The notes beneath the pieces are model-generated. The model worked only from the letters and a program-made list of their open reading frames with translations, searched no databases and was not told the origin of the DNA. The position numbers were made by a program, and so were the translations under genes. A stretch of DNA of 60,176 nt from a virus: the IMG/VR virus record IMGVR_UViG_3300030451_001785, positions 1 through 60,176 of that record. One strand, written 5' to 3'. Shown one piece after another: positions 1 to 60,176 of this stretch; within the stretch, counting starts at the first letter, position 1; the number at the start of each line of letters is the position of its first letter.

Positions 1-141
1 TACATCTATGATAATTTTTGTACACAAAAAATTGGAATCTTTTATAAGTTCAAAGAAGAACTCAAAGCACTCAAAGAAATATATGGAGACCAATTATGTA
101 CAGACCTTAGTGTCTTTGAAGACACTGATAAAAGTATAGCA
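1..141. repeat. Left copy of terminal redundancy
   Basis: This segment repeats at 60036-60176. The two copies differ at two positions only (9 T versus C, and 72 C versus T); both are silent third-codon positions in the helicase gene that crosses the junction. The overlap shows that the molecule is circular or circularly permuted, about 60,035 bp long. The silent differences suggest reads from co-existing variants rather than a true duplicated end. Confidence 0.93.
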
Positions 142-390
142 CTACAAATTGTTAGTGGTCGAGAAGGTATATCATTGAGACAAGCATCTGCTTTAGTATA
201 CTACAACATAGACTTTTCTGCAACTTCTTATTGGCAAAGCAGAGACAGGATGACAACTAAAGATAGACTTGAATCAGATGTTTATTGGATATTTGCTAGA
301 GGGGGTATAGAAAAAGATATATACAAAGCCGTAACAAAGAAGAAAGATTACACCGTAAATCACTTCAAAAAGGATTTGTTATCTTTGTGA
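1..390 (+). CDS. DEAH-box SF2 helicase, C-terminal part (continues from 58938)
   Basis: This is the 3' part of the helicase that begins at 58938. Frame 1 is open from base 1 to the TGA at 388-390. Joined across the circular junction the protein is about 495 aa. This part carries the second RecA-like lobe: a motif V-like stretch (GREGISLRQA) and a motif VI-like stretch (YWQSRDRM) with its arginine finger, followed by a Lys-rich tail. The family (SNF2/UvsW-like SF2 ATPases) remodels DNA or branched replication intermediates. The stop codon lies directly before the start of the small membrane protein at 392, so the two are probably co-transcribed. One palindrome copy lies inside this gene and encodes VFEDT. 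Confidence 0.9.
   Translation, partial: YIYDNFCTQKIGIFYKFKEELKALKEIYGDQLCTDLSVFEDTDKSIALQIVSGREGISLRQASALVYYNIDFSATSYWQSRDRMTTKDRLESDVYWIFARGGIEKDIYKAVTKKKDYTVNHFKKDLLSL
110..125. repeat. Dispersed palindrome GTGTCTTTGAAGACAC, copy in helicase
   Basis: Two 7-bp arms flank a TG centre and the dyad extends to 18 bp with flanking A and T. It is read in frame as V-F-E-D-T inside the helicase. It is the only genic copy whose coding strand carries the TG rather than the CA centre. It is the same locus as 60145-60160. Confidence 0.95.
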
Positions 391-391
391 T

Positions 392-598
392 ATGAGGTTC
401 GTTAAGTTTTTACTTATATGGATTAGTCAAAACTTAGCGATACCGTTTTGGGTAGTAGGTCACATACACCTTTCAATACATAACTTTCACGACCTATATG
501 AATTGGGTTGTTCGATTGGTATGAATGTAGTTGTGGCGATAGGATTTTATTTAGATTACAAGAATGACCGAACAACAGATACAGGCAAAAAGAATTAA
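392..598 (+). CDS. Small membrane protein, unknown function
   Basis: A 68-aa protein with two likely membrane segments, roughly residues 5-24 (hydrophobic with several Trp and Ile) and 40-55 (GMNVVVAIGFYL), and a polar Lys/Asp-rich C-terminus. The start codon follows the helicase stop by one base, and the 3' end overlaps the next gene by 35 bp, typical of tight phage packing. No family is recognised. A role in early host-membrane interaction is conceivable from its position only. Confidence 0.6.
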   Translation: MRFVKFLLIWISQNLAIPFWVVGHIHLSIHNFHDLYELGCSIGMNVVVAIGFYLDYKNDRTTDTGKKN

Positions 599-803
599 GC
601 AATTAGAGTCTGAAGGTTATTATGTAATAAAGTTAGTGAAGACTAACAAGAATGGTATACCCGATTTACTTGCGATACCACCTGAAGCAAAAGTTATTTT
701 TAGTGAAGTTAAAACACCGAAAGGAAAAGTATCAAGACTACAAGAATTTAGATTAAAAGAACTAGAGAAATATGGATTTACAACTGAAGTTTTTAGAGGA
801 TAA
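564..803 (+). CDS. VRR-NUC domain nuclease
   Basis: A 79-aa protein spanning almost exactly one VRR-NUC domain, a PD-(D/E)XK fold found alone in phages and fused to FAN1 in eukaryotes. Visible motif elements in order are an N-terminal helix (EQQIQAKRIKQLESEGY), GIPD with the metal-binding Asp, SEVKTPKG with the ExK catalytic pair, and S-R-L-Q followed by a C-terminal helix. Stand-alone phage VRR-NUC proteins are thought to cut branched DNA such as Holliday junctions. The gene lies directly downstream of the helicase, which fits joint processing of replication or packaging intermediates. It overlaps both neighbours by about 32-35 bp. Confidence 0.85.
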   Translation: MTEQQIQAKRIKQLESEGYYVIKLVKTNKNGIPDLLAIPPEAKVIFSEVKTPKGKVSRLQEFRLKELEKYGFTTEVFRG

Positions 804-1209
804 TTTTCTATATGAAATAGATGATTGGTTCTTCTCACAACTAAGAAGGTTTAGTGTTAATGAAGCTACAGTTATTATTGGTCAAGTTCTTTCAATCATA
901 GATGAGTTACCGGACAGAGATGGTTGGTCTCAATCTGTTGCCGGAGTTATTAAAAAAAAGAATCCTACTTTTTTTGTCGTTGAATATTTGAAACAAAAGA
1001 ATGATATTCCTATCTTAGTTGATATAGAAGAAATTGAAGTAGATGAATACTTAGACTACATATTAGAAGCAAAATCAATCAAATCATATCTAAATGCAAA
1101 ATCAATTAAATCCATTACAGACATTATACTTGAGGGAGGAAGAGTTCTCCCACCTGAGACAGATAATAAGGACAGTCTTGGGAGTGGAGGTCAAGAAGAA
1201 CAGAAATAG
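772..1209 (+). CDS. Hypothetical protein, acidic
   Basis: A 145-aa protein with no recognised family. The first 100 residues look well ordered (an amphipathic FSVNEATVIIGQVL helix and an acidic IEEIEVDEYLDYI helix). The last 40 residues overlap the following gene in another frame by 116 bp and are low-complexity, so this tail is probably constrained by the downstream gene. The stretch coding for the AKSIKSYLNAKSIKS repeat contains the AAAATCAATCAAATC leader of the next gene. The start overlaps the VRR-NUC gene by 32 bp. Confidence 0.6.
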   Translation: MDLQLKFLEDNFLYEIDDWFFSQLRRFSVNEATVIIGQVLSIIDELPDRDGWSQSVAGVIKKKNPTFFVVEYLKQKNDIPILVDIEEIEVDEYLDYILEAKSIKSYLNAKSIKSITDIILEGGRVLPPETDNKDSLGSGGQEEQK

Positions 1210-1654
1210 AATGCAACATATCGTTGATGCCAAGATGATATTCGCTACCATCCTGCACGAAAAAGGTTATGGTTGTAGTGCAATAGCAAGGTATCTTGAA
1301 ATGAATCACGCAACAATTCTACATTATTTCAAAAGATTCCCTTGGTATATTAAAACAGACATTCCTCTTAAAAATAATTATGAAAGAGTCAAGTCTGAGT
1401 TCAATAAAGAATATGACCCTGTTTATTATTTGTCAGAAAATGAACTAAAAAAAGAAGTTTTTTCTTTGAGAATTAAAAATAAAGAACTATCTTCCGAACT
1501 TAATAGGGTAAAAAATGCTTTCAGTAAAATGAAAGACAGAGACTCTCGTTACCAAGACATCTATAAACTAATCGAAGAGAGAACGAGAGCCGGTACAGAA
1601 GAAGAAGTTTTACATAAACTAATCAGGTTTTACAATGGTCTATACGATTACTGA
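1094..1654 (+). CDS. DnaA C-terminal-like helix-turn-helix protein
   Basis: A 186-aa protein. Residues about 20-90 resemble DnaA domain IV: a basic NRNRMQHIVDAKMIFATIL helix, then GCSAIARYLEMNHATILHYFKRF, which matches the recognition-helix pattern ending in a DHSTVxH-like motif (here NHATILH). Residues about 110-150 form a coiled coil. The family pattern suggests binding of duplex DNA at an origin or promoter; there is no AAA+ ATPase domain. The ATG at 1094 is preceded by an A/TCAA-rich leader like those of the early genes. A second DnaA-C-like protein is encoded at 53651-53947. Confidence 0.65.
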   Translation: MQNQLNPLQTLYLREEEFSHLRQIIRTVLGVEVKKNRNRMQHIVDAKMIFATILHEKGYGCSAIARYLEMNHATILHYFKRFPWYIKTDIPLKNNYERVKSEFNKEYDPVYYLSENELKKEVFSLRIKNKELSSELNRVKNAFSKMKDRDSRYQDIYKLIEERTRAGTEEEVLHKLIRFYNGLYDY

Positions 1655-1889
1655 TATTGAAAAGATACTAGGTTACAAGACTTGGAAGTCTCAAAAAAAA
1701 ATTGATACTCTACTTCAAATGGATTGTAAAATGTACTGTCATCTTGGAATTGATTCTACAAAACAAGAGAAGGCAGATGTTAAGAAAGCATCTAGAAAAA
1801 TATACCAAGCAATAAAAACACTTAATACTAACCTTGGCAATCTATTTTTACAACAAATGGATTCCAATAAAACGAAAGAACCTTTGTAA
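1635..1889 (+). CDS. Hypothetical protein
   Basis: An 84-aa, lysine-rich, probably all-helical protein. It starts 20 bp before the end of the preceding HTH gene. Residues 1-20 (ITDIEKILGYKTWKSQKKID) could form a short helix-turn-helix, but no family is recognised. The next gene starts two bases after its stop, so the two are translationally coupled. Confidence 0.55.
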   Translation: MVYTITDIEKILGYKTWKSQKKIDTLLQMDCKMYCHLGIDSTKQEKADVKKASRKIYQAIKTLNTNLGNLFLQQMDSNKTKEPL

Positions 1890-1890
1890 G

Positions 1891-2085
1891 ATGACCGAAG
1901 AAACATCAGCGTATGATAGAGAGAGACTTACTCACATCAATTACCTGATGGATAATATTCACGACTCTACTACTCACATCTATGAATCCTTAGTAGATAG
2001 AGATTTCGACACCCTTCAAGAGCATATAAAAAATCTTCAGTTAATCCTCAAGGATATTTCAATTTCAGTAGAGGATGATATATGA
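1891..2085 (+). CDS. Small acidic hypothetical protein
   Basis: A 64-aa protein with the ATG chosen at 1891, just after the upstream stop. A longer reading from 1834 would overlap the upstream gene by 56 bp. The protein is strongly acidic and helical (HINYLMDNIHDSTTHIYESL, then LQEHIKNLQLILKDI), and suits a small coiled-coil or anti-host factor. No homology is recognised. It overlaps the next gene by 11 bp. Confidence 0.55.
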   Translation: MTEETSAYDRERLTHINYLMDNIHDSTTHIYESLVDRDFDTLQEHIKNLQLILKDISISVEDDI

Positions 2086-2512
2086 ATACAAGCAGTTTGC
2101 TAATGAGCAACAACTATATGATTTCATTCACGAATATTTTATAGTAGACCTAAAGCCTAGTGAAACATCTACCTCTAGGTATGATTGTTATTCTAAAAGA
2201 TATAAGCTTGACATAGAACTAAAGTGCAGACGAAAACATTACGATGAATTAATTATTGAACGTGGTAAGTATGATGCATTGATGCATCGTTGTCAAACTA
2301 ATGGAACTATCCCCGTCTATATAAACTCCACACCGAAAGGTGTTTGGGGTTTTTATTTAAAGAACTATGACTTAAAGTGGGAATACAGAGACCTACCTAA
2401 ACAAACAGATTTCTCACAACGGCAAACCATATCAAAAGAAATAAGCTACCTACCAATATCCGAAGGAGTAGACTTACTTCTTCTTCTTTCTTTTTCTTCT
2501 GCGACTTTTTGA
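2075..2512 (+). CDS. Hypothetical protein, possible PD-(D/E)XK fold
   Basis: A 145-aa protein. Residues about 40-70 contain KLDIELKCRRKHYDELIIERGKY in two parts, D-I-E-L-K being compatible with the D...ExK core of restriction-like nucleases, followed by a helix; later residues (GTIPVYINSTPKGVWGFYL) look like beta strands. The nuclease assignment is tentative. The last 39 bp overlap a small convergent minus-strand gene (2474-2626), and the Leu/Ser-rich C-terminus is the antisense of that gene's poly-Lys/Arg tail. It is the last gene of the rightward early transcript. Confidence 0.6.
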   Translation: MIYEYKQFANEQQLYDFIHEYFIVDLKPSETSTSRYDCYSKRYKLDIELKCRRKHYDELIIERGKYDALMHRCQTNGTIPVYINSTPKGVWGFYLKNYDLKWEYRDLPKQTDFSQRQTISKEISYLPISEGVDLLLLLSFSSATF

Positions 2513-2626
2513 TAGCTTAGATTTTTTAAATCCATCTGTAGCGTAGTATAGTTTTACTTGTGCATCAGTAAAGATTCTACCACTTGGACTTACGTTTTTA
2601 TTTTTTCCAACTTTCTTGAAAGGCAT
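2474..2626 (-). CDS. Small basic protein, end of late operon
   Basis: A 50-aa protein beginning MPFKKVGKNK and ending in a run of about 12 Arg/Lys residues. The middle (GRIFTDAQVKLYYATDGFKK) is well ordered. The 5' end lies 5 bp from the giant ejection-protein gene, on the same strand. It resembles the tiny basic proteins at 40.8-43.5 kb, so it may be a nucleic-acid-binding or virion-core protein. It overlaps the convergent gene at 2075-2512 by 39 bp. No family is assigned. Confidence 0.6.
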   Translation of the reverse strand: MPFKKVGKNKNVSPSGRIFTDAQVKLYYATDGFKKSKLSKSRRRKRKKKK

Positions 2627-2630
2627 AACT

Positions 2631-5600
2631 CTAAAATTCTAGTTCTTCTTTTATTTCTTTTCTCATCTCTCTCATTTCTTTCTTTGTTTCATAAGATGGA
2701 CTACCCGGACCATATAGTTCTTTATATAAATTAGGGTCAATCTTTTTCAAGTCAGACTTATTTGTCTTAGGTTTTTTGCTTTTAGACTTACTCTTTCTCT
2801 GACCATATCCCGGTCTGTATGATGGTGTAATACCTGTAAGGTCATAAATATTTTCCTCACTATCATCACCACCTAATAATTTAAACAGTGCTAATGGTGC
2901 ATCTAATTGCATACCTGCATATATTTCAAACAAAGGAACAAGGATTCTAGCTAGTTGTCCACTGTCCTCTACCTCTTTATATTCTCTCTCTATTTTTCTG
3001 AAGATAGCAGAGAATGGATTAACTCCTTCTGTTATAGGTCTTCTTACTCCTTCCATCTTTGCCAATGCTTGTTCTACTCCTGTACCTATAATAGGTATTG
3101 AGTACAATAGATTTAAACCAAATGCTGCATCTCTTAGTGCTCTTAGTGCTCTGTCTTTTTCATCATCCTTTCCGTGTAACAATGCAGGTGCGTAAGACAC
3201 GGCAGTAAAAGCTACGTTGGCTACTGAAAAGTTTAAAGCAAATTTTCTAAGGTCAGTTTTCTTTGGCATTTTACCATTTAAAATAGAAGTTGTTATTGCC
3301 TTTCCTGATTGTCCTACATTATTCATCATCAAGTAAAGTGAACTACCAAACATTGTAAAGAATCTATTGAATGCATTTGTGGATTGTTGAGCAGGTGACT
3401 TCTCAGTGCTTCTTCTTGTTTGCTGCGTAGCATTGTATTCATTAAACAATCTCAATGCTTCTGCTTTACTCATACCGTTTTTAATGGCTCTATTATATAA
3501 AGCTTTGTATCCTAATACACCAAGGATATCTCCTGCTACCGTGGTAAAACCTGCTACTTTTCTTGTTGTTCTAGCAGTTCTACCTAACCTATCTTGTCTT
3601 GCTCTTGTTGGTTTAAATGTTCTACTTCCTGATTCTAAACCAAATATATCTCCCTCTAATCCTTTTCTAATACGATTATCAAATGTGGCAGACACCTCTC
3701 TTGCTTCTCTAATTTGTTTTCGTAAAGTCATTAGAACTTCAGCATAATCTCTGACGAACATAAATAAATCCATACCCGGTATCTTACTACCTGAATCATA
3801 CTTTTCAAATGCTTGAACAAATGAAGAAGCTTGTTTTGGAATTTGAATAAGCTTTAATGCTAAAGCAAATCCTGTAAATCTAGTTTGTAATTTACTTACA
3901 AAGTCATTAGCTACCGTTGGTCCGGAGTCAGGATTGATGGCAAAGTTTAGGTTTTGTCTAAACAACAACCCTAACCCTGTTTCTTCTAAAAGAGTTACAA
4001 TAGATTTATCTTTTAGAACTTCATTCATTTCTTTTACACCAACTGCATAAGCCTTGTACTTCTCCATAGACTTAACGTGGTCTTCCATCACCTCACTGAA
4101 AGACAAACCAATTTCAATATCACCTGTTAGGTCAGTTCTTTCTTTTAATGCAGGTGAATACTCTGCAGTAAATATTTTATTAAACTGACCTTGACCAATC
4201 ATTTCACTTGTTATATCACCTTTAGATAAAGTTCTAGTAGGAAAATAATTTTCTACATACCCAAGGTTAACATCATTAACTTGTTGGTATACCTCATTGG
4301 TTTGTTCAAAGTATGTGTTACTTAAAAAGTCTACAACTTGGTCAACTAATTCAATATTTTCAGGACCTATAAAAGTTTTTATTGCTTCTATATCTATGTT
4401 TTGTTTCTCTAATTTTTTTCTTTGAACATCATTCTTACTCAAAGCATACAAACGCATAGCTTGGTCTACATTAAATGTCTCTGTATATGCTGCACCTGTT
4501 TCAGTGTTTTTTACACCCGGCATTTCCATAGTCTCTGTACCTAATGAATACTTCCACTTCTCCCAAGTTTTGTTGTGAGTAGATTCAGTCATACTATTCA
4601 TTACATTCTCTGTTCTTCTTACACCTTGTAAATTGTTTTCATCAAAATCATTTAACCTGTTGTAAAACATTTCAGTAAACATACCATCACTGTTTCTATC
4701 TAACTGTCTGGTAATTGTACCTAAGTGTGCAATGAAATCTCTAACATATCTTGAGATACCATCAGCCGTAAGCTTGTCTCCGTCTTTAAATTTTTGAAAG
4801 AATGTTTTTATTCCCTTCCAAATACCTGCATCAAAAGCTTTTCTTACTTCTTGTTTTTTATTTCTAAGTTGATTCCTGCTTAAAAGATTTCCATTCTCAT
4901 CAAATAGAACATTGAAATCTTTTTCTATTTGCTCGTTAAATTCTTTTTTAATCTGCTCAACCTTTGCTCTTCTAGCTTCCCTACGATTATTAAGGTTAGC
5001 AATAGACTCTGCTCTTGTAGTTTTTACATCAGTAAACAACTCTTCAACTTGTTCAAGTTCCATATTCATTACGTCTGCAAACGTATCAAGTGCGAGTTGT
5101 CTGTCAATTAATTTTTGTTGTAGTACAGTAATATCTTTTCCTTCTCTTAAAAGTTCTGCTGCAGCTTCATAAGCTTCAGGGTTTATTGATTGTTGTATAG
5201 CAACCAATGCATCTATATCATTATTCATTACTGCTTTCAATACTCCTTGTACTTCAGCAAAATAACTTTGACCTGCAGCATCTAAACCTGCAGACCTTCT
5301 TTTACCTGATGAGGTTTTTCTAGTCTTAGATTTTTTCTTAACTAAGTTTTCTATTTTCTTTATTACTTGGTTCTTCATTAACTGACGTTGCTTCTGAACT
5401 TCAGTAAGAACCTCACTCATTTTACCATCAAAGTTTTTTGGATTGGTTTCGTTGATGATTTTTATAAGCTTATTTATCTGTGTGTTTTTATAGTTTTTAG
5501 AGTTAGGTAATAATCTTCTAACTATCATACGCATTCTTCTTTGTGCTTCAGTAATATTATCTGCACCAATCTTTCTTTGCTTTAATTTATTTCTGATATC

Positions 5601-8600
5601 ACCAATCTCTCTTCTTACTTGTGCGTTACTTCTAATACCAAGTGCTCTATCAAATGCATTAAGTAATTCAAGTTGAGTAGTCTCAGGTTGAACTTTAAAT
5701 ATTGCATTCTCTTTCATAATATCTAAAGCCTTCTGTCTTATTTCTGCAAATGATTTTGTTCTTACCCCTTGTCTACCTCTACCTCCTCTAGGTCCTTCAA
5801 TAGCAAAAGCATTTACCTTATCTCTAACTTCATTAAATAATCTTTGTCCAACGATTGCTCCACCCTCTACATTTCCAAACTCTCTAGGCATAGGCTTTAA
5901 TAAATCTATGTTTACAATCATAGCATTATTAATATCCCTTGCTTTGAATCCTCTGTTTTTTAATACCACCTTGATTGATTCATCACTAAAGCCTTCTCTT
6001 CTTCCTTGTTCTATAATACTATCCATAGACAGTCCGGTACTGAAAGCAGCTTCAGGATTCTTCAACTGTTTCATTTGTTGGTCTGTCATCTTAATTTCTT
6101 TTCCTGCAAAAATATCTGCAAGAGCAGTACCTAAGAATTTATCAAGTGTCATATCCTGTATTTCCTCAGCAGTTAATTCAGTTGACATCTTAAATTGTTT
6201 CTTGATATAGTTCCACATACCAAGAAGCCACTCTTTGAATTTAGATTTCACAGATGCATTTGCTATGGTCTCACCTTTGTTTCCAATCAGTATAGCCATA
6301 GCTTCATTAGTTGCCTTGTCTACATCCCCATCAAATCTTTTTAGTTGTTCTTTAAATGTTTCTGTTTGTTGTACAAGTTCTGCTCCTTTAGCGTATACCT
6401 TTCTACCCTGTTCAGTAGTTTGTAAATAGTCTGTCCAAACGTGACCCATCTCGTGAATAGATGTGTTGAACAGTTGTGATTCAGAGTTATGTACTTCAGG
6501 ATTTAAATAAATATCTCCGTCTACAGTAACTCCATATACCACTTCATTACCTTTTAGATATACTCTTACATTGTCAGACTCTAATACATTATTAAATGTT
6601 TCTGTGTCTGCGTTTATGACTACACCCGGAAAGGCAATATTCATAAATGAGTTTAGTTTATCTACATTACTAGGACTTTCATTAACTATTACACCAACAT
6701 AATCAAACGATGGTATACCTATACCAACACCTGTTTGTTGTGCTCTAATAGTTTTTACTGAAGTAGGTTTACTTTCAGGTGTTGTAGTAGATTCTTTTTC
6801 TATAAGCTTTTCAAATACTTTTTGATACGCTTTTGGATATACTTTCTCCATTGGTTGTGGATTTTCAAGTATACCAATAGACCTACCTTTTACACCATAC
6901 TTATAATTAGGATGCGTAGTTTCTACTATACCCGGATTAAGAACATCAACTCCAACGATAGATACTACATTACCTATAGGAACATTTCTTAGTTGTGGGT
7001 CTGTCACAACGTCTGTAATTGAACCAATATTTATTTTAGATGTCTGACCTTCTACTCCTCTCATTAATACTTTAGGAACTGCCTTACTTCCTTTACCAAC
7101 TTTAGTTACTCTCTTTGAAGGTTGGTTAGGTGTATTAGCTTTACCTGTAGTTATAAGTCTCATTAGGTGACTTCTTACAGGTAGTGGTAATGTTTGAACA
7201 AACTCATCATTCAACACATCATCTAGAGTAGTAGGGTTTAATTTATTTACTGCATCAAGTAATTGCTCAAACTCACCAAGTTCTTTTGGTGGTCTAGCTT
7301 TTTTCTTGTAGAACTTTACTTTGTTTCTTATTTCTTTTTTAAGTACAGGAACTGCTGCCTTTCTATTTCTTTCAGGTAATGTTGTTACATTGTCTAGTAA
7401 TACTCTAAAGACTGCTTCATTTGAAATGATAGCATTCTCTCCCATCTTAACTATATTCATTGGAACAAGACCATTCATCTCAGGATTCTTTGCCCAATAC
7501 TCATCAAACAATTCTTTATTGTTTTGATAAACCTGCTCTGCTTTGAATATAATTCCTTGTGCTTCTTTCTCTGTTACATTTGCCCAAGCTGCATTTTGAT
7601 TTCCTGTTGTTCCATTAAAACCAATTGCTCCTTTTAGATTTTCAATTGTATTGTTTGTTTCAGGATTTGTTATGTTACCTGTAGTAAGTTGGTCAGTTAT
7701 ACTAAATATTGTAGGAACACCTTTAACAACCTCAAGCTTAGTAATCTTTAATGGGTTGTCTGTTCTTGTATTAAGTTCATTAACGTCTATCTTTTGAGAT
7801 TCTTCTTGAGTCTCTACCTGTACATCTACATTAGGTGATTCTATTTCATTAATCTCTGTGGTTATATCTACCTCATCAGGACCAACATTGTCAGAGTTGT
7901 TTTCATTAGTTGTTTCAATTTTGAAATCTACTTTTGGTTTTTGATTTAACTCTGTAGCCTTTAATGATTGTTCTAAATCTGTAACCTCTTGTGCTGCTGC
8001 ATCAGTATCAGCTACTGCTTCTTCAGTTTCGAGTGTCTTTGAAGACACTCCGTCTTCCTCTGTTTGTTGTTGTATTTGTCCAGGAGTTTCTACTGCAGGA
8101 GTTGTAGTCTCTGCTTCAGGAGTTACAGTCTCTGCTACAGGAGTTGTAGTTTCTGTTTCAGGAGTTGGAGTTGTAGTTGATGCCTCACCTTGGTCTACGA
8201 CTAAAGTTCCATCTTGACTGATATTTAATTTTTCTTGAATAGGTTTTACTCTAGATTCTGCTAACTTATTAGCAACCATCTGACTAACCTCTTCATCATT
8301 ATCTATAGATAAACTTACTCTGCTCATTTCTGCAGCACTAAGATTATTTACATATTTCAAGAACTCTTCTTTACTTACTTCTGTAAATCTTCCAAGTGCA
8401 CCTTGTATTCCTTTTCTAATTCTATATCTCTGTCTACCTTCTCTTACATCAGTACCTGAAGCTTGTTCTTGTACGCTAAGTACACCTGTACCTGCTAACA
8501 AGGTTTGTTGTTCAGGACTTCTTAATTGTTTAGTAGTTAAAATTTCTGATAGTTCTGCGTTGATTTCTTTTATTTTAGGACCAAATACTTCTTTTCTATT

Positions 8601-11489
8601 TTGAGAAGAACTAAGTTCATTCTTTGCAGCTAGTAATGTCATTACCCTTTGCTCTACTGCTAAAGCATCTTTACCTCTAAATCTTTTTCCAAACTGTCCT
8701 GTTCTTAATAGTTCTCTTGCAGTCTTTCTAAGTCCTACATTCTCTTGTATTCTTTGATTAGTTACTGCATCTATCTTACCTAATCTTTCCATATTGTTTG
8801 CCCAAGCAGATATCTTACTATCGCTTGACAACTCTCTAGACATAAAGTTTATATTAGATAAATTAGTAGCAAGTTCTAAATCATTCTTTGCTCTTACTTC
8901 AAGTGCTAAGTTGATAGCCATATTAGAGGTGTTGTTTCCTAAACCACCCCCCATTTCTGCCACAACTTCTTTCCAATCTAAGTCATCGCCTACATTTATC
9001 TGTGCAAGTATTTCACCTGTACCCTCACCAATAGGGTCAACTATAACTCTTTCAGCAGTTAATGCTGCCATCCTTTTACCTCTACTTGCAACAGAGCCTG
9101 TTCTGAATACATTACCTGCTAATTTGGCAGTAATTAAATCTACTATAGCAATTGGTACACCTCTTTTTAAACCACGTTCTTTTCCTTCTGCCCAAACCTT
9201 TTCACTTTGTAAAGCTGCTGCTACAGATTCAGGGTCATTAATATCAAACCCTTGATTGCTTATAGCTTCTATTACTGCGTTGGTATATTCCATTGCAATA
9301 CTTGTCGCTGCAAAACCACTTCTAAATCCCCAAGTAAAACCTGTTGCTGCACCTGCTGCAGTACCTGCACCGGGAACAACACTACCATAAAGTGCACCTG
9401 TACCTGTACCTGCTGCAGTTGAGGCTGCTATAATTTTAGAACCATAAGGTAACATCATAGATAAACTTTGTCCTGCCAAAGTTGTCATCCATTCAAAAGG
9501 ATTATCTTGTATTACATCCCAAGACTCATCAAAGCCATTTGCTTTTTGCCACCTATATAAAACTCTTGATTTTTTAGAAGACCTATCTTGTAAATGTTCT
9601 ACAATTCTTTGTGCTGCTATTTTAGTGGCTTCAGGGTCATCTAAATCAATGCCTCCTAAAATATCAGGGAACATAGATGCCATAAGAATAACATCACCTG
9701 CTTTACCTCTAGATAAACCATTTTGCCATTCAGATAAAAACCCATCCATATTCTCTGCGTATTCTCCATTAGCCATTTTATCGTGCTTCATAGAGTACCA
9801 CAGTTGTGACCTTTCATAAACGTCTGCTGCTTTTTCTGAGTTAGCCAATGCATCTACATATCTTTGTTGTAGTTGCTTTTTCATTGCCGTCTCAGTTTCA
9901 TTAACAGGAACAACAGAGTTTAGTTGATTTGGCTTTACACCAAAAGCTAACAAGCTTTGTTTCTCAACCTCATCTAAATTTTGTTTAGCAATATTGTTTA
10001 CTCTTACTGCATTACCTGCACTTTCTCTGAATTTTTTTTGCAGGTGTAAATCAAAGTCTTCTCTAATTAACTCAGCTTCATCATCTAAGTAGTCATCTTT
10101 TAACTCTTCGTATCTTGCATTTAATTCTTTTTCTAATGTACCATAATCGGAACGCAGTCTACCGTTTACATATAGATTAGAAACACCATCTCTTTGTTCT
10201 TCAGGAACATCCGATAATAACCTTGGTGCAGTTTCTAAAAAGTCAAGCATACCCTTTACTTGCTCGTACTCATCTGCTATAGCTTTTTCTCTTTGATAAT
10301 CTCTACCTCTTTCATCATAAAAAGCTTTTGCTTCTGCATCGTGAGTTGATACATTTTTCCAACTACCCTGTGCAAATGCATTTGCTTCTTCCTCGGTATC
10401 AAAAACAAAAACCTCATCTCTTTCAACTGCTTTATTGTAAGCCTCCATACCATCCAACTCCATCCAACTCATATATCTAGATGTATAAGCATCGGGGTCT
10501 TTTGGAAATAAAGTAGGATAAGCCACAAACTTTCCATCTATTTCTGCTGACTGCATTAGTACAGTGGAGATTGTACCATCTTTATTTGTTCTTCCTACCT
10601 CTCTAAGATTCTTAGCCTTCATCGCCTTACTGACTTCATCAGTTGGAGACTCCATTGGCTTCAGACTAAGGTTATTCTTTATAAAGTTTTTTAATTTTTT
10701 AGACTCAGCAATTTCAGTTTTACTTGTAAAAGGGTCAAGGTCTATCTCTATACTTCTTGAACCATCAGGTGAGGTTACAATCATAGCATCACCAATACCT
10801 GTTTCTTCAAAGATGAAACCATACTTACCAAATTGGTCTCTTAAAAAAGGAACAACCTCTTCTTCTACTTTGTCTATTAAATTACCATCTATGGTAGATA
10901 ATGAATTTATAAAATCTTCATCGGCTTGTATACCTAATGCTAAAGATTGTTCTAAGTCTTGTCTTTGGGATTCTGCAAGTCTTTCTGTGTTTTGTCTTGC
11001 TAGTAAGAAAGGTGCATCTTCTGCTTGTTCTTGTTCCATTAACTGCTGAGTGTATTGTATATCAGCAATTTGTTGGTTTTGTGCTCTTTTTAAAGTTCGT
11101 GCATCAGGATACATACCAAGATTATCCATAGGATTTCTGTAATCCTTACCTCTGGTATCTTGACCTTTGCCAATTCTTTCATTAAACTCATAAGAAAGTT
11201 TATCTATATTTTCTTGACTAGGGTCGAATGTAGACAACTCCAATGAAGAATCTTCCCCACTGCCATCCATATTTTCTTGAAAGTCTTTTTTTTTTACCGG
11301 CACATTAACACCAATCAAAGTTGCAAAGTCTTGCTCCGAACCGTTATATCCGGTTGAAGTGAAAGACTTATAGCCATCTAAAAAAGCCTCACGGTTTTCT
11401 TGCATCAAAACCTTGAAGTCTGCTTTAGTTCCTCTATAACCTGTGTTAACGAACTCCTCGTATAAATCTTGAAATGCTTCTTCGTTCAT
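2631..11489 (-). CDS. Giant internal virion (ejection) protein with metallopeptidase motif
   Basis: A 2952-aa polyvalent protein, the longest in the genome. In order: two imperfect ~28-residue N-terminal repeats (residues about 5-60, pattern YxxFxxTGYxGxxxDFxxL); a segment around 300-380 seen in other phage internal proteins (VAYPTLFP ... AFAQGSWK); Ala/Gly-rich hydrophobic stretches near 690-770; a Thr/Pro/Glu linker near 1140-1230; HEMGH at 1679-1683 with a later NEAMA that could supply the third zinc ligand; long coiled coils; and a C-terminal region near 2530-2600 resembling LPD38-type polyvalent domains, with hydrophobic helices and a Lys-rich tail. By analogy with T7 gp16 and other podovirus cargo proteins it is probably packaged and injected to open a path through the envelope. 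It shares its 3'/5' boundary with the 680-aa protein. Confidence 0.8.
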   Translation of the reverse strand: MNEEAFQDLYEEFVNTGYRGTKADFKVLMQENREAFLDGYKSFTSTGYNGSEQDFATLIGVNVPVKKKDFQENMDGSGEDSSLELSTFDPSQENIDKLSYEFNERIGKGQDTRGKDYRNPMDNLGMYPDARTLKRAQNQQIADIQYTQQLMEQEQAEDAPFLLARQNTERLAESQRQDLEQSLALGIQADEDFINSLSTIDGNLIDKVEEEVVPFLRDQFGKYGFIFEETGIGDAMIVTSPDGSRSIEIDLDPFTSKTEIAESKKLKNFIKNNLSLKPMESPTDEVSKAMKAKNLREVGRTNKDGTISTVLMQSAEIDGKFVAYPTLFPKDPDAYTSRYMSWMELDGMEAYNKAVERDEVFVFDTEEEANAFAQGSWKNVSTHDAEAKAFYDERGRDYQREKAIADEYEQVKGMLDFLETAPRLLSDVPEEQRDGVSNLYVNGRLRSDYGTLEKELNARYEELKDDYLDDEAELIREDFDLHLQKKFRESAGNAVRVNNIAKQNLDEVEKQSLLAFGVKPNQLNSVVPVNETETAMKKQLQQRYVDALANSEKAADVYERSQLWYSMKHDKMANGEYAENMDGFLSEWQNGLSRGKAGDVILMASMFPDILGGIDLDDPEATKIAAQRIVEHLQDRSSKKSRVLYRWQKANGFDESWDVIQDNPFEWMTTLAGQSLSMMLPYGSKIIAASTAAGTGTGALYGSVVPGAGTAAGAATGFTWGFRSGFAATSIAMEYTNAVIEAISNQGFDINDPESVAAALQSEKVWAEGKERGLKRGVPIAIVDLITAKLAGNVFRTGSVASRGKRMAALTAERVIVDPIGEGTGEILAQINVGDDLDWKEVVAEMGGGLGNNTSNMAINLALEVRAKNDLELATNLSNINFMSRELSSDSKISAWANNMERLGKIDAVTNQRIQENVGLRKTARELLRTGQFGKRFRGKDALAVEQRVMTLLAAKNELSSSQNRKEVFGPKIKEINAELSEILTTKQLRSPEQQTLLAGTGVLSVQEQASGTDVREGRQRYRIRKGIQGALGRFTEVSKEEFLKYVNNLSAAEMSRVSLSIDNDEEVSQMVANKLAESRVKPIQEKLNISQDGTLVVDQGEASTTTPTPETETTTPVAETVTPEAETTTPAVETPGQIQQQTEEDGVSSKTLETEEAVADTDAAAQEVTDLEQSLKATELNQKPKVDFKIETTNENNSDNVGPDEVDITTEINEIESPNVDVQVETQEESQKIDVNELNTRTDNPLKITKLEVVKGVPTIFSITDQLTTGNITNPETNNTIENLKGAIGFNGTTGNQNAAWANVTEKEAQGIIFKAEQVYQNNKELFDEYWAKNPEMNGLVPMNIVKMGENAIISNEAVFRVLLDNVTTLPERNRKAAVPVLKKEIRNKVKFYKKKARPPKELGEFEQLLDAVNKLNPTTLDDVLNDEFVQTLPLPVRSHLMRLITTGKANTPNQPSKRVTKVGKGSKAVPKVLMRGVEGQTSKINIGSITDVVTDPQLRNVPIGNVVSIVGVDVLNPGIVETTHPNYKYGVKGRSIGILENPQPMEKVYPKAYQKVFEKLIEKESTTTPESKPTSVKTIRAQQTGVGIGIPSFDYVGVIVNESPSNVDKLNSFMNIAFPGVVINADTETFNNVLESDNVRVYLKGNEVVYGVTVDGDIYLNPEVHNSESQLFNTSIHEMGHVWTDYLQTTEQGRKVYAKGAELVQQTETFKEQLKRFDGDVDKATNEAMAILIGNKGETIANASVKSKFKEWLLGMWNYIKKQFKMSTELTAEEIQDMTLDKFLGTALADIFAGKEIKMTDQQMKQLKNPEAAFSTGLSMDSIIEQGRREGFSDESIKVVLKNRGFKARDINNAMIVNIDLLKPMPREFGNVEGGAIVGQRLFNEVRDKVNAFAIEGPRGGRGRQGVRTKSFAEIRQKALDIMKENAIFKVQPETTQLELLNAFDRALGIRSNAQVRREIGDIRNKLKQRKIGADNITEAQRRMRMIVRRLLPNSKNYKNTQINKLIKIINETNPKNFDGKMSEVLTEVQKQRQLMKNQVIKKIENLVKKKSKTRKTSSGKRRSAGLDAAGQSYFAEVQGVLKAVMNNDIDALVAIQQSINPEAYEAAAELLREGKDITVLQQKLIDRQLALDTFADVMNMELEQVEELFTDVKTTRAESIANLNNRREARRAKVEQIKKEFNEQIEKDFNVLFDENGNLLSRNQLRNKKQEVRKAFDAGIWKGIKTFFQKFKDGDKLTADGISRYVRDFIAHLGTITRQLDRNSDGMFTEMFYNRLNDFDENNLQGVRRTENVMNSMTESTHNKTWEKWKYSLGTETMEMPGVKNTETGAAYTETFNVDQAMRLYALSKNDVQRKKLEKQNIDIEAIKTFIGPENIELVDQVVDFLSNTYFEQTNEVYQQVNDVNLGYVENYFPTRTLSKGDITSEMIGQGQFNKIFTAEYSPALKERTDLTGDIEIGLSFSEVMEDHVKSMEKYKAYAVGVKEMNEVLKDKSIVTLLEETGLGLLFRQNLNFAINPDSGPTVANDFVSKLQTRFTGFALALKLIQIPKQASSFVQAFEKYDSGSKIPGMDLFMFVRDYAEVLMTLRKQIREAREVSATFDNRIRKGLEGDIFGLESGSRTFKPTRARQDRLGRTARTTRKVAGFTTVAGDILGVLGYKALYNRAIKNGMSKAEALRLFNEYNATQQTRRSTEKSPAQQSTNAFNRFFTMFGSSLYLMMNNVGQSGKAITTSILNGKMPKKTDLRKFALNFSVANVAFTAVSYAPALLHGKDDEKDRALRALRDAAFGLNLLYSIPIIGTGVEQALAKMEGVRRPITEGVNPFSAIFRKIEREYKEVEDSGQLARILVPLFEIYAGMQLDAPLALFKLLGGDDSEENIYDLTGITPSYRPGYGQRKSKSKSKKPKTNKSDLKKIDPNLYKELYGPGSPSYETKKEMREMRKEIKEELEF
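8033..8048. repeat. Dispersed palindrome copy in giant ejection protein gene
   Basis: The core reads GTGTCTTCAAAGACAC on the coding (minus) strand, and the dyad extends to 20 bp. It is in frame as V-S-S-K-T in the Glu/Thr-rich linker near residue 1150, a place where an in-frame insertion would be tolerated. Confidence 0.95.
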
Positions 11490-13531
11490 TATCCTCCTGA
11501 TGAATTATTATACCTACTCCTATCGTTATTATTGGAGTTGTTATTATTATTATTGTTGTTATTACCACCTCTTAGTGTACCTCTTGTTCTTCTTGTTGTC
11601 TGTCTAGAACCTTGAACCTGTAAAGCCATATCTTCCATACTCAATTGGTCTGCAGATAAATTGTGAAGTGATTTCATAAACGCTTCCATTGCATCATTAA
11701 ATTTAGCCTGAGTACCATAAGTAGATAAATCTAAATTAATGCTAGTAATTTCCTCACCTTCTGCATTCTTAATAACTAATTCATCGGTTACACCTCCACC
11801 CGTTTGAGCCACTGTAAATTGAGATAATCCCGGTAAGCTAGTTACATAAGTCTGTAGTCTTGTGTCAGAATTATTTTCATCATCAGGCTTTAAAATACTA
11901 GAAGCTGCCGGTGCTGATTCCTCAAGTTTTCTTTGATAAGCAGGTAATAAATCTTCCTTCTCTTCAAACTCTTGACCACCGTATCCTACGGATGTTGTAT
12001 TTAATTGTCTGTCAGGGTCAAGTCTTACTCTTTTGCTTACTTGGTTGATATCAGAAATTTTGTCATCTTCACTCAAGAAGAAGTTGGTAGCACCCTCAAC
12101 CCACTGTTGCTGACCTTGGTCACCGAAAGTTATAGTTTCTTGGTTACCATCTGAGTATCTAATTATAACATCCTCACCTGCTCTATCAATATCAGTGATG
12201 TCAGGATTGGTACTTCTCAAGAAGTTGATAGCTTCCATAACTTCATCATTGTCACCATAGTAAAGCTTGGCAACATTACTAAATACATTGTTTTGTTTTT
12301 TCTCTAAATCACCTCTTTCTATTTCACTTGGATTTTTAGGTCTTGCTTCTTTCTTCATAAACTCAGAATCAACTGTAGATTCATAGTCTACTTGTACTCC
12401 CACTTGTGATTTAAGAACTGTCTTAGCAACTTCTCTTTGTTCATCGCTTAATACAGTTTGAGTTTTACCATTAACTGTTTCTAATAATATAATATTTTCT
12501 GCACCCTTTATTCTTGTTCCATCTTTTCCGTTTACATAAACATCTTTAGGATTGAATGTGGTTTTATATTCTTTTCCATCAGGAGTAAAGTTTGCAAAGT
12601 CCATCAATATAGATGCACCTGAAAAATTTTCATCATTGATTTGACCATCTGCCCAATTATTTTGTGCTTGTCTAAATGAATTATATGATTCTAATTGTTT
12701 TACTGTAATTCCTATATCATCTGCAAGTGCTTGTTTTTCTTCCGGTGTCATACCGGGTCTTACTAAGCCTCTGCTAGTAATGTCTTCTACCTTTCTGATT
12801 GTTCCTGCACTTAATGTAGTACCCATAGTTTCAACCACAGACATAACTTCTTTACCTAAAGTTTCAGTCCACTTTTGAGCATTACCAACTACATCGTATT
12901 TGGTTATATTAGTTTTTATTCTGTTCTTTAAGTTTTGTACAGACACTAAATTGTTTGGGTCAGGGTCAGGAATTAAAGCACCATCAGGATTATCAGGGTC
13001 TTTAATCATTTTAGCCATAGAAACTAATCCTGTCTGTGGATTTATAATTAATTTGGCATCATTGAAATTAGCAAACCCTTCTACGTTACCCATAATCTCT
13101 AAATCAATTGCAGAGAGTTGTTCACTAACAGGAAGGTTAGGGTCGAGCATTGCCATTTTTTTGGAATACTCATCATTATAATCTTGTAATAAACCAAAGC
13201 CTTGGTCTGTGCCATCAGCTAGGTTTTGTCTCATTATGGTATACTGCCTAGGGTCTAATTGACCTGACTTCAAAAGAGTTTCTTGCATTAACATTTGCTT
13301 TTGCAAATCATCTGCAAAACCTAAAGCCATACCATTCAGGTCAGTGTTTTCACCCTGTGGTACATTATTTAAAACCTTCTGATATTCTCGTGTAGCTTGG
13401 TCAATGGCATCTTTCTTCTGTTGTCTGACTGCCATTTCTTCTTGAAGCATATTACTAAAATCTGCTCCAACCTCTGCCCAATTAATATTATCAGTGGGTT
13501 CTCTTTTAACGTATTTATAAGCTGTTGCCAT
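11489..13531 (-). CDS. Internal virion protein, 680 aa
   Basis: A 680-aa protein between the 278-aa and 2952-aa internal proteins, in the position of a T7 gp15-like core protein. It is polar, helix-rich and without a signal peptide. The N-terminus (residues 1-110) has coiled-coil character with many Gln/Lys, and the last 30 residues are Asn-rich with a run of nine Asn and Ser/Gly. The start ATG lies 8 bp downstream of the preceding gene and the stop overlaps the next start. Function in cargo ejection is inferred from order, size and composition; no catalytic motif is seen. Confidence 0.7.
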   Translation of the reverse strand: MATAYKYVKREPTDNINWAEVGADFSNMLQEEMAVRQQKKDAIDQATREYQKVLNNVPQGENTDLNGMALGFADDLQKQMLMQETLLKSGQLDPRQYTIMRQNLADGTDQGFGLLQDYNDEYSKKMAMLDPNLPVSEQLSAIDLEIMGNVEGFANFNDAKLIINPQTGLVSMAKMIKDPDNPDGALIPDPDPNNLVSVQNLKNRIKTNITKYDVVGNAQKWTETLGKEVMSVVETMGTTLSAGTIRKVEDITSRGLVRPGMTPEEKQALADDIGITVKQLESYNSFRQAQNNWADGQINDENFSGASILMDFANFTPDGKEYKTTFNPKDVYVNGKDGTRIKGAENIILLETVNGKTQTVLSDEQREVAKTVLKSQVGVQVDYESTVDSEFMKKEARPKNPSEIERGDLEKKQNNVFSNVAKLYYGDNDEVMEAINFLRSTNPDITDIDRAGEDVIIRYSDGNQETITFGDQGQQQWVEGATNFFLSEDDKISDINQVSKRVRLDPDRQLNTTSVGYGGQEFEEKEDLLPAYQRKLEESAPAASSILKPDDENNSDTRLQTYVTSLPGLSQFTVAQTGGGVTDELVIKNAEGEEITSINLDLSTYGTQAKFNDAMEAFMKSLHNLSADQLSMEDMALQVQGSRQTTRRTRGTLRGGNNNNNNNNNSNNNDRSRYNNSSGG

Positions 13532-13539
13532 ATATTATT

Positions 13540-14376
13540 TTATTGTCTACCGGGTATATAAATGTCGAATGGGTTTTGATAATTCTGAACGTATTGTTGA
13601 TTTTGAAACAACATAGCAGATTGTTGTGGTGTAAGGTCTCTTTTAAACTGACGGAATTGTCTGTTACTCATACCACCTATGGCATCAAAGTCTAGGTTTG
13701 TAAAACCTTCAGACCCCGGTGCACCTAAAACTTTATTTCCTTCTACATTTCCAAATGCATCAAATTGTTTTTGGTCAAACTGCATATCACCAACGGCAGC
13801 TTTTTGTGCTGAAATGTTTTGTGAATATAACGGCATCATCTGAATACCTTGTTGAACGGCACTCATTGTGCTTTGTATTCCTTGTTGTTTAGCTGCTTCT
13901 GCTGCTCTTTGTGCATCGGCTGCTCTTTGTTGGTTACCTGCGACTTCTTCTAAATCTAAAGCCACATCTAAATCTCTTAGTCTTGAATCTTCATCAACAA
14001 TAGCTTGTTCAATGTTAGTCATTTCGTCTGCCATTGCACTTCTTACCTGTCCTTGACCTGCTTGTTGTGCAGCATATACTCTACCTGCAGTAGCTGCTGC
14101 TCCTCTTTCGCTTTCTCTACCTGCTTCAGTAGCTTGAGCACCTTGAACATTTAAAGCTTCTCTTTCTAAATCGTAAGCTTCTTTTTTTATAGACATTTGC
14201 TCTGCAAAATTTACGTCTAGTTTACCTCTTGCTTCTGCCATTGCTTTTTCTGCATCTCTTTCGGCTCTTTTTTGTGCCTTTCTTTGTTTTGATGCTTGAG
14301 CAAAAGACATACCTGCAGATGTCGCAGATACTGCGAGTCCACCTATTGCTATTGCAGTTGATGTTGCTATTGCCAT
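13540..14376 (-). CDS. Internal virion protein, T7 gp14-like
   Basis: A 278-aa protein. Residues 3-27 form a hydrophobic Ala/Gly/Ser segment (TAIAIGGLAVSATSAGMSFA), followed by about 160 residues of Ala/Gln/Glu/Arg-rich coiled coil (QRKAQKRAERDAEKAMAEAR and similar). This architecture is typical of the smallest podovirus ejection protein (T7 gp14, P22 gp7 class), which inserts into the outer membrane. Order on the minus strand is GNAT protein, this gene, 680 aa, 2952 aa, as expected for an ejection-protein block. Confidence 0.75.
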   Translation of the reverse strand: MAIATSTAIAIGGLAVSATSAGMSFAQASKQRKAQKRAERDAEKAMAEARGKLDVNFAEQMSIKKEAYDLEREALNVQGAQATEAGRESERGAAATAGRVYAAQQAGQGQVRSAMADEMTNIEQAIVDEDSRLRDLDVALDLEEVAGNQQRAADAQRAAEAAKQQGIQSTMSAVQQGIQMMPLYSQNISAQKAAVGDMQFDQKQFDAFGNVEGNKVLGAPGSEGFTNLDFDAIGGMSNRQFRQFKRDLTPQQSAMLFQNQQYVQNYQNPFDIYIPGRQ

Positions 14377-14377
14377 A

Positions 14378-14788
14378 TTATAATCCTTTTATCATTTCTT
14401 TTGTGTACGAATCTCCTTCAGTGTAACCTAGTTTTTTATAGGTTTCTATCAAGGATGGATGCTTTAATAATGCGTAACTATATTTTGCTCCTGATTTTGT
14501 ACACAAATTTGTTAATGTTTCTATAAGTAAACCAATAGCATTTTTTCTATTAGGTTTCTTTCTATATTCTTTATTAGATATAATCCAATCAACCCAAGCT
14601 ACACCTGAGTTAGTTAAATATATATATCCTGCACAAACAGGAATATCACCATCAAAAACAATCATACCACCTTTGCCATTATCCGGTAAGAAATCACGAG
14701 TAGGAGGTGTCCATCCCCAATCTTTCCACCAATCAACAAGAATGGTGTCATAATCGTCTAATTCAAGTGGTCTAATATCAAATATCAT
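14378..14788 (-). CDS. GNAT-family N-acetyltransferase-like protein
   Basis: A 136-aa protein with a GNAT outline: N-terminal IRPLELDDYDTI, GGMIVFDGDIPVCAGYIYL (strands 2-4), WVDWIISNKEYRKK..RKNAIGLLIETL (the acetyl-CoA pyrophosphate-loop region, although the canonical Q/RxxGxG/A is degenerate), and C-terminal SLIETYKKLGYTEGD. Such proteins often sit beside internal virion genes in podoviruses; the substrate is unknown. A TATCTTTG -7 element ends seven bases before the ATG, so the transcript from it would be almost leaderless. Confidence 0.72.
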   Translation of the reverse strand: MIFDIRPLELDDYDTILVDWWKDWGWTPPTRDFLPDNGKGGMIVFDGDIPVCAGYIYLTNSGVAWVDWIISNKEYRKKPNRKNAIGLLIETLTNLCTKSGAKYSYALLKHPSLIETYKKLGYTEGDSYTKEMIKGL

Positions 14789-14795
14789 TCACGAA

Positions 14796-14803
14796 CAAAG
14801 ATA
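14796..14803 (-). promoter_or_regulatory. Bacteroidetes-type -7 element
   Basis: TATCTTTG on the minus strand (CAAAGATA as shown), matching the Bacteroidetes TAnnTTTG consensus, 7 bp from the GNAT start codon. No clear TTTG was found at -33. Confidence 0.5.
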
Positions 14804-14809
14804 CTAAAT

Positions 14810-15646
14810 TTATGGAAAAGATTTCATAGCTTCCGTTTCTACACCAAAAAGTTCTACTTTAGCCGTATTACTATTAGTAACGGTAAATACACCATAGTGT
14901 CCTAAAATACCGTGAGATTCTGAAACTGCATTCTTAATAAATAAAGTATACTCTGTTGTAGTAGGAAAAGCAACAGGTACAGGAACAGGTGTAACTGCCG
15001 GAACAAAGGTGTTACCGTCAGTATTAATTACTATTTGATTTATACCTGCAGGTAAGTTTTGATTTACCTGTGTAACTTGTCCTGCTAATTGTGGATTTGG
15101 ATTTCCGTGGTATATTATATCTCCAACACTTATTATATTTCCTATGTATAAAGTAGTTGGATAATCAATTGTAGTTAGGTTACCTGCCACAGTAACATTA
15201 CTTGAAGTTCCTAAACCATTTAAAGAACGTAATGCATATTCATCTAACTGAGCAGGAACGCTTCCACTGTTTCTTATAAAAGCATAGAATGAACCTTCCT
15301 TTTCTTCAAAATAACTTCCCTCAATAAATCCTGTATCTTGTTGGTCACTTATGATTGTAGTAGACCAAGCATCATCTCCCTCTAAGTTTATAGTTTTAAA
15401 AAGTTTATTCTCTAAAGGATTATCATTAAAAACAGATTGAACTACTGAATCATAATTAACACCATAATATTGGTTTCTAACAGGGTTCGTGTTGTGTCTA
15501 AATAAGTTCCCACCTTTAAAAGTGTAAAAGAAATTATTCATACCAATCATCCAATCTGCAAAGTATGAATAGAATGAAGGAAATCCTTGGACTCCTGAAT
15601 CGTAAGTTAATGTGTATGTATCTGTTTTAGTTACTGTGTTTGACAT
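14810..15646 (-). CDS. Virion protein resembling muzzle C-terminal region
   Basis: A 278-aa protein. The first 110 residues hold a pattern familiar from the C-terminal part of crAss-like and related podovirus tail-stabilisation ('muzzle') proteins: GFPSFYSYFADWMIGMNNFF, YTFKGGNLFRHN, RNQYYG and FKTINLEGDDAW. Here it is a separate gene rather than fused to the 1557-aa protein. The rest is beta-rich and polar. It probably forms part of the distal tail tube. It lies between the Cys-rich protein and the GNAT gene. Confidence 0.65.
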   Translation of the reverse strand: MSNTVTKTDTYTLTYDSGVQGFPSFYSYFADWMIGMNNFFYTFKGGNLFRHNTNPVRNQYYGVNYDSVVQSVFNDNPLENKLFKTINLEGDDAWSTTIISDQQDTGFIEGSYFEEKEGSFYAFIRNSGSVPAQLDEYALRSLNGLGTSSNVTVAGNLTTIDYPTTLYIGNIISVGDIIYHGNPNPQLAGQVTQVNQNLPAGINQIVINTDGNTFVPAVTPVPVPVAFPTTTEYTLFIKNAVSESHGILGHYGVFTVTNSNTAKVELFGVETEAMKSFP

Positions 15647-15656
15647 ATCTTAATTT

Positions 15657-16853
15657 TTATTGTGGACAGTGAGTCGCATCATTACAAGCATAAGTAACGG
15701 CTGACTTCTGTACTGCGTTTATAGTTACTCCTTGACCCAATGAACTTATTGTTCCACAATGAACTGTAGGGTCAACACTTGCAGTTGATGTTTGTGGATT
15801 TGTTATTCTATGATATTGTATTACATCACCAACACTTAGTCCTCCACCAAACCTTCTATTCATAGTGTAACTATCTCCGGTCAAGCAATCACTAACAGTA
15901 TAAGTAGAACATATATCTTGAACCTGAACACATATACCACTTTGTAACTCAAAAATACTTCCATCTGCTTGTAGATAAAATCCATCTGCAGGAAAAGAAA
16001 CACCATCGTGGTCGTTAAATACATAATCATCTACTGTGACAACTCCTTGAGTTCCGTTTATTGGAACAGGTTGATGATATAAAGTTGTAAATATTGATAG
16101 AGCACTTATGTTTTGCTGACCACAAACATCTGTTATAGTTTGTGTTTGAGCAGTTCCCATAAATCCTGTTAGTGGTGTAGGACAAGCTATTTGTACATTC
16201 CAAGCAGTTCCACCACAAGGTCCAATAAATTGAAACTGTGCAGTTGCAGGACTTGGGTTAGGTTTTGGAACAACCATTACACAATCACCCGGTGAACCAT
16301 TGGTTAACTGCCCTTGTCCGGGAGCAATACTTACATTTTGTGTAGTTCCTGTATTTACAAAATTACCTTGCTGATAATTAAATACTTGTATTGTTTGATT
16401 ATATGTTCCTGCCTGAACGCCACAGGTATCTGAATTTGTTGAGCCTACATAAGTAGGTACACCTGCTACCGTACTTTGTCTAAGACCTATACCGGGTGCA
16501 CTAAGTTTATTATATACACTGCCATCATAAGTACACATAACACCATCGGGTACTGCTAATGGGTCAAACACTATAACAATAGCACCTGTATCAGTTGCAG
16601 TTCCACCAACATCTAAGTCTAATAAATAAACTCCTTGAGCACCACTTCCTCCAATTGTACCACCACAAGGAGTTGCACAAGTAGGACATATCTGTGGAGG
16701 TAATAAAACACAACCACTACCTTGACTCACTTGCTCTCTAACGCTTATACCATCAGAATAGAATCCATTAGCTGCACAAATAGTTAGTGCTGCATCATCA
16801 TACACTGCAGTTGAGTTATTTAAAGTTGTTCCGTCTATATAATAATTTGCCAT
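15657..16853 (-). CDS. Cys-rich beta-structured tail-associated protein
   Basis: A 398-aa protein, Gly/Thr/Ser-rich with about 20 cysteines, including PPQICPTCATPCGGTIGG near residue 55 and regularly spaced Cys elsewhere (SDTCGVQAGTYNQ, CVQVQDICSTYTVSDC). High Cys content with little Lys suggests a disulfide-bonded extracellular tail structure. It lies between the 1557-aa tail protein and the muzzle-like protein, which supports a virion role. Family not recognised. Confidence 0.6.
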   Translation of the reverse strand: MANYYIDGTTLNNSTAVYDDAALTICAANGFYSDGISVREQVSQGSGCVLLPPQICPTCATPCGGTIGGSGAQGVYLLDLDVGGTATDTGAIVIVFDPLAVPDGVMCTYDGSVYNKLSAPGIGLRQSTVAGVPTYVGSTNSDTCGVQAGTYNQTIQVFNYQQGNFVNTGTTQNVSIAPGQGQLTNGSPGDCVMVVPKPNPSPATAQFQFIGPCGGTAWNVQIACPTPLTGFMGTAQTQTITDVCGQQNISALSIFTTLYHQPVPINGTQGVVTVDDYVFNDHDGVSFPADGFYLQADGSIFELQSGICVQVQDICSTYTVSDCLTGDSYTMNRRFGGGLSVGDVIQYHRITNPQTSTASVDPTVHCGTISSLGQGVTINAVQKSAVTYACNDATHCPQ

Positions 16854-16862
16854 AGTTCTAAA

Positions 16863-19800
16863 TTAAATTGTTGTACAACCACAACAAGCTGCCGTAGCAT
16901 CAGGACCATTACATAGGTCTATTAATGTTGGTTTTCTGTAGTCGTAAATAATATATAAATAATCTCCATCGTTTACTGAAGGCATTGTAAAGCTGCCTCT
17001 ATATATGTTTGGTCCTTGTGAAACATCAGTAACCATATCAGTAGATGCTGCTATCAACTGTGCTACAGATTGAGGTGTGTTCACATATTGTGTTGTAGTA
17101 GCTAAGAATCTAAACTTATTAGTTGCCTCATCAAAAACTGCAGTATCGCCTTGCATCTTTCTAAATGCTAAAGTTTCTGTAGCACCTGTAGTTGGTATTG
17201 GTCCTGCTCCTTGATTACCTAATGTAGTTTGGTAAAAAGTAACAATAGGATTCGTACTACCTTGACCGAATGAAACTTGTGTTGATGTTAACGGAGAAAC
17301 ATAACTACCATCTACAAATCTGTGCTCATTATGAACTGTTAATCCTTGTTCATTTGCACTTGTAACACAAACCTCAACAAGTGTTATAGATTTAGCATCA
17401 GGACAAGCTACTGTAAGAGTTAACTGTTGACTACCTGTAGTTGTAATTAACAAGTCCAGAGTAGTAATATTTACATTGTTTTTATTTACAGTAATACTAC
17501 CATCTGAAGTTTGATTAGTAGCTGATACAGTTGTACCACTATAAGTAGCTGAAACATTAAAAGTTCCTGTACCTTTTCCTGCAACCCAAGAAATTAAAAC
17601 AGGACCAACATCTTGACCCATTTCAAAACAGTTTTCAAAAGGTTCTGTAGATGTTATACTAATTGTTTGAGTTATGCCACAGTTAATACAATCTTTAGGC
17701 ATAGGTATATCCTGTTGATTTGCACTTAATACAAACTCATTCATATATGGGTCGAATCCACCTAGCTTTTGTTTTTCAAATTGTAAATTAAATAAATCTC
17801 TAAACCAAGACCTCATACCTTGTGTAGATATATTGGTTAGTTGGTCATTAGCATAAGTTGTGCCGGTAAGTTTTAATGCAACCCCACGTTTTGCATCTGT
17901 AAAATATCTATCTGCTCCATATTGAGCAAAGCTTTCAGGGTTGTGGCTTATACCAAACTCTTCTACTCTAGCTATCTGAGTACCCAATACTTCAGGTACT
18001 GAAACCAAATTACTACCTGCACCTGCATCAGATAATAAATTTTTACCTGCTAAGACATAGGATATTTTATCTTCTTGTAAAGTAAGAACATCTGTTTCTC
18101 TTGCAAATAATTTTTGAATTGGTCCAAAAGATTCTTCTAATGCTTTAAAGTTTAGATTACCTGCATTGAACTCATTCAGTTTATTTACATTGGATTCATC
18201 ATTAAATATTCCACTATAGGTTATATCTGCGAATCTTCTTACTTCTTCGTAATCTTCGTTTTGTGTTGAAGTAACTCTATTTCCTAGTTTTAACTCTTTT
18301 CCTAAAAGGCTATCTCTAATCTTATAGCTTTCTGCACCATTACCAAAAGAAAAACAATTAAAGAATCCTGACCTAACTAAAGCATCTTGTGTTGATGTTT
18401 GGTTTTGTATGTCTCCTAAATGTGAACCTTTCTCTACGGATGTGCTTGTTATTGTTACGTTTGCAGGATTGGTTGGTGTTGTTGCCGGACTAATCGACAT
18501 ACTACCACACTGACCTACCACTGTTTTATTTTCGTCAGGGTCTACCTCTACGGTTTGACTAAAGCCATTTATATCAGTATAATTAAAAGATATTGGGTCA
18601 GGTTCTGCCAATGCTACTGACAAATCAAACTGACAAATATTATCAGTTGAAACTATATCAAATGTTTCTGCACCTTCAAACCAAATATCAGGTGAAGCAT
18701 CTAATGGTTCACTTTCAAAAATAAATGTGTTCTCTGCTCTAAATACTGTTATACAAAGCTTTGTACTAGACCTACCATTTTTTCTCCAAGTAGAACTTGT
18801 ACAAGATTTTGTACCTCTTGCTTGAAACAATAATTGGTTTGTAGTTGGATTTCTGTATATACCATAATAGTTTGTACCAACCGAGCAACTTAAAGCACCA
18901 CTACTTGCTAATAGTCCTTCGTATTCATTTTCAATTGGACCTCCATCACCTCCAACGCTTTGAACCCCTTGCTTTAATACTGCTTGTATATTATCTCCTT
19001 CAAACCATTCATAAAAATTATCATAGTCTTGAGAAACAGTAAGTGTTTTCTTTAATTCATAAGTTCTTCTTTCACAATTACCATCACCACCTCTATATCC
19101 ATTTCTGTTGAATTTAAATTTAAACACAACTCTTGACCCTCCCGGTAAATCATAGTCAATGTGAGTAAAGCTTGGATTGTTTGGGTCAGTTCCTTGTAGG
19201 TTAACAGGGTATGACACCACATAACCACAACCTGCATCTTTTCTAGTTCTTTTCTCACAACCAAAATCTATGATTGCATTCTCTGAAGTTTCAACTGCAA
19301 AGTTGTTTGCTTTTATTTTCATATATGTTCCGGCAGGAACAGGGATATTTTCATTAGGGTCATCTTCAGATGGTATTTCTATAAAGTCTTTTTGTTGTGC
19401 TTGTTTTTCTAATACTGTTGCAAAAACACAACCTGTTGTTGGACCACTTGAATCTGCCTTAACTATAAATCTTTGACCGTCTGTAACCTTCTGAGAGTTT
19501 TCACCTTCAAGTAAAAAATAAGATTCAGAAGAATTAGGGTCAGTAAAAAATATATTAGTATATATTGTATCGTAAGTTTCTTTATCCGGCTTACAAGCAA
19601 ACTTGTATCTTTTTGCCCACGCAGGTGCAATCTGTGTTGTTGGTATTCTTACATTCAAACTATTTTTAGTAGCCGAATCTGCACAAGAAAAATGGAATGT
19701 ATCAAACTGACTAACCAATGCAGGAGTTGTTCTATTGAACTCATCCATATATAGTATACCTATCTCATAACTTCTATTACTATGTAAGCTTCTACCGTTA

Positions 19801-21536
19801 CCTGCTTTTGAATATTCAAAGTCATTAGCATTTATTGAAAAGTATTCTGTACAGACTTGAGTAGGTGTTGCCACATCATCTGCATATTGAATTGCAGGAA
19901 ATTGAAAACTAACTTCTGTAGATGCAGGTGATGCAGTTACTTGTACTGCTTGTTCTATACCACTTATACCACTTTGAAATTTAAGAACTGTGGTAGTTCC
20001 ATCAGAAACTGTTCCCAAAAACAAAGCATTATATTGGTCTGTAAGAGTTGAGCCATTATCAGAAGTAGCCATAGGCTCAATGTTACCTCCCGGTAAACTT
20101 GTTCCTACTGCAGCTAAAAATTCATCACTGCTCACTAACTCATAAACACTATTATAATCTTGTGTAAGTTGAAATACAAAAATTGCATCTAACGGAGGTC
20201 CATTTAATCCGTTGTTTTGGTCATCAGGTAATGGTGCATCTCCTGCCCAAAATTCGTGCTCAAAACTAAAAGTAAAAGATAACTGTGCTCCTTCTACTAA
20301 ATCTAAATTATTTAAATCAAAAGTAACAACTGAATCCCCAACACTCTGTGCTGATTGAATACTGTAGTTACCTGTAGATGTAGTTCCGTCTCGTGCTTCA
20401 GGGTCAAAGGTATCTTTAACTGCTTCTAAGCTATAATCAAACCTAACAGGATTACCGTTATGGTCTATCATATCATAACCTTCTACATAGTTACCATACA
20501 TCAATCTATTACCCATAATAGTTTGACCTTGTGCATACCTAGGTACGTTATCAAACAACCTTAATATTTCTGCATCAGGTAAAATTGTAAAAATCTTACT
20601 GCTTGAAAAACTAAATGTAACCTCTTGATTATCTACATAACCTTGGTCTAACTTAGTTAGCTTCTCAATAATCTTAATAACATTAGTAGCATTGTCTTTA
20701 AAAAGTAAATCAATACCTATAACTAAAGGTCCACCTGTGTTAAATGTTATTTCTGCCGTGTTAAAAAGATTTGTAACACCTTCATTTAAATAATTATCAG
20801 GTGAAAATTCAAATAAGTTTGGAATAAAAGCTGCACTTGTAAATTGTGAAGTTGCAGAATATTCTTCGTCTGCATATTTATATCTATATCCAAAACAAAT
20901 AAATCTTTCTTCTAAAAAGTTTTCTTGACCACCTGTTCTTACCAATTTTATTTTAGGTGCTTTAGCCGGTGGTTTTTTAATAACAAGTATATCTTCATCA
21001 ATAAACCCATCAACTAATGGAGCACCACTTGGCTCATCATAGTTTCTTTTAATATTTATTTTTCTTGGTTGATTGTAGTTGTCTGTAAAAAACAACATAT
21101 CTTCAACCATATTTACACCTGTAAATAAAAACTCTTCATTGAAATTCAAGGTGGTATTTACACCATTCCCATCATTAACACTAATCAAATGATAGGTTAC
21201 TATGGTTGTATTAGTGTTGTATGAAACAACCATATCAAGTTTTCCTGTAGGACTTGATGTATAACTTTTATCGTGAATAAACCAATAGAGAGTTTCTCTT
21301 GCACCATCTTCGTATGCACCTATACATCTAGCAGAAGCTGATAGTGGTGTTCCATCAAACTCTAGGTTTGTAAGCTGAGTATTACCTAAAGAGTTTTCTA
21401 TAACTCCAATCTCTGCTTGTTCAGTAGAACCCATACGAACATTTAACGCATCAATATATTGACCGTTAGGAACAAGACGTTCATCAACCATCTTGTTCAT
21501 TTTTCCTGCCGTAAAGTTCCTTGTTAAATTTGCCAT
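16863..21536 (-). CDS. Tail stabilisation/hub protein, 1557 aa
   Basis: The N-terminus has the motif set typical of podovirus stabilisation and tubular proteins: NLTRNFTAGKMNKMVDER, then NGQYIDALNVRMGSTEQAE, then YWFIHDKS and VVSYNT. The remaining ~1400 residues are beta-rich with embedded Ig-like segments (about 1330-1430) and several Cys pairs, ending in CCGCTTI. In crAss-like phages and P22 (gp10) such proteins sit beneath the portal ring and carry the receptor-binding parts. The start is 2 bp from the ring protein gene, consistent with tight coupling. Length exceeds the usual 800-1000 aa, suggesting accretion of adhesin domains. Confidence 0.78.
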   Translation of the reverse strand: MANLTRNFTAGKMNKMVDERLVPNGQYIDALNVRMGSTEQAEIGVIENSLGNTQLTNLEFDGTPLSASARCIGAYEDGARETLYWFIHDKSYTSSPTGKLDMVVSYNTNTTIVTYHLISVNDGNGVNTTLNFNEEFLFTGVNMVEDMLFFTDNYNQPRKINIKRNYDEPSGAPLVDGFIDEDILVIKKPPAKAPKIKLVRTGGQENFLEERFICFGYRYKYADEEYSATSQFTSAAFIPNLFEFSPDNYLNEGVTNLFNTAEITFNTGGPLVIGIDLLFKDNATNVIKIIEKLTKLDQGYVDNQEVTFSFSSSKIFTILPDAEILRLFDNVPRYAQGQTIMGNRLMYGNYVEGYDMIDHNGNPVRFDYSLEAVKDTFDPEARDGTTSTGNYSIQSAQSVGDSVVTFDLNNLDLVEGAQLSFTFSFEHEFWAGDAPLPDDQNNGLNGPPLDAIFVFQLTQDYNSVYELVSSDEFLAAVGTSLPGGNIEPMATSDNGSTLTDQYNALFLGTVSDGTTTVLKFQSGISGIEQAVQVTASPASTEVSFQFPAIQYADDVATPTQVCTEYFSINANDFEYSKAGNGRSLHSNRSYEIGILYMDEFNRTTPALVSQFDTFHFSCADSATKNSLNVRIPTTQIAPAWAKRYKFACKPDKETYDTIYTNIFFTDPNSSESYFLLEGENSQKVTDGQRFIVKADSSGPTTGCVFATVLEKQAQQKDFIEIPSEDDPNENIPVPAGTYMKIKANNFAVETSENAIIDFGCEKRTRKDAGCGYVVSYPVNLQGTDPNNPSFTHIDYDLPGGSRVVFKFKFNRNGYRGGDGNCERRTYELKKTLTVSQDYDNFYEWFEGDNIQAVLKQGVQSVGGDGGPIENEYEGLLASSGALSCSVGTNYYGIYRNPTTNQLLFQARGTKSCTSSTWRKNGRSSTKLCITVFRAENTFIFESEPLDASPDIWFEGAETFDIVSTDNICQFDLSVALAEPDPISFNYTDINGFSQTVEVDPDENKTVVGQCGSMSISPATTPTNPANVTITSTSVEKGSHLGDIQNQTSTQDALVRSGFFNCFSFGNGAESYKIRDSLLGKELKLGNRVTSTQNEDYEEVRRFADITYSGIFNDESNVNKLNEFNAGNLNFKALEESFGPIQKLFARETDVLTLQEDKISYVLAGKNLLSDAGAGSNLVSVPEVLGTQIARVEEFGISHNPESFAQYGADRYFTDAKRGVALKLTGTTYANDQLTNISTQGMRSWFRDLFNLQFEKQKLGGFDPYMNEFVLSANQQDIPMPKDCINCGITQTISITSTEPFENCFEMGQDVGPVLISWVAGKGTGTFNVSATYSGTTVSATNQTSDGSITVNKNNVNITTLDLLITTTGSQQLTLTVACPDAKSITLVEVCVTSANEQGLTVHNEHRFVDGSYVSPLTSTQVSFGQGSTNPIVTFYQTTLGNQGAGPIPTTGATETLAFRKMQGDTAVFDEATNKFRFLATTTQYVNTPQSVAQLIAASTDMVTDVSQGPNIYRGSFTMPSVNDGDYLYIIYDYRKPTLIDLCNGPDATAACCGCTTI

Positions 21537-21537
21537 A

Positions 21538-22461
21538 TTATTTCAACCACTTATCTCTTCCCCTAAGATTCATTAATAGTCTTCCGGGGTGTATATTACT
21601 AATTCTAATTTTTGCATTTCTAAGTAGTGCTTGTTTACGCTTTCTTGCTCTTGCAACCACATACTCTTGAACTCTTAATTTTGAATTAAGAATTGCATAT
21701 TCAATCGCAGCATATATATATTCTTCAAACAGTTTGTTTACTGTAACTAAACTATCATCACCGTTTTCCATACCATCAGATACATACTCTAAGATGATTA
21801 GTTCGTTTGCTACTCCTGAACTAAAATTAATTACACCACCTTTGGGGTCAATTTTAAAAGTGGGATTTGCATTTGCAGTTTCAGTATTTAGTCCATACCT
21901 TGCTCCAATGCCGTACTCAAAATACCATTCACCATCACAACAGTAACCTGCTCTACCATACATCTCTGAGTTTTGATTCAAATAGATAGATTGTTTTCCA
22001 CCTCTAATTCTTTCGTAATCAATTGTAGAATCCTGTGGTCTTAAAGCATTACCATCAATATCAAATAATATTCTACACTCATTATCTTGCAAATAAGCTG
22101 ATGACCAATTAGTTTGAATATTTTCTGTAAGTGGTCTAAGCAATCCATCTTTATACATAGACACTCTAATCCAATTTACATAATCGTCAGGTAATACATA
22201 TCTTAGTGTATCACATACCGTGAGTTCTAAAATTTTAGTTTCTTTAAATGCATCATAGTTAAGTTCTTGTATTGCTCTTTTAGCGTGAAATAAAATCTTA
22301 TATCTTGGCTCATTGTTAATTAAACTATGATTACCATAGTACATAAGCATAAAGTTATTTACTATATCTTCTAAAGAGACATATTGATAAGAACCCCAAT
22401 TGGCATTGTTAGGTGCGTTACCACCATTTTCATAATATTGATATTGTGTTATATATGCCAT
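21538..22461 (-). CDS. Ring/tail tubular protein (head-tail connector)
   Basis: A 307-aa protein. It contains the pattern YVSLEDIVNNFMLMYYG, then RAIQELNYDAFKE, VLPDDYVNWIRVS and a C-terminal FEEYIYAAIEYAILNSK. This is the signature of tail tubular A-like or ring proteins in podoviruses and crAss-like phages. It probably forms a dodecameric ring below the portal. A CCDGEWYFEYG segment and the basic C-terminus are also visible. It starts 2 bp after the next connector gene. Confidence 0.75.
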   Translation of the reverse strand: MAYITQYQYYENGGNAPNNANWGSYQYVSLEDIVNNFMLMYYGNHSLINNEPRYKILFHAKRAIQELNYDAFKETKILELTVCDTLRYVLPDDYVNWIRVSMYKDGLLRPLTENIQTNWSSAYLQDNECRILFDIDGNALRPQDSTIDYERIRGGKQSIYLNQNSEMYGRAGYCCDGEWYFEYGIGARYGLNTETANANPTFKIDPKGGVINFSSGVANELIILEYVSDGMENGDDSLVTVNKLFEEYIYAAIEYAILNSKLRVQEYVVARARKRKQALLRNAKIRISNIHPGRLLMNLRGRDKWLK

Positions 22462-22463
22462 AA

Positions 22464-23429
22464 TTATTTCTCTTCTTGGTTATTTTGTTGGTCCTCTGCA
22501 GCAGCAAACTGAACTGCTTCAATTTCTCTTATGGACATTCCTGCATATTGAAGTATCTTATTAATTAAGTTTACTTCGTCATCATTAGGTAATTCAAAGT
22601 CCTGATAATCAGGTTGAGATGGGTCAAATGATGGCTCTCCATTTGTAAGTGTAACGAATGTCCATTTAGGTACAAATGGGAATCTTATATATTGAGATAC
22701 TACTTGACCATATCCATCAATTGATTCAGGATACATTTCAACTTCTAATGCTTCTTGTGTATAAGCAGGAAACATTAAGTTAGGTGCAGTAAGTATAGAA
22801 TTGTTTAACATAGTAATTTTACTATGAGTTACTTTCTCTGCTTCCTTGAATGTATCTTTTTTGTATATATAATATATATTACCTGCAGAAGTAAATAAAT
22901 TGGTATTGACTACCATAGTAGTTGCAGTTATTGCTCCCACAACTCTAAATAAATAAGTTATATTATTAATCTCAACACCAACTGCATCACCTTTTTGAAT
23001 ACCTGCAGCAATAAAATCTGCAGTATTATCTTCCAATACATTATTAGTGATTGCAAAACCTGTTGTAACCCCTTCAGCTAATTTCTTGTTGTATACTAAG
23101 TTTTTGTTTATTAAGTAGTAATCATCATTAGTTGTAATCTGTGACGGTAAGAAATACATAGGATTACCAACACCTCCAGACTTAGCTAAAGGCTTTGTTA
23201 CAGAAAACGTATCAATAACCTCCTCAATGCCTTTTGTAATATCGGCATACCCTGTACCTGATGCTCTCGCATTTTCTTTATTTAGTTGGTAATTGTACTG
23301 ATAAAAATAATTCTCAAAGATGTCTAACTGTGCTTGTTTAGCAAATAAGTTAAAATCAGATGGAGAAATGTAACCGTAATTATTTTTATTCAGAGTTGAC
23401 ATTACCGTCTGTCTAACTGAATTAATCAT
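22464..23429 (-). CDS. Head-tail connector/ring protein
   Basis: A 321-aa protein. The N-terminus (SVRQTVMSTLNKNNYGYISP, SDFNLFAKQAQLDIFENYF) and the C-terminal LPNDDEVNLINKILQYAGMSI resemble ring protein 1 of crAss-like phages, found between capsid and tail genes. A central beta-rich insert spans about 130-190. Its acidic Gln-rich C-terminus (EDQQNNQEEK) is probably disordered. Promoter-like TATCTTTG lies 16 bp upstream, after a strong terminator, so the connector and tail genes may form a transcription unit of their own. Confidence 0.7.
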   Translation of the reverse strand: MINSVRQTVMSTLNKNNYGYISPSDFNLFAKQAQLDIFENYFYQYNYQLNKENARASGTGYADITKGIEEVIDTFSVTKPLAKSGGVGNPMYFLPSQITTNDDYYLINKNLVYNKKLAEGVTTGFAITNNVLEDNTADFIAAGIQKGDAVGVEINNITYLFRVVGAITATTMVVNTNLFTSAGNIYYIYKKDTFKEAEKVTHSKITMLNNSILTAPNLMFPAYTQEALEVEMYPESIDGYGQVVSQYIRFPFVPKWTFVTLTNGEPSFDPSQPDYQDFELPNDDEVNLINKILQYAGMSIREIEAVQFAAAEDQQNNQEEK

Positions 23430-23444
23430 CTGTTTTCTTTTCTA

Positions 23445-23452
23445 CAAAGATA
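23445..23452 (-). promoter_or_regulatory. Bacteroidetes-type -7 element for connector-tail unit
   Basis: TATCTTTG on the minus strand, 16 bp upstream of the ring gene and directly after the T-run of the terminator at 23453-23489. The juxtaposition suggests that transcription stops and restarts here. Confidence 0.55.
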
Positions 23453-23489
23453 ATGAAAAAAAAAGACCCCTTCATTTTTGAAGAGGTCT
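23453..23489 (-). terminator. Rho-independent terminator
   Basis: On the minus strand AGACCTCTTC pairs with GAAGGGGTCT (10 bp, one G-T wobble) around a short A-rich loop, followed by eight T. It lies downstream of the 93-aa gene (stop at 23516), separating the capsid unit from the connector unit. Confidence 0.82.
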
Positions 23490-23515
23490 CTTAAAAGTAG
23501 GCTAGTTAGACTGAA

Positions 23516-23797
23516 TTATAGTCCTGTAGTCATAGTTAATGAAGTAACTGTCATACCTGCTAGGTCAACTATTGAAGTTGTTTTCATCCAATTAGTTTCA
23601 CCTGCAACTTGTAAAGCCTTGTTTACATTTTCTACGAATCCACTTGTGAGGTCAGTTCCTACAACTGCAATGTGAGCCTCAACTCCTTTGAGGTATATTT
23701 TTGCTGCAGTTGAACTTCCTGATTCTGCGTATAGAATCCCATCTGCTGCTAATAATTCTACACCATCAGCAGTAGTAATTTGTATGTACTTTAACAT
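23516..23797 (-). CDS. Small virion protein, possible capsid decoration
   Basis: A 93-aa protein with a beta-rich pattern: MLKYIQITTADGVELLAADGIL, then AAKIYLKG, VNKALQVAG and SLTMTTGL. It is flanked by terminators on both sides, so it is expressed as its own unit, fitting an abundant structural protein. Position just after the capsid block suggests a decoration or head protein; no homology is recognised. Confidence 0.62.
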   Translation of the reverse strand: MLKYIQITTADGVELLAADGILYAESGSSTAAKIYLKGVEAHIAVVGTDLTSGFVENVNKALQVAGETNWMKTTSIVDLAGMTVTSLTMTTGL

Positions 23798-23820
23798 AAT
23801 AAAAAAAATTTAAGGTTAGT

Positions 23821-23848
23821 AAAAAAACCTACACCTTCGTGGTGTAAG
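23821..23848 (-). terminator. Rho-independent terminator upstream of 93-aa gene
   Basis: On the minus strand CTTACACC pairs with GGTGTAGG (7 of 8 pairs) around ACGAA, followed by seven T. It follows the 249-aa gene. A TATCTTTG element lies just upstream (23857-23864), so this hairpin may attenuate the 93-aa gene as well as end the upstream unit. Confidence 0.72.
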
Positions 23849-23856
23849 CACTAGCA

Positions 23857-23864
23857 CAAAGATA
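23857..23864 (-). promoter_or_regulatory. Bacteroidetes-type -7 element
   Basis: TATCTTTG on the minus strand between the 249-aa gene stop and the hairpin at 23821-23848. Its transcript would begin just before that hairpin, an attenuator-like arrangement. Confidence 0.45.
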
Positions 23865-23868
23865 CAAA

Positions 23869-24618
23869 TTAATCTAATAAAGATTCTAAGTGTTTTAGCA
23901 CCTCAATACCTTCATCACTTCTTAAATATGATACCACTAAATCATTACCGTCTGAACCAAAAGGAACATTAAGCATTTTTGTTTTATTGGTTTTGGTATT
24001 GTACCAAACTTCTTTATTACTCTTTCTATATGTAAGTAATCCTTCTTCAAAGAATCTAGCAACCTTACCTTGTATTTGTAAATCAGGGTCTGATATTACT
24101 TCTAAAAATTCTTGAGGATTATTTTTTGCATAAACTAAAACATCTCTTTTTAGTTCTGCAGTAGACATATTAGATACATTGTTACCAAATAAAACTCTAC
24201 ATACAGTTTCAAGTTGGTCAAGCTTTAAAGATTTAGCTTCTACTAAAGCATCTGCTTCTAGCATTATATCTTGAACTTCATCCTTAGCTTCTTCAGCTTT
24301 GTTTATTTCAATAAATATTTTACCATTTAAAGGATGATAGTGTAAGAACTTTTGTAAAATCTGATTTGTTTTATCTACATATAAAAAACCATCTTCAAAG
24401 ATTACAGGTGATAATAAAACATTTTCATCTTGTTCATCTCTGTAAATACTTTTTTGATTAGCAGAATATCTAAGTTCTCTGTTGATTCCTTTTTCCTCAT
24501 CAAACCACATTAATGGAAATCTCTTTGTGTGTCTGATTGGCAGCATAAAAGATAAAGGTGCTGCTTCCTTTGTTAGTTTGTAGGTCTTAGCTACAAATAC
24601 ATTTTTATTCTTTTTCAT
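23869..24618 (-). CDS. Hypothetical protein downstream of capsid
   Basis: A 249-aa protein. Residues 1-110 are beta-rich (VFVAKTYKLTKEAAPLSFML, GFLYVDKTNQILQKFLHYHP); 110-190 are acidic and helical (AEEAKDEVQDIMLEADALVE, KLDQLETVCRVLFG). The family appears between capsid and connector genes in related Bacteroidetes phages and is usually annotated as a structural protein; the assignment is by position. The upstream gap holds the palindrome hairpin at 24657-24680. Confidence 0.6.
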   Translation of the reverse strand: MKKNKNVFVAKTYKLTKEAAPLSFMLPIRHTKRFPLMWFDEEKGINRELRYSANQKSIYRDEQDENVLLSPVIFEDGFLYVDKTNQILQKFLHYHPLNGKIFIEINKAEEAKDEVQDIMLEADALVEAKSLKLDQLETVCRVLFGNNVSNMSTAELKRDVLVYAKNNPQEFLEVISDPDLQIQGKVARFFEEGLLTYRKSNKEVWYNTKTNKTKMLNVPFGSDGNDLVVSYLRSDEGIEVLKHLESLLD

Positions 24619-24656
24619 TTTATTTAAAATTTAATTAAAGTTATTAAGTAATAAAA

Positions 24657-24680
24657 GGGAGTGTCTTTGAAGACACTCCC
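24657..24680 (-). terminator. Extended palindrome copy acting as terminator after capsid gene
   Basis: The 16-bp core at 24661-24676 is extended by GGGA and TCCC to a perfect-armed 24-bp hairpin (CA centre on the minus strand). It lies 15 bp after the major capsid stop and is followed on the minus strand by TTTTATTA. This has the form of a Rho-independent terminator and is the best evidence that the dispersed palindrome can act as a hairpin in RNA. Confidence 0.78.
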
Positions 24681-24695
24681 CTATTATTAATCTTC

Positions 24696-26129
24696 TTATG
24701 CGTTGAATAAGAAGAAGTTGTTTGCTCCAAGAACACATACTGCTCTTTCAGAAAGGAAGTTAACCTCCATAGCATCTAAGCTAGAAGTTCTTGCTCCTCC
24801 TGCAGAACCTGTAATCCAAGTCTTGTAACGTCTGTCTTCAGTTTCTGAAGCTCTATATCTAACGTGCAAGAAAGGTCTTTTAGCATTCTTACCTAAGATT
24901 TGGTCATAAACAGATGTAGAACCTGCAGGAACTAATAGTCCACTTACTTTTCCACTACCTGCTACACTTGGTAAATCACCTCTCATAGTAGGGTCATTCA
25001 AGTATTTCCAATCAGACTTATAGAAGTCGTAACCTCTTCTAAATCCTGTGAATCCTAAATTAAGAGCCATCTCTTTCTCGTTGTCAAACAATCCGTAAGA
25101 TACTCCACCTGCAGCATTAGAAGATTGCTGAGATAACATATCGTCAATGTCAAAAGAGTAATCTCTATCAACAAATACAACATTCTCTTCAATCGCACCT
25201 TGCTTGTCAAGTCTTGAAATGATAGTATCCCACTCTGCTAAAGTAGTTGGGTTACCACCACCGTATACATTACCTCTTTGTCCAACTTCGTAGAAGATAC
25301 CTTTTGAACCTTTGTTACCAACAGGGGAAGTAGCTGCTACTGCTGCTACACCACCACCTGCTTCAGCAGGTACTGCTTCTATCATTGCAGTCTCCAAGTA
25401 ATCATCAAATCTAAGTCTAGTTTCGTGCTCAGACTTTAGATACCATAAGTATCCTGATGCTCCATTCTCAGTTGTAACTTCAATCCAACCAATTTGAGCC
25501 ATATCTGAACCTGATACTTCATACTTATCTTTTAAGATAATTGGAGAATTATCAAAAATGAAGTCGTCAGACTCAAGAGAGTTTGACATTCCTAAAGTTC
25601 CTTTTTTAAATTCAGAACCATAAATCCAAACAGAGAATATTTTCCCTGCTCCTGCTACAGGAATACCTGCTGCAGGATAAAATGCAACATCAAAAGTTTT
25701 GTTAGCGTAATCAACATCAGTTACGATTCCTTTTACAGAACCACCACCTGCGTTGTCACTAATAAATACAGTTTGTCCAATTCTAATAGCAATACTATTA
25801 GATGCACCAAACGCAGGGTTACCTGCATCGTTAACTGTAAATACTGCATCATCTGCATTGATTAATGCAGGAGTTGTTACATTAACATACTTTGTGTGTA
25901 ATCTACCTTGCTCTGCCCATTTAATAAGGTCAGAGTTTGAAGGCATTTCTGCTCCTACCATTCTTAGGAAGGAACTAATCGTTCTATTACCATATCTTTC
26001 AAATTCCTTTTCATAAGTATCAGGTAGATACTGATTCAAGAAATCGAAATTAGTAATATAGTTTGATTCCAACGGCACTCGTTGTGCACTTGGTTGTAAA
26101 TCAAAACCGGGTACTGCTTGTACGGGCAT
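24696..26129 (-). CDS. Major capsid protein, HK97-like
   Basis: A 477-aa protein. Near residues 45-80 it has the stretch ERYGNRTISSFLRMVGAEMP followed by SDLIKWAEQGRLH, as in crAss-like and Cellulophaga-type capsid proteins. A beta-barrel-like insert lies at about 90-170 and a Gly/Ala-rich loop at about 255-285. The order terminase, portal, scaffold, capsid supports the call. A hairpin terminator directly after the stop fits a highly expressed gene. It begins 28 bp after the scaffold gene. Confidence 0.87.
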   Translation of the reverse strand: MPVQAVPGFDLQPSAQRVPLESNYITNFDFLNQYLPDTYEKEFERYGNRTISSFLRMVGAEMPSNSDLIKWAEQGRLHTKYVNVTTPALINADDAVFTVNDAGNPAFGASNSIAIRIGQTVFISDNAGGGSVKGIVTDVDYANKTFDVAFYPAAGIPVAGAGKIFSVWIYGSEFKKGTLGMSNSLESDDFIFDNSPIILKDKYEVSGSDMAQIGWIEVTTENGASGYLWYLKSEHETRLRFDDYLETAMIEAVPAEAGGGVAAVAATSPVGNKGSKGIFYEVGQRGNVYGGGNPTTLAEWDTIISRLDKQGAIEENVVFVDRDYSFDIDDMLSQQSSNAAGGVSYGLFDNEKEMALNLGFTGFRRGYDFYKSDWKYLNDPTMRGDLPSVAGSGKVSGLLVPAGSTSVYDQILGKNAKRPFLHVRYRASETEDRRYKTWITGSAGGARTSSLDAMEVNFLSERAVCVLGANNFFLFNA

Positions 26130-26157
26130 AATTTCTAATTTTTAAGTTATTAAACAT

Positions 26158-27273
26158 TTATTTTCTACGTCTAATCTTTAAACCTCGACCTGAGTCAGGA
26201 CTTAAAGATTTGATTTGCACACCTGATTTAGTGTTTGTTACTTCAGGAGCAGAACGAGTAGTCATATTTATATTTTTCAACTTCTTCATTTGCTCATCTG
26301 CAGCAGCACTTTTGCCTTGCTCATAAAAGAACTTAGCAAACTTTTCAGGATGCATTGCCATCGCTAGTGACCTATGGTAACCTGTTGCATCTTCCATAAG
26401 ACCGTCTTTATCTAAAAACTTTCTAATAAAGTTTGTAGGGTCTAACTGTGTCTTTTTCAATTCATCAGCATCACCGGGTGAAAAATAAACTTTGTTATCG
26501 TCTAATGTAAACTCAAAACCTTTGAACTCACTGCCAAAAACATTGTTAGTCTTTTCTGTGAACACCTCACCCTTACGGGTATTTTGTTCTTGAACTGTCT
26601 TCGCTTCAGCTACATATCGCTTATAAGCTTTGTATTCTTCTGATTCTTCCGGAGCAGCTTCCCTTCTCGACTCAAGAGGTACACTGTATTGCTCTTTCTG
26701 TTGCTCAAAATAATCTTTGGCTTTTGCAATAGTCTTTTTTTTCTTTAACTTGATTTTCTTTACTTCCTTTTCATCATCGACTTCTTCATCAAAAAAGTAA
26801 TCATCCATCAAGTCTTCAATATCATCTGCATCCAAACCTTTTTCGGTTGCAGTTAGATATTCTTTTAAAAGTTGGTCAGGATTCATTTCATCGTAATCTC
26901 TATTTAATTTTACGAAGTCATCAAATCCACGACCTGTTTCTTTTTTATACTTTAGATACTTTGAGACATCTTCAGGTAGAGGTTCATCCTCTCTCTGTTG
27001 ATTTAACTCATCAAGAGATTTATACTCTTTTCCGTATCTATCACCAATAAATTTAAGAACGTCTTCCTCTTTTAACTCAGAGGATTGAGTTTCAATTTTT
27101 TCTTCAACCTTTGGCTCTTCAGCTTTTGGTTCTTCTTCTTTTACCTCTGCAACTTCTTGCGTTGGTTTTTCTTCATTTAATGATTGCTCGTGTTTGTCAA
27201 GCAATTCTTGTTCCTTTTCTGCTACAGATTTTTCTTCACCTGTAACATCTACGGCTTTTACTTTTATTTCCAT
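26158..27273 (-). CDS. Head scaffolding protein
   Basis: A 371-aa protein that is highly charged and mostly helical. Residues 15-75 are Glu/Lys-rich low complexity (KEEEPKAEEPKVEEKIE), 145-200 acidic then Lys-rich (DDIEDLMDDYFFDEEVDDE, KIKLKKKKTIAKAKDYF), and the C-terminus is basic (GRGLKIRRRK). Charged helices with a basic C-terminus that contacts the capsid, located between portal and capsid genes, are typical of scaffolds. A protease role is less likely as no catalytic motif is visible. A TAACTTTG -7 element lies upstream. Confidence 0.75.
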   Translation of the reverse strand: MEIKVKAVDVTGEEKSVAEKEQELLDKHEQSLNEEKPTQEVAEVKEEEPKAEEPKVEEKIETQSSELKEEDVLKFIGDRYGKEYKSLDELNQQREDEPLPEDVSKYLKYKKETGRGFDDFVKLNRDYDEMNPDQLLKEYLTATEKGLDADDIEDLMDDYFFDEEVDDEKEVKKIKLKKKKTIAKAKDYFEQQKEQYSVPLESRREAAPEESEEYKAYKRYVAEAKTVQEQNTRKGEVFTEKTNNVFGSEFKGFEFTLDDNKVYFSPGDADELKKTQLDPTNFIRKFLDKDGLMEDATGYHRSLAMAMHPEKFAKFFYEQGKSAAADEQMKKLKNINMTTRSAPEVTNTKSGVQIKSLSPDSGRGLKIRRRK

Positions 27274-27296
27274 ATTTTATTTAATTTAATTTTTTA

Positions 27297-27304
27297 CAAA
27301 GTTA
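27297..27304 (-). promoter_or_regulatory. Bacteroidetes-type -7 element for scaffold-capsid unit
   Basis: TAACTTTG on the minus strand, 23 bp upstream of the scaffold start. A short inverted repeat, CACAAA/TTTGTG at about 27304-27320, lies just upstream of it, after the portal gene. Confidence 0.5.
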
Positions 27305-27332
27305 CACAAAAATTCTTTGTGATTTAGACGGT

Positions 27333-29768
27333 TTATCTAGGTTCAAACTCTGCTAAATCAAAGCCATCTAAACTATCCTCGTTTGATTCAAAATTAATTG
27401 GAGGTAGATTATTCTTTCTTTGATTTATCATTTTAGATTGCTCACTATTAGCCTGACTAATTCTTTTTGATTTTGCTTCTTCTTTCATAGCTTCTCTACT
27501 GCCAAGTGCATCAGCATCAGCTTGTCTTAATTGCATATTCAATTCAAATTCTTGTTGCATCAATCTAGATTTTAAATCTGCTTCAGCTTTTAGTTTTTCA
27601 ATTTCAAATGCTATATCAGCTTGTCTATACTGCATCTTAGCCTGTGTTTCCATCTGCATCTTTTGTTGAGCAGCTTGTACTGCCATCTCTTGAGATTTTA
27701 ATTGTTGTTGAGCAACCATAGCTTGTTTTTGCATAGCCATCTTTTCTTCTCTTTCTTGCTTAGAAGTTCTTTTCAATTTTAATAATTGATTAGCAAGTTT
27801 TAGATTTTTTATTTCTCTTACATCAATTGCATCTTCTAAATTAATATCTCCTTTAGATAAAGCCATTTGTATATTAGCTTCTAACTGTTGTTTTTGTTCT
27901 TCATCAGGAGATAATTCAATGAATATTCCAAAGTCATATATGTATAAATCATTTATATCTCCTAAAATACTTACATTGTATTTACCAATTTGATTTATAA
28001 ATTCATCTTTGAAATCAGAATACTCTAATATATCTGCAACTCTATAAGTTATAGCTTCTGCTAAAGACTTATATATATAAAGTGCTCCATCTAATATGTG
28101 TCTTGTTGCAACATTAGAATTTAAAGCTGCAAGTTTTTGTAATCCAACTAATGAATTAGGGTCAGGTGTACTACCATCTCTAGCTTCATTTAGTCCGGTA
28201 ACAATTCGTATTTGGTTTAGATAGTGATTATAATTGCTAATCAACATCTGAGTTTTACTTGCACCTGAAGAAGATTGTAATTCTTTAATAGGAATCCTTG
28301 CCTGATTAAAGTCACCATCTTGCGTATAGCTTCTTCCAATAACAGAACCTGTTTGGAAGTATAAACGTAAAGCATCTTCAGGGTTATATGCATTACCTGT
28401 TCCTACATCAACTTCATTTAATCCATCAGCATCTATAAATACACCATCAGGAACAACTCGTGAAATAACTTGTTGTAATTTTAAATGAGTTATTTGACAT
28501 AAGTCTGCGAAAGGAATCATTCTTCTTACCAATGATTCAATAGCACCCTTATACATTCTTGGTGCAACTGCAAAGTAATTAGGTATAGCGTGTTGTGTAG
28601 CAGATTGTGGTCGCACCATATTTTCCATTAACTTCCATTGAAGCATAATGTTAGTTCCCATAACCATAACTCCTTCATACCATACATCAATTGTTTTCTG
28701 CACTTTCTCGAAGTTTCCTTCTTCTTGCATTTCAATTGGTGGATTGAATTGGTCATCCTTTTCAATCATACTTACATTACCATTCTCTTTTACTTTTCTT
28801 TTATAAGTTACTTTTTTTGTGGTTTTGTAATTAAAATACATAACCGTTGCAGTATCTTTATAAAAGATATCATTCTCATAAAACTGAGCAGTGTTGTAGT
28901 AATCATACCAACTTTGTGAATACTGAGATATTTCATCTAAGTCTTCATTAGTTAGGGTAGGGTCAATTTTCTTTAATTCAATTATTGGTAAGGTTTTTAT
29001 TTCACCCCAATAAAAACAATCTTTGAAATGAGGGTCTTCTGTATAGCTATAGATAATATTAGCAGGGTCAACATAAGAAATTTTTACACCACTGCCTTCT
29101 AAAAATTCGTGTTTAGCACAACCGATTCCAATACAAGTAATATCATAATCAATTTGCTTTCTAATATCGTTATACTTGTTCTGCTCGAACATAGTATTAA
29201 TTGCTTCCTCTTCTGCAATTTCTATTGCAGGTTTATAGTTTAGTTGCATATACAACTTCAACTCTTCATCAGATTCAGGAAGTTCATCAGGGTTTACAGT
29301 AAAAGGGTTTACTCCTGATTTTTTTTGTATAGTTTCAAGCATTGGTTTTGCAACCATTTGCCCTGCAATCATTTGTTGATACTTACTTCTTTTAGATTGT
29401 GACAAAGCATCCTGAGCATAAGCATTAGCTACAAACTCACGACCTTGCATTCCATTTACTACAATATCAACAAACTTGGGTAATATAGGTACAGGAGTCC
29501 AATCTAAATTTAGATAAGATAAATCTCCATCAATTGCTAATTCGTTTTTATATTTTCCTATTGGTTGCTCTCCTCTTGCATACAATCTTAACCTATGAAA
29601 GTCTCGAAACTGATTGTAGTATCTACAACTATTTCCATCTTTTTTGAACCACTCATATTGTATTGCTTGACCAATTTGCAACCCAAATTCGTCAGTGGCT
29701 TTTACACTATCTGATACAAATTGACTAGGAAATCCTGTAGATGATATGTTAATTTCTATTTTTTTCAT
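27333..29768 (-). CDS. Portal protein
   Basis: An 811-aa protein. The N-terminal region (LRLYARGEQPIGKYKNELAI, then LNLDWTPVPILPKFVDIVVN, GMQGREFVANAYAQD) and the central ISYVDPANIIYSYTEDPHF followed by FYWGEIKTLPI match portals of crAss-like and related podoviruses. The C-terminal ~150 residues form a Gln/Lys/Glu-rich helical barrel (QQQLKSQEMAVQAAQQKMQM and similar), longer than in most portals and comparable to P22. It overlaps the terminase gene by 4 bp (ATGA-type). Confidence 0.88.
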   Translation of the reverse strand: MKKIEINISSTGFPSQFVSDSVKATDEFGLQIGQAIQYEWFKKDGNSCRYYNQFRDFHRLRLYARGEQPIGKYKNELAIDGDLSYLNLDWTPVPILPKFVDIVVNGMQGREFVANAYAQDALSQSKRSKYQQMIAGQMVAKPMLETIQKKSGVNPFTVNPDELPESDEELKLYMQLNYKPAIEIAEEEAINTMFEQNKYNDIRKQIDYDITCIGIGCAKHEFLEGSGVKISYVDPANIIYSYTEDPHFKDCFYWGEIKTLPIIELKKIDPTLTNEDLDEISQYSQSWYDYYNTAQFYENDIFYKDTATVMYFNYKTTKKVTYKRKVKENGNVSMIEKDDQFNPPIEMQEEGNFEKVQKTIDVWYEGVMVMGTNIMLQWKLMENMVRPQSATQHAIPNYFAVAPRMYKGAIESLVRRMIPFADLCQITHLKLQQVISRVVPDGVFIDADGLNEVDVGTGNAYNPEDALRLYFQTGSVIGRSYTQDGDFNQARIPIKELQSSSGASKTQMLISNYNHYLNQIRIVTGLNEARDGSTPDPNSLVGLQKLAALNSNVATRHILDGALYIYKSLAEAITYRVADILEYSDFKDEFINQIGKYNVSILGDINDLYIYDFGIFIELSPDEEQKQQLEANIQMALSKGDINLEDAIDVREIKNLKLANQLLKLKRTSKQEREEKMAMQKQAMVAQQQLKSQEMAVQAAQQKMQMETQAKMQYRQADIAFEIEKLKAEADLKSRLMQQEFELNMQLRQADADALGSREAMKEEAKSKRISQANSEQSKMINQRKNNLPPINFESNEDSLDGFDLAEFEPR

Positions 29769-31993
29769 CTAATAATTTCGCTATATTTACCCTTATTACT
29801 ATACCTTGCAAAGTTAATCTTTATTTTTGAAACTTTTTTATCAGGTAAATATAAGTGTTTTTGGGTAGCCATAATTGCTAACCCTGAACTTATAGAGGCA
29901 TCATACTTGGTTCTATTGTTTATTTCAAACCTTGCCCAATCTTCTAAAGTTCTTGTAAAAACCATATCTCCCATCTCTAAATCTTCTGTCATACCCACCT
30001 GTGATTCAATATAAGATTCTATTGCAGATGCGTGTGCTTGTTTAACTGCTTCACTAGAGTTGGGAATACCTCCTAACTCTCTTTCAGTTTTAGATAATTT
30101 AGTATAAACCTTATCAGGTCTATTCATACAAAAGTGTCTATATCCTCTGTTTTTAAAATGATATAGTAATCTAGGTTTATTGTTCTCAATTAGAATAGGC
30201 ATACCATAAAACACACAAGCCATTAATACATCTTCAAAAAATATTTCTGCAGTTTGTGGTCTTGCTATGTATTCTAAAAAAAATTGGTTACTTGGTGCTT
30301 CATCCATAGTAAACATTGTTTTACCGTGTAATGCACCGTTAGAACCTCCACCTCCTACGACACCTGAAATATCATAACTATCACAACCAAACGCACCTAT
30401 GTGTTCGTTGCCCGGATATTTCATCCCTCTTTTTTCTACTACATTATTTTGTAGATTTTTATTTGGAGTCCAAGAAACTAAAAATCTTCCTCTATTATTA
30501 GGACTAAAAATTACCTTAGTATCCTTAACTCCGTTTAACCAACTTAAAGAACCTCGTGTAACGTGGTGCTCTATAATCAACGAATCATTGTAATCTATCT
30601 GTTGATATATTTTAGTTAGGTTAAATAAAGACTGTTTACTTTCATCTCTGAATGCGTGTGATTCACTTCTAGGAAACTGTCTATAATATTCGTTTAATGC
30701 ATCAGGGTCATTCTTTAATGATTCTACTTCATTTTCCCAATAAGCTACAGAACCCTGATAAATCATTTCACCATCAATACCTTCAACCTCTTTGTGTGGA
30801 GTTCTTAAAACAGGCATTCCGTATTTATCTATGAAGCCTTCCATATTCCATTCCATAGGAATAAATAAACTATACAACCCACTTTTGGTTTGACCGTTTG
30901 CATTTCTTTTCTCTACATCAGAATCGTAGTATAATTTTTTAAAATTATCTCCACCCTTATCTAGTGCGTTAGATGTAGAACCCATCATACACTTGCCAAT
31001 AATTTTACTACCTAATCTTAAACAGGTTTTTGTTACTCTCCAATTGTTTAAAATATTATTAGGCTTAATCCATTTACCACTTTCATCGTGAACTAAAAGC
31101 AAAAGCTTTTCTCCATCATAAGAGTTATCATCAGTATTCTTCCAATCTATTGTTGTATCTAATCCAAATAATTCATCATCATTTGTTTCATACATATTCT
31201 TTTTTGTAATCTTAGATGCAGGAATCCTAAATGCTAATTCAGTTTTAGGTTTATCCATACCATCCATAATAGGTTTGAAAAAGAATGGTAATCTACTATT
31301 TATAGGAACTACCTTATCTGTAAACATTTTCTTAGCATCAGAACCTGTTTTAGATAAAATACCTACTCTAGAATCTTTAACTAAAGTTCCTGTGTTTACA
31401 CATTCAGATGAACTCATAAATGAAAAACCTGAACGTCTAATTTTTAAGTAGCACATTCCAAAACTTCTTGGGTCTGCTTTACAAGCTTCCCAAAAAATAA
31501 ATAGTAATCTATTAGCTTCTCTAAAATCAGGATAACCCACATCAATAGAAGTCCATTGTAAGTACATATAATGTGCTCCTGTTATATAGGTTGGTATACC
31601 GTTTGACATAAACCAAAGTCCTTGTTCTCTTCTGTCAAACTCTTCTTCTATATAGTCAACCCATCTATCTTTAAATTCAGAAGCCATTTCATTCCATTGA
31701 AAGATGGATTGAATTTTGGAAAGAGGTTTTGGAATCTCTACTCTTTCCCAATATTGTTCTTCTTTTTTTGAGTGTCTTTGAAGACACTTTTTAGGTTGTG
31801 CAGGTAAAGCAATCTTCAAACCTTGTATCAATACAATATCACCTATCTCTCCTGTTTTAGAGATAATAATAACATCATACTTAGAATCATACCCATATTT
31901 CCACGTTTTAGCCTTGTTCTTGGACTTTAAAACATTTTTAGGTATCAACCCCTCAATTACTTTATATATGCTATTTAGACCTTCTTTCTGCAA
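29765..31993 (-). CDS. terL: Terminase large subunit
   Basis: A 742-aa protein with an N-terminal packaging ATPase and C-terminal RNase H-like nuclease. The Walker A position (residues about 184-195) reads KIRRSGFSFMSS, where Lys of the classical GK(S/T) is replaced by Phe; Arg187 or a nearby Lys may substitute. A Walker B-like KLLLLVHDESGKW follows near residue 300, with DE as Asp and catalytic Glu. The nuclease region has GAFGCDSYDISG (metal-binding Asp) and later EDVLMACVFYGMPILIENN. The palindrome at 31772-31787 encodes LQRHS at about residues 71-75. The gene follows the small subunit by a 23-bp overlap. Confidence 0.88.
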   Translation of the reverse strand: MQKEGLNSIYKVIEGLIPKNVLKSKNKAKTWKYGYDSKYDVIIISKTGEIGDIVLIQGLKIALPAQPKKCLQRHSKKEEQYWERVEIPKPLSKIQSIFQWNEMASEFKDRWVDYIEEEFDRREQGLWFMSNGIPTYITGAHYMYLQWTSIDVGYPDFREANRLLFIFWEACKADPRSFGMCYLKIRRSGFSFMSSSECVNTGTLVKDSRVGILSKTGSDAKKMFTDKVVPINSRLPFFFKPIMDGMDKPKTELAFRIPASKITKKNMYETNDDELFGLDTTIDWKNTDDNSYDGEKLLLLVHDESGKWIKPNNILNNWRVTKTCLRLGSKIIGKCMMGSTSNALDKGGDNFKKLYYDSDVEKRNANGQTKSGLYSLFIPMEWNMEGFIDKYGMPVLRTPHKEVEGIDGEMIYQGSVAYWENEVESLKNDPDALNEYYRQFPRSESHAFRDESKQSLFNLTKIYQQIDYNDSLIIEHHVTRGSLSWLNGVKDTKVIFSPNNRGRFLVSWTPNKNLQNNVVEKRGMKYPGNEHIGAFGCDSYDISGVVGGGGSNGALHGKTMFTMDEAPSNQFFLEYIARPQTAEIFFEDVLMACVFYGMPILIENNKPRLLYHFKNRGYRHFCMNRPDKVYTKLSKTERELGGIPNSSEAVKQAHASAIESYIESQVGMTEDLEMGDMVFTRTLEDWARFEINNRTKYDASISSGLAIMATQKHLYLPDKKVSKIKINFARYSNKGKYSEIIR
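31772..31787. repeat. Dispersed palindrome copy in terminase gene
   Basis: It reads GTGTCTTCAAAGACAC on the coding strand, with the dyad extending to 18 bp. It is read in a frame different from other copies, giving C-L-Q-R-H-S, within a variable N-terminal segment of the terminase before the ATPase core. Confidence 0.95.
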
Positions 31994-32252
31994 ATCCTTG
32001 TTTAGTATCTGTTTTACTCTTTCCTTTTTCTAATGATTCTATAGCTTCTTTTTCTGCTTCAATACGATTAAGTATTTCAAATGCATCAAAGATTGCTAAC
32101 TTCTTTGTTGCTGCTGCATTCTTTAATCTGTCTGCTGACAAATCATCTTCAGGGTCAGGTTTAATAATCGCTTCCTTCGCAACCTTTATCAATTGCTCCA
32201 CTGCCCTGTGACCTGCCTCTATTATTTTTAATTTTGTTTCTTTTGATTTCAT
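31971..32252 (-). CDS. terS: Probable terminase small subunit
   Basis: A 93-aa protein starting at MKSKETKLKI (ATG at 32252). It is helical and charged, with KLKIIEAGHRAVEQLIKVAK, DPEDDLSADRLKNAAATKK and AIFDAFEILNRIEAEKEAIE. The pattern DLSADRLKNAAxTKK, together with position directly upstream of the large subunit, is common for small subunits in Bacteroidetes phages; the family binds packaging DNA as an oligomer. A longer reading from 32324 is possible but overlaps the upstream gene in a different frame. Confidence 0.7.
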   Translation of the reverse strand: MKSKETKLKIIEAGHRAVEQLIKVAKEAIIKPDPEDDLSADRLKNAAATKKLAIFDAFEILNRIEAEKEAIESLEKGKSKTDTKQGFAERRSK

Positions 32253-32349
32253 TTTTAAATCTTTTCTTTTTTCTAATAACAGTGTGGAATGGAATGGGAG
32301 TACCATCGTGTTCATTCCACTCATCTTCCCAATAAATGTGAGTGTTCAT
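32161..32349 (-). CDS. Small basic protein overlapping terminase small subunit
   Basis: A 62-aa protein from the ATG at 32349 (MNTHIYWEDEWNEHDGTPIP). The first 25 residues look like a real ordered segment; the rest is Lys/Arg/Asn-rich and overlaps the terminase small-subunit gene by 92 bp in another frame. It begins 2 bp after the oxygenase gene. Function unknown; the overlapping C-terminal half may be without independent constraint. Confidence 0.5.
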   Translation of the reverse strand: MNTHIYWEDEWNEHDGTPIPFHTVIRKKKRFKNEIKRNKIKNNRGRSQGSGAIDKGCEGSDY

Positions 32350-32351
32350 TA

Positions 32352-32819
32352 TTACACTTTTTTTAAAAAACAAACTTGAATTAATCTAGCCTTATCGTCT
32401 TGTCCAAAGTTTTCATAAATATTTCTTGAGTGAAATAAATTTGATGGAAAAACAATTAGTCTATTATATGCTGACCTTAATATACACATTTTATTTCTAC
32501 CCATATACAGGGTAGTTCCATCTTCTTTAGGATGTTCTTTATTTAAATATAGTATAGCAGTTAAATCTCCCATCATTTCATCCGTATGAATAAAATTAGG
32601 TTCTTCTTGATTTTCAGGAGATTTTCTTACAAAATTTAAATCTGCTTTATACATTGGATACTTCTGATGCAAAAACATAACTAATTGGTCTACTCCTCTA
32701 GCTTTTACATTTTTAAATAAATCGTGTCCTAATTGTACATCCTCAAATCCCTCTGCTAATATATCTTCTACATACTCATCTACACCACTAATAACATCTT
32801 CGTATATACCTATATTCAT
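32352..32819 (-). CDS. 2OG-Fe(II) oxygenase-like protein
   Basis: A 155-aa protein, a single jelly-roll domain. FIHTDEMMGDLTAILYLN supplies the HxD iron ligands, DGTTLYMGR a central strand, and FPSNLFHSRNIYENFG the distal His, followed by RLIQVCFL with the Arg expected to bind 2-oxoglutarate. Marine T4-like and podovirus genomes often carry such enzymes; substrates are unknown but include candidate prolyl or DNA-base hydroxylation. Position among virion genes favours modification of a structural or packaging protein. It overlaps its upstream neighbour by 4 bp. Confidence 0.8.
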   Translation of the reverse strand: MNIGIYEDVISGVDEYVEDILAEGFEDVQLGHDLFKNVKARGVDQLVMFLHQKYPMYKADLNFVRKSPENQEEPNFIHTDEMMGDLTAILYLNKEHPKEDGTTLYMGRNKMCILRSAYNRLIVFPSNLFHSRNIYENFGQDDKARLIQVCFLKKV

Positions 32820-33379
32820 AACTGCATTGTTATTTGGTGGTCATACATTCTATAAAGTTTTTCTTCATCAATATTAAATTCATATTCACTATCCGGCTGA
32901 AAAGAAACTCTATCACCTTCTTTTAATCCTTGGTCTTTTAAATATTGATTTGGATATTTTATTTCACCAACTAAAGGTTCTTCAGAAAATGGTTTGTATA
33001 TATAACTTTCTTCAACGGCAACAGGTTTTATAAAACAATACCTATCTACTGCATTCCATTTTCCATTTTGTTTGTAAGCAAAGTATTGGTCAGGTTCTAT
33101 AAAAAACAAATCATCTTTAAAAAAACTTTTACCACTTCTTTCTTTGCCTTGGATATCATTATAGAATTTAAAAACATTATGGTGTACTAATAAAATATCT
33201 CCCACCTGTATTGGACCTTTATATCCTAGGGGGAGTTCTATAACCTCAGCTTGTCTATTAGAAAAGTTATGGTCTTCTTTTGAAGTGCTAATAACAAAAT
33301 CAACACCTCCTATATTTTTTGTGTTATTGTATCTTTTACCTTTTATAGGTTTTACGATGAAGGAATATGGTGATTGCAT
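32816..33379 (-). CDS. GroES-like co-chaperonin candidate (virion module)
   Basis: A 187-aa protein. The N-terminal 120 residues follow a cpn10-like pattern: YSFIVKPIKGKRYNNTKNIG, NRQAEVIELPLGY, IQVGDILLVHHNVFKFY, FFIEPDQYFAYKQNGKW and YCFIKPV. 'VKPI...GD.LLVHHN.F' corresponds to the beta-barrel and GD turn of GroES; a mobile loop is not obvious. Similar proteins in marine phages are annotated as co-chaperonin GroES. The C-terminal 60 residues may be a second small barrel. This would be a second co-chaperonin besides 43938-44195. Confidence 0.55.
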   Translation of the reverse strand: MQSPYSFIVKPIKGKRYNNTKNIGGVDFVISTSKEDHNFSNRQAEVIELPLGYKGPIQVGDILLVHHNVFKFYNDIQGKERSGKSFFKDDLFFIEPDQYFAYKQNGKWNAVDRYCFIKPVAVEESYIYKPFSEEPLVGEIKYPNQYLKDQGLKEGDRVSFQPDSEYEFNIDEEKLYRMYDHQITMQL

Positions 33380-33393
33380 TTAGTTTCATTAGA

Positions 33394-33618
33394 TTAAAAA
33401 TTTATATTATATTCAATTGATATAGGCATAGTATCGGTAAACTCTTTCCACATTCTAATGCCCTCTTCATTTTCTATATAAATAACTATGGATTCTCTTT
33501 CGTAATCTTGCTTTATCAAATGAATTGTATAGTTGCCACCTAATACAGGTTGACCCACTAAATAGTGCATAGCACCTGATTTATAATCCGGTCCTATAGA
33601 AATTTTTCTGATATCCAT
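33394..33618 (-). CDS. Small conserved phage protein
   Basis: A 74-aa, mainly beta-stranded protein beginning MDIRKISIGPDYKSGAMHYL and ending MPISIEYNINF. Small proteins of this sort are seen beside the co-chaperonin/oxygenase block in uncultured marine phages. No known biochemical function. Its start overlaps the stop of the tail-fibre-like gene by one base. Confidence 0.65.
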   Translation of the reverse strand: MDIRKISIGPDYKSGAMHYLVGQPVLGGNYTIHLIKQDYERESIVIYIENEEGIRMWKEFTDTMPISIEYNINF

Positions 33619-35369
33619 TATGTTAATCTATATATACTAAGTGCTGCAGATGGAACATTATCTATTGCACCAATTGGTGATACATAAGAACCTAATCTAG
33701 TTTGTGCACTCGTAGCAACACAAGTAAGTGTCAATACAGTAGTGTCAGATGCAATAACAAGAGGTATGCCTAAGTTCCATCCATTAGGACTTAGAACTCC
33801 TGTTACTTGTACAGTTTCTGTTTCTCTAAACTGACTACCTCCAATAAGAGGTGCAATTAAAACAACTCCATTACTAACTGCATCTACGTTTTCAAAATTC
33901 AAACTGAAGTTTACAAAGTAGCTTCCTGCAGTATTAAAAGTTATTGTTCCACTTTTATCTACATCAACTCCAGAGTAAGAGTTTGTACTACCAAAAGTAA
34001 TTTGCTTCGCTGCTGCAGTACCTATAGTCTGAAAATTATTTTCTTTTTGTTGATTTTCAGTTATCTTAATCCAAGCTGCTCCTGTTGCTGAAGTGTATTG
34101 AGGAATATTTAAAACCTGTGAAGTAGCATTAAAAGTAGCTGCTCCTGATGTACCGTTTGTAGTTAATGTCATTTCAGGAACAAATGCTAATCCATAATTA
34201 GTTCCTGATATAGTTGATATTTTTAATCTGTCATTAAATCCATTAGGAACATTTGCAGGTAAGATTAAATTCATTGCCTCACCTGTAGAAGGTGCTAGAA
34301 TACCTATTGTTTCAGGAGCAGATTTCCCTGTACCTGTTTCAAGTGTTATCTTTCCACCTACTGTGCTACCGTTTCCTTCTATATGTAAAGTTCCATTTTG
34401 ATTTGCCGGTGCATCTGATTTACCTATTGTTACTAAACAACTTGATGAATCAAATTGGAATAAATTACTTCCACCAAAAGAACCATTGTCATTAAACTGA
34501 ACTGCACGATTAACACCTGCCGGTGATGTGCTACCACCTGCATTAGTAGGAATGTTTAAGTTACCTGCTGCATCTAAACTTGCTGCACCTGAACCTGTTG
34601 TAGTTAAAGTAAGTGCAGTTTGTTTGTCGTTAAAGGTATTCCAATCTGCTGAATCTAAGAATCCATCAGTAGTGGTATTAGCTTGTGAAATACTTATATC
34701 CGGAGTAGTTCCTCCTGAAGAAGATATAGGTGCACTTCCTGTAACAGAAGTTACTCCACCACCACCACCTGAACCATTAGAAATGGCAGTTATAATACCT
34801 TGTTGATTTACAGTTATATTACTATTAGTAAATGAACCTGCAGTAAATCCTCCTTGTGGGGATATAGATAAATCTACTGATGCCGGAGGACCTACTTGAG
34901 ATTTAATAGTAAGACTACTATCTGCACATTGCACCTCAAGTGTTTCGTTAGTATTATCAATTTGAAGTGTATCGCCTGTAACAGTTCCACCTGCCGGTTT
35001 CCATATCCATTTATTAAAGGTAGAACTAGCGTTTTGTGTTAAAGTAATTGTACTTCCTGCTGCTGCTACTGTAAGTCCACCTGCACCTACAATATTTAAT
35101 GCACCAATAAGTCCATTTAAAGAATCAACTCCTGTTCCTGTAGTAGAACTTGTAATAGTTATAGTATTTCCACTAGCAGAAATCTGAGTTCCACCTGAGC
35201 CAACAATATTTAATGCTCCGGTTAATGTATTTAAACTACTAACCCCTAACCCACATATATCTGAAATCTTATAATTCAGAGTTATGTTTTCATCATCAAC
35301 ATTAGTTCCAATTACTTTATCATTTAAAGTTGGTGTTGAGTCAATCGGGTAAGTAGCTATTTTTGCCAT
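33618..35369 (-). CDS. Tail fibre-like protein
   Basis: A 583-aa protein, Thr/Ser/Gly-rich and beta-structured. The N-terminus (MAKIATYPIDSTPTLNDKVI then GTNVDDENITLNYKISDI) is shared in pattern with the 243-aa protein at 38411, suggesting a common virion-attachment module. Repeated VSSLNTLTGALNIVGSGGT/VDSLNGLIGALNIVGAGGL segments lie at about 37-110. The C-terminal ~130 residues (FNTAGSYFVNFSLNFENVDA and following) look like a TNF-like or jelly-roll receptor-binding head. Probably an adsorption protein. Confidence 0.65.
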   Translation of the reverse strand: MAKIATYPIDSTPTLNDKVIGTNVDDENITLNYKISDICGLGVSSLNTLTGALNIVGSGGTQISASGNTITITSSTTGTGVDSLNGLIGALNIVGAGGLTVAAAGSTITLTQNASSTFNKWIWKPAGGTVTGDTLQIDNTNETLEVQCADSSLTIKSQVGPPASVDLSISPQGGFTAGSFTNSNITVNQQGIITAISNGSGGGGGVTSVTGSAPISSSGGTTPDISISQANTTTDGFLDSADWNTFNDKQTALTLTTTGSGAASLDAAGNLNIPTNAGGSTSPAGVNRAVQFNDNGSFGGSNLFQFDSSSCLVTIGKSDAPANQNGTLHIEGNGSTVGGKITLETGTGKSAPETIGILAPSTGEAMNLILPANVPNGFNDRLKISTISGTNYGLAFVPEMTLTTNGTSGAATFNATSQVLNIPQYTSATGAAWIKITENQQKENNFQTIGTAAAKQITFGSTNSYSGVDVDKSGTITFNTAGSYFVNFSLNFENVDAVSNGVVLIAPLIGGSQFRETETVQVTGVLSPNGWNLGIPLVIASDTTVLTLTCVATSAQTRLGSYVSPIGAIDNVPSAALSIYRLT

Positions 35370-35620
35370 TATTCTTCTTTTATTTTTTCTTTTTCAGTTA
35401 TTACTCCTGTCTGCACATCAATTCGATTATCCTTACCATACTTTTTAGTAAGTTCTCCTTCGACCTTGGAGTAGTCTTTTTTTAGTTCGCTTATCTGAGT
35501 TAGAACAAGTTGTTTGCTTAGTTCTGCATCAGCAAGTTTAATTTTCATTTGATTGAAGGCATTCAACATAGATTGAATTTTCTTCAATTCGTTTTCGGTT
35601 ACTTTTTTTTCTTTCGCCAT
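35369..35620 (-). CDS. Coiled-coil hypothetical protein
   Basis: An 83-aa, Lys/Glu-rich protein predicted as one long coiled coil (ELKKIQSMLNAFNQMKIKLA, LTQISELKKDYSKVEGELTK) with a short polar tail. It is located between two tail-fibre-like genes, with a TATCTTTG -7 element upstream. It may be a fibre-assembly chaperone or a minor tail protein. Confidence 0.6.
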   Translation of the reverse strand: MAKEKKVTENELKKIQSMLNAFNQMKIKLADAELSKQLVLTQISELKKDYSKVEGELTKKYGKDNRIDVQTGVITEKEKIKEE

Positions 35621-35651
35621 TTTATATAAATTTAAGTTAGATTAATAAGTA

Positions 35652-35659
35652 CAAAGATA
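35652..35659 (-). promoter_or_regulatory. Bacteroidetes-type -7 element
   Basis: TATCTTTG on the minus strand, 31 bp upstream of the coiled-coil gene, in the short gap after the 212-aa gene. No -33 TTTG was seen. Confidence 0.5.
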
Positions 35660-35678
35660 GTAAAATATATTTTCACTA

Positions 35679-36317
35679 TTAGAAAGTGCTTTCATCATAA
35701 AGCCTGTATTTTATTTTGACTTTCATACTCTGAAAGCCGTTAGGTACTGCACCACTATTTATTTTATGAATTGTAGTTGCTTTATTTGGAAGATAGTTTC
35801 TTTCAGTTACAGGTACATCTCGTGATTGTATACCTCCACCTGCTCTTAATATTCTATTGAATTGTCCTGTAGTAAAAACAGAAGTAGTAGCAGAACTGCT
35901 TGTAGCATTTGCTTGTCTTATTTCAAAACCCACATTACCTGTTGTGCCTGATTCGCTTTCTGTAATAATTAAGTAAGCAACATCTAATATTACTACATAT
36001 TTATTTGCACCGGGTGCAGAAATAATTGTCAATCCACTACCACCAAAACCTGTGTTTATTTGTGCAGCAGTAAAAGATATAGTTGCTTCTTGGTCTCCTC
36101 TTACAATTTTACCATCAGATGTAACTGCTAGTTCTGTTAAAGAATCTGAGCCACTACCTGAAGCTTGATAATTTTGATTAGGAGATACTGAACTGTTAGC
36201 AGCAGTATTTGTAGAGGTAAAACTAACAAATTTAGGCTGAGAGGAAATCTCTGTATTACCATCTGCGTGTAAATCCCCTGCTATACTAAGTCCATCTAGT
36301 ACGTCAGTTTGAGGCAT
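35679..36317 (-). CDS. Tail-associated beta-rich protein
   Basis: A 212-aa protein, Ser/Thr/Asn-rich with a degenerate N-terminus (LDGLSIAGDLHADGNTEISS) and a C-terminal domain with alternating strands (TVFTTGQFNRILRAGGGIQS, then MKVKIKYRLYDESTF). It shares composition and position with tail-fibre-like proteins and starts 2 bp from the 691-aa protein. Probably a fibre subunit. Confidence 0.6.
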   Translation of the reverse strand: MPQTDVLDGLSIAGDLHADGNTEISSQPKFVSFTSTNTAANSSVSPNQNYQASGSGSDSLTELAVTSDGKIVRGDQEATISFTAAQINTGFGGSGLTIISAPGANKYVVILDVAYLIITESESGTTGNVGFEIRQANATSSSATTSVFTTGQFNRILRAGGGIQSRDVPVTERNYLPNKATTIHKINSGAVPNGFQSMKVKIKYRLYDESTF

Positions 36318-36318
36318 A

Positions 36319-38394
36319 TTAAATTATTTTTTTAATCATATAAACAAATGCATTAGCTGCAGGTGTTTTTGCCGTTTTAAATGTAACAATATCTGCTGAT
36401 GTTCTTTCTACTTTAAGGTTAACAGTATCATAAGGTGAAGAGTTTCTATAAACTTCTACCATAACATTTCTTGTATTAAGGTTATGTGTTACTGCCATAC
36501 TTGTTGAACCTCCGATAGTACCGGTTACTTCGTTTGCACCTACACAAGAATCAACCTCATCACAGAAGCTTGTAACCTGTGATGCAGCAATTTGAATACT
36601 GTTTTCTTTTACTGTTGTTACCCTACCTTTAGCATCAGTAGTTATTTCTAGTGATTTAGATGCACCACCTTTTGTTGCTGCACTACCTACTGCAGGTAAG
36701 CTTACTTCACCTGAAGAAACAGATAATCCACCTGCAGTTGGGAAACTAGCAATACCTTTTACGGTTGCAGTAGCAACATCAATGTTCTTGTTAACCTCTG
36801 TCCAATCTGCTGCACTTGTAGGTGTATCTGAGTTTGCAATAATTAAATCACCAACCTCTAGTTGTGGATTCCAGAATCCTGCAGGACTTCCTGTACCTGC
36901 CGTGGTTACTGCATAAGTAAATCCTTTCTTAACACCTGTAGAAGGTGCTGCAGTTGATGCATCATATCCACCTTGATAGATTAATGCTCCTGAACCTGCT
37001 ACATTAGAATCTACATAATTTTTAGTTGCTGCATCTGTACTTGCAGTTGGTGCTCCTAGTCCTGTAATCTTTTGACCACCATAAGCAACTGAACCATCGG
37101 GAGTACCCCAACGATTAAGTTTTAAATATTGTAATGCAATTTTTGCATTTCCACTATCTATACATCCTACTAAATAATCAGTTCTTGCTGCTGATTCTAT
37201 ATCATCTAGTTCACATAAATCAAGATTAATAGTTACCGTGTCAGTAGCACCTACAACTGTATCAATACCTTTGCTTCCTGAAATATCTAATGTGTTTCCA
37301 TCTTGAATAGTTTGATTAGTTCCTGAGTCAGCAGTAAGAGTAAAGCTACTCATTGTACCCGGTGCACTACCTGCAGTAACTGAAATAACGTGACCTTGGG
37401 CATTCGTTTGAATAGATGCAGGGTATGCGTAAGTTCCTGCAGTACCAAAGTTATCGTGGTTAATAGTAACAGTGTCAGTAGCACTAGCGACACCTGTTAA
37501 TGCAGTACCACCACTAATAGTAACTTCATCTCCATCACTAATAGTTTGCTTTGAACCACTATCTGATTTAAGAATCCAACTTGACATTGAACCCGGTGAA
37601 CCACTACTTGCAGAGGTAATTCTACCTTGGTCATCAACTGTAATAGTTGCGTGGTTATAAGTACCTGCAGTAACTGACGTATCTGCTAAGTCTATAGTTA
37701 AAAGATTAGGAGTACCTGAAGCTACTGTGGTATCTATTCCTGTACCTCCTTTAAATTCTACTTCTAATCCATCAGTGATTGATACTTTAGTACCACTATC
37801 AGCATCTAGTACCCAATCAGAATATGCTCCTGCAGGAGTTGCCCAAACATTATCACCTCTAAGGAAGGTTGTAGCACTTGGTGTTCCTGTTGCAGAAAGG
37901 TCTGATGAAATAGAAGGAGTAGTTCCTCCTGATGAGGTAGTATCTATAAATGTTCCATTAGATGCACCAACACTTGTTACAGTTCCTGTATTGTTGGTAA
38001 ATGGTAAATCTTCAACTAATCCTTTCTTTACATTACCATCAGTAGCATCGTTATAGATAATACTGTCTTTTCCATTAATTGCAGTTCCTTCTAAATCGGT
38101 AGCTTTTTCTACTACGTTGTTAGTTCCTGTATAATCTACTGCAACTGTAATTGCACTTGTGCCGGATATTGCTATACCGTCACCTGCACTAATAGAATCA
38201 ATATTACCTGAGCCATCTAATTCAACCCATTGGTTATTTACATCATCATAATATTTTATTGTACCTGCTTGGTCATCATAAACGATTTGTCCACCACCTA
38301 AATTAGAACCGGGTGTACCTGAGGAATTTTGTAATAGAACATTGGTTATCTCTAATCCATTTAAGTCTATCGCATCTAAAAAACTTATTGCCAT
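36319..38394 (-). CDS. Long tail-fibre-like protein with internal repeats
   Basis: A 691-aa protein. Three tandem repeats of about 80 residues lie at roughly 190-420, each of the form S(D/S)(W/F)xLxxDSGxxxxIxDG, then GGTxxDTxVxxxDTxTI and GTYxxxxIxxxxQGxIxSxxxG. A coiled tail-fibre N-terminus (SFLDAIDLNGLEITNVLL) precedes these and a VTHNLNTRNVMVEVYRN-type C-terminal module follows, a module also present in the 243-aa protein. The layout fits a trimeric receptor-binding fibre; internal repeats offer a route for rapid length change. Confidence 0.7.
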   Translation of the reverse strand: MAISFLDAIDLNGLEITNVLLQNSSGTPGSNLGGGQIVYDDQAGTIKYYDDVNNQWVELDGSGNIDSISAGDGIAISGTSAITVAVDYTGTNNVVEKATDLEGTAINGKDSIIYNDATDGNVKKGLVEDLPFTNNTGTVTSVGASNGTFIDTTSSGGTTPSISSDLSATGTPSATTFLRGDNVWATPAGAYSDWVLDADSGTKVSITDGLEVEFKGGTGIDTTVASGTPNLLTIDLADTSVTAGTYNHATITVDDQGRITSASSGSPGSMSSWILKSDSGSKQTISDGDEVTISGGTALTGVASATDTVTINHDNFGTAGTYAYPASIQTNAQGHVISVTAGSAPGTMSSFTLTADSGTNQTIQDGNTLDISGSKGIDTVVGATDTVTINLDLCELDDIESAARTDYLVGCIDSGNAKIALQYLKLNRWGTPDGSVAYGGQKITGLGAPTASTDAATKNYVDSNVAGSGALIYQGGYDASTAAPSTGVKKGFTYAVTTAGTGSPAGFWNPQLEVGDLIIANSDTPTSAADWTEVNKNIDVATATVKGIASFPTAGGLSVSSGEVSLPAVGSAATKGGASKSLEITTDAKGRVTTVKENSIQIAASQVTSFCDEVDSCVGANEVTGTIGGSTSMAVTHNLNTRNVMVEVYRNSSPYDTVNLKVERTSADIVTFKTAKTPAANAFVYMIKKII

Positions 38395-38410
38395 AATTTT
38401 ATTTTTTTAT

Positions 38411-39142
38411 TTAATTGCAATAAGCTTCTCCCGAAAACTTATTAGCAAATGTCACTGTTAATCTATTTTTATTTATATAATCTACCCTTCCAAAAACTGT
38501 TTCTTTAAATGAGTCTACCACACTTACTGATGGAAACTTATCTAAGTTATGTGTTATATCCCATTGAAAAGACGGTGTACCTTGTGAAAATACAAAGGTT
38601 TTGTCACCACCTGTGCTCGATGGGTTATACTGTAGCAAAGATATAAAATATTCTTCATCCTTTTCTAACGCACCATTTGATGCTATTAAAGACACTCCTA
38701 TATCATAAAAATCAGGTTCTGTTGCATTTTGAGTTGAACTATCCCAATTGTAAACTGCGTACTCACTTATATTCTTAGTATTAGATACAAATACAATTGA
38801 ACCAACTAATGCAGAATAAAAAGACGATATATCTGTTGCAGGACTTTGTGCTACATATTTAAGTGAAAATTTACTAAGTAAAAATGTAGTTATGGTATTA
38901 AAATTTACCGTGTCTCCTTGGTTGGGTTTAAAAGATATAGTTCCTTTTGCTCTTGGTTCTACAACCGGTACTTGAAACTTATATCTTAATGTTTGAGAAT
39001 CAATAGATGAAGACTTATTTAGAAAGTCTGCAATATCAGATACCGTAAAGTTTTTGGTAGCCTTCGTGAATGAATCTGTACCTATTACTTTATCACCTCC
39101 TGTTACATCAGTATCTATTGGATATAGCCTTATCTTCGACAT
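38411..39142 (-). CDS. Tail fibre/adhesin protein
   Basis: A 243-aa protein. The N-terminus (IRLYPIDTDVTGGDKVIGTD) matches that of the 583-aa fibre-like protein, and the C-terminus (FQWDITHNLDKFPSVSVVDS, then VDYINKNRLTVTF) is the THNL-type terminal module seen on many phage tail fibres. It appears to be a short fibre made of attachment module plus tip. A TACCTTTG -7 element lies upstream. Confidence 0.7.
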   Translation of the reverse strand: MSKIRLYPIDTDVTGGDKVIGTDSFTKATKNFTVSDIADFLNKSSSIDSQTLRYKFQVPVVEPRAKGTISFKPNQGDTVNFNTITTFLLSKFSLKYVAQSPATDISSFYSALVGSIVFVSNTKNISEYAVYNWDSSTQNATEPDFYDIGVSLIASNGALEKDEEYFISLLQYNPSSTGGDKTFVFSQGTPSFQWDITHNLDKFPSVSVVDSFKETVFGRVDYINKNRLTVTFANKFSGEAYCN

Positions 39143-39166
39143 CTATATTATTCGTTTTAACAATTA

Positions 39167-39174
39167 CAAAGGTA
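39167..39174 (-). promoter_or_regulatory. Bacteroidetes-type -7 element for fibre unit
   Basis: TACCTTTG on the minus strand (CAAAGGTA as shown), between the holin gene and the 243-aa fibre gene. Confidence 0.5.
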
Positions 39175-39191
39175 AGAATTTTATTTCAGGA

Positions 39192-39587
39192 TTATTTTTT
39201 TGATTCGGCATAAGATGACATCATCTTTTCTCCTGTTCTGCCTATAACATAGCCTCCAATACCTAATTGTAATAGATTCCAAAATTCATTTTCTAATTCA
39301 GGTATTCTTAAATCAAAGAGTGGTGCTATGAACTTTACATAGATTACTATAAAACCAAAAGCTAACATTAATATTGGTCTCCAACTTCTTTGAAGCCAAT
39401 TACCTTTTGCTTCTGTAACTATGATTTCGGTTTGCATTTTTTGTAACTCTAATTGCTTTTGAATTAGAATTTGTTTGATAGCATTTTCTGCTAATATCTT
39501 TTCTTCTTTAGATGTGAAGAGTTTATCGAGTCCTCCCATAATGTCTTTTACAACACTACCTCCGAACCAATCAATTATTTTTTTCAT
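39192..39587 (-). CDS. Holin, 3TM-type
   Basis: A 131-aa protein. Residues 25-60 form an amphipathic helix, GNWLQRSWRPILMLAFGFIV holds the first strong membrane segment, and FWNLLQLGIGGYVIGRTGEK the last; the pattern GNWLQRSWRPxLM...GGYVxGRxxEK is typical of the GTA_holin_3TM family. Holins make the lesion that releases the endolysin. It overlaps the amidase gene by 17 bp, forming a lysis cassette. Confidence 0.85.
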   Translation of the reverse strand: MKKIIDWFGGSVVKDIMGGLDKLFTSKEEKILAENAIKQILIQKQLELQKMQTEIIVTEAKGNWLQRSWRPILMLAFGFIVIYVKFIAPLFDLRIPELENEFWNLLQLGIGGYVIGRTGEKMMSSYAESKK

Positions 39588-40023
39588 ATTTAATTTCGCT
39601 TATATAACAATATTCTTCTGTCGCATCAAAACTTGGACAAGCCTTAGCTGCAAAATCTCTATGACCGTGAACGATTGCATCAGGGTGCATAGCTTTTAAT
39701 GTGAAGAGCAAATGCTCAAGACTTGTTTTTTGTTCAGGAGTTCTAGTATCTTTTGCTATCCATTTTCCATCTGCTCCTCTCTCAGACTCTACACCCCCAA
39801 TATAACAAATTCCCAAACTGCTTTTATTGTATTTTTTACAATGAGCACCGGGAACATTATCCTGTCTACCTTTATGTATTGTACCGTCTAGATAAATGAT
39901 ATAGTGGTAGCCTATATCTTTCCATCCCCTTCCGTCAACGTGCCAACTTCTTATTGTATCTACATCTATGTGTTGACCTTCTCTAGTTGCTGAACAGTGT
40001 ACTATTAATTTATTTACCTTCAT
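39571..40023 (-). CDS. N-acetylmuramoyl-L-alanine amidase (endolysin)
   Basis: A 150-aa, T7 lysozyme-like amidase_2 domain. Zinc ligands are His9 (LIVHCSATREG), the His of IVHGHRDFAAK, and the Cys of KACPSFDA. KDIGYHYIIYLDGTIHKGR is the conserved Tyr/His strand region, and GICYIGGVE the substrate loop. It cleaves the amide bond between MurNAc and the stem peptide. There is no signal peptide, so export needs the adjacent holin. Its start lies inside the 3' end of a small membrane-protein gene. Confidence 0.9.
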   Translation of the reverse strand: MKVNKLIVHCSATREGQHIDVDTIRSWHVDGRGWKDIGYHYIIYLDGTIHKGRQDNVPGAHCKKYNKSSLGICYIGGVESERGADGKWIAKDTRTPEQKTSLEHLLFTLKAMHPDAIVHGHRDFAAKACPSFDATEEYCYISEIKYEKNN

Positions 40024-40186
40024 TTTTTTTCTTCTCCTCTCTTAAATATAACCACTTATTAATTGTATAGCCAATTGAAACAATCAGCAATAAAATTTTT
40101 AGTACCATATCTATTTGCGAAAAAGAAATCGCTAACGTACTTACATTTAGTAAGTATAACTTCACATCTGACATCCAAGCATTCAT
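40010..40186 (-). CDS. Small single-span membrane protein of lysis cassette
   Basis: A 58-aa protein from ATG at 40186 with one hydrophobic helix (VLKILLLIVSIGYTI, residues about 28-42) and a basic C-terminus (WLYLREEKKKNEGK). It overlaps the amidase start by 14 bp, a coupling typical of lysis cassettes. It could be an accessory holin, antiholin or inner-membrane spanin part; no family is recognised. Confidence 0.65.
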   Translation of the reverse strand: MNAWMSDVKLYLLNVSTLAISFSQIDMVLKILLLIVSIGYTINKWLYLREEKKKNEGK

Positions 40187-40254
40187 TTTATCGTGTAATT
40201 TATTTCTAACTCTTCAATCATTAGTGTTGTACTTACTGTCCAATAATTTTTCAT
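40183..40254 (-). CDS. Possible 23-aa micro-ORF
   Basis: ATG at 40254 to TGA at 40183, overlapping the next start as ATGA. The product (MKNYWTVSTTLMIEELEINY plus three residues) has no recognisable feature. It is mentioned because ATGA coupling is otherwise the rule here. The rest of the gap (40255-40290) shows nothing. Confidence 0.3.
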   Translation of the reverse strand: MKNYWTVSTTLMIEELEINYTIK

Positions 40255-40290
40255 ATTCTGATTGATATTGCTATTCCTAATGTTTTCATT

Positions 40291-40773
40291 TTACCAAAGT
40301 GCTATTATGTCGGTTGCACTAGAACCTGTATTAAAAATTTTCTTTACTTGTACAGGGAAGAATCCGACAGGTACTGCTTTGAATGTAACAGTTTGTCCTG
40401 CTATAGTAACTACCTTTAAATCTCCTGTTCCTCCAACATATAATACACAACCATTGTTAGCATCATCTGCACCACTTGCAGGATTAGCTACATATATAAT
40501 ATAACTTTCTCCGTTTGCCATTATGTTAGCATTCAGAACTAGCTTTTGATTTGTAACCTGTAAAATCTGTGCACAGGTTTTATCTGTTGTATTGTAAACA
40601 ATATCTCCCTCTTTCACACCGTCAACTAAAAAAGATGCATTTGTGTCTATTAACTCATCTGCAGTTGTTGCAGTCGTTGTACCTCTAGCTACTTCATTAG
40701 GAAATGGAATGTTTGTGTTGTCACACAAAAAGACTTCTAATGCTACATAACCTTGTAATTTTTGATAACTCAT
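40291..40773 (-). CDS. Beta-rich virion protein
   Basis: A 160-aa protein, rich in Thr/Val/Gly with alternating strands (VALEVFLCDNTNIPFPNE, GVKEGDIVYNTTDKTCAQIL, ESYIIYVANPASG, TFKAVPVGFFPVQVKKI). It resembles small head or tail surface proteins and is moderately Cys-containing. It stands between the basic small-protein array and the lysis cassette. Assignment as structural is from composition and context. Confidence 0.6.
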   Translation of the reverse strand: MSYQKLQGYVALEVFLCDNTNIPFPNEVARGTTTATTADELIDTNASFLVDGVKEGDIVYNTTDKTCAQILQVTNQKLVLNANIMANGESYIIYVANPASGADDANNGCVLYVGGTGDLKVVTIAGQTVTFKAVPVGFFPVQVKKIFNTGSSATDIIALW

Positions 40774-40778
40774 ATCTT

Positions 40779-40964
40779 TTATTTTTTATATAATACTTTA
40801 TTTACTAATAGGTCAGGATTATTTAAAAAATCTCGTCTCTTCCCACAACCACAATCTTTTCCTGTAGCTTTAGAAACAGTATCTACAACTTTTTTAATGC
40901 CTGTGGCTTTAGTAAACTTTTCAATAGAGTCACCTAAACCTTTCGATTTATAATGTGCTTTCAT
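40779..40964 (-). CDS. Small basic protein, CGCGKRR motif
   Basis: A 61-aa protein: KGLGDSIEKFTKATGIKKVV, then DTVSKATGKDCGCGKRRDFL. Closely similar small proteins are common in Bacteroidetes phages; the C-x-C-x-K-R-R element could bind metal or nucleic acid. First of a run of tiny genes joined by ATGA overlaps (its start overlaps the next stop). Confidence 0.7.
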   Translation of the reverse strand: MKAHYKSKGLGDSIEKFTKATGIKKVVDTVSKATGKDCGCGKRRDFLNNPDLLVNKVLYKK

Positions 40965-41101
40965 TTCTTACAAACACATTGAGCCACCGGACAATCTTTT
41001 ACATCTACAATTAGTTTAGAAATCATCCAATTCCATTTACAACAGAACTTGCACCAAACATTTTGCATCCAAAGTCCTAGCTTTACTAATAATTTTCCCA
41101 T
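40961..41101 (-). CDS. Small Cys- and Trp-rich protein
   Basis: A 46-aa protein beginning MGKLLVKLGLWMQNVWCKFC, with six Cys (in WCKFCCKW and CPVAQCVCKK) and four Trp. The cysteine layout suggests a small metal-binding knuckle. It overlaps the downstream gene by 4 bp (ATGA) and is absent from standard ORF cut-offs because of its size. Confidence 0.6.
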   Translation of the reverse strand: MGKLLVKLGLWMQNVWCKFCCKWNWMISKLIVDVKDCPVAQCVCKK

Positions 41102-41227
41102 CTATTTCTTTTTTTTCTTAGGTTGAATAGATTTCAACATTCTGTCAATCTTTGCAGCTTGACCTTTATGCATAGCCGAAGCTTTCTTCAACTCACTTGA
41201 AATCTGTTTTAGCTTCTTAGCATCCAT
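41102..41227 (-). CDS. Small Lys-rich protein
   Basis: A 41-aa protein: MDAKKLKQISSELKKASAMH, then GQAAKIDRMLKSIQPKKKKK. Two short helices and a poly-Lys tail. It abuts its neighbours by 0-3 bp. This kind of tiny protein recurs in Flavobacteriia phages; function unknown. Confidence 0.65.
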   Translation of the reverse strand: MDAKKLKQISSELKKASAMHKGQAAKIDRMLKSIQPKKKKK

Positions 41228-41229
41228 AA

Positions 41230-41424
41230 TTAATGTTTATGAAATTTTAGGTTATTGCTATGATACGGTCCTTGAGCAGAAGACTTGTTGCCAGAGTATG
41301 CTTTCATACCCATAGCTTTCTCCATACCTTTTGACTCATCTCTTCTGTCTTTAAAAGACTGAGACTTCTTTCCGTTTCTAGAACCCATTGATTCATCCAA
41401 CCTTGCGTTATATCCTTGTTTCAT
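41230..41424 (-). CDS. Small basic conserved phage protein
   Basis: A 64-aa protein: MKQGYNARLDESMGSRNGKK, then SFKDRRDESKGMEKAMGMKA. The KDRRDESKxMEK core is a pattern I recognise from small proteins near lysis and head genes in Bacteroidetes phages. Basic, Ser/Gly-rich C-terminus. A TATATTTG -7 element lies 20 bp upstream, splitting the tiny-gene array in two. Confidence 0.7.
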   Translation of the reverse strand: MKQGYNARLDESMGSRNGKKSQSFKDRRDESKGMEKAMGMKAYSGNKSSAQGPYHSNNLKFHKH

Positions 41425-41444
41425 TTTTAAATAATTTTATTTTA

Positions 41445-41452
41445 CAAATATA
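41445..41452 (-). promoter_or_regulatory. Bacteroidetes-type -7 element
   Basis: TATATTTG on the minus strand, directly adjoining the stop of the 97-aa gene, 20 bp upstream of the 64-aa gene. Confidence 0.5.
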
Positions 41453-41746
41453 CTAATATTTTCCTTTTCTATTTTTAGGTGAAGATTTAGTGCTACCACC
41501 CTTACCTGCCCATAGTTTCTTGCACGACCAATAACGTGCAGTCAACTTACTTTTTGCAGTTCCACATTTGTGTCTTGCCTTAAAAGACTTTCTAGCTGCA
41601 GCCGAATAATTATGACCATAACCCTTTGCACCAAAGTGAATTAACTTCTCTTTGCCACCTTCACAAGCTTTGACCATTTTCTTTTTACCCGGTCTTGTGC
41701 TAGGTCTTACGACATTACACTTCATATTTTTTTTACTGACTGCCAT
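41453..41746 (-). CDS. Basic Cys/Trp protein, conserved in phages
   Basis: A 97-aa protein with pattern MVKACEGGKEKLIHFGAKGY, then ARKSFKARHKCG and LTARYWSCKKLW. This KxIHFGxxG...SFxARHxC...ARYWSCxxLW arrangement appears in many phages and algal-virus proteins of unknown function and looks like a small zinc-binding domain (Cys28, Cys61, Cys74 and nearby His). Lys-rich ends. It starts one base inside the next gene's stop. Confidence 0.72.
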   Translation of the reverse strand: MAVSKKNMKCNVVRPSTRPGKKKMVKACEGGKEKLIHFGAKGYGHNYSAAARKSFKARHKCGTAKSKLTARYWSCKKLWAGKGGSTKSSPKNRKGKY

Positions 41747-41907
41747 TAATATCCGGATTCAGTCATTTTCTTATTTGGATTATTCTTAATAGAACCACCC
41801 ATAGTTTTTGCAAACTCAGTTGCTTGTGCTTTTCCTACTGCATTGTATGGAAAGCTTTTAGTTTTCATTTTGCCTGAATCAGGACAACTATATTTAACTG
41901 TTGGCAT
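41746..41907 (-). CDS. Small basic protein
   Basis: A 53-aa protein: MPTVKYSCPDSGKMKTKSFP, then GKAQATEFAKTMGGSIKNNP. Single Cys. It resembles short proteins with a YSCPxSGKxKxKxFPY start found in related phages. It shares a base with its downstream neighbour's start and overlaps the next gene by 14 bp. Confidence 0.65.
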   Translation of the reverse strand: MPTVKYSCPDSGKMKTKSFPYNAVGKAQATEFAKTMGGSIKNNPNKKMTESGY

Positions 41908-42058
41908 TTTTTCTTTGTTTTAATTTTTTAAAATCTGCTCCTGTAATTCTATCAAAAGGAGGTGCGACCTTCGCAATCTTTTTTTGTTTTTCAGTCAACT
42001 TACTGATTACATTATTCCTAAAAGGAATCTTATCCATTTCTTTTTTACTTACTGACAT
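41894..42058 (-). CDS. Small Lys-rich protein
   Basis: A 54-aa protein: MSVSKKEMDKIPFRNNVISK, then QKKIAKVAPPFDRITGADFK. The APPFDRITGADFKKL element is recognisable as a recurrent small phage protein signature. It overlaps both neighbours by about 14 bp. Confidence 0.65.
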   Translation of the reverse strand: MSVSKKEMDKIPFRNNVISKLTEKQKKIAKVAPPFDRITGADFKKLKQRKNANS

Positions 42059-42182
42059 TATCTCTTAACTTTATTGCTTCCATTAATTTAACTAATTCCT
42101 GATAGCTTTTTACCCAATCGCTTTGTTCTCTATTACGATTGTATTGCTCAACGTACCACTCTTCACTTCTAACTTCAGGCAT
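42045..42182 (-). CDS. Small charged helical protein
   Basis: A 45-aa protein: MPEVRSEEWYVEQYNRNREQ, then WVKSYQELVKLMEAIKLRDN. It is less basic than its neighbours and likely one long helix. Overlaps of 8 and 14 bp with the flanking genes support it as a real member of the array. Confidence 0.58.
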   Translation of the reverse strand: MPEVRSEEWYVEQYNRNREQSDWVKSYQELVKLMEAIKLRDNVSK

Positions 42183-42417
42183 TTCTAACTTTTGCTTTTT
42201 TAGTATTAGAAACAAATTGTTTTGAAAAACCTCCTTGTCTCTTTTTCTTACGAGCAGTCTTTGCTCTTTCTTGCTTAGATAAACTTTTAGCTTTAGCTAA
42301 AGGTAAACACCTGTCAGGATTTTTTTTATTCTTACTTGTACCACAAGCACCTAGGATTGAACCATCAGTTCCAATCCTCACCCACTTCTGTTCTCTCCAT
42401 TTTTTTAACTCTCCCAT
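42175..42417 (-). CDS. DUF5872-like basic protein
   Basis: An 80-aa protein: KWVRIGTDGSILGACGTSKN, then RCLPLAKAKSLSKQERAKTA. The IGxDGxIxGxCGTSKxxKxPxRCLPxxKAxxLSxxER pattern corresponds, in my reading, to DUF5872-type proteins found in phages and some bacteria. It may coordinate metal through Cys25 and Cys37. Start overlaps the upstream stop. Confidence 0.7.
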   Translation of the reverse strand: MGELKKWREQKWVRIGTDGSILGACGTSKNKKNPDRCLPLAKAKSLSKQERAKTARKKKRQGGFSKQFVSNTKKAKVRNA

Positions 42418-42707
42418 TATAACTTTTTACTTCCGTCTTTTTTTCTCATTATTTTTAATTTGTATGGGTTCGTATCTTTTGGGTCATTAGATTTTACTAT
42501 CTTATTATCTTCAGAGTTTTTAATTTCATTAATAACTCTTCGACTAGATTTCTTAGACATTTCTATTCCCCTTGGATTATTTGAACTCAGCGTAGTGTAT
42601 GTGGTATCAGTAGCTACATTAAATTGAGGAAATATTTTTTTGCTATTGCTTTCATATTTCTTCATACACCTTTTAAGTGCTCTTCCTTTTAATCCTTTAC
42701 AACTCAT
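42417..42707 (-). CDS. Basic hypothetical protein
   Basis: A 96-aa protein: MSCKGLKGRALKRCMKKYES, then a Ser/Asn-rich polar middle and a Lys-rich C-terminus (LKIMRKKDGSKKL). The CKGLKGxALKxCMKKY start recurs in small Bacteroidetes phage proteins. Probably disordered in the middle. ATGA overlap with the upstream gene. Confidence 0.62.
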   Translation of the reverse strand: MSCKGLKGRALKRCMKKYESNSKKIFPQFNVATDTTYTTLSSNNPRGIEMSKKSSRRVINEIKNSEDNKIVKSNDPKDTNPYKLKIMRKKDGSKKL

Positions 42708-42871
42708 TTCTTTTTCTTTTTACCTTTTGCACCCTTAGCATAGTTAGGGTCTTTACAATATTTACTTGCAGCCATATTAGCATAAGCAGATGGGTAACGG
42801 TCAAAAGTTCTTTTTGCCCAAGCTATTCCTGCCGGACATATTTTGTTTTTTCTTTTCTTTAATTTACTCAT
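42704..42871 (-). CDS. Small basic protein, CPAGIAWAKRTF motif
   Basis: A 55-aa protein: MSKLKKRKNKICPAGIAWAK, then RTFDRYPSAYANMAASKYCK and a GKKKKK tail. The CPAGxxWAKRTFxxYPSAYANxxASKYCKDP signature is frequent in aquatic phages and virus-like contigs; function unknown. Overlaps its downstream neighbour by 4 bp. Confidence 0.72.
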   Translation of the reverse strand: MSKLKKRKNKICPAGIAWAKRTFDRYPSAYANMAASKYCKDPNYAKGAKGKKKKK

Positions 42872-43081
42872 CTACTTTTTATGTTTTATAAATTCTAATA
42901 TAATGTCAATCTTCTTTTTTATCTCTTCCATATTTTCTGCATTCTTTTCGTGATGCTTTGAAAATGTACTCTTTACCTCGATGATACTAAAAAAGAAGAA
43001 TCTGTATAAAGCATACAGTGAGCCAAGCAAGAGTACCAATGGTAATCCATAACCCTCTATTAGTTCCAATATTTCGTTCAT
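42872..43081 (-). CDS. Small membrane protein with coiled coil
   Basis: A 69-aa protein with an N-terminal membrane helix (YGLPLVLLLGSLYALYRFFF, residues about 11-30) and a C-terminal charged coiled coil (HHEKNAENMEEIKKKIDIIL). This outline fits BhlA-like holins or spanin-type proteins. Its location away from the amidase is unusual, so it may be a second holin. Confidence 0.6.
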   Translation of the reverse strand: MNEILELIEGYGLPLVLLLGSLYALYRFFFFSIIEVKSTFSKHHEKNAENMEEIKKKIDIILEFIKHKK

Positions 43082-43200
43082 CTTCCTTGACCTCTATATT
43101 TTTTTTTATATCCTACTTGACCTCTACTCGCATTCTTATTATGTGGATGCGATTTGCGTTTTGGTTTTCTATAGGTAGTTACATTAGCCTTACGAGCCAT
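43078..43200 (-). CDS. Small, very basic protein
   Basis: A 40-aa protein: MARKANVTTYRKPKRKSHPH, then NKNASRGQVGYKKKYRGQGR. Nearly one residue in three is Lys or Arg. It is a short nucleic-acid-binding-like peptide. It shares 4 bp with the downstream gene and one base with the next gene upstream. Confidence 0.62.
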   Translation of the reverse strand: MARKANVTTYRKPKRKSHPHNKNASRGQVGYKKKYRGQGR

Positions 43201-43499
43201 TATACTAATCTATTATTTTTTTTAATTCTTTTTCTTCTTTGTCTACGCTTACCAAGAACAGTTCCACCAAAGGCTAAACTACCTGCACTTGTTGTCTTGG
43301 GTTTTTTCTTATTGGTATTAGTGGTATTGGTGTTCTTGTTTTTATTTTTATTTTTTTCGGCATCCTGTAACTTCTTAATAGTCCTGTTTGCAAAATTGAT
43401 TGCATTCAAATCAGCAACGGTGTTTTTGTTAGCATCACCGGATTTATATTTGTTTGAATCCTTTTGTTCGTTAGGTCTTTTCTTTTTCTCGTCTGCCAT
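43200..43499 (-). CDS. Low-complexity basic protein
   Basis: A 99-aa protein rich in Lys, Asn and Thr (KNKNKNTNTTNTNKKKPKTT) with an RRQRRKR cluster near the C-terminus. Probably disordered and nucleic-acid binding. First gene of the leftward late unit: the face-to-face -7 elements at 43508-43526 lie just upstream. Confidence 0.58.
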   Translation of the reverse strand: MADEKKKRPNEQKDSNKYKSGDANKNTVADLNAINFANRTIKKLQDAEKNKNKNKNTNTTNTNKKKPKTTSAGSLAFGGTVLGKRRQRRKRIKKNNRLV

Positions 43500-43507
43500 A
43501 ATAAATG

Positions 43508-43526
43508 TATCTTTGCTACAAAGATA
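43508..43526. promoter_or_regulatory. Palindromic pair of opposed -7 elements
   Basis: TATCTTTG (43508-43515, plus strand), CTA, then CAAAGATA (43519-43526, which is TATCTTTG on the minus strand). The 19-bp sequence is a perfect-armed dyad. Each element would drive transcription through the other, towards the regulator at 43541 on one side and the late array at 43499 on the other, so only one polymerase can occupy it at a time. The dyad may also be an operator. Confidence 0.65.
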
Positions 43527-43540
43527 TTAAATTAAATCGA

Positions 43541-43969
43541 ATGCTTGATTACTTAAAATATTGGAGAGTAATCAGATACTTTATAAAATCTAAGTACGGA
43601 TTATCCCAAGCAGAACTAGAGATGCTTCTCTTCTTGAGAAGCGAAAAATATTTTTCAAAAGATTCGTTTGATGAATACAACGAACTAATCAGTTGGGATA
43701 AAAACCGATTTGAAAAACTAAGAAGTGAAGGTTGGATAGATGTCTTCCGAAAGAAGGAAGCTAATAGAAGAGTAGTGTACCAACTATCTTATAAAGCACA
43801 ACGTATGCTTACTACTCTTTATAAAAAACTAGAGGGTGAGGAAATACCTGAAAGTAAATCCTCCAACCCATTGTTTTTAAGAAACATATCTTATACTGAT
43901 AAAGTATATAGAAACTATATTAAAAAGCTTAATAAGTTTATTCGACAACAACGACATCCCTCTCAGTAA
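43541..43969 (+). CDS. Winged-helix (MarR-like) regulator candidate
   Basis: A 142-aa protein starting MLDYLKYWRVIR. Helical N-terminus (YFIKSKYGLSQAELEMLLFL), then SWDKNRFEKLRSEGWIDVFR and RRVVYQLSYKAQRMLTTLY, which match the recognition-helix and beta-wing order of MarR-type winged helices. Similar proteins sit next to head genes in Flavobacteriia phages. It is the only plus-strand gene between 2.5 and 46 kb and faces the late array across a palindromic promoter pair, which fits a switch regulator. A longer reading from 43505 would cover the promoter dyad and is less likely. Confidence 0.7.
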   Translation: MLDYLKYWRVIRYFIKSKYGLSQAELEMLLFLRSEKYFSKDSFDEYNELISWDKNRFEKLRSEGWIDVFRKKEANRRVVYQLSYKAQRMLTTLYKKLEGEEIPESKSSNPLFLRNISYTDKVYRNYIKKLNKFIRQQRHPSQ

Positions 43970-44195
43970 TAACAGTATACTGTTCACCATTTATTACCAT
44001 AGTATATCCTGCTCTACCATCATAGTAGATTATATTATCTGAATCAATTACGGAAACATCTGTACCGGGTTTTATTACTTTGCCTTTCTTATACCTAATA
44101 TCTTTTACATCATCGGCAGAAAGTAATAATCCTGATTCAGTTTTTATTTCTTCTTTGATTTGTTGTATTAATATATACTTACCTATTGGTTTCAT
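43938..44195 (-). CDS. groES: GroES-like co-chaperonin
   Basis: An 85-aa protein with the cpn10 layout: KPIGKYILIQQIKEEIKTES (first strand and Gln-Lys start of the mobile loop), SGLLLSADD (mobile loop, hydrophobic tripeptide LLL), KGKVIKPGTDV, NIIYYDGRAGYTMVINGEQY and VITERDVVVV. It is a little shorter than E. coli GroES (97 aa). It would cap the phage GroEL encoded two genes upstream. Its 3' end overlaps the convergent regulator gene by 32 bp. Confidence 0.85.
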   Translation of the reverse strand: MKPIGKYILIQQIKEEIKTESGLLLSADDVKDIRYKKGKVIKPGTDVSVIDSDNIIYYDGRAGYTMVINGEQYTVITERDVVVVE

Positions 44196-44347
44196 TTTAC
44201 TGTCTTTGCTGATAGAACTCTTTTGGAAGTTTCATCCTTTTGAAGTTTGGTTACAGAATAACCGTGTCTTCTTAAAAGATTAATTGCTTTGTTTAGTTTC
44301 TCTTCCTGCATTCTAAAGTGCTCGAATATTTGATTATGTATTGCCAT
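44192..44347 (-). CDS. Small hypothetical protein between chaperonin genes
   Basis: A 51-aa protein: MAIHNQIFEHFRMQEEKLNK, then AINLLRRHGYSVTKLQKDET. It forms two helices with a Lys/Arg-rich end. It lies between GroEL and GroES with a 4-bp ATGA overlap to GroES, so the three genes are one operon. Function unknown; a client-linked or regulatory role is only suggested by location. Confidence 0.6.
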   Translation of the reverse strand: MAIHNQIFEHFRMQEEKLNKAINLLRRHGYSVTKLQKDETSKRVLSAKTVK

Positions 44348-44362
44348 TTGATTATATTAAAA

Positions 44363-45952
44363 TTAATTCTTATCTTCGTAAGTTCGTGCCATTGTAACTA
44401 TAGCATTGGTTGATAGTAATGTAACTGCAACTGAAACGGCATTCTGTAATGCACACTTAGTTACCTTCAATGGGTCAATGATTCCCATTTCATACATACA
44501 TCCAAACTTATCATTCTTTACATCGTATCCACCGGAGAATACATCAGTGTCTTTAAAGACACCATTATCATATTCCTCTCCTGCGTTTTCCCATATTTGT
44601 AATAGTGGTGCTTGTAAAGCTTCAGCTAAAATATTTATGTGCTTTTGTTTTTTATCTTCTTCACTATAGTCAAGTGATTCTCTAAATAAAGCAAGACCAC
44701 CTCCCGGAAGTATACCTTCTTCTAAGGCAGAACGCACTGCACAGACTGCATCATCAACACGGTCATACAGTTCCTTCTGTTCCAAATCAGTATTACCTCC
44801 TACATAGATGACACCCACACCTCCTGTTAAAGAGGCAATCCTACTTAGTATAAAATCTTTATCTGCTTTTAGTTTTGCATTCTTTGCAGCTTCTTTTAAT
44901 TGTGCAACTCTTTCTTTTATTACATCTGCATTATTGTTATCCTCTTTAATGATAACAGTTGAGTCACGACCAACTATCACCTTGGAACAATGACCCAAAT
45001 CGTTTTCTGTTATCAAACTCAAATCATCACCGGTCTTCTCAGAAAAGTAAGTTGCACCAACACTCACTGCTATGTCCTGCATAAGTTCGTGTTGCTTATA
45101 CCCAAAGGAAGGTGGACCAATAGTGCAAAGCTTGAGATTGCTTTTCATCACGTTGGCAGCTAATGTGTTTACGACATTGGATGAGGTTGGTGCTATGATT
45201 AATAATTTTTTTCCACCATTTATAATTGGCTTCAATACATTTTCAATTTGTAATATATTTTCAATAGGAGCATCGCTAACTAAAATCTGACAGTCTTCTA
45301 AAATACACTCGTCTTTCTTTTGGTCATTAATAAATAGTGGAGATTCAAACCCTCTATCTATTTTCAAACCGTTAGTGGTTTCAAAATAAGTTTCAGAGTT
45401 TTGAGATTTATCTACTGCAACGATTCCGTCACGACCTACCTTACGGTAAACCTTTGCGATTATATCGCCTAGGTAAGAATCATTATTAGCAGATATAGTA
45501 GCAACATCTTTTAGAGTTTTACTATTTACTTTTCTTGCTTTCTTCTTTAGTCTATCAACTATGCAAGTTGTTTCGTGTACAAGGTCTCTAAGTACCTGTG
45601 TCTTATTCTCGTCTAAATCTCTACCTGCATTGACTAAAGCTTCTGTCAATACTATTGCAGTAGTTGTTCCGTCACCGGCTTGAGTAGCAGTTCTATCTGC
45701 TGCCTCTTTCATAATTCTTACTGCTAAGTTTTCTGTGGGGTCAATAAGTGAAACTGACTTTGCTACAGTAACTCCGTCTTTGGTTACTGTGATTCCGTGA
45801 GAGTGTTGTGGGGATTCTATTAATACTGTTTGTCCTGATGGTCCGAGTGTAGACTTAACTGCTTTGGAAATCTTTTCAATTCCTTTGTAAAGTTTATCTC
45901 TACCTTCTTCTGCAAACAATAGGTTCTTTGGGGTGTATCCTATTTCTGACAT
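44363..45952 (-). CDS. groEL: Phage-encoded GroEL (group I chaperonin)
   Basis: A 529-aa protein. Conserved ATPase features are STLGPSGQTVLIESP, TVTKDGVTVAKS (equivalent of E. coli Asp52), AGDGTTTAIVLTEALV (GDGTTT), TGGVGVIYVGG, DDAVCAVRSALEEGILPGGG (Asp398 equivalent) and GIIDPLKVTKCALQNAVSVA. The apical domain (about 190-370) is divergent but complete. The C-terminal Gly-Gly-Met tail of bacterial GroEL is absent. Phage chaperonins (for example in Pseudomonas phage EL) fold phage proteins. The palindrome at 44547 encodes VFKDT near residue 465, in a surface-loop region. A TATATTTG promoter with ATTG at -33 lies upstream. Confidence 0.95.
   Translation of the reverse strand: MSEIGYTPKNLLFAEEGRDKLYKGIEKISKAVKSTLGPSGQTVLIESPQHSHGITVTKDGVTVAKSVSLIDPTENLAVRIMKEAADRTATQAGDGTTTAIVLTEALVNAGRDLDENKTQVLRDLVHETTCIVDRLKKKARKVNSKTLKDVATISANNDSYLGDIIAKVYRKVGRDGIVAVDKSQNSETYFETTNGLKIDRGFESPLFINDQKKDECILEDCQILVSDAPIENILQIENVLKPIINGGKKLLIIAPTSSNVVNTLAANVMKSNLKLCTIGPPSFGYKQHELMQDIAVSVGATYFSEKTGDDLSLITENDLGHCSKVIVGRDSTVIIKEDNNNADVIKERVAQLKEAAKNAKLKADKDFILSRIASLTGGVGVIYVGGNTDLEQKELYDRVDDAVCAVRSALEEGILPGGGLALFRESLDYSEEDKKQKHINILAEALQAPLLQIWENAGEEYDNGVFKDTDVFSGGYDVKNDKFGCMYEMGIIDPLKVTKCALQNAVSVAVTLLSTNAIVTMARTYEDKN
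44547..44562. repeat. Dispersed palindrome copy (TTTAAA centre) in groEL
   Basis: GTGTCTTTAAAGACAC, a fully symmetrical copy. In frame it encodes V-F-K-D-T in a variable loop of the equatorial domain of the phage GroEL, where bacterial homologues differ in length. Confidence 0.95.
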
Positions 45953-45974
45953 ATTATAATAAATTTAATTTGGT

Positions 45975-46005
45975 CAAATATACAAATTAAAAATAAAACG
46001 ACAAT
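45975..46005 (-). promoter_or_regulatory. Promoter of chaperonin operon
   Basis: On the minus strand ATTG (46005-46002), 19 bp, then TATATTTG (45982-45975), 22 bp upstream of the groEL ATG. This is close to the Bacteroidetes -33 TTTG / -7 TAnnTTTG consensus and is one of the few minus-strand promoters here with a recognisable -33 element. Confidence 0.65.
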
Positions 46006-46023
46006 GTTGAAATGTTGAAACTT

Positions 46024-46080
46024 ACTTTCCCTATAGTAGTAGTAGTAGTAGTAGTAGTAGTATATTGCGTCACGGAAAGT
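46024..46080. repeat. (TAG)9 microsatellite inside an inverted repeat
   Basis: Nine TAG units (46034-46060) are enclosed by ACTTTCC (46024-46030) and GGAAAGT (46074-46080). The enclosed sequence lacks genes and lies between the groEL promoter and the tRNA genes. The repeat could vary in length by slippage. Confidence 0.9.
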
Positions 46081-46101
46081 TTAGAAATTAAATTAACATT
46101 T

Positions 46102-46132
46102 TCAACACTACTACTGATTATCAGATAGTTAG
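46102..46132. repeat. 31-nt element with CTGATTATCAG dyad, copy 1
   Basis: The sequence 46102-46132 matches 56282-56312 at 25 of 31 positions. This copy contains the palindrome CTGATTATCAG. Both copies lie in AT-rich non-coding DNA ahead of a module boundary, followed by TCAACA-rich sequence. A protein-binding site or part of an origin is possible. Confidence 0.7.
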
Positions 46133-46218
46133 CTAATAATAATCAACACTAAACTAACATTGTAATTTTAAGAATTAACACTTTGATTTTTTAATTAGAA
46201 AATAATTAGAAAATAATT

Positions 46219-46290
46219 GCACCCATAGTTTAACGGATAAAACAAATCTCTTCTAAAGATTAAATCTAGGTTCGATTCCTAGTGGGTGTA
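46219..46290 (+). tRNA. tRNA-Arg (UCU)
   Basis: 72 nt. The acceptor GCACCCA pairs with TGGGTGT, the T arm is CTAGG-TTCGATT-CCTAG, and the anticodon stem AATCT/AGATT holds the loop CTTCTAA, giving anticodon UCU (reads AGA). The discriminator base is A and CCA is not encoded. It favours AGA codons, which are frequent in this AT-rich genome. Confidence 0.93.
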
Positions 46291-46294
46291 CTAT

Positions 46295-46379
46295 GTCCTA
46301 TTGGTGAAATTGGTAAACACAACAGACTTAAAATCTGTCGAGCAGTATGCTCTTGTTGGTTCGAGTCCAACATAGGACA
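46295..46379 (+). tRNA. tRNA-Leu (UAA)
   Basis: 85 nt with a long variable arm (CGAGCAGTATGCTCT), as expected for Leu. The acceptor GTCCTAT pairs with ATAGGAC, the anticodon stem ACAGA/TCTGT holds the loop CTTAAAA (anticodon UAA, reads TTA), the T arm is GTTGG-TTCGAGT-CCAAC, and the discriminator is A. Confidence 0.93.
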
Positions 46380-46382
46380 CTA

Positions 46383-46456
46383 CCTCGTTTAACTCAGTTG
46401 GTTAGAGTAGCATCCTTATACGATGAAGGTCGTAGGTTCAAGTCCTACAACGAGGA
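46383..46456 (+). tRNA. tRNA-Ile (UAU)
   Basis: 74 nt. The acceptor CCTCGTT pairs with AACGAGG, the anticodon loop CTTATAC gives UAU (reads ATA), the T arm is GTAGG-TTCAAGT-CCTAC, and the discriminator is A. A direct UAU anticodon avoids the need for lysidine modification of CAU. The first pair of the anticodon stem is G-A, a small imperfection. Confidence 0.88.
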
Positions 46457-46489
46457 CAAAAAAAAAGAGAGGTAAATGACAACCTCTCT
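46457..46489 (-). terminator. Rho-independent terminator for 67-aa gene
   Basis: On the minus strand AGAGAGGT pairs with ACCTCTCT around a TGTCATTT loop, followed by nine or ten T, after the 67-aa gene. On the plus strand the same hairpin directly follows the last tRNA and may protect or end that transcript. Confidence 0.82.
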
Positions 46490-46515
46490 CTTTCCATCAA
46501 TCAAATCAAAATCAA

Positions 46516-46719
46516 CTACATTCTGTAGAAGTTCTTTCTACCTTCAGCTAGTTCGATACCGTCTGCATACATATCTACTTTCTTAGCACGTTTGAATGCT
46601 CTTCTTAGCATTGCAGCTTCTTCGATACCTGACATACCTGTAGGTCTATCATTTATTAGGCGACCTCCCTCTACTTTGAGACCTCCCATACTTTGATATT
46701 TCATATTCATCTTATGCAT
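46516..46719 (-). CDS. Small basic protein, own transcription unit
   Basis: A 67-aa protein: MHKMNMKYQSMGGLKVEGGR, then LINDRPTGMSGIEEAAMLRR and a basic AFKRAKKV helix. It is framed by its own -7 element and a strong terminator, so it is expressed as a single-gene unit between tRNA genes and the control region. Family not recognised; translation could also start at Met4 or Met6. Confidence 0.65.
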   Translation of the reverse strand: MHKMNMKYQSMGGLKVEGGRLINDRPTGMSGIEEAAMLRRAFKRAKKVDMYADGIELAEGRKNFYRM

Positions 46720-46736
46720 AACAAATTCTTTTGCTA

Positions 46737-46744
46737 CAAAGATA
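46737..46744 (-). promoter_or_regulatory. Bacteroidetes-type -7 element
   Basis: TATCTTTG on the minus strand, 17 bp upstream of the 67-aa gene. No clear -33 element. Confidence 0.5.
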
Positions 46745-46770
46745 GTAAAAATTTATTAAGTATATGCACT

Positions 46771-46994
46771 GTTTATGCTCCCCCCCATCTCACGCTGCTG
46801 CACCCTCTACCGAAAACGATTTTTTTCTTGGGGGGTGGGGGTCACATTTTGTCCTTGCATCTAGACTTTTTTAGCTTTTTGTGTGTGACCTGTTGACTAG
46901 GTAGAGGAACGACCTGTTCCTCTCCCTCTTTCCCTCTCTCGTTACACGATTCACTCCCTATCACCCTTCCCTTACAGAGACCTTCCCTCGGTCA
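46771..46994. other. Compositionally anomalous control region
   Basis: Non-coding. It holds C7 (46780-46786), GGGGGGTGGGGG (46830-46841), a perfect 8-bp hairpin AGAGGAAC-GACCT-GTTCCTCT (46903-46923), then about 70 bp of pyrimidine-rich sequence (CCCTCTTTCCCTCTCTC and similar). The rest of the genome is AT-rich with few homopolymer G/C tracts. Being between leftward and rightward modules, it may be an origin, a packaging site or a regulatory region. Confidence 0.6.
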
Positions 46995-47040
46995 GTGTCT
47001 TTGAAGACACAAAGAGACTTCCCTCAACCACTGAACGAAA
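46971..47040. repeat. Direct repeat flanking a palindrome copy
   Basis: AGAGACCTTCCCTC before and AGAGACTTCCCTCA after bracket the palindrome core GTGTCTTTGAAGACAC at 46995-47010. Direct repeats around a palindrome resemble a duplicated target, or an array of binding sites. Here the core has TG on the plus strand. Confidence 0.75.
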
Positions 47041-47112
47041 GTTTTTGAGCATAAACAAAACATAGTATTCTTCGAGGAATAGAAAAAAAATAAAAGAAAA
47101 TTGAAATTAGCC

Positions 47113-47143
47113 ATTGTCAATTGAAAGAAATAGACTATATTTG
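47113..47143 (+). promoter_or_regulatory. Early promoter 1
   Basis: ATTG (47113-47116), 19 bp, then TATATTTG (47136-47143). It begins the rightward early module about 80 bp before the first gene, with a long untranslated leader. Confidence 0.72.
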
Positions 47144-47224
47144 AAAAAGATATGAACGAGATGACAGCCCTAAAACAATGTAACTGCTTGATTCTCAATT
47201 GTTTAACTAAATAAAATCAAAATT

Positions 47225-47869
47225 ATGAGTACATTACTCCCAATCGAAACTGCGTTCCTCAATTCAACAGAGATTAAGAACGCTTTGAAACTTACTGAAG
47301 TAAAACGAGTTCAGAGAAGTATCAACAATGCTCACAAGAGCAAATTCAATCACACAACTAAACTAGCTACGCTAATCGGACAGGCAGTGCAATGGTTCGA
47401 TAGTGAAGAGGGTAGAGAGAAGTTCAGAGAAGAGGGTATTGAATGGTCAAAAGCCGAGTTCGGACAGAAGACTTTTGGATATCAGAAATCATTCTTCTAC
47501 AAGCTAGTTAAGGTTGCTAACCTTGACCCAAGAATACTTGATGCATTCAACACCAAGTGCGATGAAATTGGACAGGATGCAAACAGAAGTATTGCAGGGT
47601 TGCTTGAGTTCTCAAGAGATGTAAACCTTGATGCGATAGAGATATCAGAAGATGCAACTGAAGAAGAGGTTGCTATGGTACAACAAGAGGCAATTGACTC
47701 TACTCCTGTAGAACAGGAAAGAACAAATTACTTATTCGTTATGACCTACAAAAATCCTCAAGGAAACAACTTGTCAGTTCGAGTAGATGACCAAGGAAAT
47801 GTAAGTGGAAATAACCTAGAAGAAATTGCTAATGCAATTCAGTTCTTACAAAATTCAATTAATCAATAA
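47225..47869 (+). CDS. First early protein, HTH-like, unknown family
   Basis: A 214-aa protein. Residues 20-120 are helical (NAHKSKFNHTTKLATLIGQA, FGYQKSFFYKLVKVANLDPR, SIAGLLEFSRD), a pattern loosely like ParB- or DUF3102-type DNA-binding helices. Residues 130-160 are acidic, and 165-214 form a small beta/helix domain (YLFVMTYKNPQGNNLSVRVD). As first gene after the early promoter it may be a regulator. The palindrome copy at 47873 starts 4 bp after its stop. Start chosen after an AAAATCAAAATT leader. Confidence 0.68.
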   Translation: MSTLLPIETAFLNSTEIKNALKLTEVKRVQRSINNAHKSKFNHTTKLATLIGQAVQWFDSEEGREKFREEGIEWSKAEFGQKTFGYQKSFFYKLVKVANLDPRILDAFNTKCDEIGQDANRSIAGLLEFSRDVNLDAIEISEDATEEEVAMVQQEAIDSTPVEQERTNYLFVMTYKNPQGNNLSVRVDDQGNVSGNNLEEIANAIQFLQNSINQ

Positions 47870-47872
47870 TCA

Positions 47873-47888
47873 GTGTCTTCAAAGACAC
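47873..47888. repeat. Palindrome copy after first early gene
   Basis: GTGTCTTCAAAGACAC begins 4 bases after the stop of the 214-aa gene and ends 17 bases before the amidoligase ATG. Its leading GTG is an in-frame start possibility for the amidoligase, which I consider incidental. Confidence 0.95.
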
Positions 47889-47905
47889 ACAATACCACAG
47901 ATAAA

Positions 47906-48847
47906 ATGACAAATGAAATCACATACGAAATCTCTAACGAGTACGGAAGAAACCGAGTTCAGAGATACCACGGAACACCAAGTCCTAGAAACCTTTCTAA
48001 AGGTGCTAAATCTAGCGATATTGCTAACTTGAAGTCTGCATCCAAGAGAAACCTAATTGAGTTAGGTAATGGCGATGTAGATAGCAAGTTCACTATTGGA
48101 ATGGAAGTAGAGAAGAGTAGACTATCAAGAGGTGCAGTAAAAGAATACCCACTCTTCTGTGGGTTTGAAAGAGACTCCTCTTGTGGCTATGAAGCTATTA
48201 CTAATATCATACCTTTACTACCTAGTGGTAAGTGGCGAAACAAAGTGTTCAATATGATGTTTGAAGCTAGAAAAATCATTGAAGACCAATACTCTCCTAG
48301 TGACAGGAGATGTGGTGGTCACATTACTCTAGCAGTTCAAGGTATGACAGGTGCAGAGGTTATGTCTGCTATTCGTAAGAATTGTGGAATAGTTCACTCT
48401 CTGTTCTTCAAGAGGTTGAACAATGGGTACTGCCGAAACAATATGACTATGCTACCTAGCGACCAAGAGATGATGAATGGTGGTGGAAGATACCAAGTCT
48501 GTCTAGACAAGGGTAACACTATCGAGTTCAGAGTAGTGTCAAGGTTTCAATCTGTAAAGCAGATGATGAGAAGATACGAGTTATTCTATGAGTTACTTGA
48601 CTTTAGCATCAACAATCCAAATGGAAACCACAATACATTCCTCAAGAGAATCACTCCAATTGTCAAGTCTATGTACAATGGCGATATGGACAAAGTGAAT
48701 GAGAAGTTAGAGTTAGCAAAGCATTTCAGAACGATGATACTGAAGAACAAAGTGAATCGTAATGTAATCAACTATGTTGACCCAATGCGAAGACTTGACC
48801 CACAAAAATGGTACGACAGAGACCTTAACAGAAATGGGTATAGGTAA
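47906..48847 (+). CDS. Amidoligase-family (carboxylate-amine ligase) enzyme
   Basis: A 313-aa protein. Motifs of the Amidoligase_2/GCS2-like fold are KFTIGMEVEKS (residues 61-71, metal-binding Glu), ERDSSCGYEAITNIIPLL (88-105), RCGGHITLAV (135-144, His in the active-site strand) and TIEFRVVSRF (205-214, catalytic Arg). The family joins a carboxylate to an amine using ATP, producing gamma-glutamyl-type or peptide amides. The first ~60 residues are polar and probably flexible. It is in the same direction as, and 1.5 kb upstream of, the amidotransferase/cyclotransferase fusion, a pairing reported for amidoligase gene neighbourhoods. ATG at 47906 preferred over a GTG at 47873. Confidence 0.8.
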   Translation: MTNEITYEISNEYGRNRVQRYHGTPSPRNLSKGAKSSDIANLKSASKRNLIELGNGDVDSKFTIGMEVEKSRLSRGAVKEYPLFCGFERDSSCGYEAITNIIPLLPSGKWRNKVFNMMFEARKIIEDQYSPSDRRCGGHITLAVQGMTGAEVMSAIRKNCGIVHSLFFKRLNNGYCRNNMTMLPSDQEMMNGGGRYQVCLDKGNTIEFRVVSRFQSVKQMMRRYELFYELLDFSINNPNGNHNTFLKRITPIVKSMYNGDMDKVNEKLELAKHFRTMILKNKVNRNVINYVDPMRRLDPQKWYDRDLNRNGYR

Positions 48848-48857
48848 TCAATCAAAG

Positions 48858-48881
48858 GGTAGTGTCTTTAAAGACACTATC
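48858..48881. repeat. Palindrome copy, hairpin after amidoligase gene
   Basis: The core GTGTCTTTAAAGACAC (48862-48877) is extended by GGTA and TATCC to a stem of about 11 bp, beginning 14 bases after the amidoligase stop. As RNA it would form a 3'-end hairpin; no T-run follows directly. Confidence 0.92.
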
Positions 48882-48957
48882 CTCTGTCTATCGGTGTGTG
48901 CCGATACTGATGTGTTCAAAAGAACGAAACAGAAACATTAATTTAATTTAAATCATT

Positions 48958-49209
48958 ATGAAAAACACAATTAAAAAAATCGGTTTGTATACAGAATCAA
49001 GTCTGTATGTATTAGTAACATTAGGAGTTTACTCCTGTATCATTAGGTTGTTTGCACATATTATTATGGAAGACCTACGAGAAGTTAATAGTATCAGTGG
49101 AATCCTAGCTATCGTTTTGGTAGTAGGTTTCTGTACATTCTGTGCTATTGCAACAGGCAGTCTTTTGGTTGCAGAAATCAAAGAGAGACACAAGAAGTTT
49201 AACCAATAA
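48958..49209 (+). CDS. Small membrane protein, two spans
   Basis: An 83-aa protein with two hydrophobic segments (SSLYVLVTLGVYSCIIRLFA; SGILAIVLVVGFCTFCAIAT) and a polar, basic C-terminus (EIKERHKKFNQ). It lies between the amidoligase and the 166-aa protein. It might anchor, or export, a product of the modification pathway, but this is only from proximity. Start follows an AATTTAAATCATT leader. Confidence 0.62.
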   Translation: MKNTIKKIGLYTESSLYVLVTLGVYSCIIRLFAHIIMEDLREVNSISGILAIVLVVGFCTFCAIATGSLLVAEIKERHKKFNQ

Positions 49210-49220
49210 AATTAAATCAA

Positions 49221-49721
49221 ATGGAAAAGTTTATATGGACAGATGAATCTGTCAAAGCATTCGTACAAGTGTATTCAAGTAACTTTAATTCAAAGCTACT
49301 GAAAGATAGTGCAGTCACTTACAAAAACTATGCAGGGAAAAAGATAGATGAAAAGGTAGAGCAGTTTAAAAGAGACTACATTAAACCAAGAGGAATGTAT
49401 GTAGTCCTCTTGCAGTTCGATACTCATAAGATAACTTATGGAACGAACAGAGGGCAGTGGGTAGTTCGTAAAGAGTTCAATGACCTAAAGCATTGCAACA
49501 ACTTTATTGACTATATCTGTCGCAAGAAAGGATACTCACTTGATGAGATGTGGTACGAATCAGGATACCCATTTAACGAGGGCGACAAGTATTATACCAT
49601 CGAAGATAAACAGATAGTGGAATCTTGGTGGGATGATGAGTCAGAGGCATTGTTTGACAAAGACAAGTTATACTTTGCGACAATGGAGGATGCAGAGTAT
49701 TACAGAGAGAGTATTGTTTAA
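49221..49721 (+). CDS. Acidic early protein
   Basis: A 166-aa acidic, aromatic-rich protein. N-terminal half helical (FIWTDESVKAFVQVYSSNF, YKNYAGKKIDEKVEQFKRDY); C-terminal half has the recurrent phage pattern FNEGDKYYTIEDKQIVESWW, then DDESEALFDKDKLYFATMED. The GDxYYTIExxxIVxxxWDDxSE element recurs in early proteins of Bacteroidetes phages. Function unknown. Start follows AAATTAAATCAA. Confidence 0.65.
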   Translation: MEKFIWTDESVKAFVQVYSSNFNSKLLKDSAVTYKNYAGKKIDEKVEQFKRDYIKPRGMYVVLLQFDTHKITYGTNRGQWVVRKEFNDLKHCNNFIDYICRKKGYSLDEMWYESGYPFNEGDKYYTIEDKQIVESWWDDESEALFDKDKLYFATMEDAEYYRESIV

Positions 49722-49747
49722 TCTGTGGTAGATTAAATGTGAATGGA

Positions 49748-49775
49748 GGGTAGTGTCTTCAAAGACACTGCTCTC
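49748..49775. repeat. Palindrome copy, extended hairpin
   Basis: Core GTGTCTTCAAAGACAC at 49753-49768. Pairing extends outward with GAGGGTA against TGCTCTC (two wobbles) to about 14 bp, and CTCTTTTCTT follows. It lies 26-54 bases after the stop of the 166-aa gene. Resembles a terminator with a short T-run. Confidence 0.9.
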
Positions 49776-49802
49776 TTTTCTTACCACACAAAATTTAAAA
49801 CT

Positions 49803-50117
49803 ATGACTAAAAGAGAACAAATAATTAAAGAGTTAACAAGAAGAATGCAGATAGCTAAAGACACTCAAGCTATAGGCAGAGAAAAATATCTAGCTACACT
49901 TATAGATGGTGTGAAGAATGAGTTCAAACCTGCTTATCTAGAATCAGACAAAGGGAAGAAGTATAGTACCTGCTTTGACAATATGGAGACCTGTGGTTGT
50001 GAGACAAGTCAACTTGAATGGTGGAATTACTTTGGCGATTATGTCGAGCATCATAGACCAACTTGTTACAACAACGCATTGGAATACGCAGACGAACAAG
50101 AACAAAAAAATAAATAA
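49803..50117 (+). CDS. Hypothetical early protein
   Basis: A 104-aa protein from ATG at 49803, starting MTKREQIIKELTRRMQIAKD. Charged helices precede a Cys-containing segment (YSTCFDNMETCGCETSQLEW) that might bind metal. The longer reading from 49743 starts inside the palindrome hairpin region and is not preferred. Leader AAATTTAAAACT. Confidence 0.6.
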   Translation: MTKREQIIKELTRRMQIAKDTQAIGREKYLATLIDGVKNEFKPAYLESDKGKKYSTCFDNMETCGCETSQLEWWNYFGDYVEHHRPTCYNNALEYADEQEQKNK

Positions 50118-50120
50118 GAT

Positions 50121-50282
50121 ATGGAAGAGCAAAGATATTATCAGTTATACTACAAAGGGAAACCTTTGTTTATGCAATTAGGTTATTCAGTCTACCACGC
50201 AATAGACCAAGCTTATAGTATGCTTATAGGCAACGGTCACAAGGTTGACCGTAAAGACTTGACTGCAAAAAAGTTACGGTAG
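50121..50282 (+). CDS. Small hypothetical protein
   Basis: A 53-aa protein: MEEQRYYQLYYKGKPLFMQL, then GYSVYHAIDQAYSMLIGNGH and KVDRKDLTAKKLR. It starts 3 bp after the upstream stop and ends just before a new promoter. It is Tyr-rich and basic at the end. Function unknown. Confidence 0.55.
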   Translation: MEEQRYYQLYYKGKPLFMQLGYSVYHAIDQAYSMLIGNGHKVDRKDLTAKKLR

Positions 50283-50284
50283 GA

Positions 50285-50316
50285 TTTGGATATGTCTAAA
50301 TTTTGTCGTATATTTG
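50285..50316 (+). promoter_or_regulatory. Early promoter 2
   Basis: TTTG (50285-50288), exactly 20 bp, then TATATTTG (50309-50316): a near-perfect Bacteroidetes sigma-type promoter. The transcript would carry the palindrome copy at 50344 as a 5'-leader hairpin before the amidotransferase start at 50381. Confidence 0.85.
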
Positions 50317-50343
50317 TTTAAATTAATTATTAATCAGAGTTCT

Positions 50344-50359
50344 GTGTCTTCAAAGACAC
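50344..50359. repeat. Palindrome copy in leader of amidotransferase gene
   Basis: GTGTCTTCAAAGACAC. Flanks pair only partly (GAG with CTC across mismatches). Unlike most intergenic copies it lies downstream of a promoter, inside the 5'-untranslated region. Confidence 0.95.
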
Positions 50360-50380
50360 TGCTCACAAATCAAATCAATT

Positions 50381-51460
50381 ATGTGCGTTATTATTATAAA
50401 GCAAAAAGACAATGTAATGTCGAAAGAGGTAGCCAAAACCTCATCAAGAATTAATCCTCACGGATTAGGAATAATTTGGTTAGATACTTTTGAAGTCGAG
50501 TATCACAAATCAAAAGACTATCACAAGCTACTAACAAAGAGACCATTCATTGCTCACTTTCGTTATGCTACCAAAGGTAAAATCAACAGAGCCAACACGC
50601 ATCCATTTGTGTGTGGTAACAACAAGGATGAATACCTTATGCACAATGGAACAATACAAGGTATGGGCAACAAAGAATGTTGCGATAGCAAGATGTTAGC
50701 CAACAAGCTTGGAACAATCAATCGTATGCATTGGAAAAAAGAGTTAGAACAATACGACTCAAGGTTTGTGTCGGTCAATGTTCGCACTCGTTCATTCCAA
50801 ATCTACAACAGGAATCTCTATACTTACAGGGATGGCATTTGGTATTCAAAAGCCAATGTATTACAGGACAATCTTATCGCAGTGTATGGTACACTAAAGA
50901 AAGGTTATGGTAATTACTATGCGTATCTAACAAACGCAAAGCACCTTGGTCGGGGAACAACTAAAGACAAATATCCTTTGGTTGTTTCGGGTCTACCATA
51001 TTTGGTGGATGAAAAAGGCAGAGGTCACAATGTGGTTGTTGATGTGTTCAAAGTATCTGATGCACAACTACAAAGGGTTGACCAACTTGAAGGTCATCCT
51101 CGTTGGTACAAGCGAAAGCAAATAGATATCAAACTAAAGAATCGTACCTTGAAGTGTTGGATATATTTCAATCCACAAGTAATCACAAGCACGACACAAC
51201 TGCACAGGTCTTTTGAAAGAACTGCAAGACCAACGCAACAGGTGTTTACATTCCAAGATGTTGAGCCAACTTATGATACCACAGAGTTTCACGAGGCAAT
51301 AGATATTGGTTGGGATGATAACGACTTTCCAACAGACCAAACACCAACTTGTATTGACTGCTTTAATGACTTGGAACACGATGCGTTCCACAACTACTAC
51401 TGCTCATCCTGTGGTGGTTGGTTTAAGGAAGATGAAGTGTTGAGGTTTAACGAAGAATAA
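50381..51460 (+). CDS. Class-II glutamine amidotransferase / gamma-glutamyl cyclotransferase / zinc-ribbon fusion
   Basis: A 359-aa protein with three parts. Residues 1-140: Ntn glutamine amidotransferase, with Cys2 directly after Met (MCVIIIKQKD), HFRYATKGKINRANTHPFV and MHNGTIQG. Residues 163-270: AIG2/GGCT-like cyclotransferase, with YGTLKKGYGN (169-178), SGLPYLV, VDVFKVSD and Glu237 in DQLEGHPRW, the catalytic-acid position. Residues 324-344: Cys4 zinc ribbon (CIDC and CSSC). The amidotransferase would supply ammonia or move glutamyl groups; the cyclotransferase releases gamma-glutamyl groups as 5-oxoproline. With the amidoligase at 47906 this suggests a cycle of amide/gamma-glutamyl modification and removal. 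A strong promoter precedes it. Confidence 0.88.
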   Translation: MCVIIIKQKDNVMSKEVAKTSSRINPHGLGIIWLDTFEVEYHKSKDYHKLLTKRPFIAHFRYATKGKINRANTHPFVCGNNKDEYLMHNGTIQGMGNKECCDSKMLANKLGTINRMHWKKELEQYDSRFVSVNVRTRSFQIYNRNLYTYRDGIWYSKANVLQDNLIAVYGTLKKGYGNYYAYLTNAKHLGRGTTKDKYPLVVSGLPYLVDEKGRGHNVVVDVFKVSDAQLQRVDQLEGHPRWYKRKQIDIKLKNRTLKCWIYFNPQVITSTTQLHRSFERTARPTQQVFTFQDVEPTYDTTEFHEAIDIGWDDNDFPTDQTPTCIDCFNDLEHDAFHNYYCSSCGGWFKEDEVLRFNEE

Positions 51461-51463
51461 TAT

Positions 51464-51543
51464 TAATCAGAGGGGTGGTGTCTGTAACGAGAGGATTCAC
51501 ACACTACAAACAAGCAGACCCACTCCTCATAAAATCAAATCAA
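51464..51543 (+). other. Variant of the intergenic hairpin unit with enlarged loop
   Basis: The flanks TAATCAGAGGGGTG and CACTCCTCATAAAATCAAATC are almost the same as those around the copy at 51843. Between them the 16-bp core is replaced by about 45 bp. GAGGGGTGG-TGTCTG still pairs with CAGACCCACTCCTC, giving a hairpin with a large loop. It precedes the next start codon with leader AAATCAAATCAA. Confidence 0.7.
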
Positions 51544-51828
51544 ATGAAAGTAAAAATTCAAAACCGTAGTGTCTATCACAAATTCGCAGAAGTAGAAATA
51601 GAGATAGACGAAAATAAATTAAAAGAGTACACCGATTCAGGTGCAACTATTCAGGATTATCTGTTTGACCATTCAAATTTGTATGATGATAAAATAGACA
51701 AGGCAATTAGCGAGGCAAACTTTGAGTATGGTAGTGGGATAGATGACTACCGAGGTATGGTAGATGAACTAGACTCATCTGAATGGAGGTTTGAATGCGA
51801 GGACTTAAAAATGGGTGGACACCTATAG
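51544..51828 (+). CDS. Acidic early protein
   Basis: A 94-aa protein from ATG at 51544 (MKVKIQNRSVYHKFAEVEIE). Strongly acidic, beginning beta-rich and ending in an acidic helix (DYRGMVDELDSSEWRFECED). Earlier in-frame starts lie in the hairpin region and lack the AAATCAAATCAA leader. No family recognised; small acidic early proteins are often inhibitors of host enzymes. Confidence 0.62.
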   Translation: MKVKIQNRSVYHKFAEVEIEIDENKLKEYTDSGATIQDYLFDHSNLYDDKIDKAISEANFEYGSGIDDYRGMVDELDSSEWRFECEDLKMGGHL

Positions 51829-51837
51829 TATTAATCA

Positions 51838-51863
51838 GAGGGGTGTCTTCAAAGACACTCCTC
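51838..51863. repeat. Palindrome copy, 12-bp hairpin
   Basis: Core GTGTCTTCAAAGACAC at 51843-51858, extended by GAGGG and TCCTC to a 12-bp stem with one wobble pair, 9 bases after the upstream stop. Leader ATAAATCAAAATAAAA follows and the next gene starts at 51880. Confidence 0.93.
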
Positions 51864-51879
51864 ATAAATCAAAATAAAA

Positions 51880-52131
51880 ATGGCAGACTTAAAAGAAATA
51901 TCAAGCGAAGACTTGAGACAAGAGTTAGAACTGAGAGGTTACTACACTCAAAACTTGTGGCACACAGATGATGTGATGCAGAACTATGATTGTAAATCAG
52001 AAGATGCACAAGAGTTACTAGACAGAGTAATGACAGGCGAATGGATAACCGAGCAAATATTTGTAGCGATAGATGAAGTAGCTAGTGGAATGATGGAACG
52101 CAGATTTGCACCTAAAAATATAAACCAATGA
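51880..52131 (+). CDS. Small conserved early phage protein
   Basis: An 83-aa acidic protein: ISSEDLRQELELRGYYTQNL, then WHTDDVMQNYDCKSEDAQEL. The DLRxELExRGYxTxNLWxxxDVxxxYDCxxEDAxxLLD pattern recurs in early regions of aquatic phages. Helical; function unknown. The stop overlaps the next start (ATGA). Confidence 0.68.
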   Translation: MADLKEISSEDLRQELELRGYYTQNLWHTDDVMQNYDCKSEDAQELLDRVMTGEWITEQIFVAIDEVASGMMERRFAPKNINQ

Positions 52132-52442
52132 TACATATAACTGACGACCATTTTGTTTGGCTCGATGTGACAGACAGAATGAAATATGGAATGAAAATGA
52201 TTGAAGAGATATGGCTCGGTCACGAGTTGTATGAAGTTACAGAAGAGGGAAGAGATAGTTTAATAGAAGATGTAGACTTAATCAAACCTGCTATCGCAAG
52301 AGGTAGCAGGATTTGTATTGAGGTAGGACACCTACCAAAACACTACCATCCAAAACAAACTTGGGATGGAACAGACAAGAAACTTATTGATGGATATTGG
52401 TATGTAAAAATGTCTGATTTAAATTTGGTGGGGTCTAAATAA
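52128..52442 (+). CDS. Hypothetical early protein
   Basis: A 104-aa protein: HFVWLDVTDRMKYGMKMIEE, then IARGSRICIEVGHLPKHYHP and LIDGYWYVKMSDLNLV. It overlaps the previous gene by 4 bp (ATGA coupling). Mixed alpha/beta; no recognised motif. Confidence 0.6.
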   Translation: MIHITDDHFVWLDVTDRMKYGMKMIEEIWLGHELYEVTEEGRDSLIEDVDLIKPAIARGSRICIEVGHLPKHYHPKQTWDGTDKKLIDGYWYVKMSDLNLVGSK

Positions 52443-52455
52443 TTTCGTACTTTAG
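52424..52455 (+). promoter_or_regulatory. Early promoter 3
   Basis: TTTG (52424-52427), 20 bp, then TACTTTAG (52448-52455), one mismatch from TAnnTTTG. It starts inside the end of the 104-aa gene and precedes the 128-aa gene. Confidence 0.6.
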
Positions 52456-52478
52456 TATAAATTAAAATCAATTTTATT

Positions 52479-52865
52479 ATGAAAAAAAATATGAGACATC
52501 TGCAAAATGAACACCTCATCAAAATGAAACTAGAGGGTGCAGATAAAAAGAAAATTCAAAAGGTTCAACAAGCAATTGATAGAGATACTTATGGTGTAAA
52601 ACAATACCGTACAACACGGGATAAGTATACCGTTAATGAGTTCATCAATCGTTGGGCGAACCCACCATTTATTCCACGCAGAAGTGTGGCAGTTTACTTA
52701 TACCTTGGACACAACTATATCTTTGAAATAGAGACAGGTAAGAAAAAAGATGATGTAAGTTTAGAGTTCCAATGGACAGACCACGATGGTAAGGTGTGGA
52801 AGTACAAAACTTTGCAGGGTGCAGAGAAACGAATGTGTGATTACATATTCGATGTTAGTAATTAA
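52479..52865 (+). CDS. Basic early protein
   Basis: A 128-aa protein with a basic helical N-terminus (MRHLQNEHLIKMKLEGADKK) and a beta-rich C-terminal half (SVAVYLYLGHNYIFEIETGK, then KYKTLQGAEKRMCDYIFDV). The C-terminal half resembles the following 82-aa protein in arrangement (IYLGRYYIEMLKNGKFLY...), so the two may be distant paralogues. Function unknown. Confidence 0.58.
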   Translation: MKKNMRHLQNEHLIKMKLEGADKKKIQKVQQAIDRDTYGVKQYRTTRDKYTVNEFINRWANPPFIPRRSVAVYLYLGHNYIFEIETGKKKDDVSLEFQWTDHDGKVWKYKTLQGAEKRMCDYIFDVSN

Positions 52866-52876
52866 AATCAAATCAA

Positions 52877-53125
52877 ATGACTTTTAAATTATTTCAAGAC
52901 TCTGGTATGATTTCTAAAACAGAAGTGCTATCAGACACAAGCAGACTCCATCGAGACACCACTGATGTTATTATCTATTTAGGTAGATACTACATTGAGA
53001 TGTTGAAGAATGGAAAGTTTTTGTACCGACCAAAAGGTACAGGTCAGGGCAAGAGGTCTAAGTTCTTGCATATTGTAGAACAATTTATGTACAATCAAAT
53101 CAATGAAGACGGAAGATTTAATTAA
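52877..53125 (+). CDS. Hypothetical early protein
   Basis: An 82-aa protein: MTFKLFQDSGMISKTEVLSD, then TTDVIIYLGRYYIEMLKNGK and a basic GTGQGKRSKF segment with a final helix. Leader AAATCAAATCAA. It overlaps the following gene by 23 bp. Confidence 0.58.
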   Translation: MTFKLFQDSGMISKTEVLSDTSRLHRDTTDVIIYLGRYYIEMLKNGKFLYRPKGTGQGKRSKFLHIVEQFMYNQINEDGRFN

Positions 53126-53393
53126 AGAAGTAGGCAGGGAAGTTGTAATGCTATTGCTAGAAAAGAACAAAGCTTATGGCGACACGGCTAATCAACCACC
53201 TAAAATTTTCAGTAAGCTTTCTGCAAAGGAAGGAATACTTGCAAGGATAGATGACAAGTTAAGCAGGATAAAAACCGTAGGCATCAATGATGAAACGGAG
53301 GATACTTTGCTAGACTTAATCGGATATCTAATTCTGTATAGAGTTCAGTGCAAAAAAGAAGAAGTGTCTTCAAAGACACAACAAAAAAGTTAG
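53103..53393 (+). CDS. DUF1599 (NMAD1-like) protein
   Basis: A 96-aa helical protein: VMLLLEKNKAYGDTANQPPK, then LARIDDKLSRIKTVG and ETEDTLLDLIGYLILYRVQC. The KNxxYGD ... DDKLSRI ... DTLLDLIGY pattern is that of DUF1599, termed nucleotide-modification-associated domain 1 and related to MazG-type all-alpha NTP pyrophosphohydrolases. It may adjust nucleotide pools or process a modified nucleotide. The palindrome at 53364 encodes VSSKT in the C-terminal tail beyond the domain. Confidence 0.78.
   Translation: MKTEDLIKEVGREVVMLLLEKNKAYGDTANQPPKIFSKLSAKEGILARIDDKLSRIKTVGINDETEDTLLDLIGYLILYRVQCKKEEVSSKTQQKS
53364..53379. repeat. Dispersed palindrome copy in DUF1599 gene tail
   Basis: GTGTCTTCAAAGACAC, in frame as V-S-S-K-T, 14 bases before the stop codon. 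Beyond the conserved domain. Confidence 0.95.
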
Positions 53394-53399
53394 ACAAAA

Positions 53400-53431
53400 T
53401 TTGGTCAAGTAATAAACTTTGACTATATTTA
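53400..53431 (+). promoter_or_regulatory. Early promoter 4
   Basis: TTTG (53400-53403), 20 bp, then TATATTTA (53424-53431), one base off TAnnTTTG. It begins 7 bp after the DUF1599 stop and precedes the recombination block. Confidence 0.72.
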
Positions 53432-53466
53432 CAGACTATTTTTTATTAATCAAAATCAAATCAATT

Positions 53467-53670
53467 ATGGGTAAAATGAAAGAGGTGTTCCAAGAGGAAC
53501 AAGAGTCTCGTTCAGTTCAAGATAAGTTCTTGGATGAAGAATGGGAGATGCGAGTACGACAAGTACAAGAGCAACAAAGACAATTGTTAAACCAAATCTT
53601 TGAATCGTGGGGAGAAGTCTTCGGAGTCAAAGATGTTAAATCAAAATCAAATGAAGACAACCATTTTTAA
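53467..53670 (+). CDS. Small coiled-coil protein
   Basis: A 67-aa protein from ATG at 53467 (MGKMKEVFQEEQESRSVQDK), mostly one charged helix (WEMRVRQVQEQQRQLLNQIF). Leader AAATCAAATCAATT. It overlaps the next gene by 20 bp. Function unknown. Confidence 0.6.
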   Translation: MGKMKEVFQEEQESRSVQDKFLDEEWEMRVRQVQEQQRQLLNQIFESWGEVFGVKDVKSKSNEDNHF

Positions 53671-53947
53671 TCAGTATGTAGACAAGGTTTGTTTTCTATT
53701 TAATGTAGACCGAGAGGTGTTATTTAGTAAAACAAAACGAAGGGATGTAGTAGATGCTAGGCAACTACTATATTATCTGTGTTCTCAAAGACCAATGAGG
53801 TTAGTTTACATTCAAGAGTATATGTCAGACAACGGTTACGAAATCAATCACAGTTCAATCCATCACGGAATATCTGTGGTCAAAAAGAAAATGGAAACCG
53901 ATAAGGATTATATATCTGAAGTGAATCTTATAGTAAATGAACGATAG
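53651..53947 (+). CDS. DnaA domain-IV-like DNA-binding protein
   Basis: A 98-aa protein from ATG at 53651 (MKTTIFNQYVDKVCFLFNVD). RRDVVDARQLLYYLCSQRPM matches the basic helix of DnaA domain IV (RxxxVxARQxxxYL), and NHSSIHHGISVVKKKM matches the DHSTVxHAxxxI signature helix. There is no ATPase part. It probably binds a DnaA-box-like site, perhaps guiding host replication proteins to the phage origin. Earlier in-frame Mets lack the leader sequence. Confidence 0.75.
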   Translation: MKTTIFNQYVDKVCFLFNVDREVLFSKTKRRDVVDARQLLYYLCSQRPMRLVYIQEYMSDNGYEINHSSIHHGISVVKKKMETDKDYISEVNLIVNER

Positions 53948-54380
53948 ATTATTAGAAGTATTTGAAGAGGCAACTAATGATGGTTATGCATTGAAGATGG
54001 ATGGTCACGGTTACCAATCACGAATGGTGTATGGTGTTAAGATTATCAAAGACAATGAAACTAATAGGGTTGACTTTCTAAATACAATGTTAGGTGGAGA
54101 CCACTACAAAAAACTTACATCAGAACAACTACAAAATTTTATAGATTATGGTTGGAGATATGGAGTTTATGTCTTATCTTTGTCTAACTATCGTTCAAAG
54201 CTTGACATCATAGAGAAACGAATACATAAGTTTATCAATGATAAAAAGTCAGAGAAGCAGATAAGAATATTAAAAGAGAGTAGGGAAAGAATCCTTGCTC
54301 GTTATAGTGAAATCAATTTTAAATTAAATCAATTAGATTATGGCAACAAAATCAACAACGAAGAAGCAGACAACATTTGA
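53937..54380 (+). CDS. Hypothetical early protein
   Basis: A 147-aa protein: YALKMDGHGYQSRMVYGVKI, then DFLNTMLGGDHYKKLTSEQL and a C-terminal coiled coil (IIEKRIHKFINDKKSEKQIR). It overlaps the previous gene by 11 bp and the annealing-protein gene by 41 bp; its last codons contain that gene's leader. No family assigned. Confidence 0.6.
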   Translation: MNDRLLEVFEEATNDGYALKMDGHGYQSRMVYGVKIIKDNETNRVDFLNTMLGGDHYKKLTSEQLQNFIDYGWRYGVYVLSLSNYRSKLDIIEKRIHKFINDKKSEKQIRILKESRERILARYSEINFKLNQLDYGNKINNEEADNI

Positions 54381-54993
54381 GAAGCTATCTTCAATCAATG
54401 TAAATAAATTCATTGAGAAAAAGAACGGACTGAGTTATTTGTCTTGGGCGTATGCTTGGGCAGAAACAAAAAAGAATTGTCCTGATGCACAATACAAAAT
54501 CCTTGACACAACTTATGATGATGCGACAGGGTTTATGTGTCACACTGAAGTTACTATCGCAGGAGAAACATTAGCAATGTGGTTGCCTGTAATGGATAGT
54601 AAGAATCAGTCTATGAAAAAGCACAAGTATACTTACTCAACTAGGTATGGCGAGAAAGAAGTACAAGGTGCAACAACTACCGACATCAACAAGACTATTA
54701 TGAGATGCTTGACCAAGAACTTGGCGATGTTCGGATTAGGAATTTATATCTATGCAGGAGAGGATATGCCAATGGAAGAGACAAACGAAAAGGTTGTGTC
54801 TTCAAAGACACCACCTAAAAAAATGAGTGGTCATCCTCAACTTGAAATGGGTACAGAGAATTGGAAGAATGTAAGCAAGTTTGTTATCGAACATTCCAAA
54901 GACCTGAATCAAAAGCAATTGTTTGACAAGATTATGCTGAAGTATTCGCTGACTGCAACTACTAAAGCTGAACTTAAAAAGCTAATGAAATGA
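54340..54993 (+). CDS. Single-strand annealing protein, DUF1071/Sak3-type
   Basis: A 217-aa protein. SYLSWAYAWAETKKNCPDAQ, TLAMWLPVMDSKNQSMK, and TDINKTIMRCLTKNLAMFGL followed by YIYAGEDMP are the DUF1071 (Sak3) signature, a Rad52-superfamily phage recombinase that anneals complementary single strands. A C-terminal ~60-residue tail begins with the palindrome-encoded VSSKT (54796) linker and ends in a helical domain. It is 4 bp upstream-overlapping with the nuclease gene; the pair forms a two-component recombination system. Confidence 0.87.
   Translation: MATKSTTKKQTTFEKLSSINVNKFIEKKNGLSYLSWAYAWAETKKNCPDAQYKILDTTYDDATGFMCHTEVTIAGETLAMWLPVMDSKNQSMKKHKYTYSTRYGEKEVQGATTTDINKTIMRCLTKNLAMFGLGIYIYAGEDMPMEETNEKVVSSKTPPKKMSGHPQLEMGTENWKNVSKFVIEHSKDLNQKQLFDKIMLKYSLTATTKAELKKLMK
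54796..54811. repeat. Dispersed palindrome copy in annealing-protein gene
   Basis: GTGTCTTCAAAGACAC, in frame as V-S-S-K-T, at the linker between the DUF1071 domain and the C-terminal helical domain. Confidence 0.95.
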
Positions 54994-55715
54994 GTGTAGA
55001 TATAATTAACAAACTAAAAGATGATGCTCATTACTATGGCGAGTTTGGTTCACAATACTTATCTAACAGTGACATCAGTAAACTTCTTGGTAATCCAAAA
55101 GAATTTGGACAACCTCAAGAAGACAATGTAAACTTTCATAAAGGAAGATACTTCCATCAACTTATTCTTGAACCTGAGAAAGCCAAAGCTACCCCGACTA
55201 TCGAGGTAAGTTCTAGGAACACGAAGGCATACAGAGAACAAGCAACAAATGGAATCATTATGCTAGAAAAAGAGGCAGAGGAAATAAGGGAATGTGTAAA
55301 AGCAATGACCCAAAACTTTGCTTTCTTTGATGGCATAAGAGCAGAAGGTTGTGAGTATGAAGTACCTGCCATTGCAATGATACACGGTTTGCAGTGGAAG
55401 GGAAAGGCAGATATCGTCTGTCCTGACAAACTCATTGACCTGAAAACTACAAGTTCAATTTCTGATTTTAAATGGTCGGCACGAAAATATAATTACGATA
55501 GTCAATGTTATATCTATCAAAAGTTATTTGGTAAGCCGTTAGTATTCTATGTTGTAGACAAGACAACTAAGCAACTAGGAATCTTTAGACCATCAGAAGA
55601 TTTCATTGAACGAGGCGAACAAAAAGTAATCAAAGCCATTGAGGTTTATAAAAATTTCTTTGGCGATAATCCTAAATATGATATCAATGAATACTATATT
55701 GAAGAAACTCTTTAA
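54990..55715 (+). CDS. RecE-like PD-(D/E)XK exonuclease
   Basis: A 241-aa protein. Catalytic elements are the H in KGRYFHQLILEPE, the Glu in CEYEVPAIAMIHG, and KGKADIVCPDKLIDLKTTSS with the metal-binding Asp and DxK, followed by YDSQCYIYQKLFG (QxxxY). This matches the RecE C-terminal/DUF3799-type nuclease, which resects 5' ends to give strands for the annealing protein just upstream (4-bp ATGA overlap). It may also degrade host DNA. Confidence 0.85.
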   Translation: MSVDIINKLKDDAHYYGEFGSQYLSNSDISKLLGNPKEFGQPQEDNVNFHKGRYFHQLILEPEKAKATPTIEVSSRNTKAYREQATNGIIMLEKEAEEIRECVKAMTQNFAFFDGIRAEGCEYEVPAIAMIHGLQWKGKADIVCPDKLIDLKTTSSISDFKWSARKYNYDSQCYIYQKLFGKPLVFYVVDKTTKQLGIFRPSEDFIERGEQKVIKAIEVYKNFFGDNPKYDINEYYIEETL

Positions 55716-55839
55716 CTATGATAGTAACAGGCGAGTGTTTTGGTATGAAGTTCCAATGTACTGTAGCAGTCGCAGAGAAAAGGATTTCCTTATCTCAGAT
55801 TTAATTAATCAATTGGAACAGAAAATTAAAATCAAATAA
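55687..55839 (+). CDS. Small basic protein, uncertain
   Basis: A 50-aa protein from ATG at 55687 (MNTILKKLFNYDSNRRVFWY) that overlaps the nuclease by 29 bp. The C-terminal part (CSSRREKDFLISDLINQLEQ) looks helical. A competing 28-codon frame (55718-55804) starts 2 bp after the nuclease stop. Either could be expressed. Both precede the SSB gene. Confidence 0.4.
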   Translation: MNTILKKLFNYDSNRRVFWYEVPMYCSSRREKDFLISDLINQLEQKIKIK

Positions 55840-55841
55840 TT

Positions 55842-56114
55842 ATGGCAGAAGAAAAAATCTTCGCAGATGGTTTCTCGTTTAAGAGAAACGACAACGCACC
55901 TGAATTTGTGGTGGGTAAGCAGTCCATTAAAGTGGATGAAGCTATTGCATTCCTAAAAGCGAATGCAAAGAATGGTTGGGTAAACCTAGATATTAAACAA
56001 GCAAAAGGAGGAAACTACTATTGCGAATTGGATACTTGGGAAGCTAAACCAAAGGCAGCACCGGCAGCAGCAGTTGCTGCAGATACTGCAAGTGGGGAAG
56101 ACCTACCATTCTAA
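55842..56114 (+). CDS. ssb: Single-stranded DNA-binding protein-like
   Basis: A 90-aa protein: GFSFKRNDNAPEFVVGKQSI, then GWVNLDIKQAKGGNYYCELD and WEAKPKAAPA. A short OB-fold-like core is followed by an Ala/Pro linker and an acidic tip SGEDLPF, analogous to the DDDIPF tip of bacterial SSB that recruits partner enzymes. It stands right after the recombination genes. It is shorter than bacterial SSB. The palindrome at 56116 starts 2 bp after its stop. Confidence 0.78.
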   Translation: MAEEKIFADGFSFKRNDNAPEFVVGKQSIKVDEAIAFLKANAKNGWVNLDIKQAKGGNYYCELDTWEAKPKAAPAAAVAADTASGEDLPF

Positions 56115-56115
56115 A

Positions 56116-56131
56116 GTGTCTTTAAAGACAC
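56116..56131. repeat. Palindrome copy after ssb
   Basis: GTGTCTTTAAAGACAC, fully symmetrical, starting two bases after the stop codon and 18 bp ahead of the terminator at 56150. The gap 56115-56344 holds no credible gene. Confidence 0.95.
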
Positions 56132-56149
56132 AGAGTGTTTTCATAATGA

Positions 56150-56180
56150 GAGAGGGGGATTTAGTTCCCTCTCTTTTTTT
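56150..56180 (+). terminator. Rho-independent terminator after ssb
   Basis: GAGAGGG pairs with CCCTCTC (extended by two G-T wobbles) around GGATTTAGTT, followed by seven T. It ends the promoter-4 transcript before the primase gene. Confidence 0.86.
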
Positions 56181-56281
56181 ATCTAGTAATGTTAATTGTC
56201 AGAAAAAATATACCACTATATCTTTTTATATATTATTATTTTTTACTTTCTTTACACATCACAAAGAAAAAATCAACATAA

Positions 56282-56312
56282 TCAACATTACCACTGATAA
56301 TCAATGAGTTAG
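56282..56312. repeat. 31-nt element, copy 2
   Basis: It matches 46102-46132 at 25 of 31 positions. The dyad here is CTGATAATCA, less perfect than in copy 1. It lies about 30 bp before the primase gene among ATCAACAT repeats. Candidate site for a replication protein. Confidence 0.68.
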
Positions 56313-56344
56313 AAAATTAAAATCAACATAAAATCAACATATAA

Positions 56345-58753
56345 ATGACATCGAAAGTAACAATCTTCAAGAATATCAAAGAAACAGAGACACCTTTTGT
56401 AAGGGATATCACAGAGATACTAGACCGTATCAAGGATGGTGCAACAAAGAATTTAGTCAAGACAATTAGAGTCACCAAGGACAAGGCAGAACGAAATGAA
56501 TTAAAGAAAAGACTACCTGCCATTTGTTTTTCAGGAGTCTTCACCAAGCGAAATGATAATGCTTTGAAAGAACATTCAGGTATTGTTTGCTTAGACTTTG
56601 ATGGATACGAAAAGAAAAAGCTATTGTTAGAACACAAGGAGAATCTTTGCAAAGACCCTTATGTATATTCTGTTTTCATATCTCCGTCAGGCAACGGACT
56701 TAAAGTATTAGTCAAGATACCACCCATTGTAGAGAATCATATCAACTATTTCAATTCACTTCAAAACTATTTTGAATCTCCATACTTCGACAAGATGTGT
56801 AAGAATGTGAGTCGAGTTTGTTATGAATCATACGACCCACTTCTATATCTAAATACCAATAGTAATGTTTGGGATACTATAGCAGAGCCACAATACGAAC
56901 AGAAAGAAAAAGATATTGACCCTCCTACTATTCCCATCAGCGATGAGAATAAAATTGTAGAGATACTAATTAAATGGTGGGAGAAAAAATATCCAATGGT
57001 TGAAGGTCAACGAAACCAACACTGCTTTGTTCTTGCTATGGCATTCAATGATTATGGAATAAATAAATCATTAGCAGGTTATGTACTGAATCGTTATGCA
57101 ACAGATGACTTTACTCAAACAGAAATTAGCAGGACAATAGACAGTGCATACAGTAACAGTTCAAACTTTGGTACAAAGTATTATGAAGATGAAGAGAAGC
57201 TTAATCAAATAAAAGATAAGTTTCGTAGAGGTGTATCAAAAAAAGAAATAAGAAACCAACTGAGTGAGACAGGAATGGATAGCGATGCTATTGAATCTGT
57301 CGTGAGTACCATTGAAAAAGAACAGGCAAAGAAAACCTTTTGGGAAAAGAATGAGAAAGGAACAATAAAGATTGTACACTTCTCTTTCAAAAAGTTTTTA
57401 GAGGACAATGGCTTTTATAAATATTGTCCTGAAGGTGGTAAGAACTATGTGTTTGTAAAGGTTACTAATAATCTTATTGACCATACCTCAGAAAAAGAAA
57501 TTAAAGATTTTATTCTAAACTATTTACTTACGCAAGATGATATAACTGTATACAATTATTTTGCAGACCAAGTAAGATTTTTTAGAGAAGAGTTTCTTAC
57601 TTTACTTAGCACGATTGATATTTATTTTATTGCCGATACAAGAGACAGTGCATATCTATACTATCAAAACTGTGCAGTAAGAATTACAAAAGGTTTAATA
57701 GAACCTATTGATTACTTAGACTTAGGTGGATATGTTTGGAAAGACCATATCATACCAAGAAAGTTTAAGATATGTGACGACCATATTTGTGACTACTCTT
57801 TGTTTATTAAAAACATTTGTGGTGGAGAAGCAGACAGGGTAAAGACTATGGAAAGCACCATAGGATTTATGATGCACGGATATAAAAACTTATCATACTG
57901 CCCGGCAGTAATATTAAATGATGAGGTTATATCAGATAACCCCGAAGGTGGAACAGGTAAAGGAATATTTATGAATGCTTTATCTCAAATGAAAAAGTTA
58001 GTTACTATTGATGGTAAAGCTTTTGCTTTTGAGAAATCATTTCCTTATCAATTAGTATCTGCAGATACACAGATACTTTGTTTTGATGATGTAAAAAAAC
58101 ACTTTGACTTTGAAAGATTGTTTAGTGTAGTGACAGAAGGATTGACCCTTGAGAAAAAGAATCGTGATGCAATTAAGATTCCATTTTCTAAGTCACCTAA
58201 GATTGCTATTACAACTAACTATGCTATCAAAGGAACAGGTAATTCTTTTGAAAGAAGAAAGTGGGAAATAGAATTACACCAACACTACAACAGAAACTTT
58301 ACACCACTTGATGAGTTTGAAAAACATTTCTTTGCAGATTGGAATGAAGATGAGTGGTGTTTGTTTGACAACTATATGACTTCTTGTCTTCAAGATTACT
58401 TAACTACAGGACTTGTTAAGAGTAAGTTTATTAATCTAAAGATTAGACAACTATCTGCTCAAACTTCACACGACTTTATTGAATGGTGTGGATTGATTGC
58501 AGGTCATCAAAAGAATGATAAGCTTAGGTTTGAAGAGAGATTAATAATGCAGGACCTCTACTTTGATTTCATTGGCGAGTATCCTGACTATGCACCAAAG
58601 GCAAAGATGACTATAAGTAGAACTAGATTTTATAGATGGCTTATTGCTTATGGAAACTTTATGTGCAATGATGTAGATGAAGGAAGAGATTCAAACGGTA
58701 GATGGTTTACTATGAAGAAACCAAAACCTACACAAACTTCAATGGACTTATGA
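56345..58753 (+). CDS. VirE-N primase / SF3-like helicase
   Basis: An 802-aa protein. The N-terminal VirE-N/BT4734-like domain (residues about 1-180) shows AICFSGVFTKRNDNALKEHS, IVCLDFDGYEKK with acidic catalytic residues, and SPSGNGLKVLVKI. A central domain (about 210-300) has KFRRGVSKKEIRNQLSETGM. The C-terminal helicase has Walker A GGTGKG (535-540), Walker B QILCFDDV, sensor KIAITTNY and the HFFADWNEDEWCLFDNYM element of the Bacteroidetes primase-helicase family. It would unwind and prime DNA for the host polymerase. Its start follows repeated ATCAACAT sequences. Confidence 0.88.
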   Translation: MTSKVTIFKNIKETETPFVRDITEILDRIKDGATKNLVKTIRVTKDKAERNELKKRLPAICFSGVFTKRNDNALKEHSGIVCLDFDGYEKKKLLLEHKENLCKDPYVYSVFISPSGNGLKVLVKIPPIVENHINYFNSLQNYFESPYFDKMCKNVSRVCYESYDPLLYLNTNSNVWDTIAEPQYEQKEKDIDPPTIPISDENKIVEILIKWWEKKYPMVEGQRNQHCFVLAMAFNDYGINKSLAGYVLNRYATDDFTQTEISRTIDSAYSNSSNFGTKYYEDEEKLNQIKDKFRRGVSKKEIRNQLSETGMDSDAIESVVSTIEKEQAKKTFWEKNEKGTIKIVHFSFKKFLEDNGFYKYCPEGGKNYVFVKVTNNLIDHTSEKEIKDFILNYLLTQDDITVYNYFADQVRFFREEFLTLLSTIDIYFIADTRDSAYLYYQNCAVRITKGLIEPIDYLDLGGYVWKDHIIPRKFKICDDHICDYSLFIKNICGGEADRVKTMESTIGFMMHGYKNLSYCPAVILNDEVISDNPEGGTGKGIFMNALSQMKKLVTIDGKAFAFEKSFPYQLVSADTQILCFDDVKKHFDFERLFSVVTEGLTLEKKNRDAIKIPFSKSPKIAITTNYAIKGTGNSFERRKWEIELHQHYNRNFTPLDEFEKHFFADWNEDEWCLFDNYMTSCLQDYLTTGLVKSKFINLKIRQLSAQTSHDFIEWCGLIAGHQKNDKLRFEERLIMQDLYFDFIGEYPDYAPKAKMTISRTRFYRWLIAYGNFMCNDVDEGRDSNGRWFTMKKPKPTQTSMDL

Positions 58754-58986
58754 GAGAAAAGGATGTAGAGATAGCTTTCAATAATTCATACAAAGTAATT
58801 ATACTTGGTTATGATTGGGAAGATATTATGGAAGGAGACTTCCCATACTTTGCTCACAATCCTGCACGAAGAGTGCCTAAAGTAAAAGATGTTAGACAAC
58901 TATATGAATACTATACAGAAACAAGAGACTTTAAAAAATGCATAGCGATAAGGAATTACATCAAGGAAAGACGGATTATGTTATAG
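58750..58986 (+). CDS. Small hypothetical protein coupled to primase
   Basis: A 78-aa protein from ATG at 58750, whose start overlaps the primase stop (ATGA). Sequence starts MREKDVEIAFNNSYKVIILG, with a FAHNPARRVP middle and a basic helical end (CIAIRNYIKERRIML). Overlaps the helicase gene by 49 bp. Function unknown; coupling suggests a replication accessory. Confidence 0.62.
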   Translation: MREKDVEIAFNNSYKVIILGYDWEDIMEGDFPYFAHNPARRVPKVKDVRQLYEYYTETRDFKKCIAIRNYIKERRIML

Positions 58987-60176
58987 AAAGAACGGCAGGG
59001 TACACAGACAAAATGATGTACGAACAGTGTAAACTTTTCTATGATATAATTTTTAGAACTGAAAAGGTAAAGGTTGGAAGAGGCAAGAACGCAAAGTTTG
59101 TAGACCAAAGAGTATACGGTGCAGAAGAAGAAGTAGAACGCAGAGCAATTGAGAGTCTTGAATATTATAAAAAGAAAATGGAGAACCCTAGTAAAATAAA
59201 ATACAGAGAATACCAAAAGAAAATTATAGTACAGGGTGCAGAAAGTATTTTGAAAAATGATTTTCTATACCTTACAATGGAGGTGCGAACCGGTAAAACT
59301 TTAACGAGTTTAGGTATCGCAAGACTGCTGAACCGTAAGAAAGTTTTATTCATCACAAAGAAAAAAGCTATTAGCAGCATAGAAGCTGATTACGAAATGC
59401 TCAATCCTGATTATGATTTAGTAGTAATAAACTACGAATCATTACATAAAATATCAGACAGAGACTTTGACTTTATAATATTGGATGAAGCACACAGTAT
59501 GGGTGCATTTCCAAAACCAAGTAAGAGAGCCAAGCAAGTAAAAGATTTATTGAGAACCTGCGATGCTCAAGTAATTTTGTTATCAGGAACACCAACACCT
59601 GAATCATACAGTCAGATGTATCATCAAGTGTATGGAATAAAAAACAATCCGTTCAAAGAATATATTAACTTCTACAAGTTTGCTAAAAAATATGTGAAAG
59701 TAAAACAACAAAAGATAAATGGTTTGTATATAAATAATTATCACGATGGACTTCAGTCTATCATAGATGATATGAAACCACATATAATATCTTACTCACA
59801 AAAAGAAGCAGGGTTTAAAGTAGACACAAGGGAGCACACGCTTGAGGTTGAAATGAAACCTATCACCTATCAACTCACCAAGAAACTTCAAAAGGATTTA
59901 GTGGTTGAGGGTAAAGAAGAAATAATTTTGGGTGACACTCCTGTAAAACTTATGATGAAGCTTCATCAATTATACTCAGGTACAATAAAGTTTGAGTCAG
60001 GAAACTCTACAGTTATTGACCACAGTAAAGCACAGTACATCTACGATAATTTTTGTACACAAAAAATTGGAATCTTTTATAAGTTCAAAGAAGAACTCAA
60101 AGCACTTAAAGAAATATATGGAGACCAATTATGTACAGACCTTAGTGTCTTTGAAGACACTGATAAAAGTATAGCA
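58938..60176 (+). CDS. DEAH-box SF2 helicase, N-terminal part (continues at base 1)
   Basis: 413 codons open to the window end; the rest is at 142-390, giving about 495 aa. The first lobe shows an N-terminal helical segment, Walker A MEVRTGKTLTS (residues 114-124, with VRTGKT replacing the usual GxGKT), IILDEAHSMG (DEAH at 183-186) and LSGTPTPES (motif III, from 215). The later RecA lobe is in the left end. SNF2/UvsW-like enzymes remodel forks and recombination intermediates. Start at 58938 lies within the preceding small gene. Confidence 0.9.
   Translation, partial: MHSDKELHQGKTDYVIERTAGYTDKMMYEQCKLFYDIIFRTEKVKVGRGKNAKFVDQRVYGAEEEVERRAIESLEYYKKKMENPSKIKYREYQKKIIVQGAESILKNDFLYLTMEVRTGKTLTSLGIARLLNRKKVLFITKKKAISSIEADYEMLNPDYDLVVINYESLHKISDRDFDFIILDEAHSMGAFPKPSKRAKQVKDLLRTCDAQVILLSGTPTPESYSQMYHQVYGIKNNPFKEYINFYKFAKKYVKVKQQKINGLYINNYHDGLQSIIDDMKPHIISYSQKEAGFKVDTREHTLEVEMKPITYQLTKKLQKDLVVEGKEEIILGDTPVKLMMKLHQLYSGTIKFESGNSTVIDHSKAQYIYDNFCTQKIGIFYKFKEELKALKEIYGDQLCTDLSVFEDTDKSIA
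60036..60176. repeat. Right copy of terminal redundancy
   Basis: Repeats bases 1-141 with two silent differences. It shows circular closure of the genome. Confidence 0.93.
60145..60160. repeat. Palindrome copy, same locus as 110-125
   Basis: GTGTCTTTGAAGACAC within the redundant end; a second sight of one genomic copy. Confidence 0.95.

Follow-up and report, generated by a model that had tools for sequence, protein, structure and literature searches.

A phage GroEL–GroES operon with eroded ring–ring contact sites: a putative self-contained folding cage, possibly single-ring

The viral DNA analysed here (the window, 60,176 bases at its full length) encodes a group I chaperonin together with a lid of its own. 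As judged from sequence comparison, the two proteins probably form a self-contained folding cage devoted to proteins of the phage, possibly working as a single ring. The genes belong to a single minus-strand operon (43938–45952), in the order groEL, an open reading frame (ORF) of 51 codons, and groES. Such operons are a core feature of a phage lineage that appears to infect Bacteroidota, and the surface by which two GroEL rings usually meet has drifted in this lineage.

The chaperonin operon and its products

The window ends in a 141-bp direct terminal repeat (1–141 and 60036–60176, 99% identical), so that the record is probably a complete genome. The operon and its surroundings comprise the following features:

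44363–45952, minus strand: groEL, large subunit of a group I chaperonin, 529 residues, without a GGM tail (Pfam and PHROG profiles, residue alignment, fold match to GroEL/Hsp60)
44192–44347, minus strand: 51-residue ORF in the groEL–groES slot, of a family with the pattern M-x-I-[HYD]-N-Q-I-F...AI-x-LL...GY
43938–44195, minus strand: groES, 85-residue co-chaperonin (lid), with mobile loop KTESGLLLSADD and the roof loop missing (Pfam and PHROG profiles, AlphaFold2, fold matches, loop lengths)
45975–45982, minus strand: TATATTTG, Bacteroidota-type −7 promoter element (TAnnTTTG), its position conserved in relatives
46002–46004, minus strand: TTG, candidate −33 element, located 19 nt ahead of the −7 element
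43505–43969, plus strand: gene for a 154-residue protein, convergent with groES and overlapping it; PHROG 17028 (unknown function)
46219–46457, plus strand: tRNA-Arg, tRNA-Leu and tRNA-Ile, divergent from the chaperonin operon

The initial annotation had read this region as a complete GroEL–GroES operon with intact ATPase residues, and profile searches bear this out for both genes. GroEL matches Pfam Cpn60_TCP1 (PF00118) with 178 bits (E 3e-52) over profile positions 1–488 of 490, and PHROG 5725 'chaperonin groEL' with 449 bits. Its alignment with E. coli GroEL spans the entire protein, at 36% identity. The residues of the ATP site (D52, D87, T89–T91, D398 and D495 in E. coli numbering) are all kept; across 67 distinct phage relatives the site is near-invariant, with a few conservative changes only. 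With its Cpn60 profile, these residues and a partner GroES in the same operon, the protein is a group I chaperonin (GroEL/Cpn60). Its AlphaFold2 model matches GroEL/Hsp60 folds with a mean pLDDT of 74 and a TM of about 0.7, values that led us to make all residue-level claims without it.

The lid is as easily recognized. It scores 40.6 bits against Pfam Cpn10 (PF00166, cut-off 21.1) and matches PHROG 3188 'co-chaperonin GroES'. The solved folds closest to its AlphaFold2 model (pLDDT 91.6) are those of GroES/Cpn10, with a Z of 11.8 for Cpn10 from T. thermophilus, and T4 gp31 follows with a Z of 8.6. Profile, beta-barrel fold and a mobile loop, SGLLLS, with its hydrophobic tripeptide, all place it in the GroES/Cpn10 family. 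A deposited viral GroES of 85 residues (A0A221S3G2), with the same lid length and fold, is 55% identical to it.

Two segments set the phage lids apart: the roof counts 21 residues in all 61 of them versus 24–30 in bacteria, and the mobile-loop segment counts 26 versus 24. Absence of the roof loop and a longer mobile loop are traits of the T4 gp31 type, and in gp31 they are credited with making room for the capsid protein (PMC6318259). The resemblance goes with an identity of 10% only, and gp31 works with the GroEL of its host whereas the present phage supplies the ring as well. One could nevertheless imagine that the phage GroES is mainly a gp31-like replacement lid for host GroEL, its own GroEL being secondary or a decoy. 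We consider this rather unlikely: the phage GroEL is full length, its catalytic residues hardly vary in the family, it travels with the lid, and its lid-binding groove (see below) is fixed in a form unlike that of the host.

Promoter and host

A promoter of its own had also been proposed for the operon, and it finds support in a Bacteroidota-type element. The octamer TATATTTG (45982–45975), 30 nt before the ATG of groEL and with TTG 19 nt further up, fits TAnnTTTG, which we take to be the −7 element of Bacteroidota promoters. Of 65 relatives, 63 have this motif in the 150 nt that precede groEL, usually 24–37 nt ahead of the ATG, versus 8.5% of random 150-nt windows. A scan of the window for sigma-70 promoters gave 14 matches for 12.9 expected, no excess over shuffles. 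As the full pattern TTG-N17-23-TAnnTTTG is not enriched in the window either (12 occurrences, 13.3 in shuffles), it is the conserved position upstream of groEL that supports the promoter.

The relatives of the terminase in GenBank belong almost all to phages of Flavobacterium, Cellulophaga, Tenacibaculum and Maribacter. Taken with the promoter element, this makes a Bacteroidota host a well-supported prediction. Elsewhere in the window, a 20-nt repeat occurs in three similar copies (23438–23457, 43512–43531 and 46730–46749) upstream of minus-strand genes, two of them containing TATCTTTGTAG on the minus strand; these copies are probably strong promoters of the Bacteroidota type.

A core gene pair of a widespread phage lineage

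Phage GroEL had been presented at the outset as rare, and the presence of both partners in a podovirus-like genome of 60 kb as unusual. Neither view survives comparison with the databases. The window GroEL is matched by 252 GenBank phage records, and among viral contigs 416 of 421 candidate stretches, a lower bound, encode relatives, the best 80 being 65–77% identical. Both genes are found in MW202828 (60,850 bp) and in 68 records of about 60 kb from the elemo podoviruses of Flavobacterium, all of them already in GenBank. Where relatives were examined, groES lies within about 1 kb downstream of groEL in 85 of 86. Relatives were also chosen by their terminase, which avoids the bias of a search based on groEL itself: all seven of those with at least 49 kb carry groEL and groES, hence a pair that is core to the lineage. 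Four further records selected in this way are devoid of groEL; none of them exceeds 47.5 kb, and they are probably fragments.

The operon thus belongs to the known viral group I chaperonins with lids, in a genome that differs from theirs. Marine et al. (2017, ISME J; cited in PMC5934643) reportedly described the group I chaperonins of virioplankton, GroEL together with a cognate GroES, as both common and divergent. In the literature that we covered, Marine et al. 2017 lying outside it, we found no earlier account of an analysis of ring interface, groove and cargo slot. The closest known genomes are MW202828, with a terminase 75% identical to that of the window, and the Flavobacterium Elemovirus phages (47%); they are alike in size and in placing groEL first, but their GroEL is only 60% and 38% identical, respectively, and the 51-residue gene is missing from their slot. 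Both genes have been reported in the Maribacter phage Panino (PMC11590407), GroEL is carried by 36 marine genomes of a putative group of Flavobacteriaceae phages (PMC5332604), and the introduction of a study on the phage EL chaperonin mentions that some phages possess homologues of both GroEL and GroES (PMC7185714).

A phage lineage rather than host DNA

A homologous groES–groEL operon exists in bacteria, and four contigs of a genome collection match the phage GroEL, as might be expected if the operon were host contamination or a recent capture from a host. This explanation is scarcely tenable. In a maximum-likelihood tree with 33 bacterial sequences (32 mostly from Bacteroidota, plus E. coli), the window GroEL, its relatives and MW202828 make up one branch apart from the bacterial sequences, so that the phylogenetic check proposed at first, once run, returned no placement within a host genus. 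The elemo GroEL is placed elsewhere in this tree, off the window branch. Besides the low identity to E. coli GroEL, the gene order, groEL first, is the reverse of that of E. coli, and the pair recurs in many phage genomes that are circular or of about 60 kb. As for the four contigs, all are small pieces of metagenome-assembled genomes (MAGs) showing the phage groEL–groES layout, and two of the MAGs hold a separate, normal GroEL besides; they are likely to be phage fragments that fell into bins. Their labels (L084–L087) read Aliivibrio, Chthoniobacterales, TMED88 and Bacteroidetes, and eight GroEL matches in the Aliivibrio MAG suggest mixed bins.

Chaperonins of the phages EL, OBP and AR9 are likewise phage-encoded and group I-like, and single rings have been reported for them. 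The EL-like and AR9 sequences share only 25–26% identity with the window GroEL and stand on separate, very long branches, with which it does not group in the tree, the placement of such branches being unsure. Furthermore, the EL chaperonin does not use the GroES of E. coli (PMC7185714), whereas the present operon supplies a GroES.

A variable slot between groEL and groES

The 51-residue ORF begins 15 nt past groEL and overlaps the start of groES by 4 nt. It occupies a slot (44192–44362 in the window) at the junction between groEL and groES, the content of which varies: among 86 loci that carry both genes, these abut (16 nt or less) in about 25, and they are separated by 51–1013 nt with varied small ORFs in the others. 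Relatives house there a 2OG-Fe(II) oxygenase, an HNH endonuclease, zinc-ribbon-like or membrane-like proteins, or members of the 51-residue family. The protein itself has no credible match in Pfam, PHROGs or the GenBank phages; homologues in other phages indicate that it is a real gene. Its family comprises 47 viral loci, at most 20 of which are next to groEL: nine of these within 80 nt of the groEL stop, the others further along the slot. At least 27 of the 47 have no groEL in the flanks that were fetched (up to 3 kb).

The extra small gene singled out by the initial annotation is therefore real and does sit in the operon, but it is not a fixed partner of the chaperonin: the slot varies, and most homologues were found without groEL in the fetched flanks. 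That it should be a third part of the chaperonin, helping assembly or serving as an adaptor, might be entertained from its place inside the operon, kept in several relatives. The absence of the gene from most relatives, the abutting loci and the homologues with no groEL in those flanks make this very improbable. We read the 51-residue protein as probable cargo of this variable slot, unrelated to the chaperonin.

On the other side of groES, the 154-residue gene is convergent with it, overlapping or adjoining, in 81 of the 86 loci with a hit. Its homologue in MW202828 carries the annotation 'repressor protein'. Read from these loci, the constant unit of the lineage is groEL, the slot and groES, together with the convergent gene.

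A separate observation concerns a perfect 16-bp palindrome, GTGTCTTNNAAGACAC, present in 15 copies in the window where 0.04 would be expected. The copies lie at the following positions:

110, 8033, 24661, 31772, 44547, 46995, 47873, 48862, 49753, 50344, 51843, 53364, 54796, 56116, 60145: GTGTCTTNNAAGACAC

They are mostly intergenic, and their centre, CA or TA, follows the direction of transcription. The same palindrome is found in 11 of 16 related phage records searched, with 5–15 copies each, and other relatives have a different one: GTGTCGTT/AACGACAC 14 times in MW202828, TTCCGAC/GTCGGAA seven times in another relative (L031). As RNA, GTGTCTTNNAAGACAC forms a hairpin whose loop is UCAA, with long extra stems in places. 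It is a candidate for a dispersed operator or a transcript hairpin, and the 154-residue protein may be its putative binding partner. In the same genome, a protein of 359 residues (50381–51460) combines a weak match to class II glutamine amidotransferases with a gamma-glutamyl cyclotransferase (GGACT) domain.

Ring–ring contacts, lid groove and the number of rings

A GGM-rich C-terminal tail is typical of group I chaperonins, while not strictly defining them. The phage proteins stop 4–9 residues past E. coli position 525, and no such tail is present in any of the 67 distinct relatives. The absence noted in the initial annotation is thus confirmed, but the idea that it points to a single-ring mode does not follow: a loss common to the whole family tells nothing of ring number. 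It is the ring–ring contact sites that lend some support to the single-ring idea.

For three sets of sites we set the 67 phage relatives against 32 GroELs of cellular origin, almost all from Bacteroidota. At ring–ring sites the mean entropy is 2.86 in phages versus 0.99 in Bacteroidota (0.94 versus 0.65 for all sites), values that in gapped loops are partly inflated by alignment, where loop lengths vary too. Because two alignments place gaps differently at positions 105–110 and 430–467, we give loop lengths beside entropy: the loops bearing the contacts span 16–21, 23–38 and 26–37 residues in phages, for 19, 30–31 and 31–32 in bacteria. At the inter-ring positions K105, A109, R452, E461, S463 and V464, the window GroEL has D, E, L, E, D and N in the panel alignment. 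The canonical contacts are not kept in this protein and are eroded across the 67 relatives: K105, present in 32 of 32 Bacteroidota GroELs, is found in 7 of 67, while A109, R452 and E461 are kept in 30, 27 and 29 of the 32 Bacteroidota sequences. Such contacts are not strictly required of group I chaperonins, since mitochondrial Hsp60 (mtHsp60) is also devoid of the salt bridges.

The groove that accommodates GroES and substrates followed another course. It is recoded at nine positions (Y203L, R231L, L234E, E238K, A241I, A260N, V263A, V264A and R268K), with a mean entropy of 0.23 in phages and 0.10 in Bacteroidota: its residues are fixed in the phage lineage, yet unlike the bacterial ones. The change L234E need not mean weaker binding, as it could instead be a co-adaptation to the lid of the phage.

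What could this combination mean? An engineered single-ring GroEL of E. coli is arrested unless its affinity for GroES is lowered, and lower lid affinity has been linked to single-ring function in human Hsp60–Hsp10 and in GroEL-SR (PMC5575113). Like the phage protein, human mitochondrial Hsp60–Hsp10 and GroEL-SR lack the inter-ring salt bridges; for the window, by contrast, the ring state is a prediction from sequence, and the GroEL groove itself is changed. Lost ring contacts together with an altered groove would fit cycling by one ring, in the way of the engineered protein. We put forward, tentatively, that the phage has a natural single-ring GroEL with a roofless GroES, the ring interface having been lost together with the rebuilding of a weaker lid groove.

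Eroded contacts of the GroEL type are no proof of a single ring, however, since the chaperonin of phage EL keeps a double ring by way of different, non-canonical one-to-one contacts (PMC7185714). The human mtHsp60 also forms double rings while lacking the two salt bridges of GroEL (PMC5575113; PMC7174398). An ordinary double-ring GroEL, held by an interface of different residues as in phage EL, with only lid and clients being special, is accordingly a possible reading, though one of which we are far from convinced: had a different interface been conserved, conserved positions should be seen on the face in question, and the 12 ring–ring sites tested fall between the 79th and the 99th percentile of variability within the phage family.

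A proposed mode of action

Within the self-contained cage that we favour, a heptameric ring of the phage GroEL would capture an unfolded phage protein, and the binding of ATP would bring the cognate GroES as a lid. The client would then fold inside the closed chamber until hydrolysis of ATP sets it free. The pair presumably works with itself, not with host partners. Its gp31-like lid may offer more room for a large client, and our guess is a virion structural protein of 477 residues (24696–26129). With the canonical ring–ring contacts eroded, the machine would be either a single ring, aided by a weaker lid groove, or a ring assembly with an interface unlike that of GroEL.

Significance

Group I chaperonins are usually explained by two rings signalling to each other. 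If the ring–ring surface drifts in a family where the ATP site and the lid stay, nature provides a test of whether one ring suffices, and a large lineage of aquatic phages offers many sequence variants to compare on this question. Two points retain our interest here, a natural, possibly single-ring GroEL–GroES pair that lends itself to experiment, and a cargo slot inside its operon. More generally, chaperonin operons are a fixed part of a common lineage of Bacteroidota phages, and not a curiosity of jumbo phages.

Follow-up and report, generated by a model that had tools for sequence, protein, structure and literature searches.

A putatively early amidoligase and an amidotransferase-cyclotransferase fusion form a compact candidate modification module in Bacteroidota-type podoviruses

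Introduction

The window analyzed here, a 60,176-nucleotide stretch of viral DNA (IMG/VR record IMGVR_UViG_3300030451_001785), carries two genes that raise the question of what a phage would make, and on which target, with a ligase, an amidotransferase and a cyclotransferase. The original prediction placed an amidoligase at 47906-48847 and a three-domain fusion protein at 50381-51460, and proposed that they serve an early phage modification pathway. Both genes proved to be real at these positions (Table 1), and the interpretation built on them is partly supported. We infer early expression of both genes from their location at the 5' end of a rightward gene block.

Table 1. Genes, protein domains and hairpin repeats of the locus
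Feature	Position	Strand	Evidence or distribution
Conserved unnamed gene (214 aa), directly 5' of the amidoligase gene	47225..47869	+	Homologs in nearly all loci
Hairpin copy GTGTCTTCAAAGACAC, between gene 47225 and the amidoligase gene	47873..47888	+	
Putative amidoligase (313 aa), GS/GCS2-like COOH-NH2 ligase superfamily	47906..48847	+	hhalign, AF2, Foldseek, invariant residues
Hairpin copy, immediately 3' of the amidoligase stop codon	48862..48877	+	Similar place in relatives
Two-span membrane protein, accessory	48958..49209	+	Closest relatives only
Accessory protein (166 aa) between the amidoligase and fusion genes	49221..49721	+	Subset of relatives
Hairpin copy lying between accessory genes; a T-rich, terminator-like tail follows	49753..49768	+	
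Hairpin copy, immediately 5' of the fusion gene	50344..50359	+	
Fusion of glutamine amidotransferase, GGACT and Cys4 ribbon (359 aa)	50381..51460	+	Pfam, PDB matches, alignment
Class-II glutamine amidotransferase (Ntn) domain, residues ~1-160	50381..50860	+	GATase_4 2.1e-6; GFAT/GlmS by Foldseek
GGACT (gamma-glutamylamine cyclotransferase) domain, residues ~164-268	50870..51184	+	PF06094 1.1e-21
Cys4 zinc-ribbon-like tail (C324, C327, C341, C344)	51344..51424	+	Invariant in 36 family members
Hairpin copy, 3' of the fusion gene and its neighbor	51843..51858	+	

The amidoligase gene and its neighborhood

Neither Pfam nor PHROG matched the window protein, and an alignment of 38 members gave no coherent Pfam match; PF12224 (Amidoligase_2) in particular recognized neither the window protein nor any member of this alignment. 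A PADLOC search and a search of the amidoligase profile against PDB sequences likewise returned no match. The relationship was detected by profile-profile comparison with eight phage proteins, most of them confirmed as Amidoligase_2 by a Pfam scan (hhalign E = 9.5e-9, probability 95.7, 175 columns). The AlphaFold2 model (mean pLDDT 93) adopts the ligase fold that was expected, its catalytic residues are intact, and its top Foldseek matches in the PDB, including YbdK and PafA, are all ligases of the glutamine synthetase superfamily, with a best E of 2.7e-4 and low TM-scores (~0.3). Ten residues are invariant (G65, E67, E69, K70, D90, E96, H139, R170, E207 and R209), and the motifs GxExE, Dxs...E, CGxH, C..N and EFR show little or no variation across 38-39 sequences. 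Of the Amidoligase_2 HxH motif, the second His is not retained, and most sequences have Thr at position 141. Profile comparison, fold and motifs together bear out the amidoligase assignment and support a predicted placement of this protein as a very divergent, Amidoligase_2-like member of the GS-GCS2 COOH-NH2 ligase superfamily.

The gene starts with ATG rather than with a GTG further upstream (47873), which falls within a repeat hairpin. This 16-bp hairpin is oriented with transcription and repeated throughout the genome, and its stems are lineage-specific. TAG or TGA codons that apparently lie within some amidoligase matches were read as alignments overrunning the true end of the gene, because the ORFs of the related loci stop there and are followed by no conserved tail.

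The gene that starts at 47225 is a possible further member of the module; its homologs were not detected in loci L044 and L048-L050, and its product has no coherent Pfam match and no PDB match. The ORFs between the amidoligase and fusion genes, for which the original prediction gave small acidic products, do exist and vary among relatives. The two-span membrane protein that the original prediction pointed out does exist, but it stands outside the conserved unit.

Some phages employ amide-forming enzymes for DNA modification, a precedent under which the locus could belong to a base hypermodification pathway. This is extremely improbable, as the window proteins scanned, a set that covers not every small ORF, yielded no base-modification enzyme.

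Domain structure of the fusion protein

The analysis bore out that a single chain combines a class-II glutamine amidotransferase, a cyclotransferase and a Cys4 ribbon. Profile searches recognize both GATase_4 and GGACT in the fusion protein, whose PDB matches are human GGACT (3juc, 3jub) and GFAT/GlmS. The amidotransferase domain has the Cys2 nucleophile after Met removal, the HxRxAT motif, the NG oxyanion motif and a glutamine-binding Asp; the residues C2, R61, T64, N89, G90 and D102, which we take to map onto their GlmS counterparts, are present in 38/38 sequences. The PF06094 match of the second domain scores 78 bits against a cut-off of 22.8, and its YGTL motif (169-172) and catalytic-type Glu237 are invariant. 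This domain shares with human GGACT (3juc) its fold (E 2.4e-9, rmsd 2.4) and the motif with a catalytic-type Glu, E237 aligning with the region of GGACT E82; the human protein differs in being a free-standing enzyme, with 27% identity to the phage domain. Catalytic residues of the fusion protein are invariant in 36/36 aligned relatives. In the predicted structure, the linker just before the ribbon (282-319) has pLDDT below 50, and pTM of the whole model is 0.52, so that the interdomain arrangement is of low confidence.

The cyclotransferase most resembles enzymes of the gamma-glutamylamine type (GGACT), with glutathione-specific ChaC clearly behind. Glutathione degradation is therefore disfavored as the role of the fusion protein. 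A broader salvage role, in which glutaminase and cyclotransferase activities feed amino acid or nucleotide pools and the amidoligase replaces an amide synthetase, is consistent with glutamyl amides being substrates of both fused domains, and recycling of host material is raised for a related cassette in PMC5498523. We nevertheless consider salvage very unlikely: the constant presence of an ATP-using ligase as a partner points to synthesis, and a GGACT-type enzyme without glutathione specificity would be a poor salvage enzyme.

Two relatives possess a conserved in-frame TGA at the invariant Trp118, in the context CAA-TGA-AGA. Genome-wide recoding of UGA to Trp was rejected as its reason, since TGG is used at 58/58 of the remaining conserved Trp positions in the genome examined, whose conserved genes contain no further internal stop.

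Conservation and distribution of the gene pair

The fusion occurs in a Bacteroidota-type podovirus family, where at least 80 viral contigs carry it; what was first noticed in a single phage protein is thus a family-wide trait. The amidoligase and fusion genes were found together in all relatives amenable to this check, in agreement with the expected co-occurrence: they are syntenic in 39/39 contigs long enough to show both, the amidoligase accompanies 14/14 further fusion records, and all near-complete family genomes checked retain the pair. Among 16 control contigs gathered by terminase, nine possess both genes, seven possess neither and none is mixed. Both genes are under purifying selection (omega 0.08-0.19). 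A plasmid search gave no match.

The Cys4 ribbon is retained in 78/80 family fusions, being missing in L221/L224, and it is also absent from the GATase-GGACT fusion of a second phage lineage, represented by C75C1. It probably positions the fusion protein by binding a partner or substrate and would be dispensable for catalysis; the original view that targeting depends on the ribbon was not upheld. These data also bear on protein tagging, a suggestion of the original prediction, in which proteins of the host or the phage would receive gamma-glutamyl or amide links and the ribbon would bind the target. The wide retention of the ribbon favors such tagging, as does the presence of the Pup ligase PafA, a GS-fold ligase, among the weak Foldseek matches of the amidoligase; however, C75C1 and L221/L224 manage without a ribbon, and no conserved small tag protein was found between the amidoligase and fusion genes. 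In addition, the substrates of GGACT-type enzymes are small gamma-glutamyl amines. Protein tagging thus appears distinctly unlikely.

Comparison with known phage modules

The combination of these enzymes is already known from a predicted module of other phages, of which the locus is a compact, fused version. PMC5498523 and PMC11945000 describe a 'putative peptidoglycan modification module' of five to seven genes in phiEco32, LUZ24, RIO-1 and PSA-HP1 (Iyer et al. 2009; Hardies et al. 2013), with peptidoglycan as a hypothetical target. The shared features are an Amidoligase_2-type ligase, a class-II glutamine amidotransferase and a GGCT/AIG2 enzyme that cluster in the early region, 'early' being read here from gene position. 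In contrast, the present module has two genes, its amidotransferase and cyclotransferase are fused and carry a Cys4 ribbon, and its amidoligase is very divergent.

LUZ24, a Vibrio phage and T5S1 also have the three activities, as part of the longer module; in Arthrobacter phages Salgado and Ottawa, separate genes for them lie side by side. The Salgado triad (genes 97-99) is contiguous and encodes GGACT, amidoligase and glutamine amidotransferase, but the latter is of the GATase_6 type. A parallel in gene structure is C75C1, where less than 1 kb separates an amidoligase gene (WJE88166.1) from a subsequent gene for a GATase-GGACT fusion (WJE88161.1, annotated as gamma-glutamyl cyclotransferase) with 45% identity to the window protein over 263 aa; the C75C1 ligase, unlike ours, is an ordinary Amidoligase_2 (3.5e-30).

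The phiEco32-type COOH-NH2 ligase (PF14395), which was found in LUZ24, the Vibrio phage and T5S1, was not detected in the window or the relatives searched. An ATP-grasp peptide ligase was not found in the podovirus family by a profile built from three long modules, which recovers those three. As these two enzymes were not detected, the product may differ from that of the longer module. A small diffusible product, either a gamma-glutamyl or an amide metabolite (an antimetabolite, a counter-defense compound or a protected amine), would fit a pathway shortened by the absence of the extra ligases, as well as the early position of the genes. In the butirosin pathway, a gamma-glutamyl group is put on and later taken off by a GGACT-like enzyme, and the union of a writer with a gamma-glutamyl remover resembles this protect/deprotect logic. 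We regard a metabolite as unlikely, given that no carrier protein, transporter or further biosynthetic enzyme was recognized near the two genes and PADLOC found no match.

Proposed function

By analogy with the longer modules, we propose that the two genes form a compact early module for making and trimming gamma-glutamyl or amide links, with cell-wall peptide precursors as the most likely target, a reading to which we give roughly even chances. Following family chemistry, the amidotransferase domain would hydrolyze glutamine, yielding glutamate plus ammonia, the amidoligase would spend ATP on linking a carboxylate with an amine or with ammonia, and the GGACT domain would take a gamma-glutamyl group off an amine and release it as 5-oxoproline. 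All three activities would operate in one early cytoplasmic pathway on cell-wall peptide precursors, and the resulting change in the wall of the infected cell may act against superinfection or prepare lysis. Since the amidotransferase is fused to the cyclotransferase and not to the ligase, ammonia transfer to the ligase would require a complex. This requirement, the two undetected enzymes of the longer module, the non-conserved second His of the amidoligase HxH motif and the low pTM of the fusion model count against the peptidoglycan reading.

It can also be speculated that the fusion is a two-headed eraser, in which both Ntn and GGACT domains recognize gamma-glutamyl amides made by the amidoligase and no ammonia is supplied. 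The pair would then be a reversible writer/eraser system whose target is chosen by the ribbon, and its eraser half would be metered by UGA readthrough in at least two relatives; we find this scheme highly doubtful.

For the preferred reading, modification of cell-wall peptide precursors, reduction of the module to two genes and recurrence of the same triad in phages of unrelated hosts make a long-standing prediction testable, and the two-gene form sets a minimal list of the activities that the pathway must need.

Amidoligase and fusion protein

The first of the two enzymes was originally predicted to be of the Amidoligase_2 type, and its relatives are encoded on 42 viral contigs. Family searches returned no usable match for the window protein. 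A profile of 38 sequences was aligned with eight phage proteins, most of which match Pfam Amidoligase_2 in our own scans; the alignment (E = 9.5e-9) spans the ligase motifs GxExE, the Asp-Ser strand, CGxH, C..N and EFR. In contrast to Amidoligase_2, the second histidine of the HxH motif is swapped, mostly for threonine. AlphaFold2 models the protein with high confidence (pLDDT 93). The PDB neighbors of the model score modestly and comprise glutamine synthetases, YbdK, gamma-glutamylmethylamide synthetase and the Pup ligase PafA. Based on the profile alignment, the motifs and these neighbors, we assign the protein to the superfamily, and, as it has no family match, not to the Pfam family as curated. 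Its dN/dS is 0.08-0.19. The MW202828 amidoligase carries an additional N-terminal region of roughly 250 residues, for which no Pfam match was found.

The fusion protein consists of three parts (see table). The amidotransferase residues C2, R61, T64, N89, G90 and D102 and the cyclotransferase residues Y169 to L172 and E237, which are required by the chemistry of the respective families, are identical in all 38 sequences, and dN/dS is 0.08-0.16.

Features of the window and of related contigs
Feature	Position	Description
Amidoligase	window 47906-48847 (+)	313 aa
Fusion gene	window 50381-51460 (+)	359 aa
Class-II glutamine amidotransferase	fusion residues 1 to about 160	GATase_4, 2.1e-6; GFAT and GlmS by fold
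GGACT cyclotransferase	fusion residues about 164-268	1.1e-21; human GGACT (3juc) by sequence and fold
Cys4 ribbon	fusion, after GGACT	reached via a low-confidence linker
Membrane protein	window 48958	between the two enzymes
Rightward block	window, from 47225
GroEL-type chaperonin, phage-encoded	window 44363-45952	start of leftward block; conserved in the family
GroES-like match	window 32816-33379	sub-threshold
tRNA genes Arg-TCT, Leu-TAA, Ile-TAT	window 46219-46457	divergent region
Short conserved protein	window 43505-43969	adjoins the GroEL gene
16-bp palindrome, 15 copies	window 110, 8033, 24661, 31772, 44547, 46995, 47873, 48862, 49753, 50344, 51843, 53364, 54796, 56116, 60145
In-frame TGA	L048:8372, L050:8615, L049:4205	related contigs
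Extended amidoligase	L055:10218-11942	MW202828

Co-occurrence of the two genes

On 39 of the 42 contigs that encode an amidoligase, the fusion gene lies downstream of it within 2.6 kb; on the remaining three, the available sequence stops no more than 1.7 kb past the amidoligase. Among 16 longer contigs gathered independently of both genes, via the terminase, nine possess both, seven neither and none a single gene, the seven being fragments of less than 42 kb. A wider search found the fusion on 80 contigs, 70 of them with an amidoligase within the 4-kb flank. Searching the whole records of 14 fusion contigs, including several that lack an amidoligase in this flank, revealed one in every case. 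The ribbon is kept in 78 of the 80 fusion contigs; L221 and L224 have a fusion without it and retain the amidoligase. The membrane protein and the small genes between the enzymes are restricted to parts of the family.

In-frame TGA in the fusion gene

In two related loci with 82% DNA identity, L048 and L050, the very codon of the invariant Trp118 is an in-frame TGA; it lies inside the amidotransferase domain and ahead of the cyclotransferase. Purifying selection is seen on both sides of the codon (dN/dS 0.085 before, 0.17 after). The other conserved tryptophan codons of the TGA-bearing genome are all TGG (58/58), and no other recoding was found in it. The position at an invariant tryptophan, the selection on both sides and the lack of other recoding suggest a candidate programmed UGA readthrough.

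Genome layout and dispersed hairpin

Hairpin copies near both ends of the 60,176-base record, at 110 and 60145, have identical flanks, which suggests a complete genome with redundant ends. The virion genes (among them terminase, portal and a virion structural protein) form a leftward block in the left part of the window, and the GroEL gene stands at the block start. The amidoligase and fusion are among the first genes of the rightward block, which further along encodes a Sak annealing protein, an exonuclease and a BT4734-like primase. The tRNA cluster recurs in the close relative L002 with a changed gene order. Metagenome bins containing relatives are labelled Cytophagales and Flavobacteriales, which points to Bacteroidota hosts.

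The palindrome, GTGTCT-TYRA-AGACAC, has 5-13 copies in each of 16 relatives, and the reversed-pattern control gave no match. Other relatives each possess their own repeated stem (GTGTCG, GACGCC, GGCTCG, GTCTCT or GTGTCC). In rightward early blocks the hairpin center is CA in 74 cases vs TG in 6, thus the hairpin is oriented to transcription. In RNA form, the flanks lengthen the stem at several copies. The hairpin appears to be either a signal at the RNA level or a site for a regulator, with a lineage-specific sequence, possibly a boxB-, stoperator- or attenuator-like network. The short protein encoded next to GroEL, whose MW202828 counterpart is annotated 'repressor protein', is a candidate binder of the palindrome.

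Comparison with known phage modules

The putative peptidoglycan modification cassette of PSA-HP1 comprises seven genes, including amidoligases, an ATP-grasp enzyme, gamma-glutamyl cyclotransferase and glutamine amidotransferase; it is conserved in RIO-1, phiEco32, PA11, tf, LUZ24, PaP3 and CW02, and a role against superinfection was hypothesized (PMC5498523). The same account is given in PMC11945000, with location, domain organization and gene number differing among phages. These HP1 genes are expressed immediately after infection (PMC7082346), and PMC10580990 credits the idea for phiEco32 to Iyer et al. 2009. We found no biochemical test of the module in the literature open to search. Since the module was already described in these phages, the window case is a variant of it, with two genes only, a fusion of three domains and a ligase that has diverged strongly.

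Phage C75C1, of a second lineage, encodes an amidotransferase-GGACT fusion that lacks the ribbon, and a standard Amidoligase_2 gene lies close by; in 10 of 12 related contigs with the fusion, an Amidoligase_2-type gene lies upstream within the available sequence. GGACT, amidoligase and amidotransferase are three adjoining separate genes in Arthrobacter phages Salgado and Ottawa, and amidoligase and GGACT are near each other in Bacillus phage 055SW001 and Geobacillus phage GR1. The long module, which includes a COOH-NH2 ligase and an ATP-grasp enzyme, is represented by LUZ24, Vibrio phage 1.293.O and T5S1-k141_18163. Among the amidoligase phages checked, GGACT is absent from a Porphyromonas phage and from FP_Taranis; the proportion of example phages with GGACT is not a frequency, because their choice was partly guided by known GGCT matches.

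Proposed role

Beyond the established genes, folds, residues, selection and constant company of the amidoligase and fusion, their enzyme families suggest that the amidotransferase (Ntn) domain would hydrolyze glutamine, the ligase would form an amide in an ATP-dependent manner, and GGACT would free 5-oxoproline from gamma-glutamyl amines. With lower certainty, the target may be a cytoplasmic cell-wall peptide precursor. The triad of amidoligase, amidotransferase and GGACT is constant across phages of unrelated hosts, which argues for a target common to most bacteria; such a widely shared target fits wall precursors, short of proof. As the extra ligases were not detected in the window family, its product may be simpler than that in LUZ24 or HP1.
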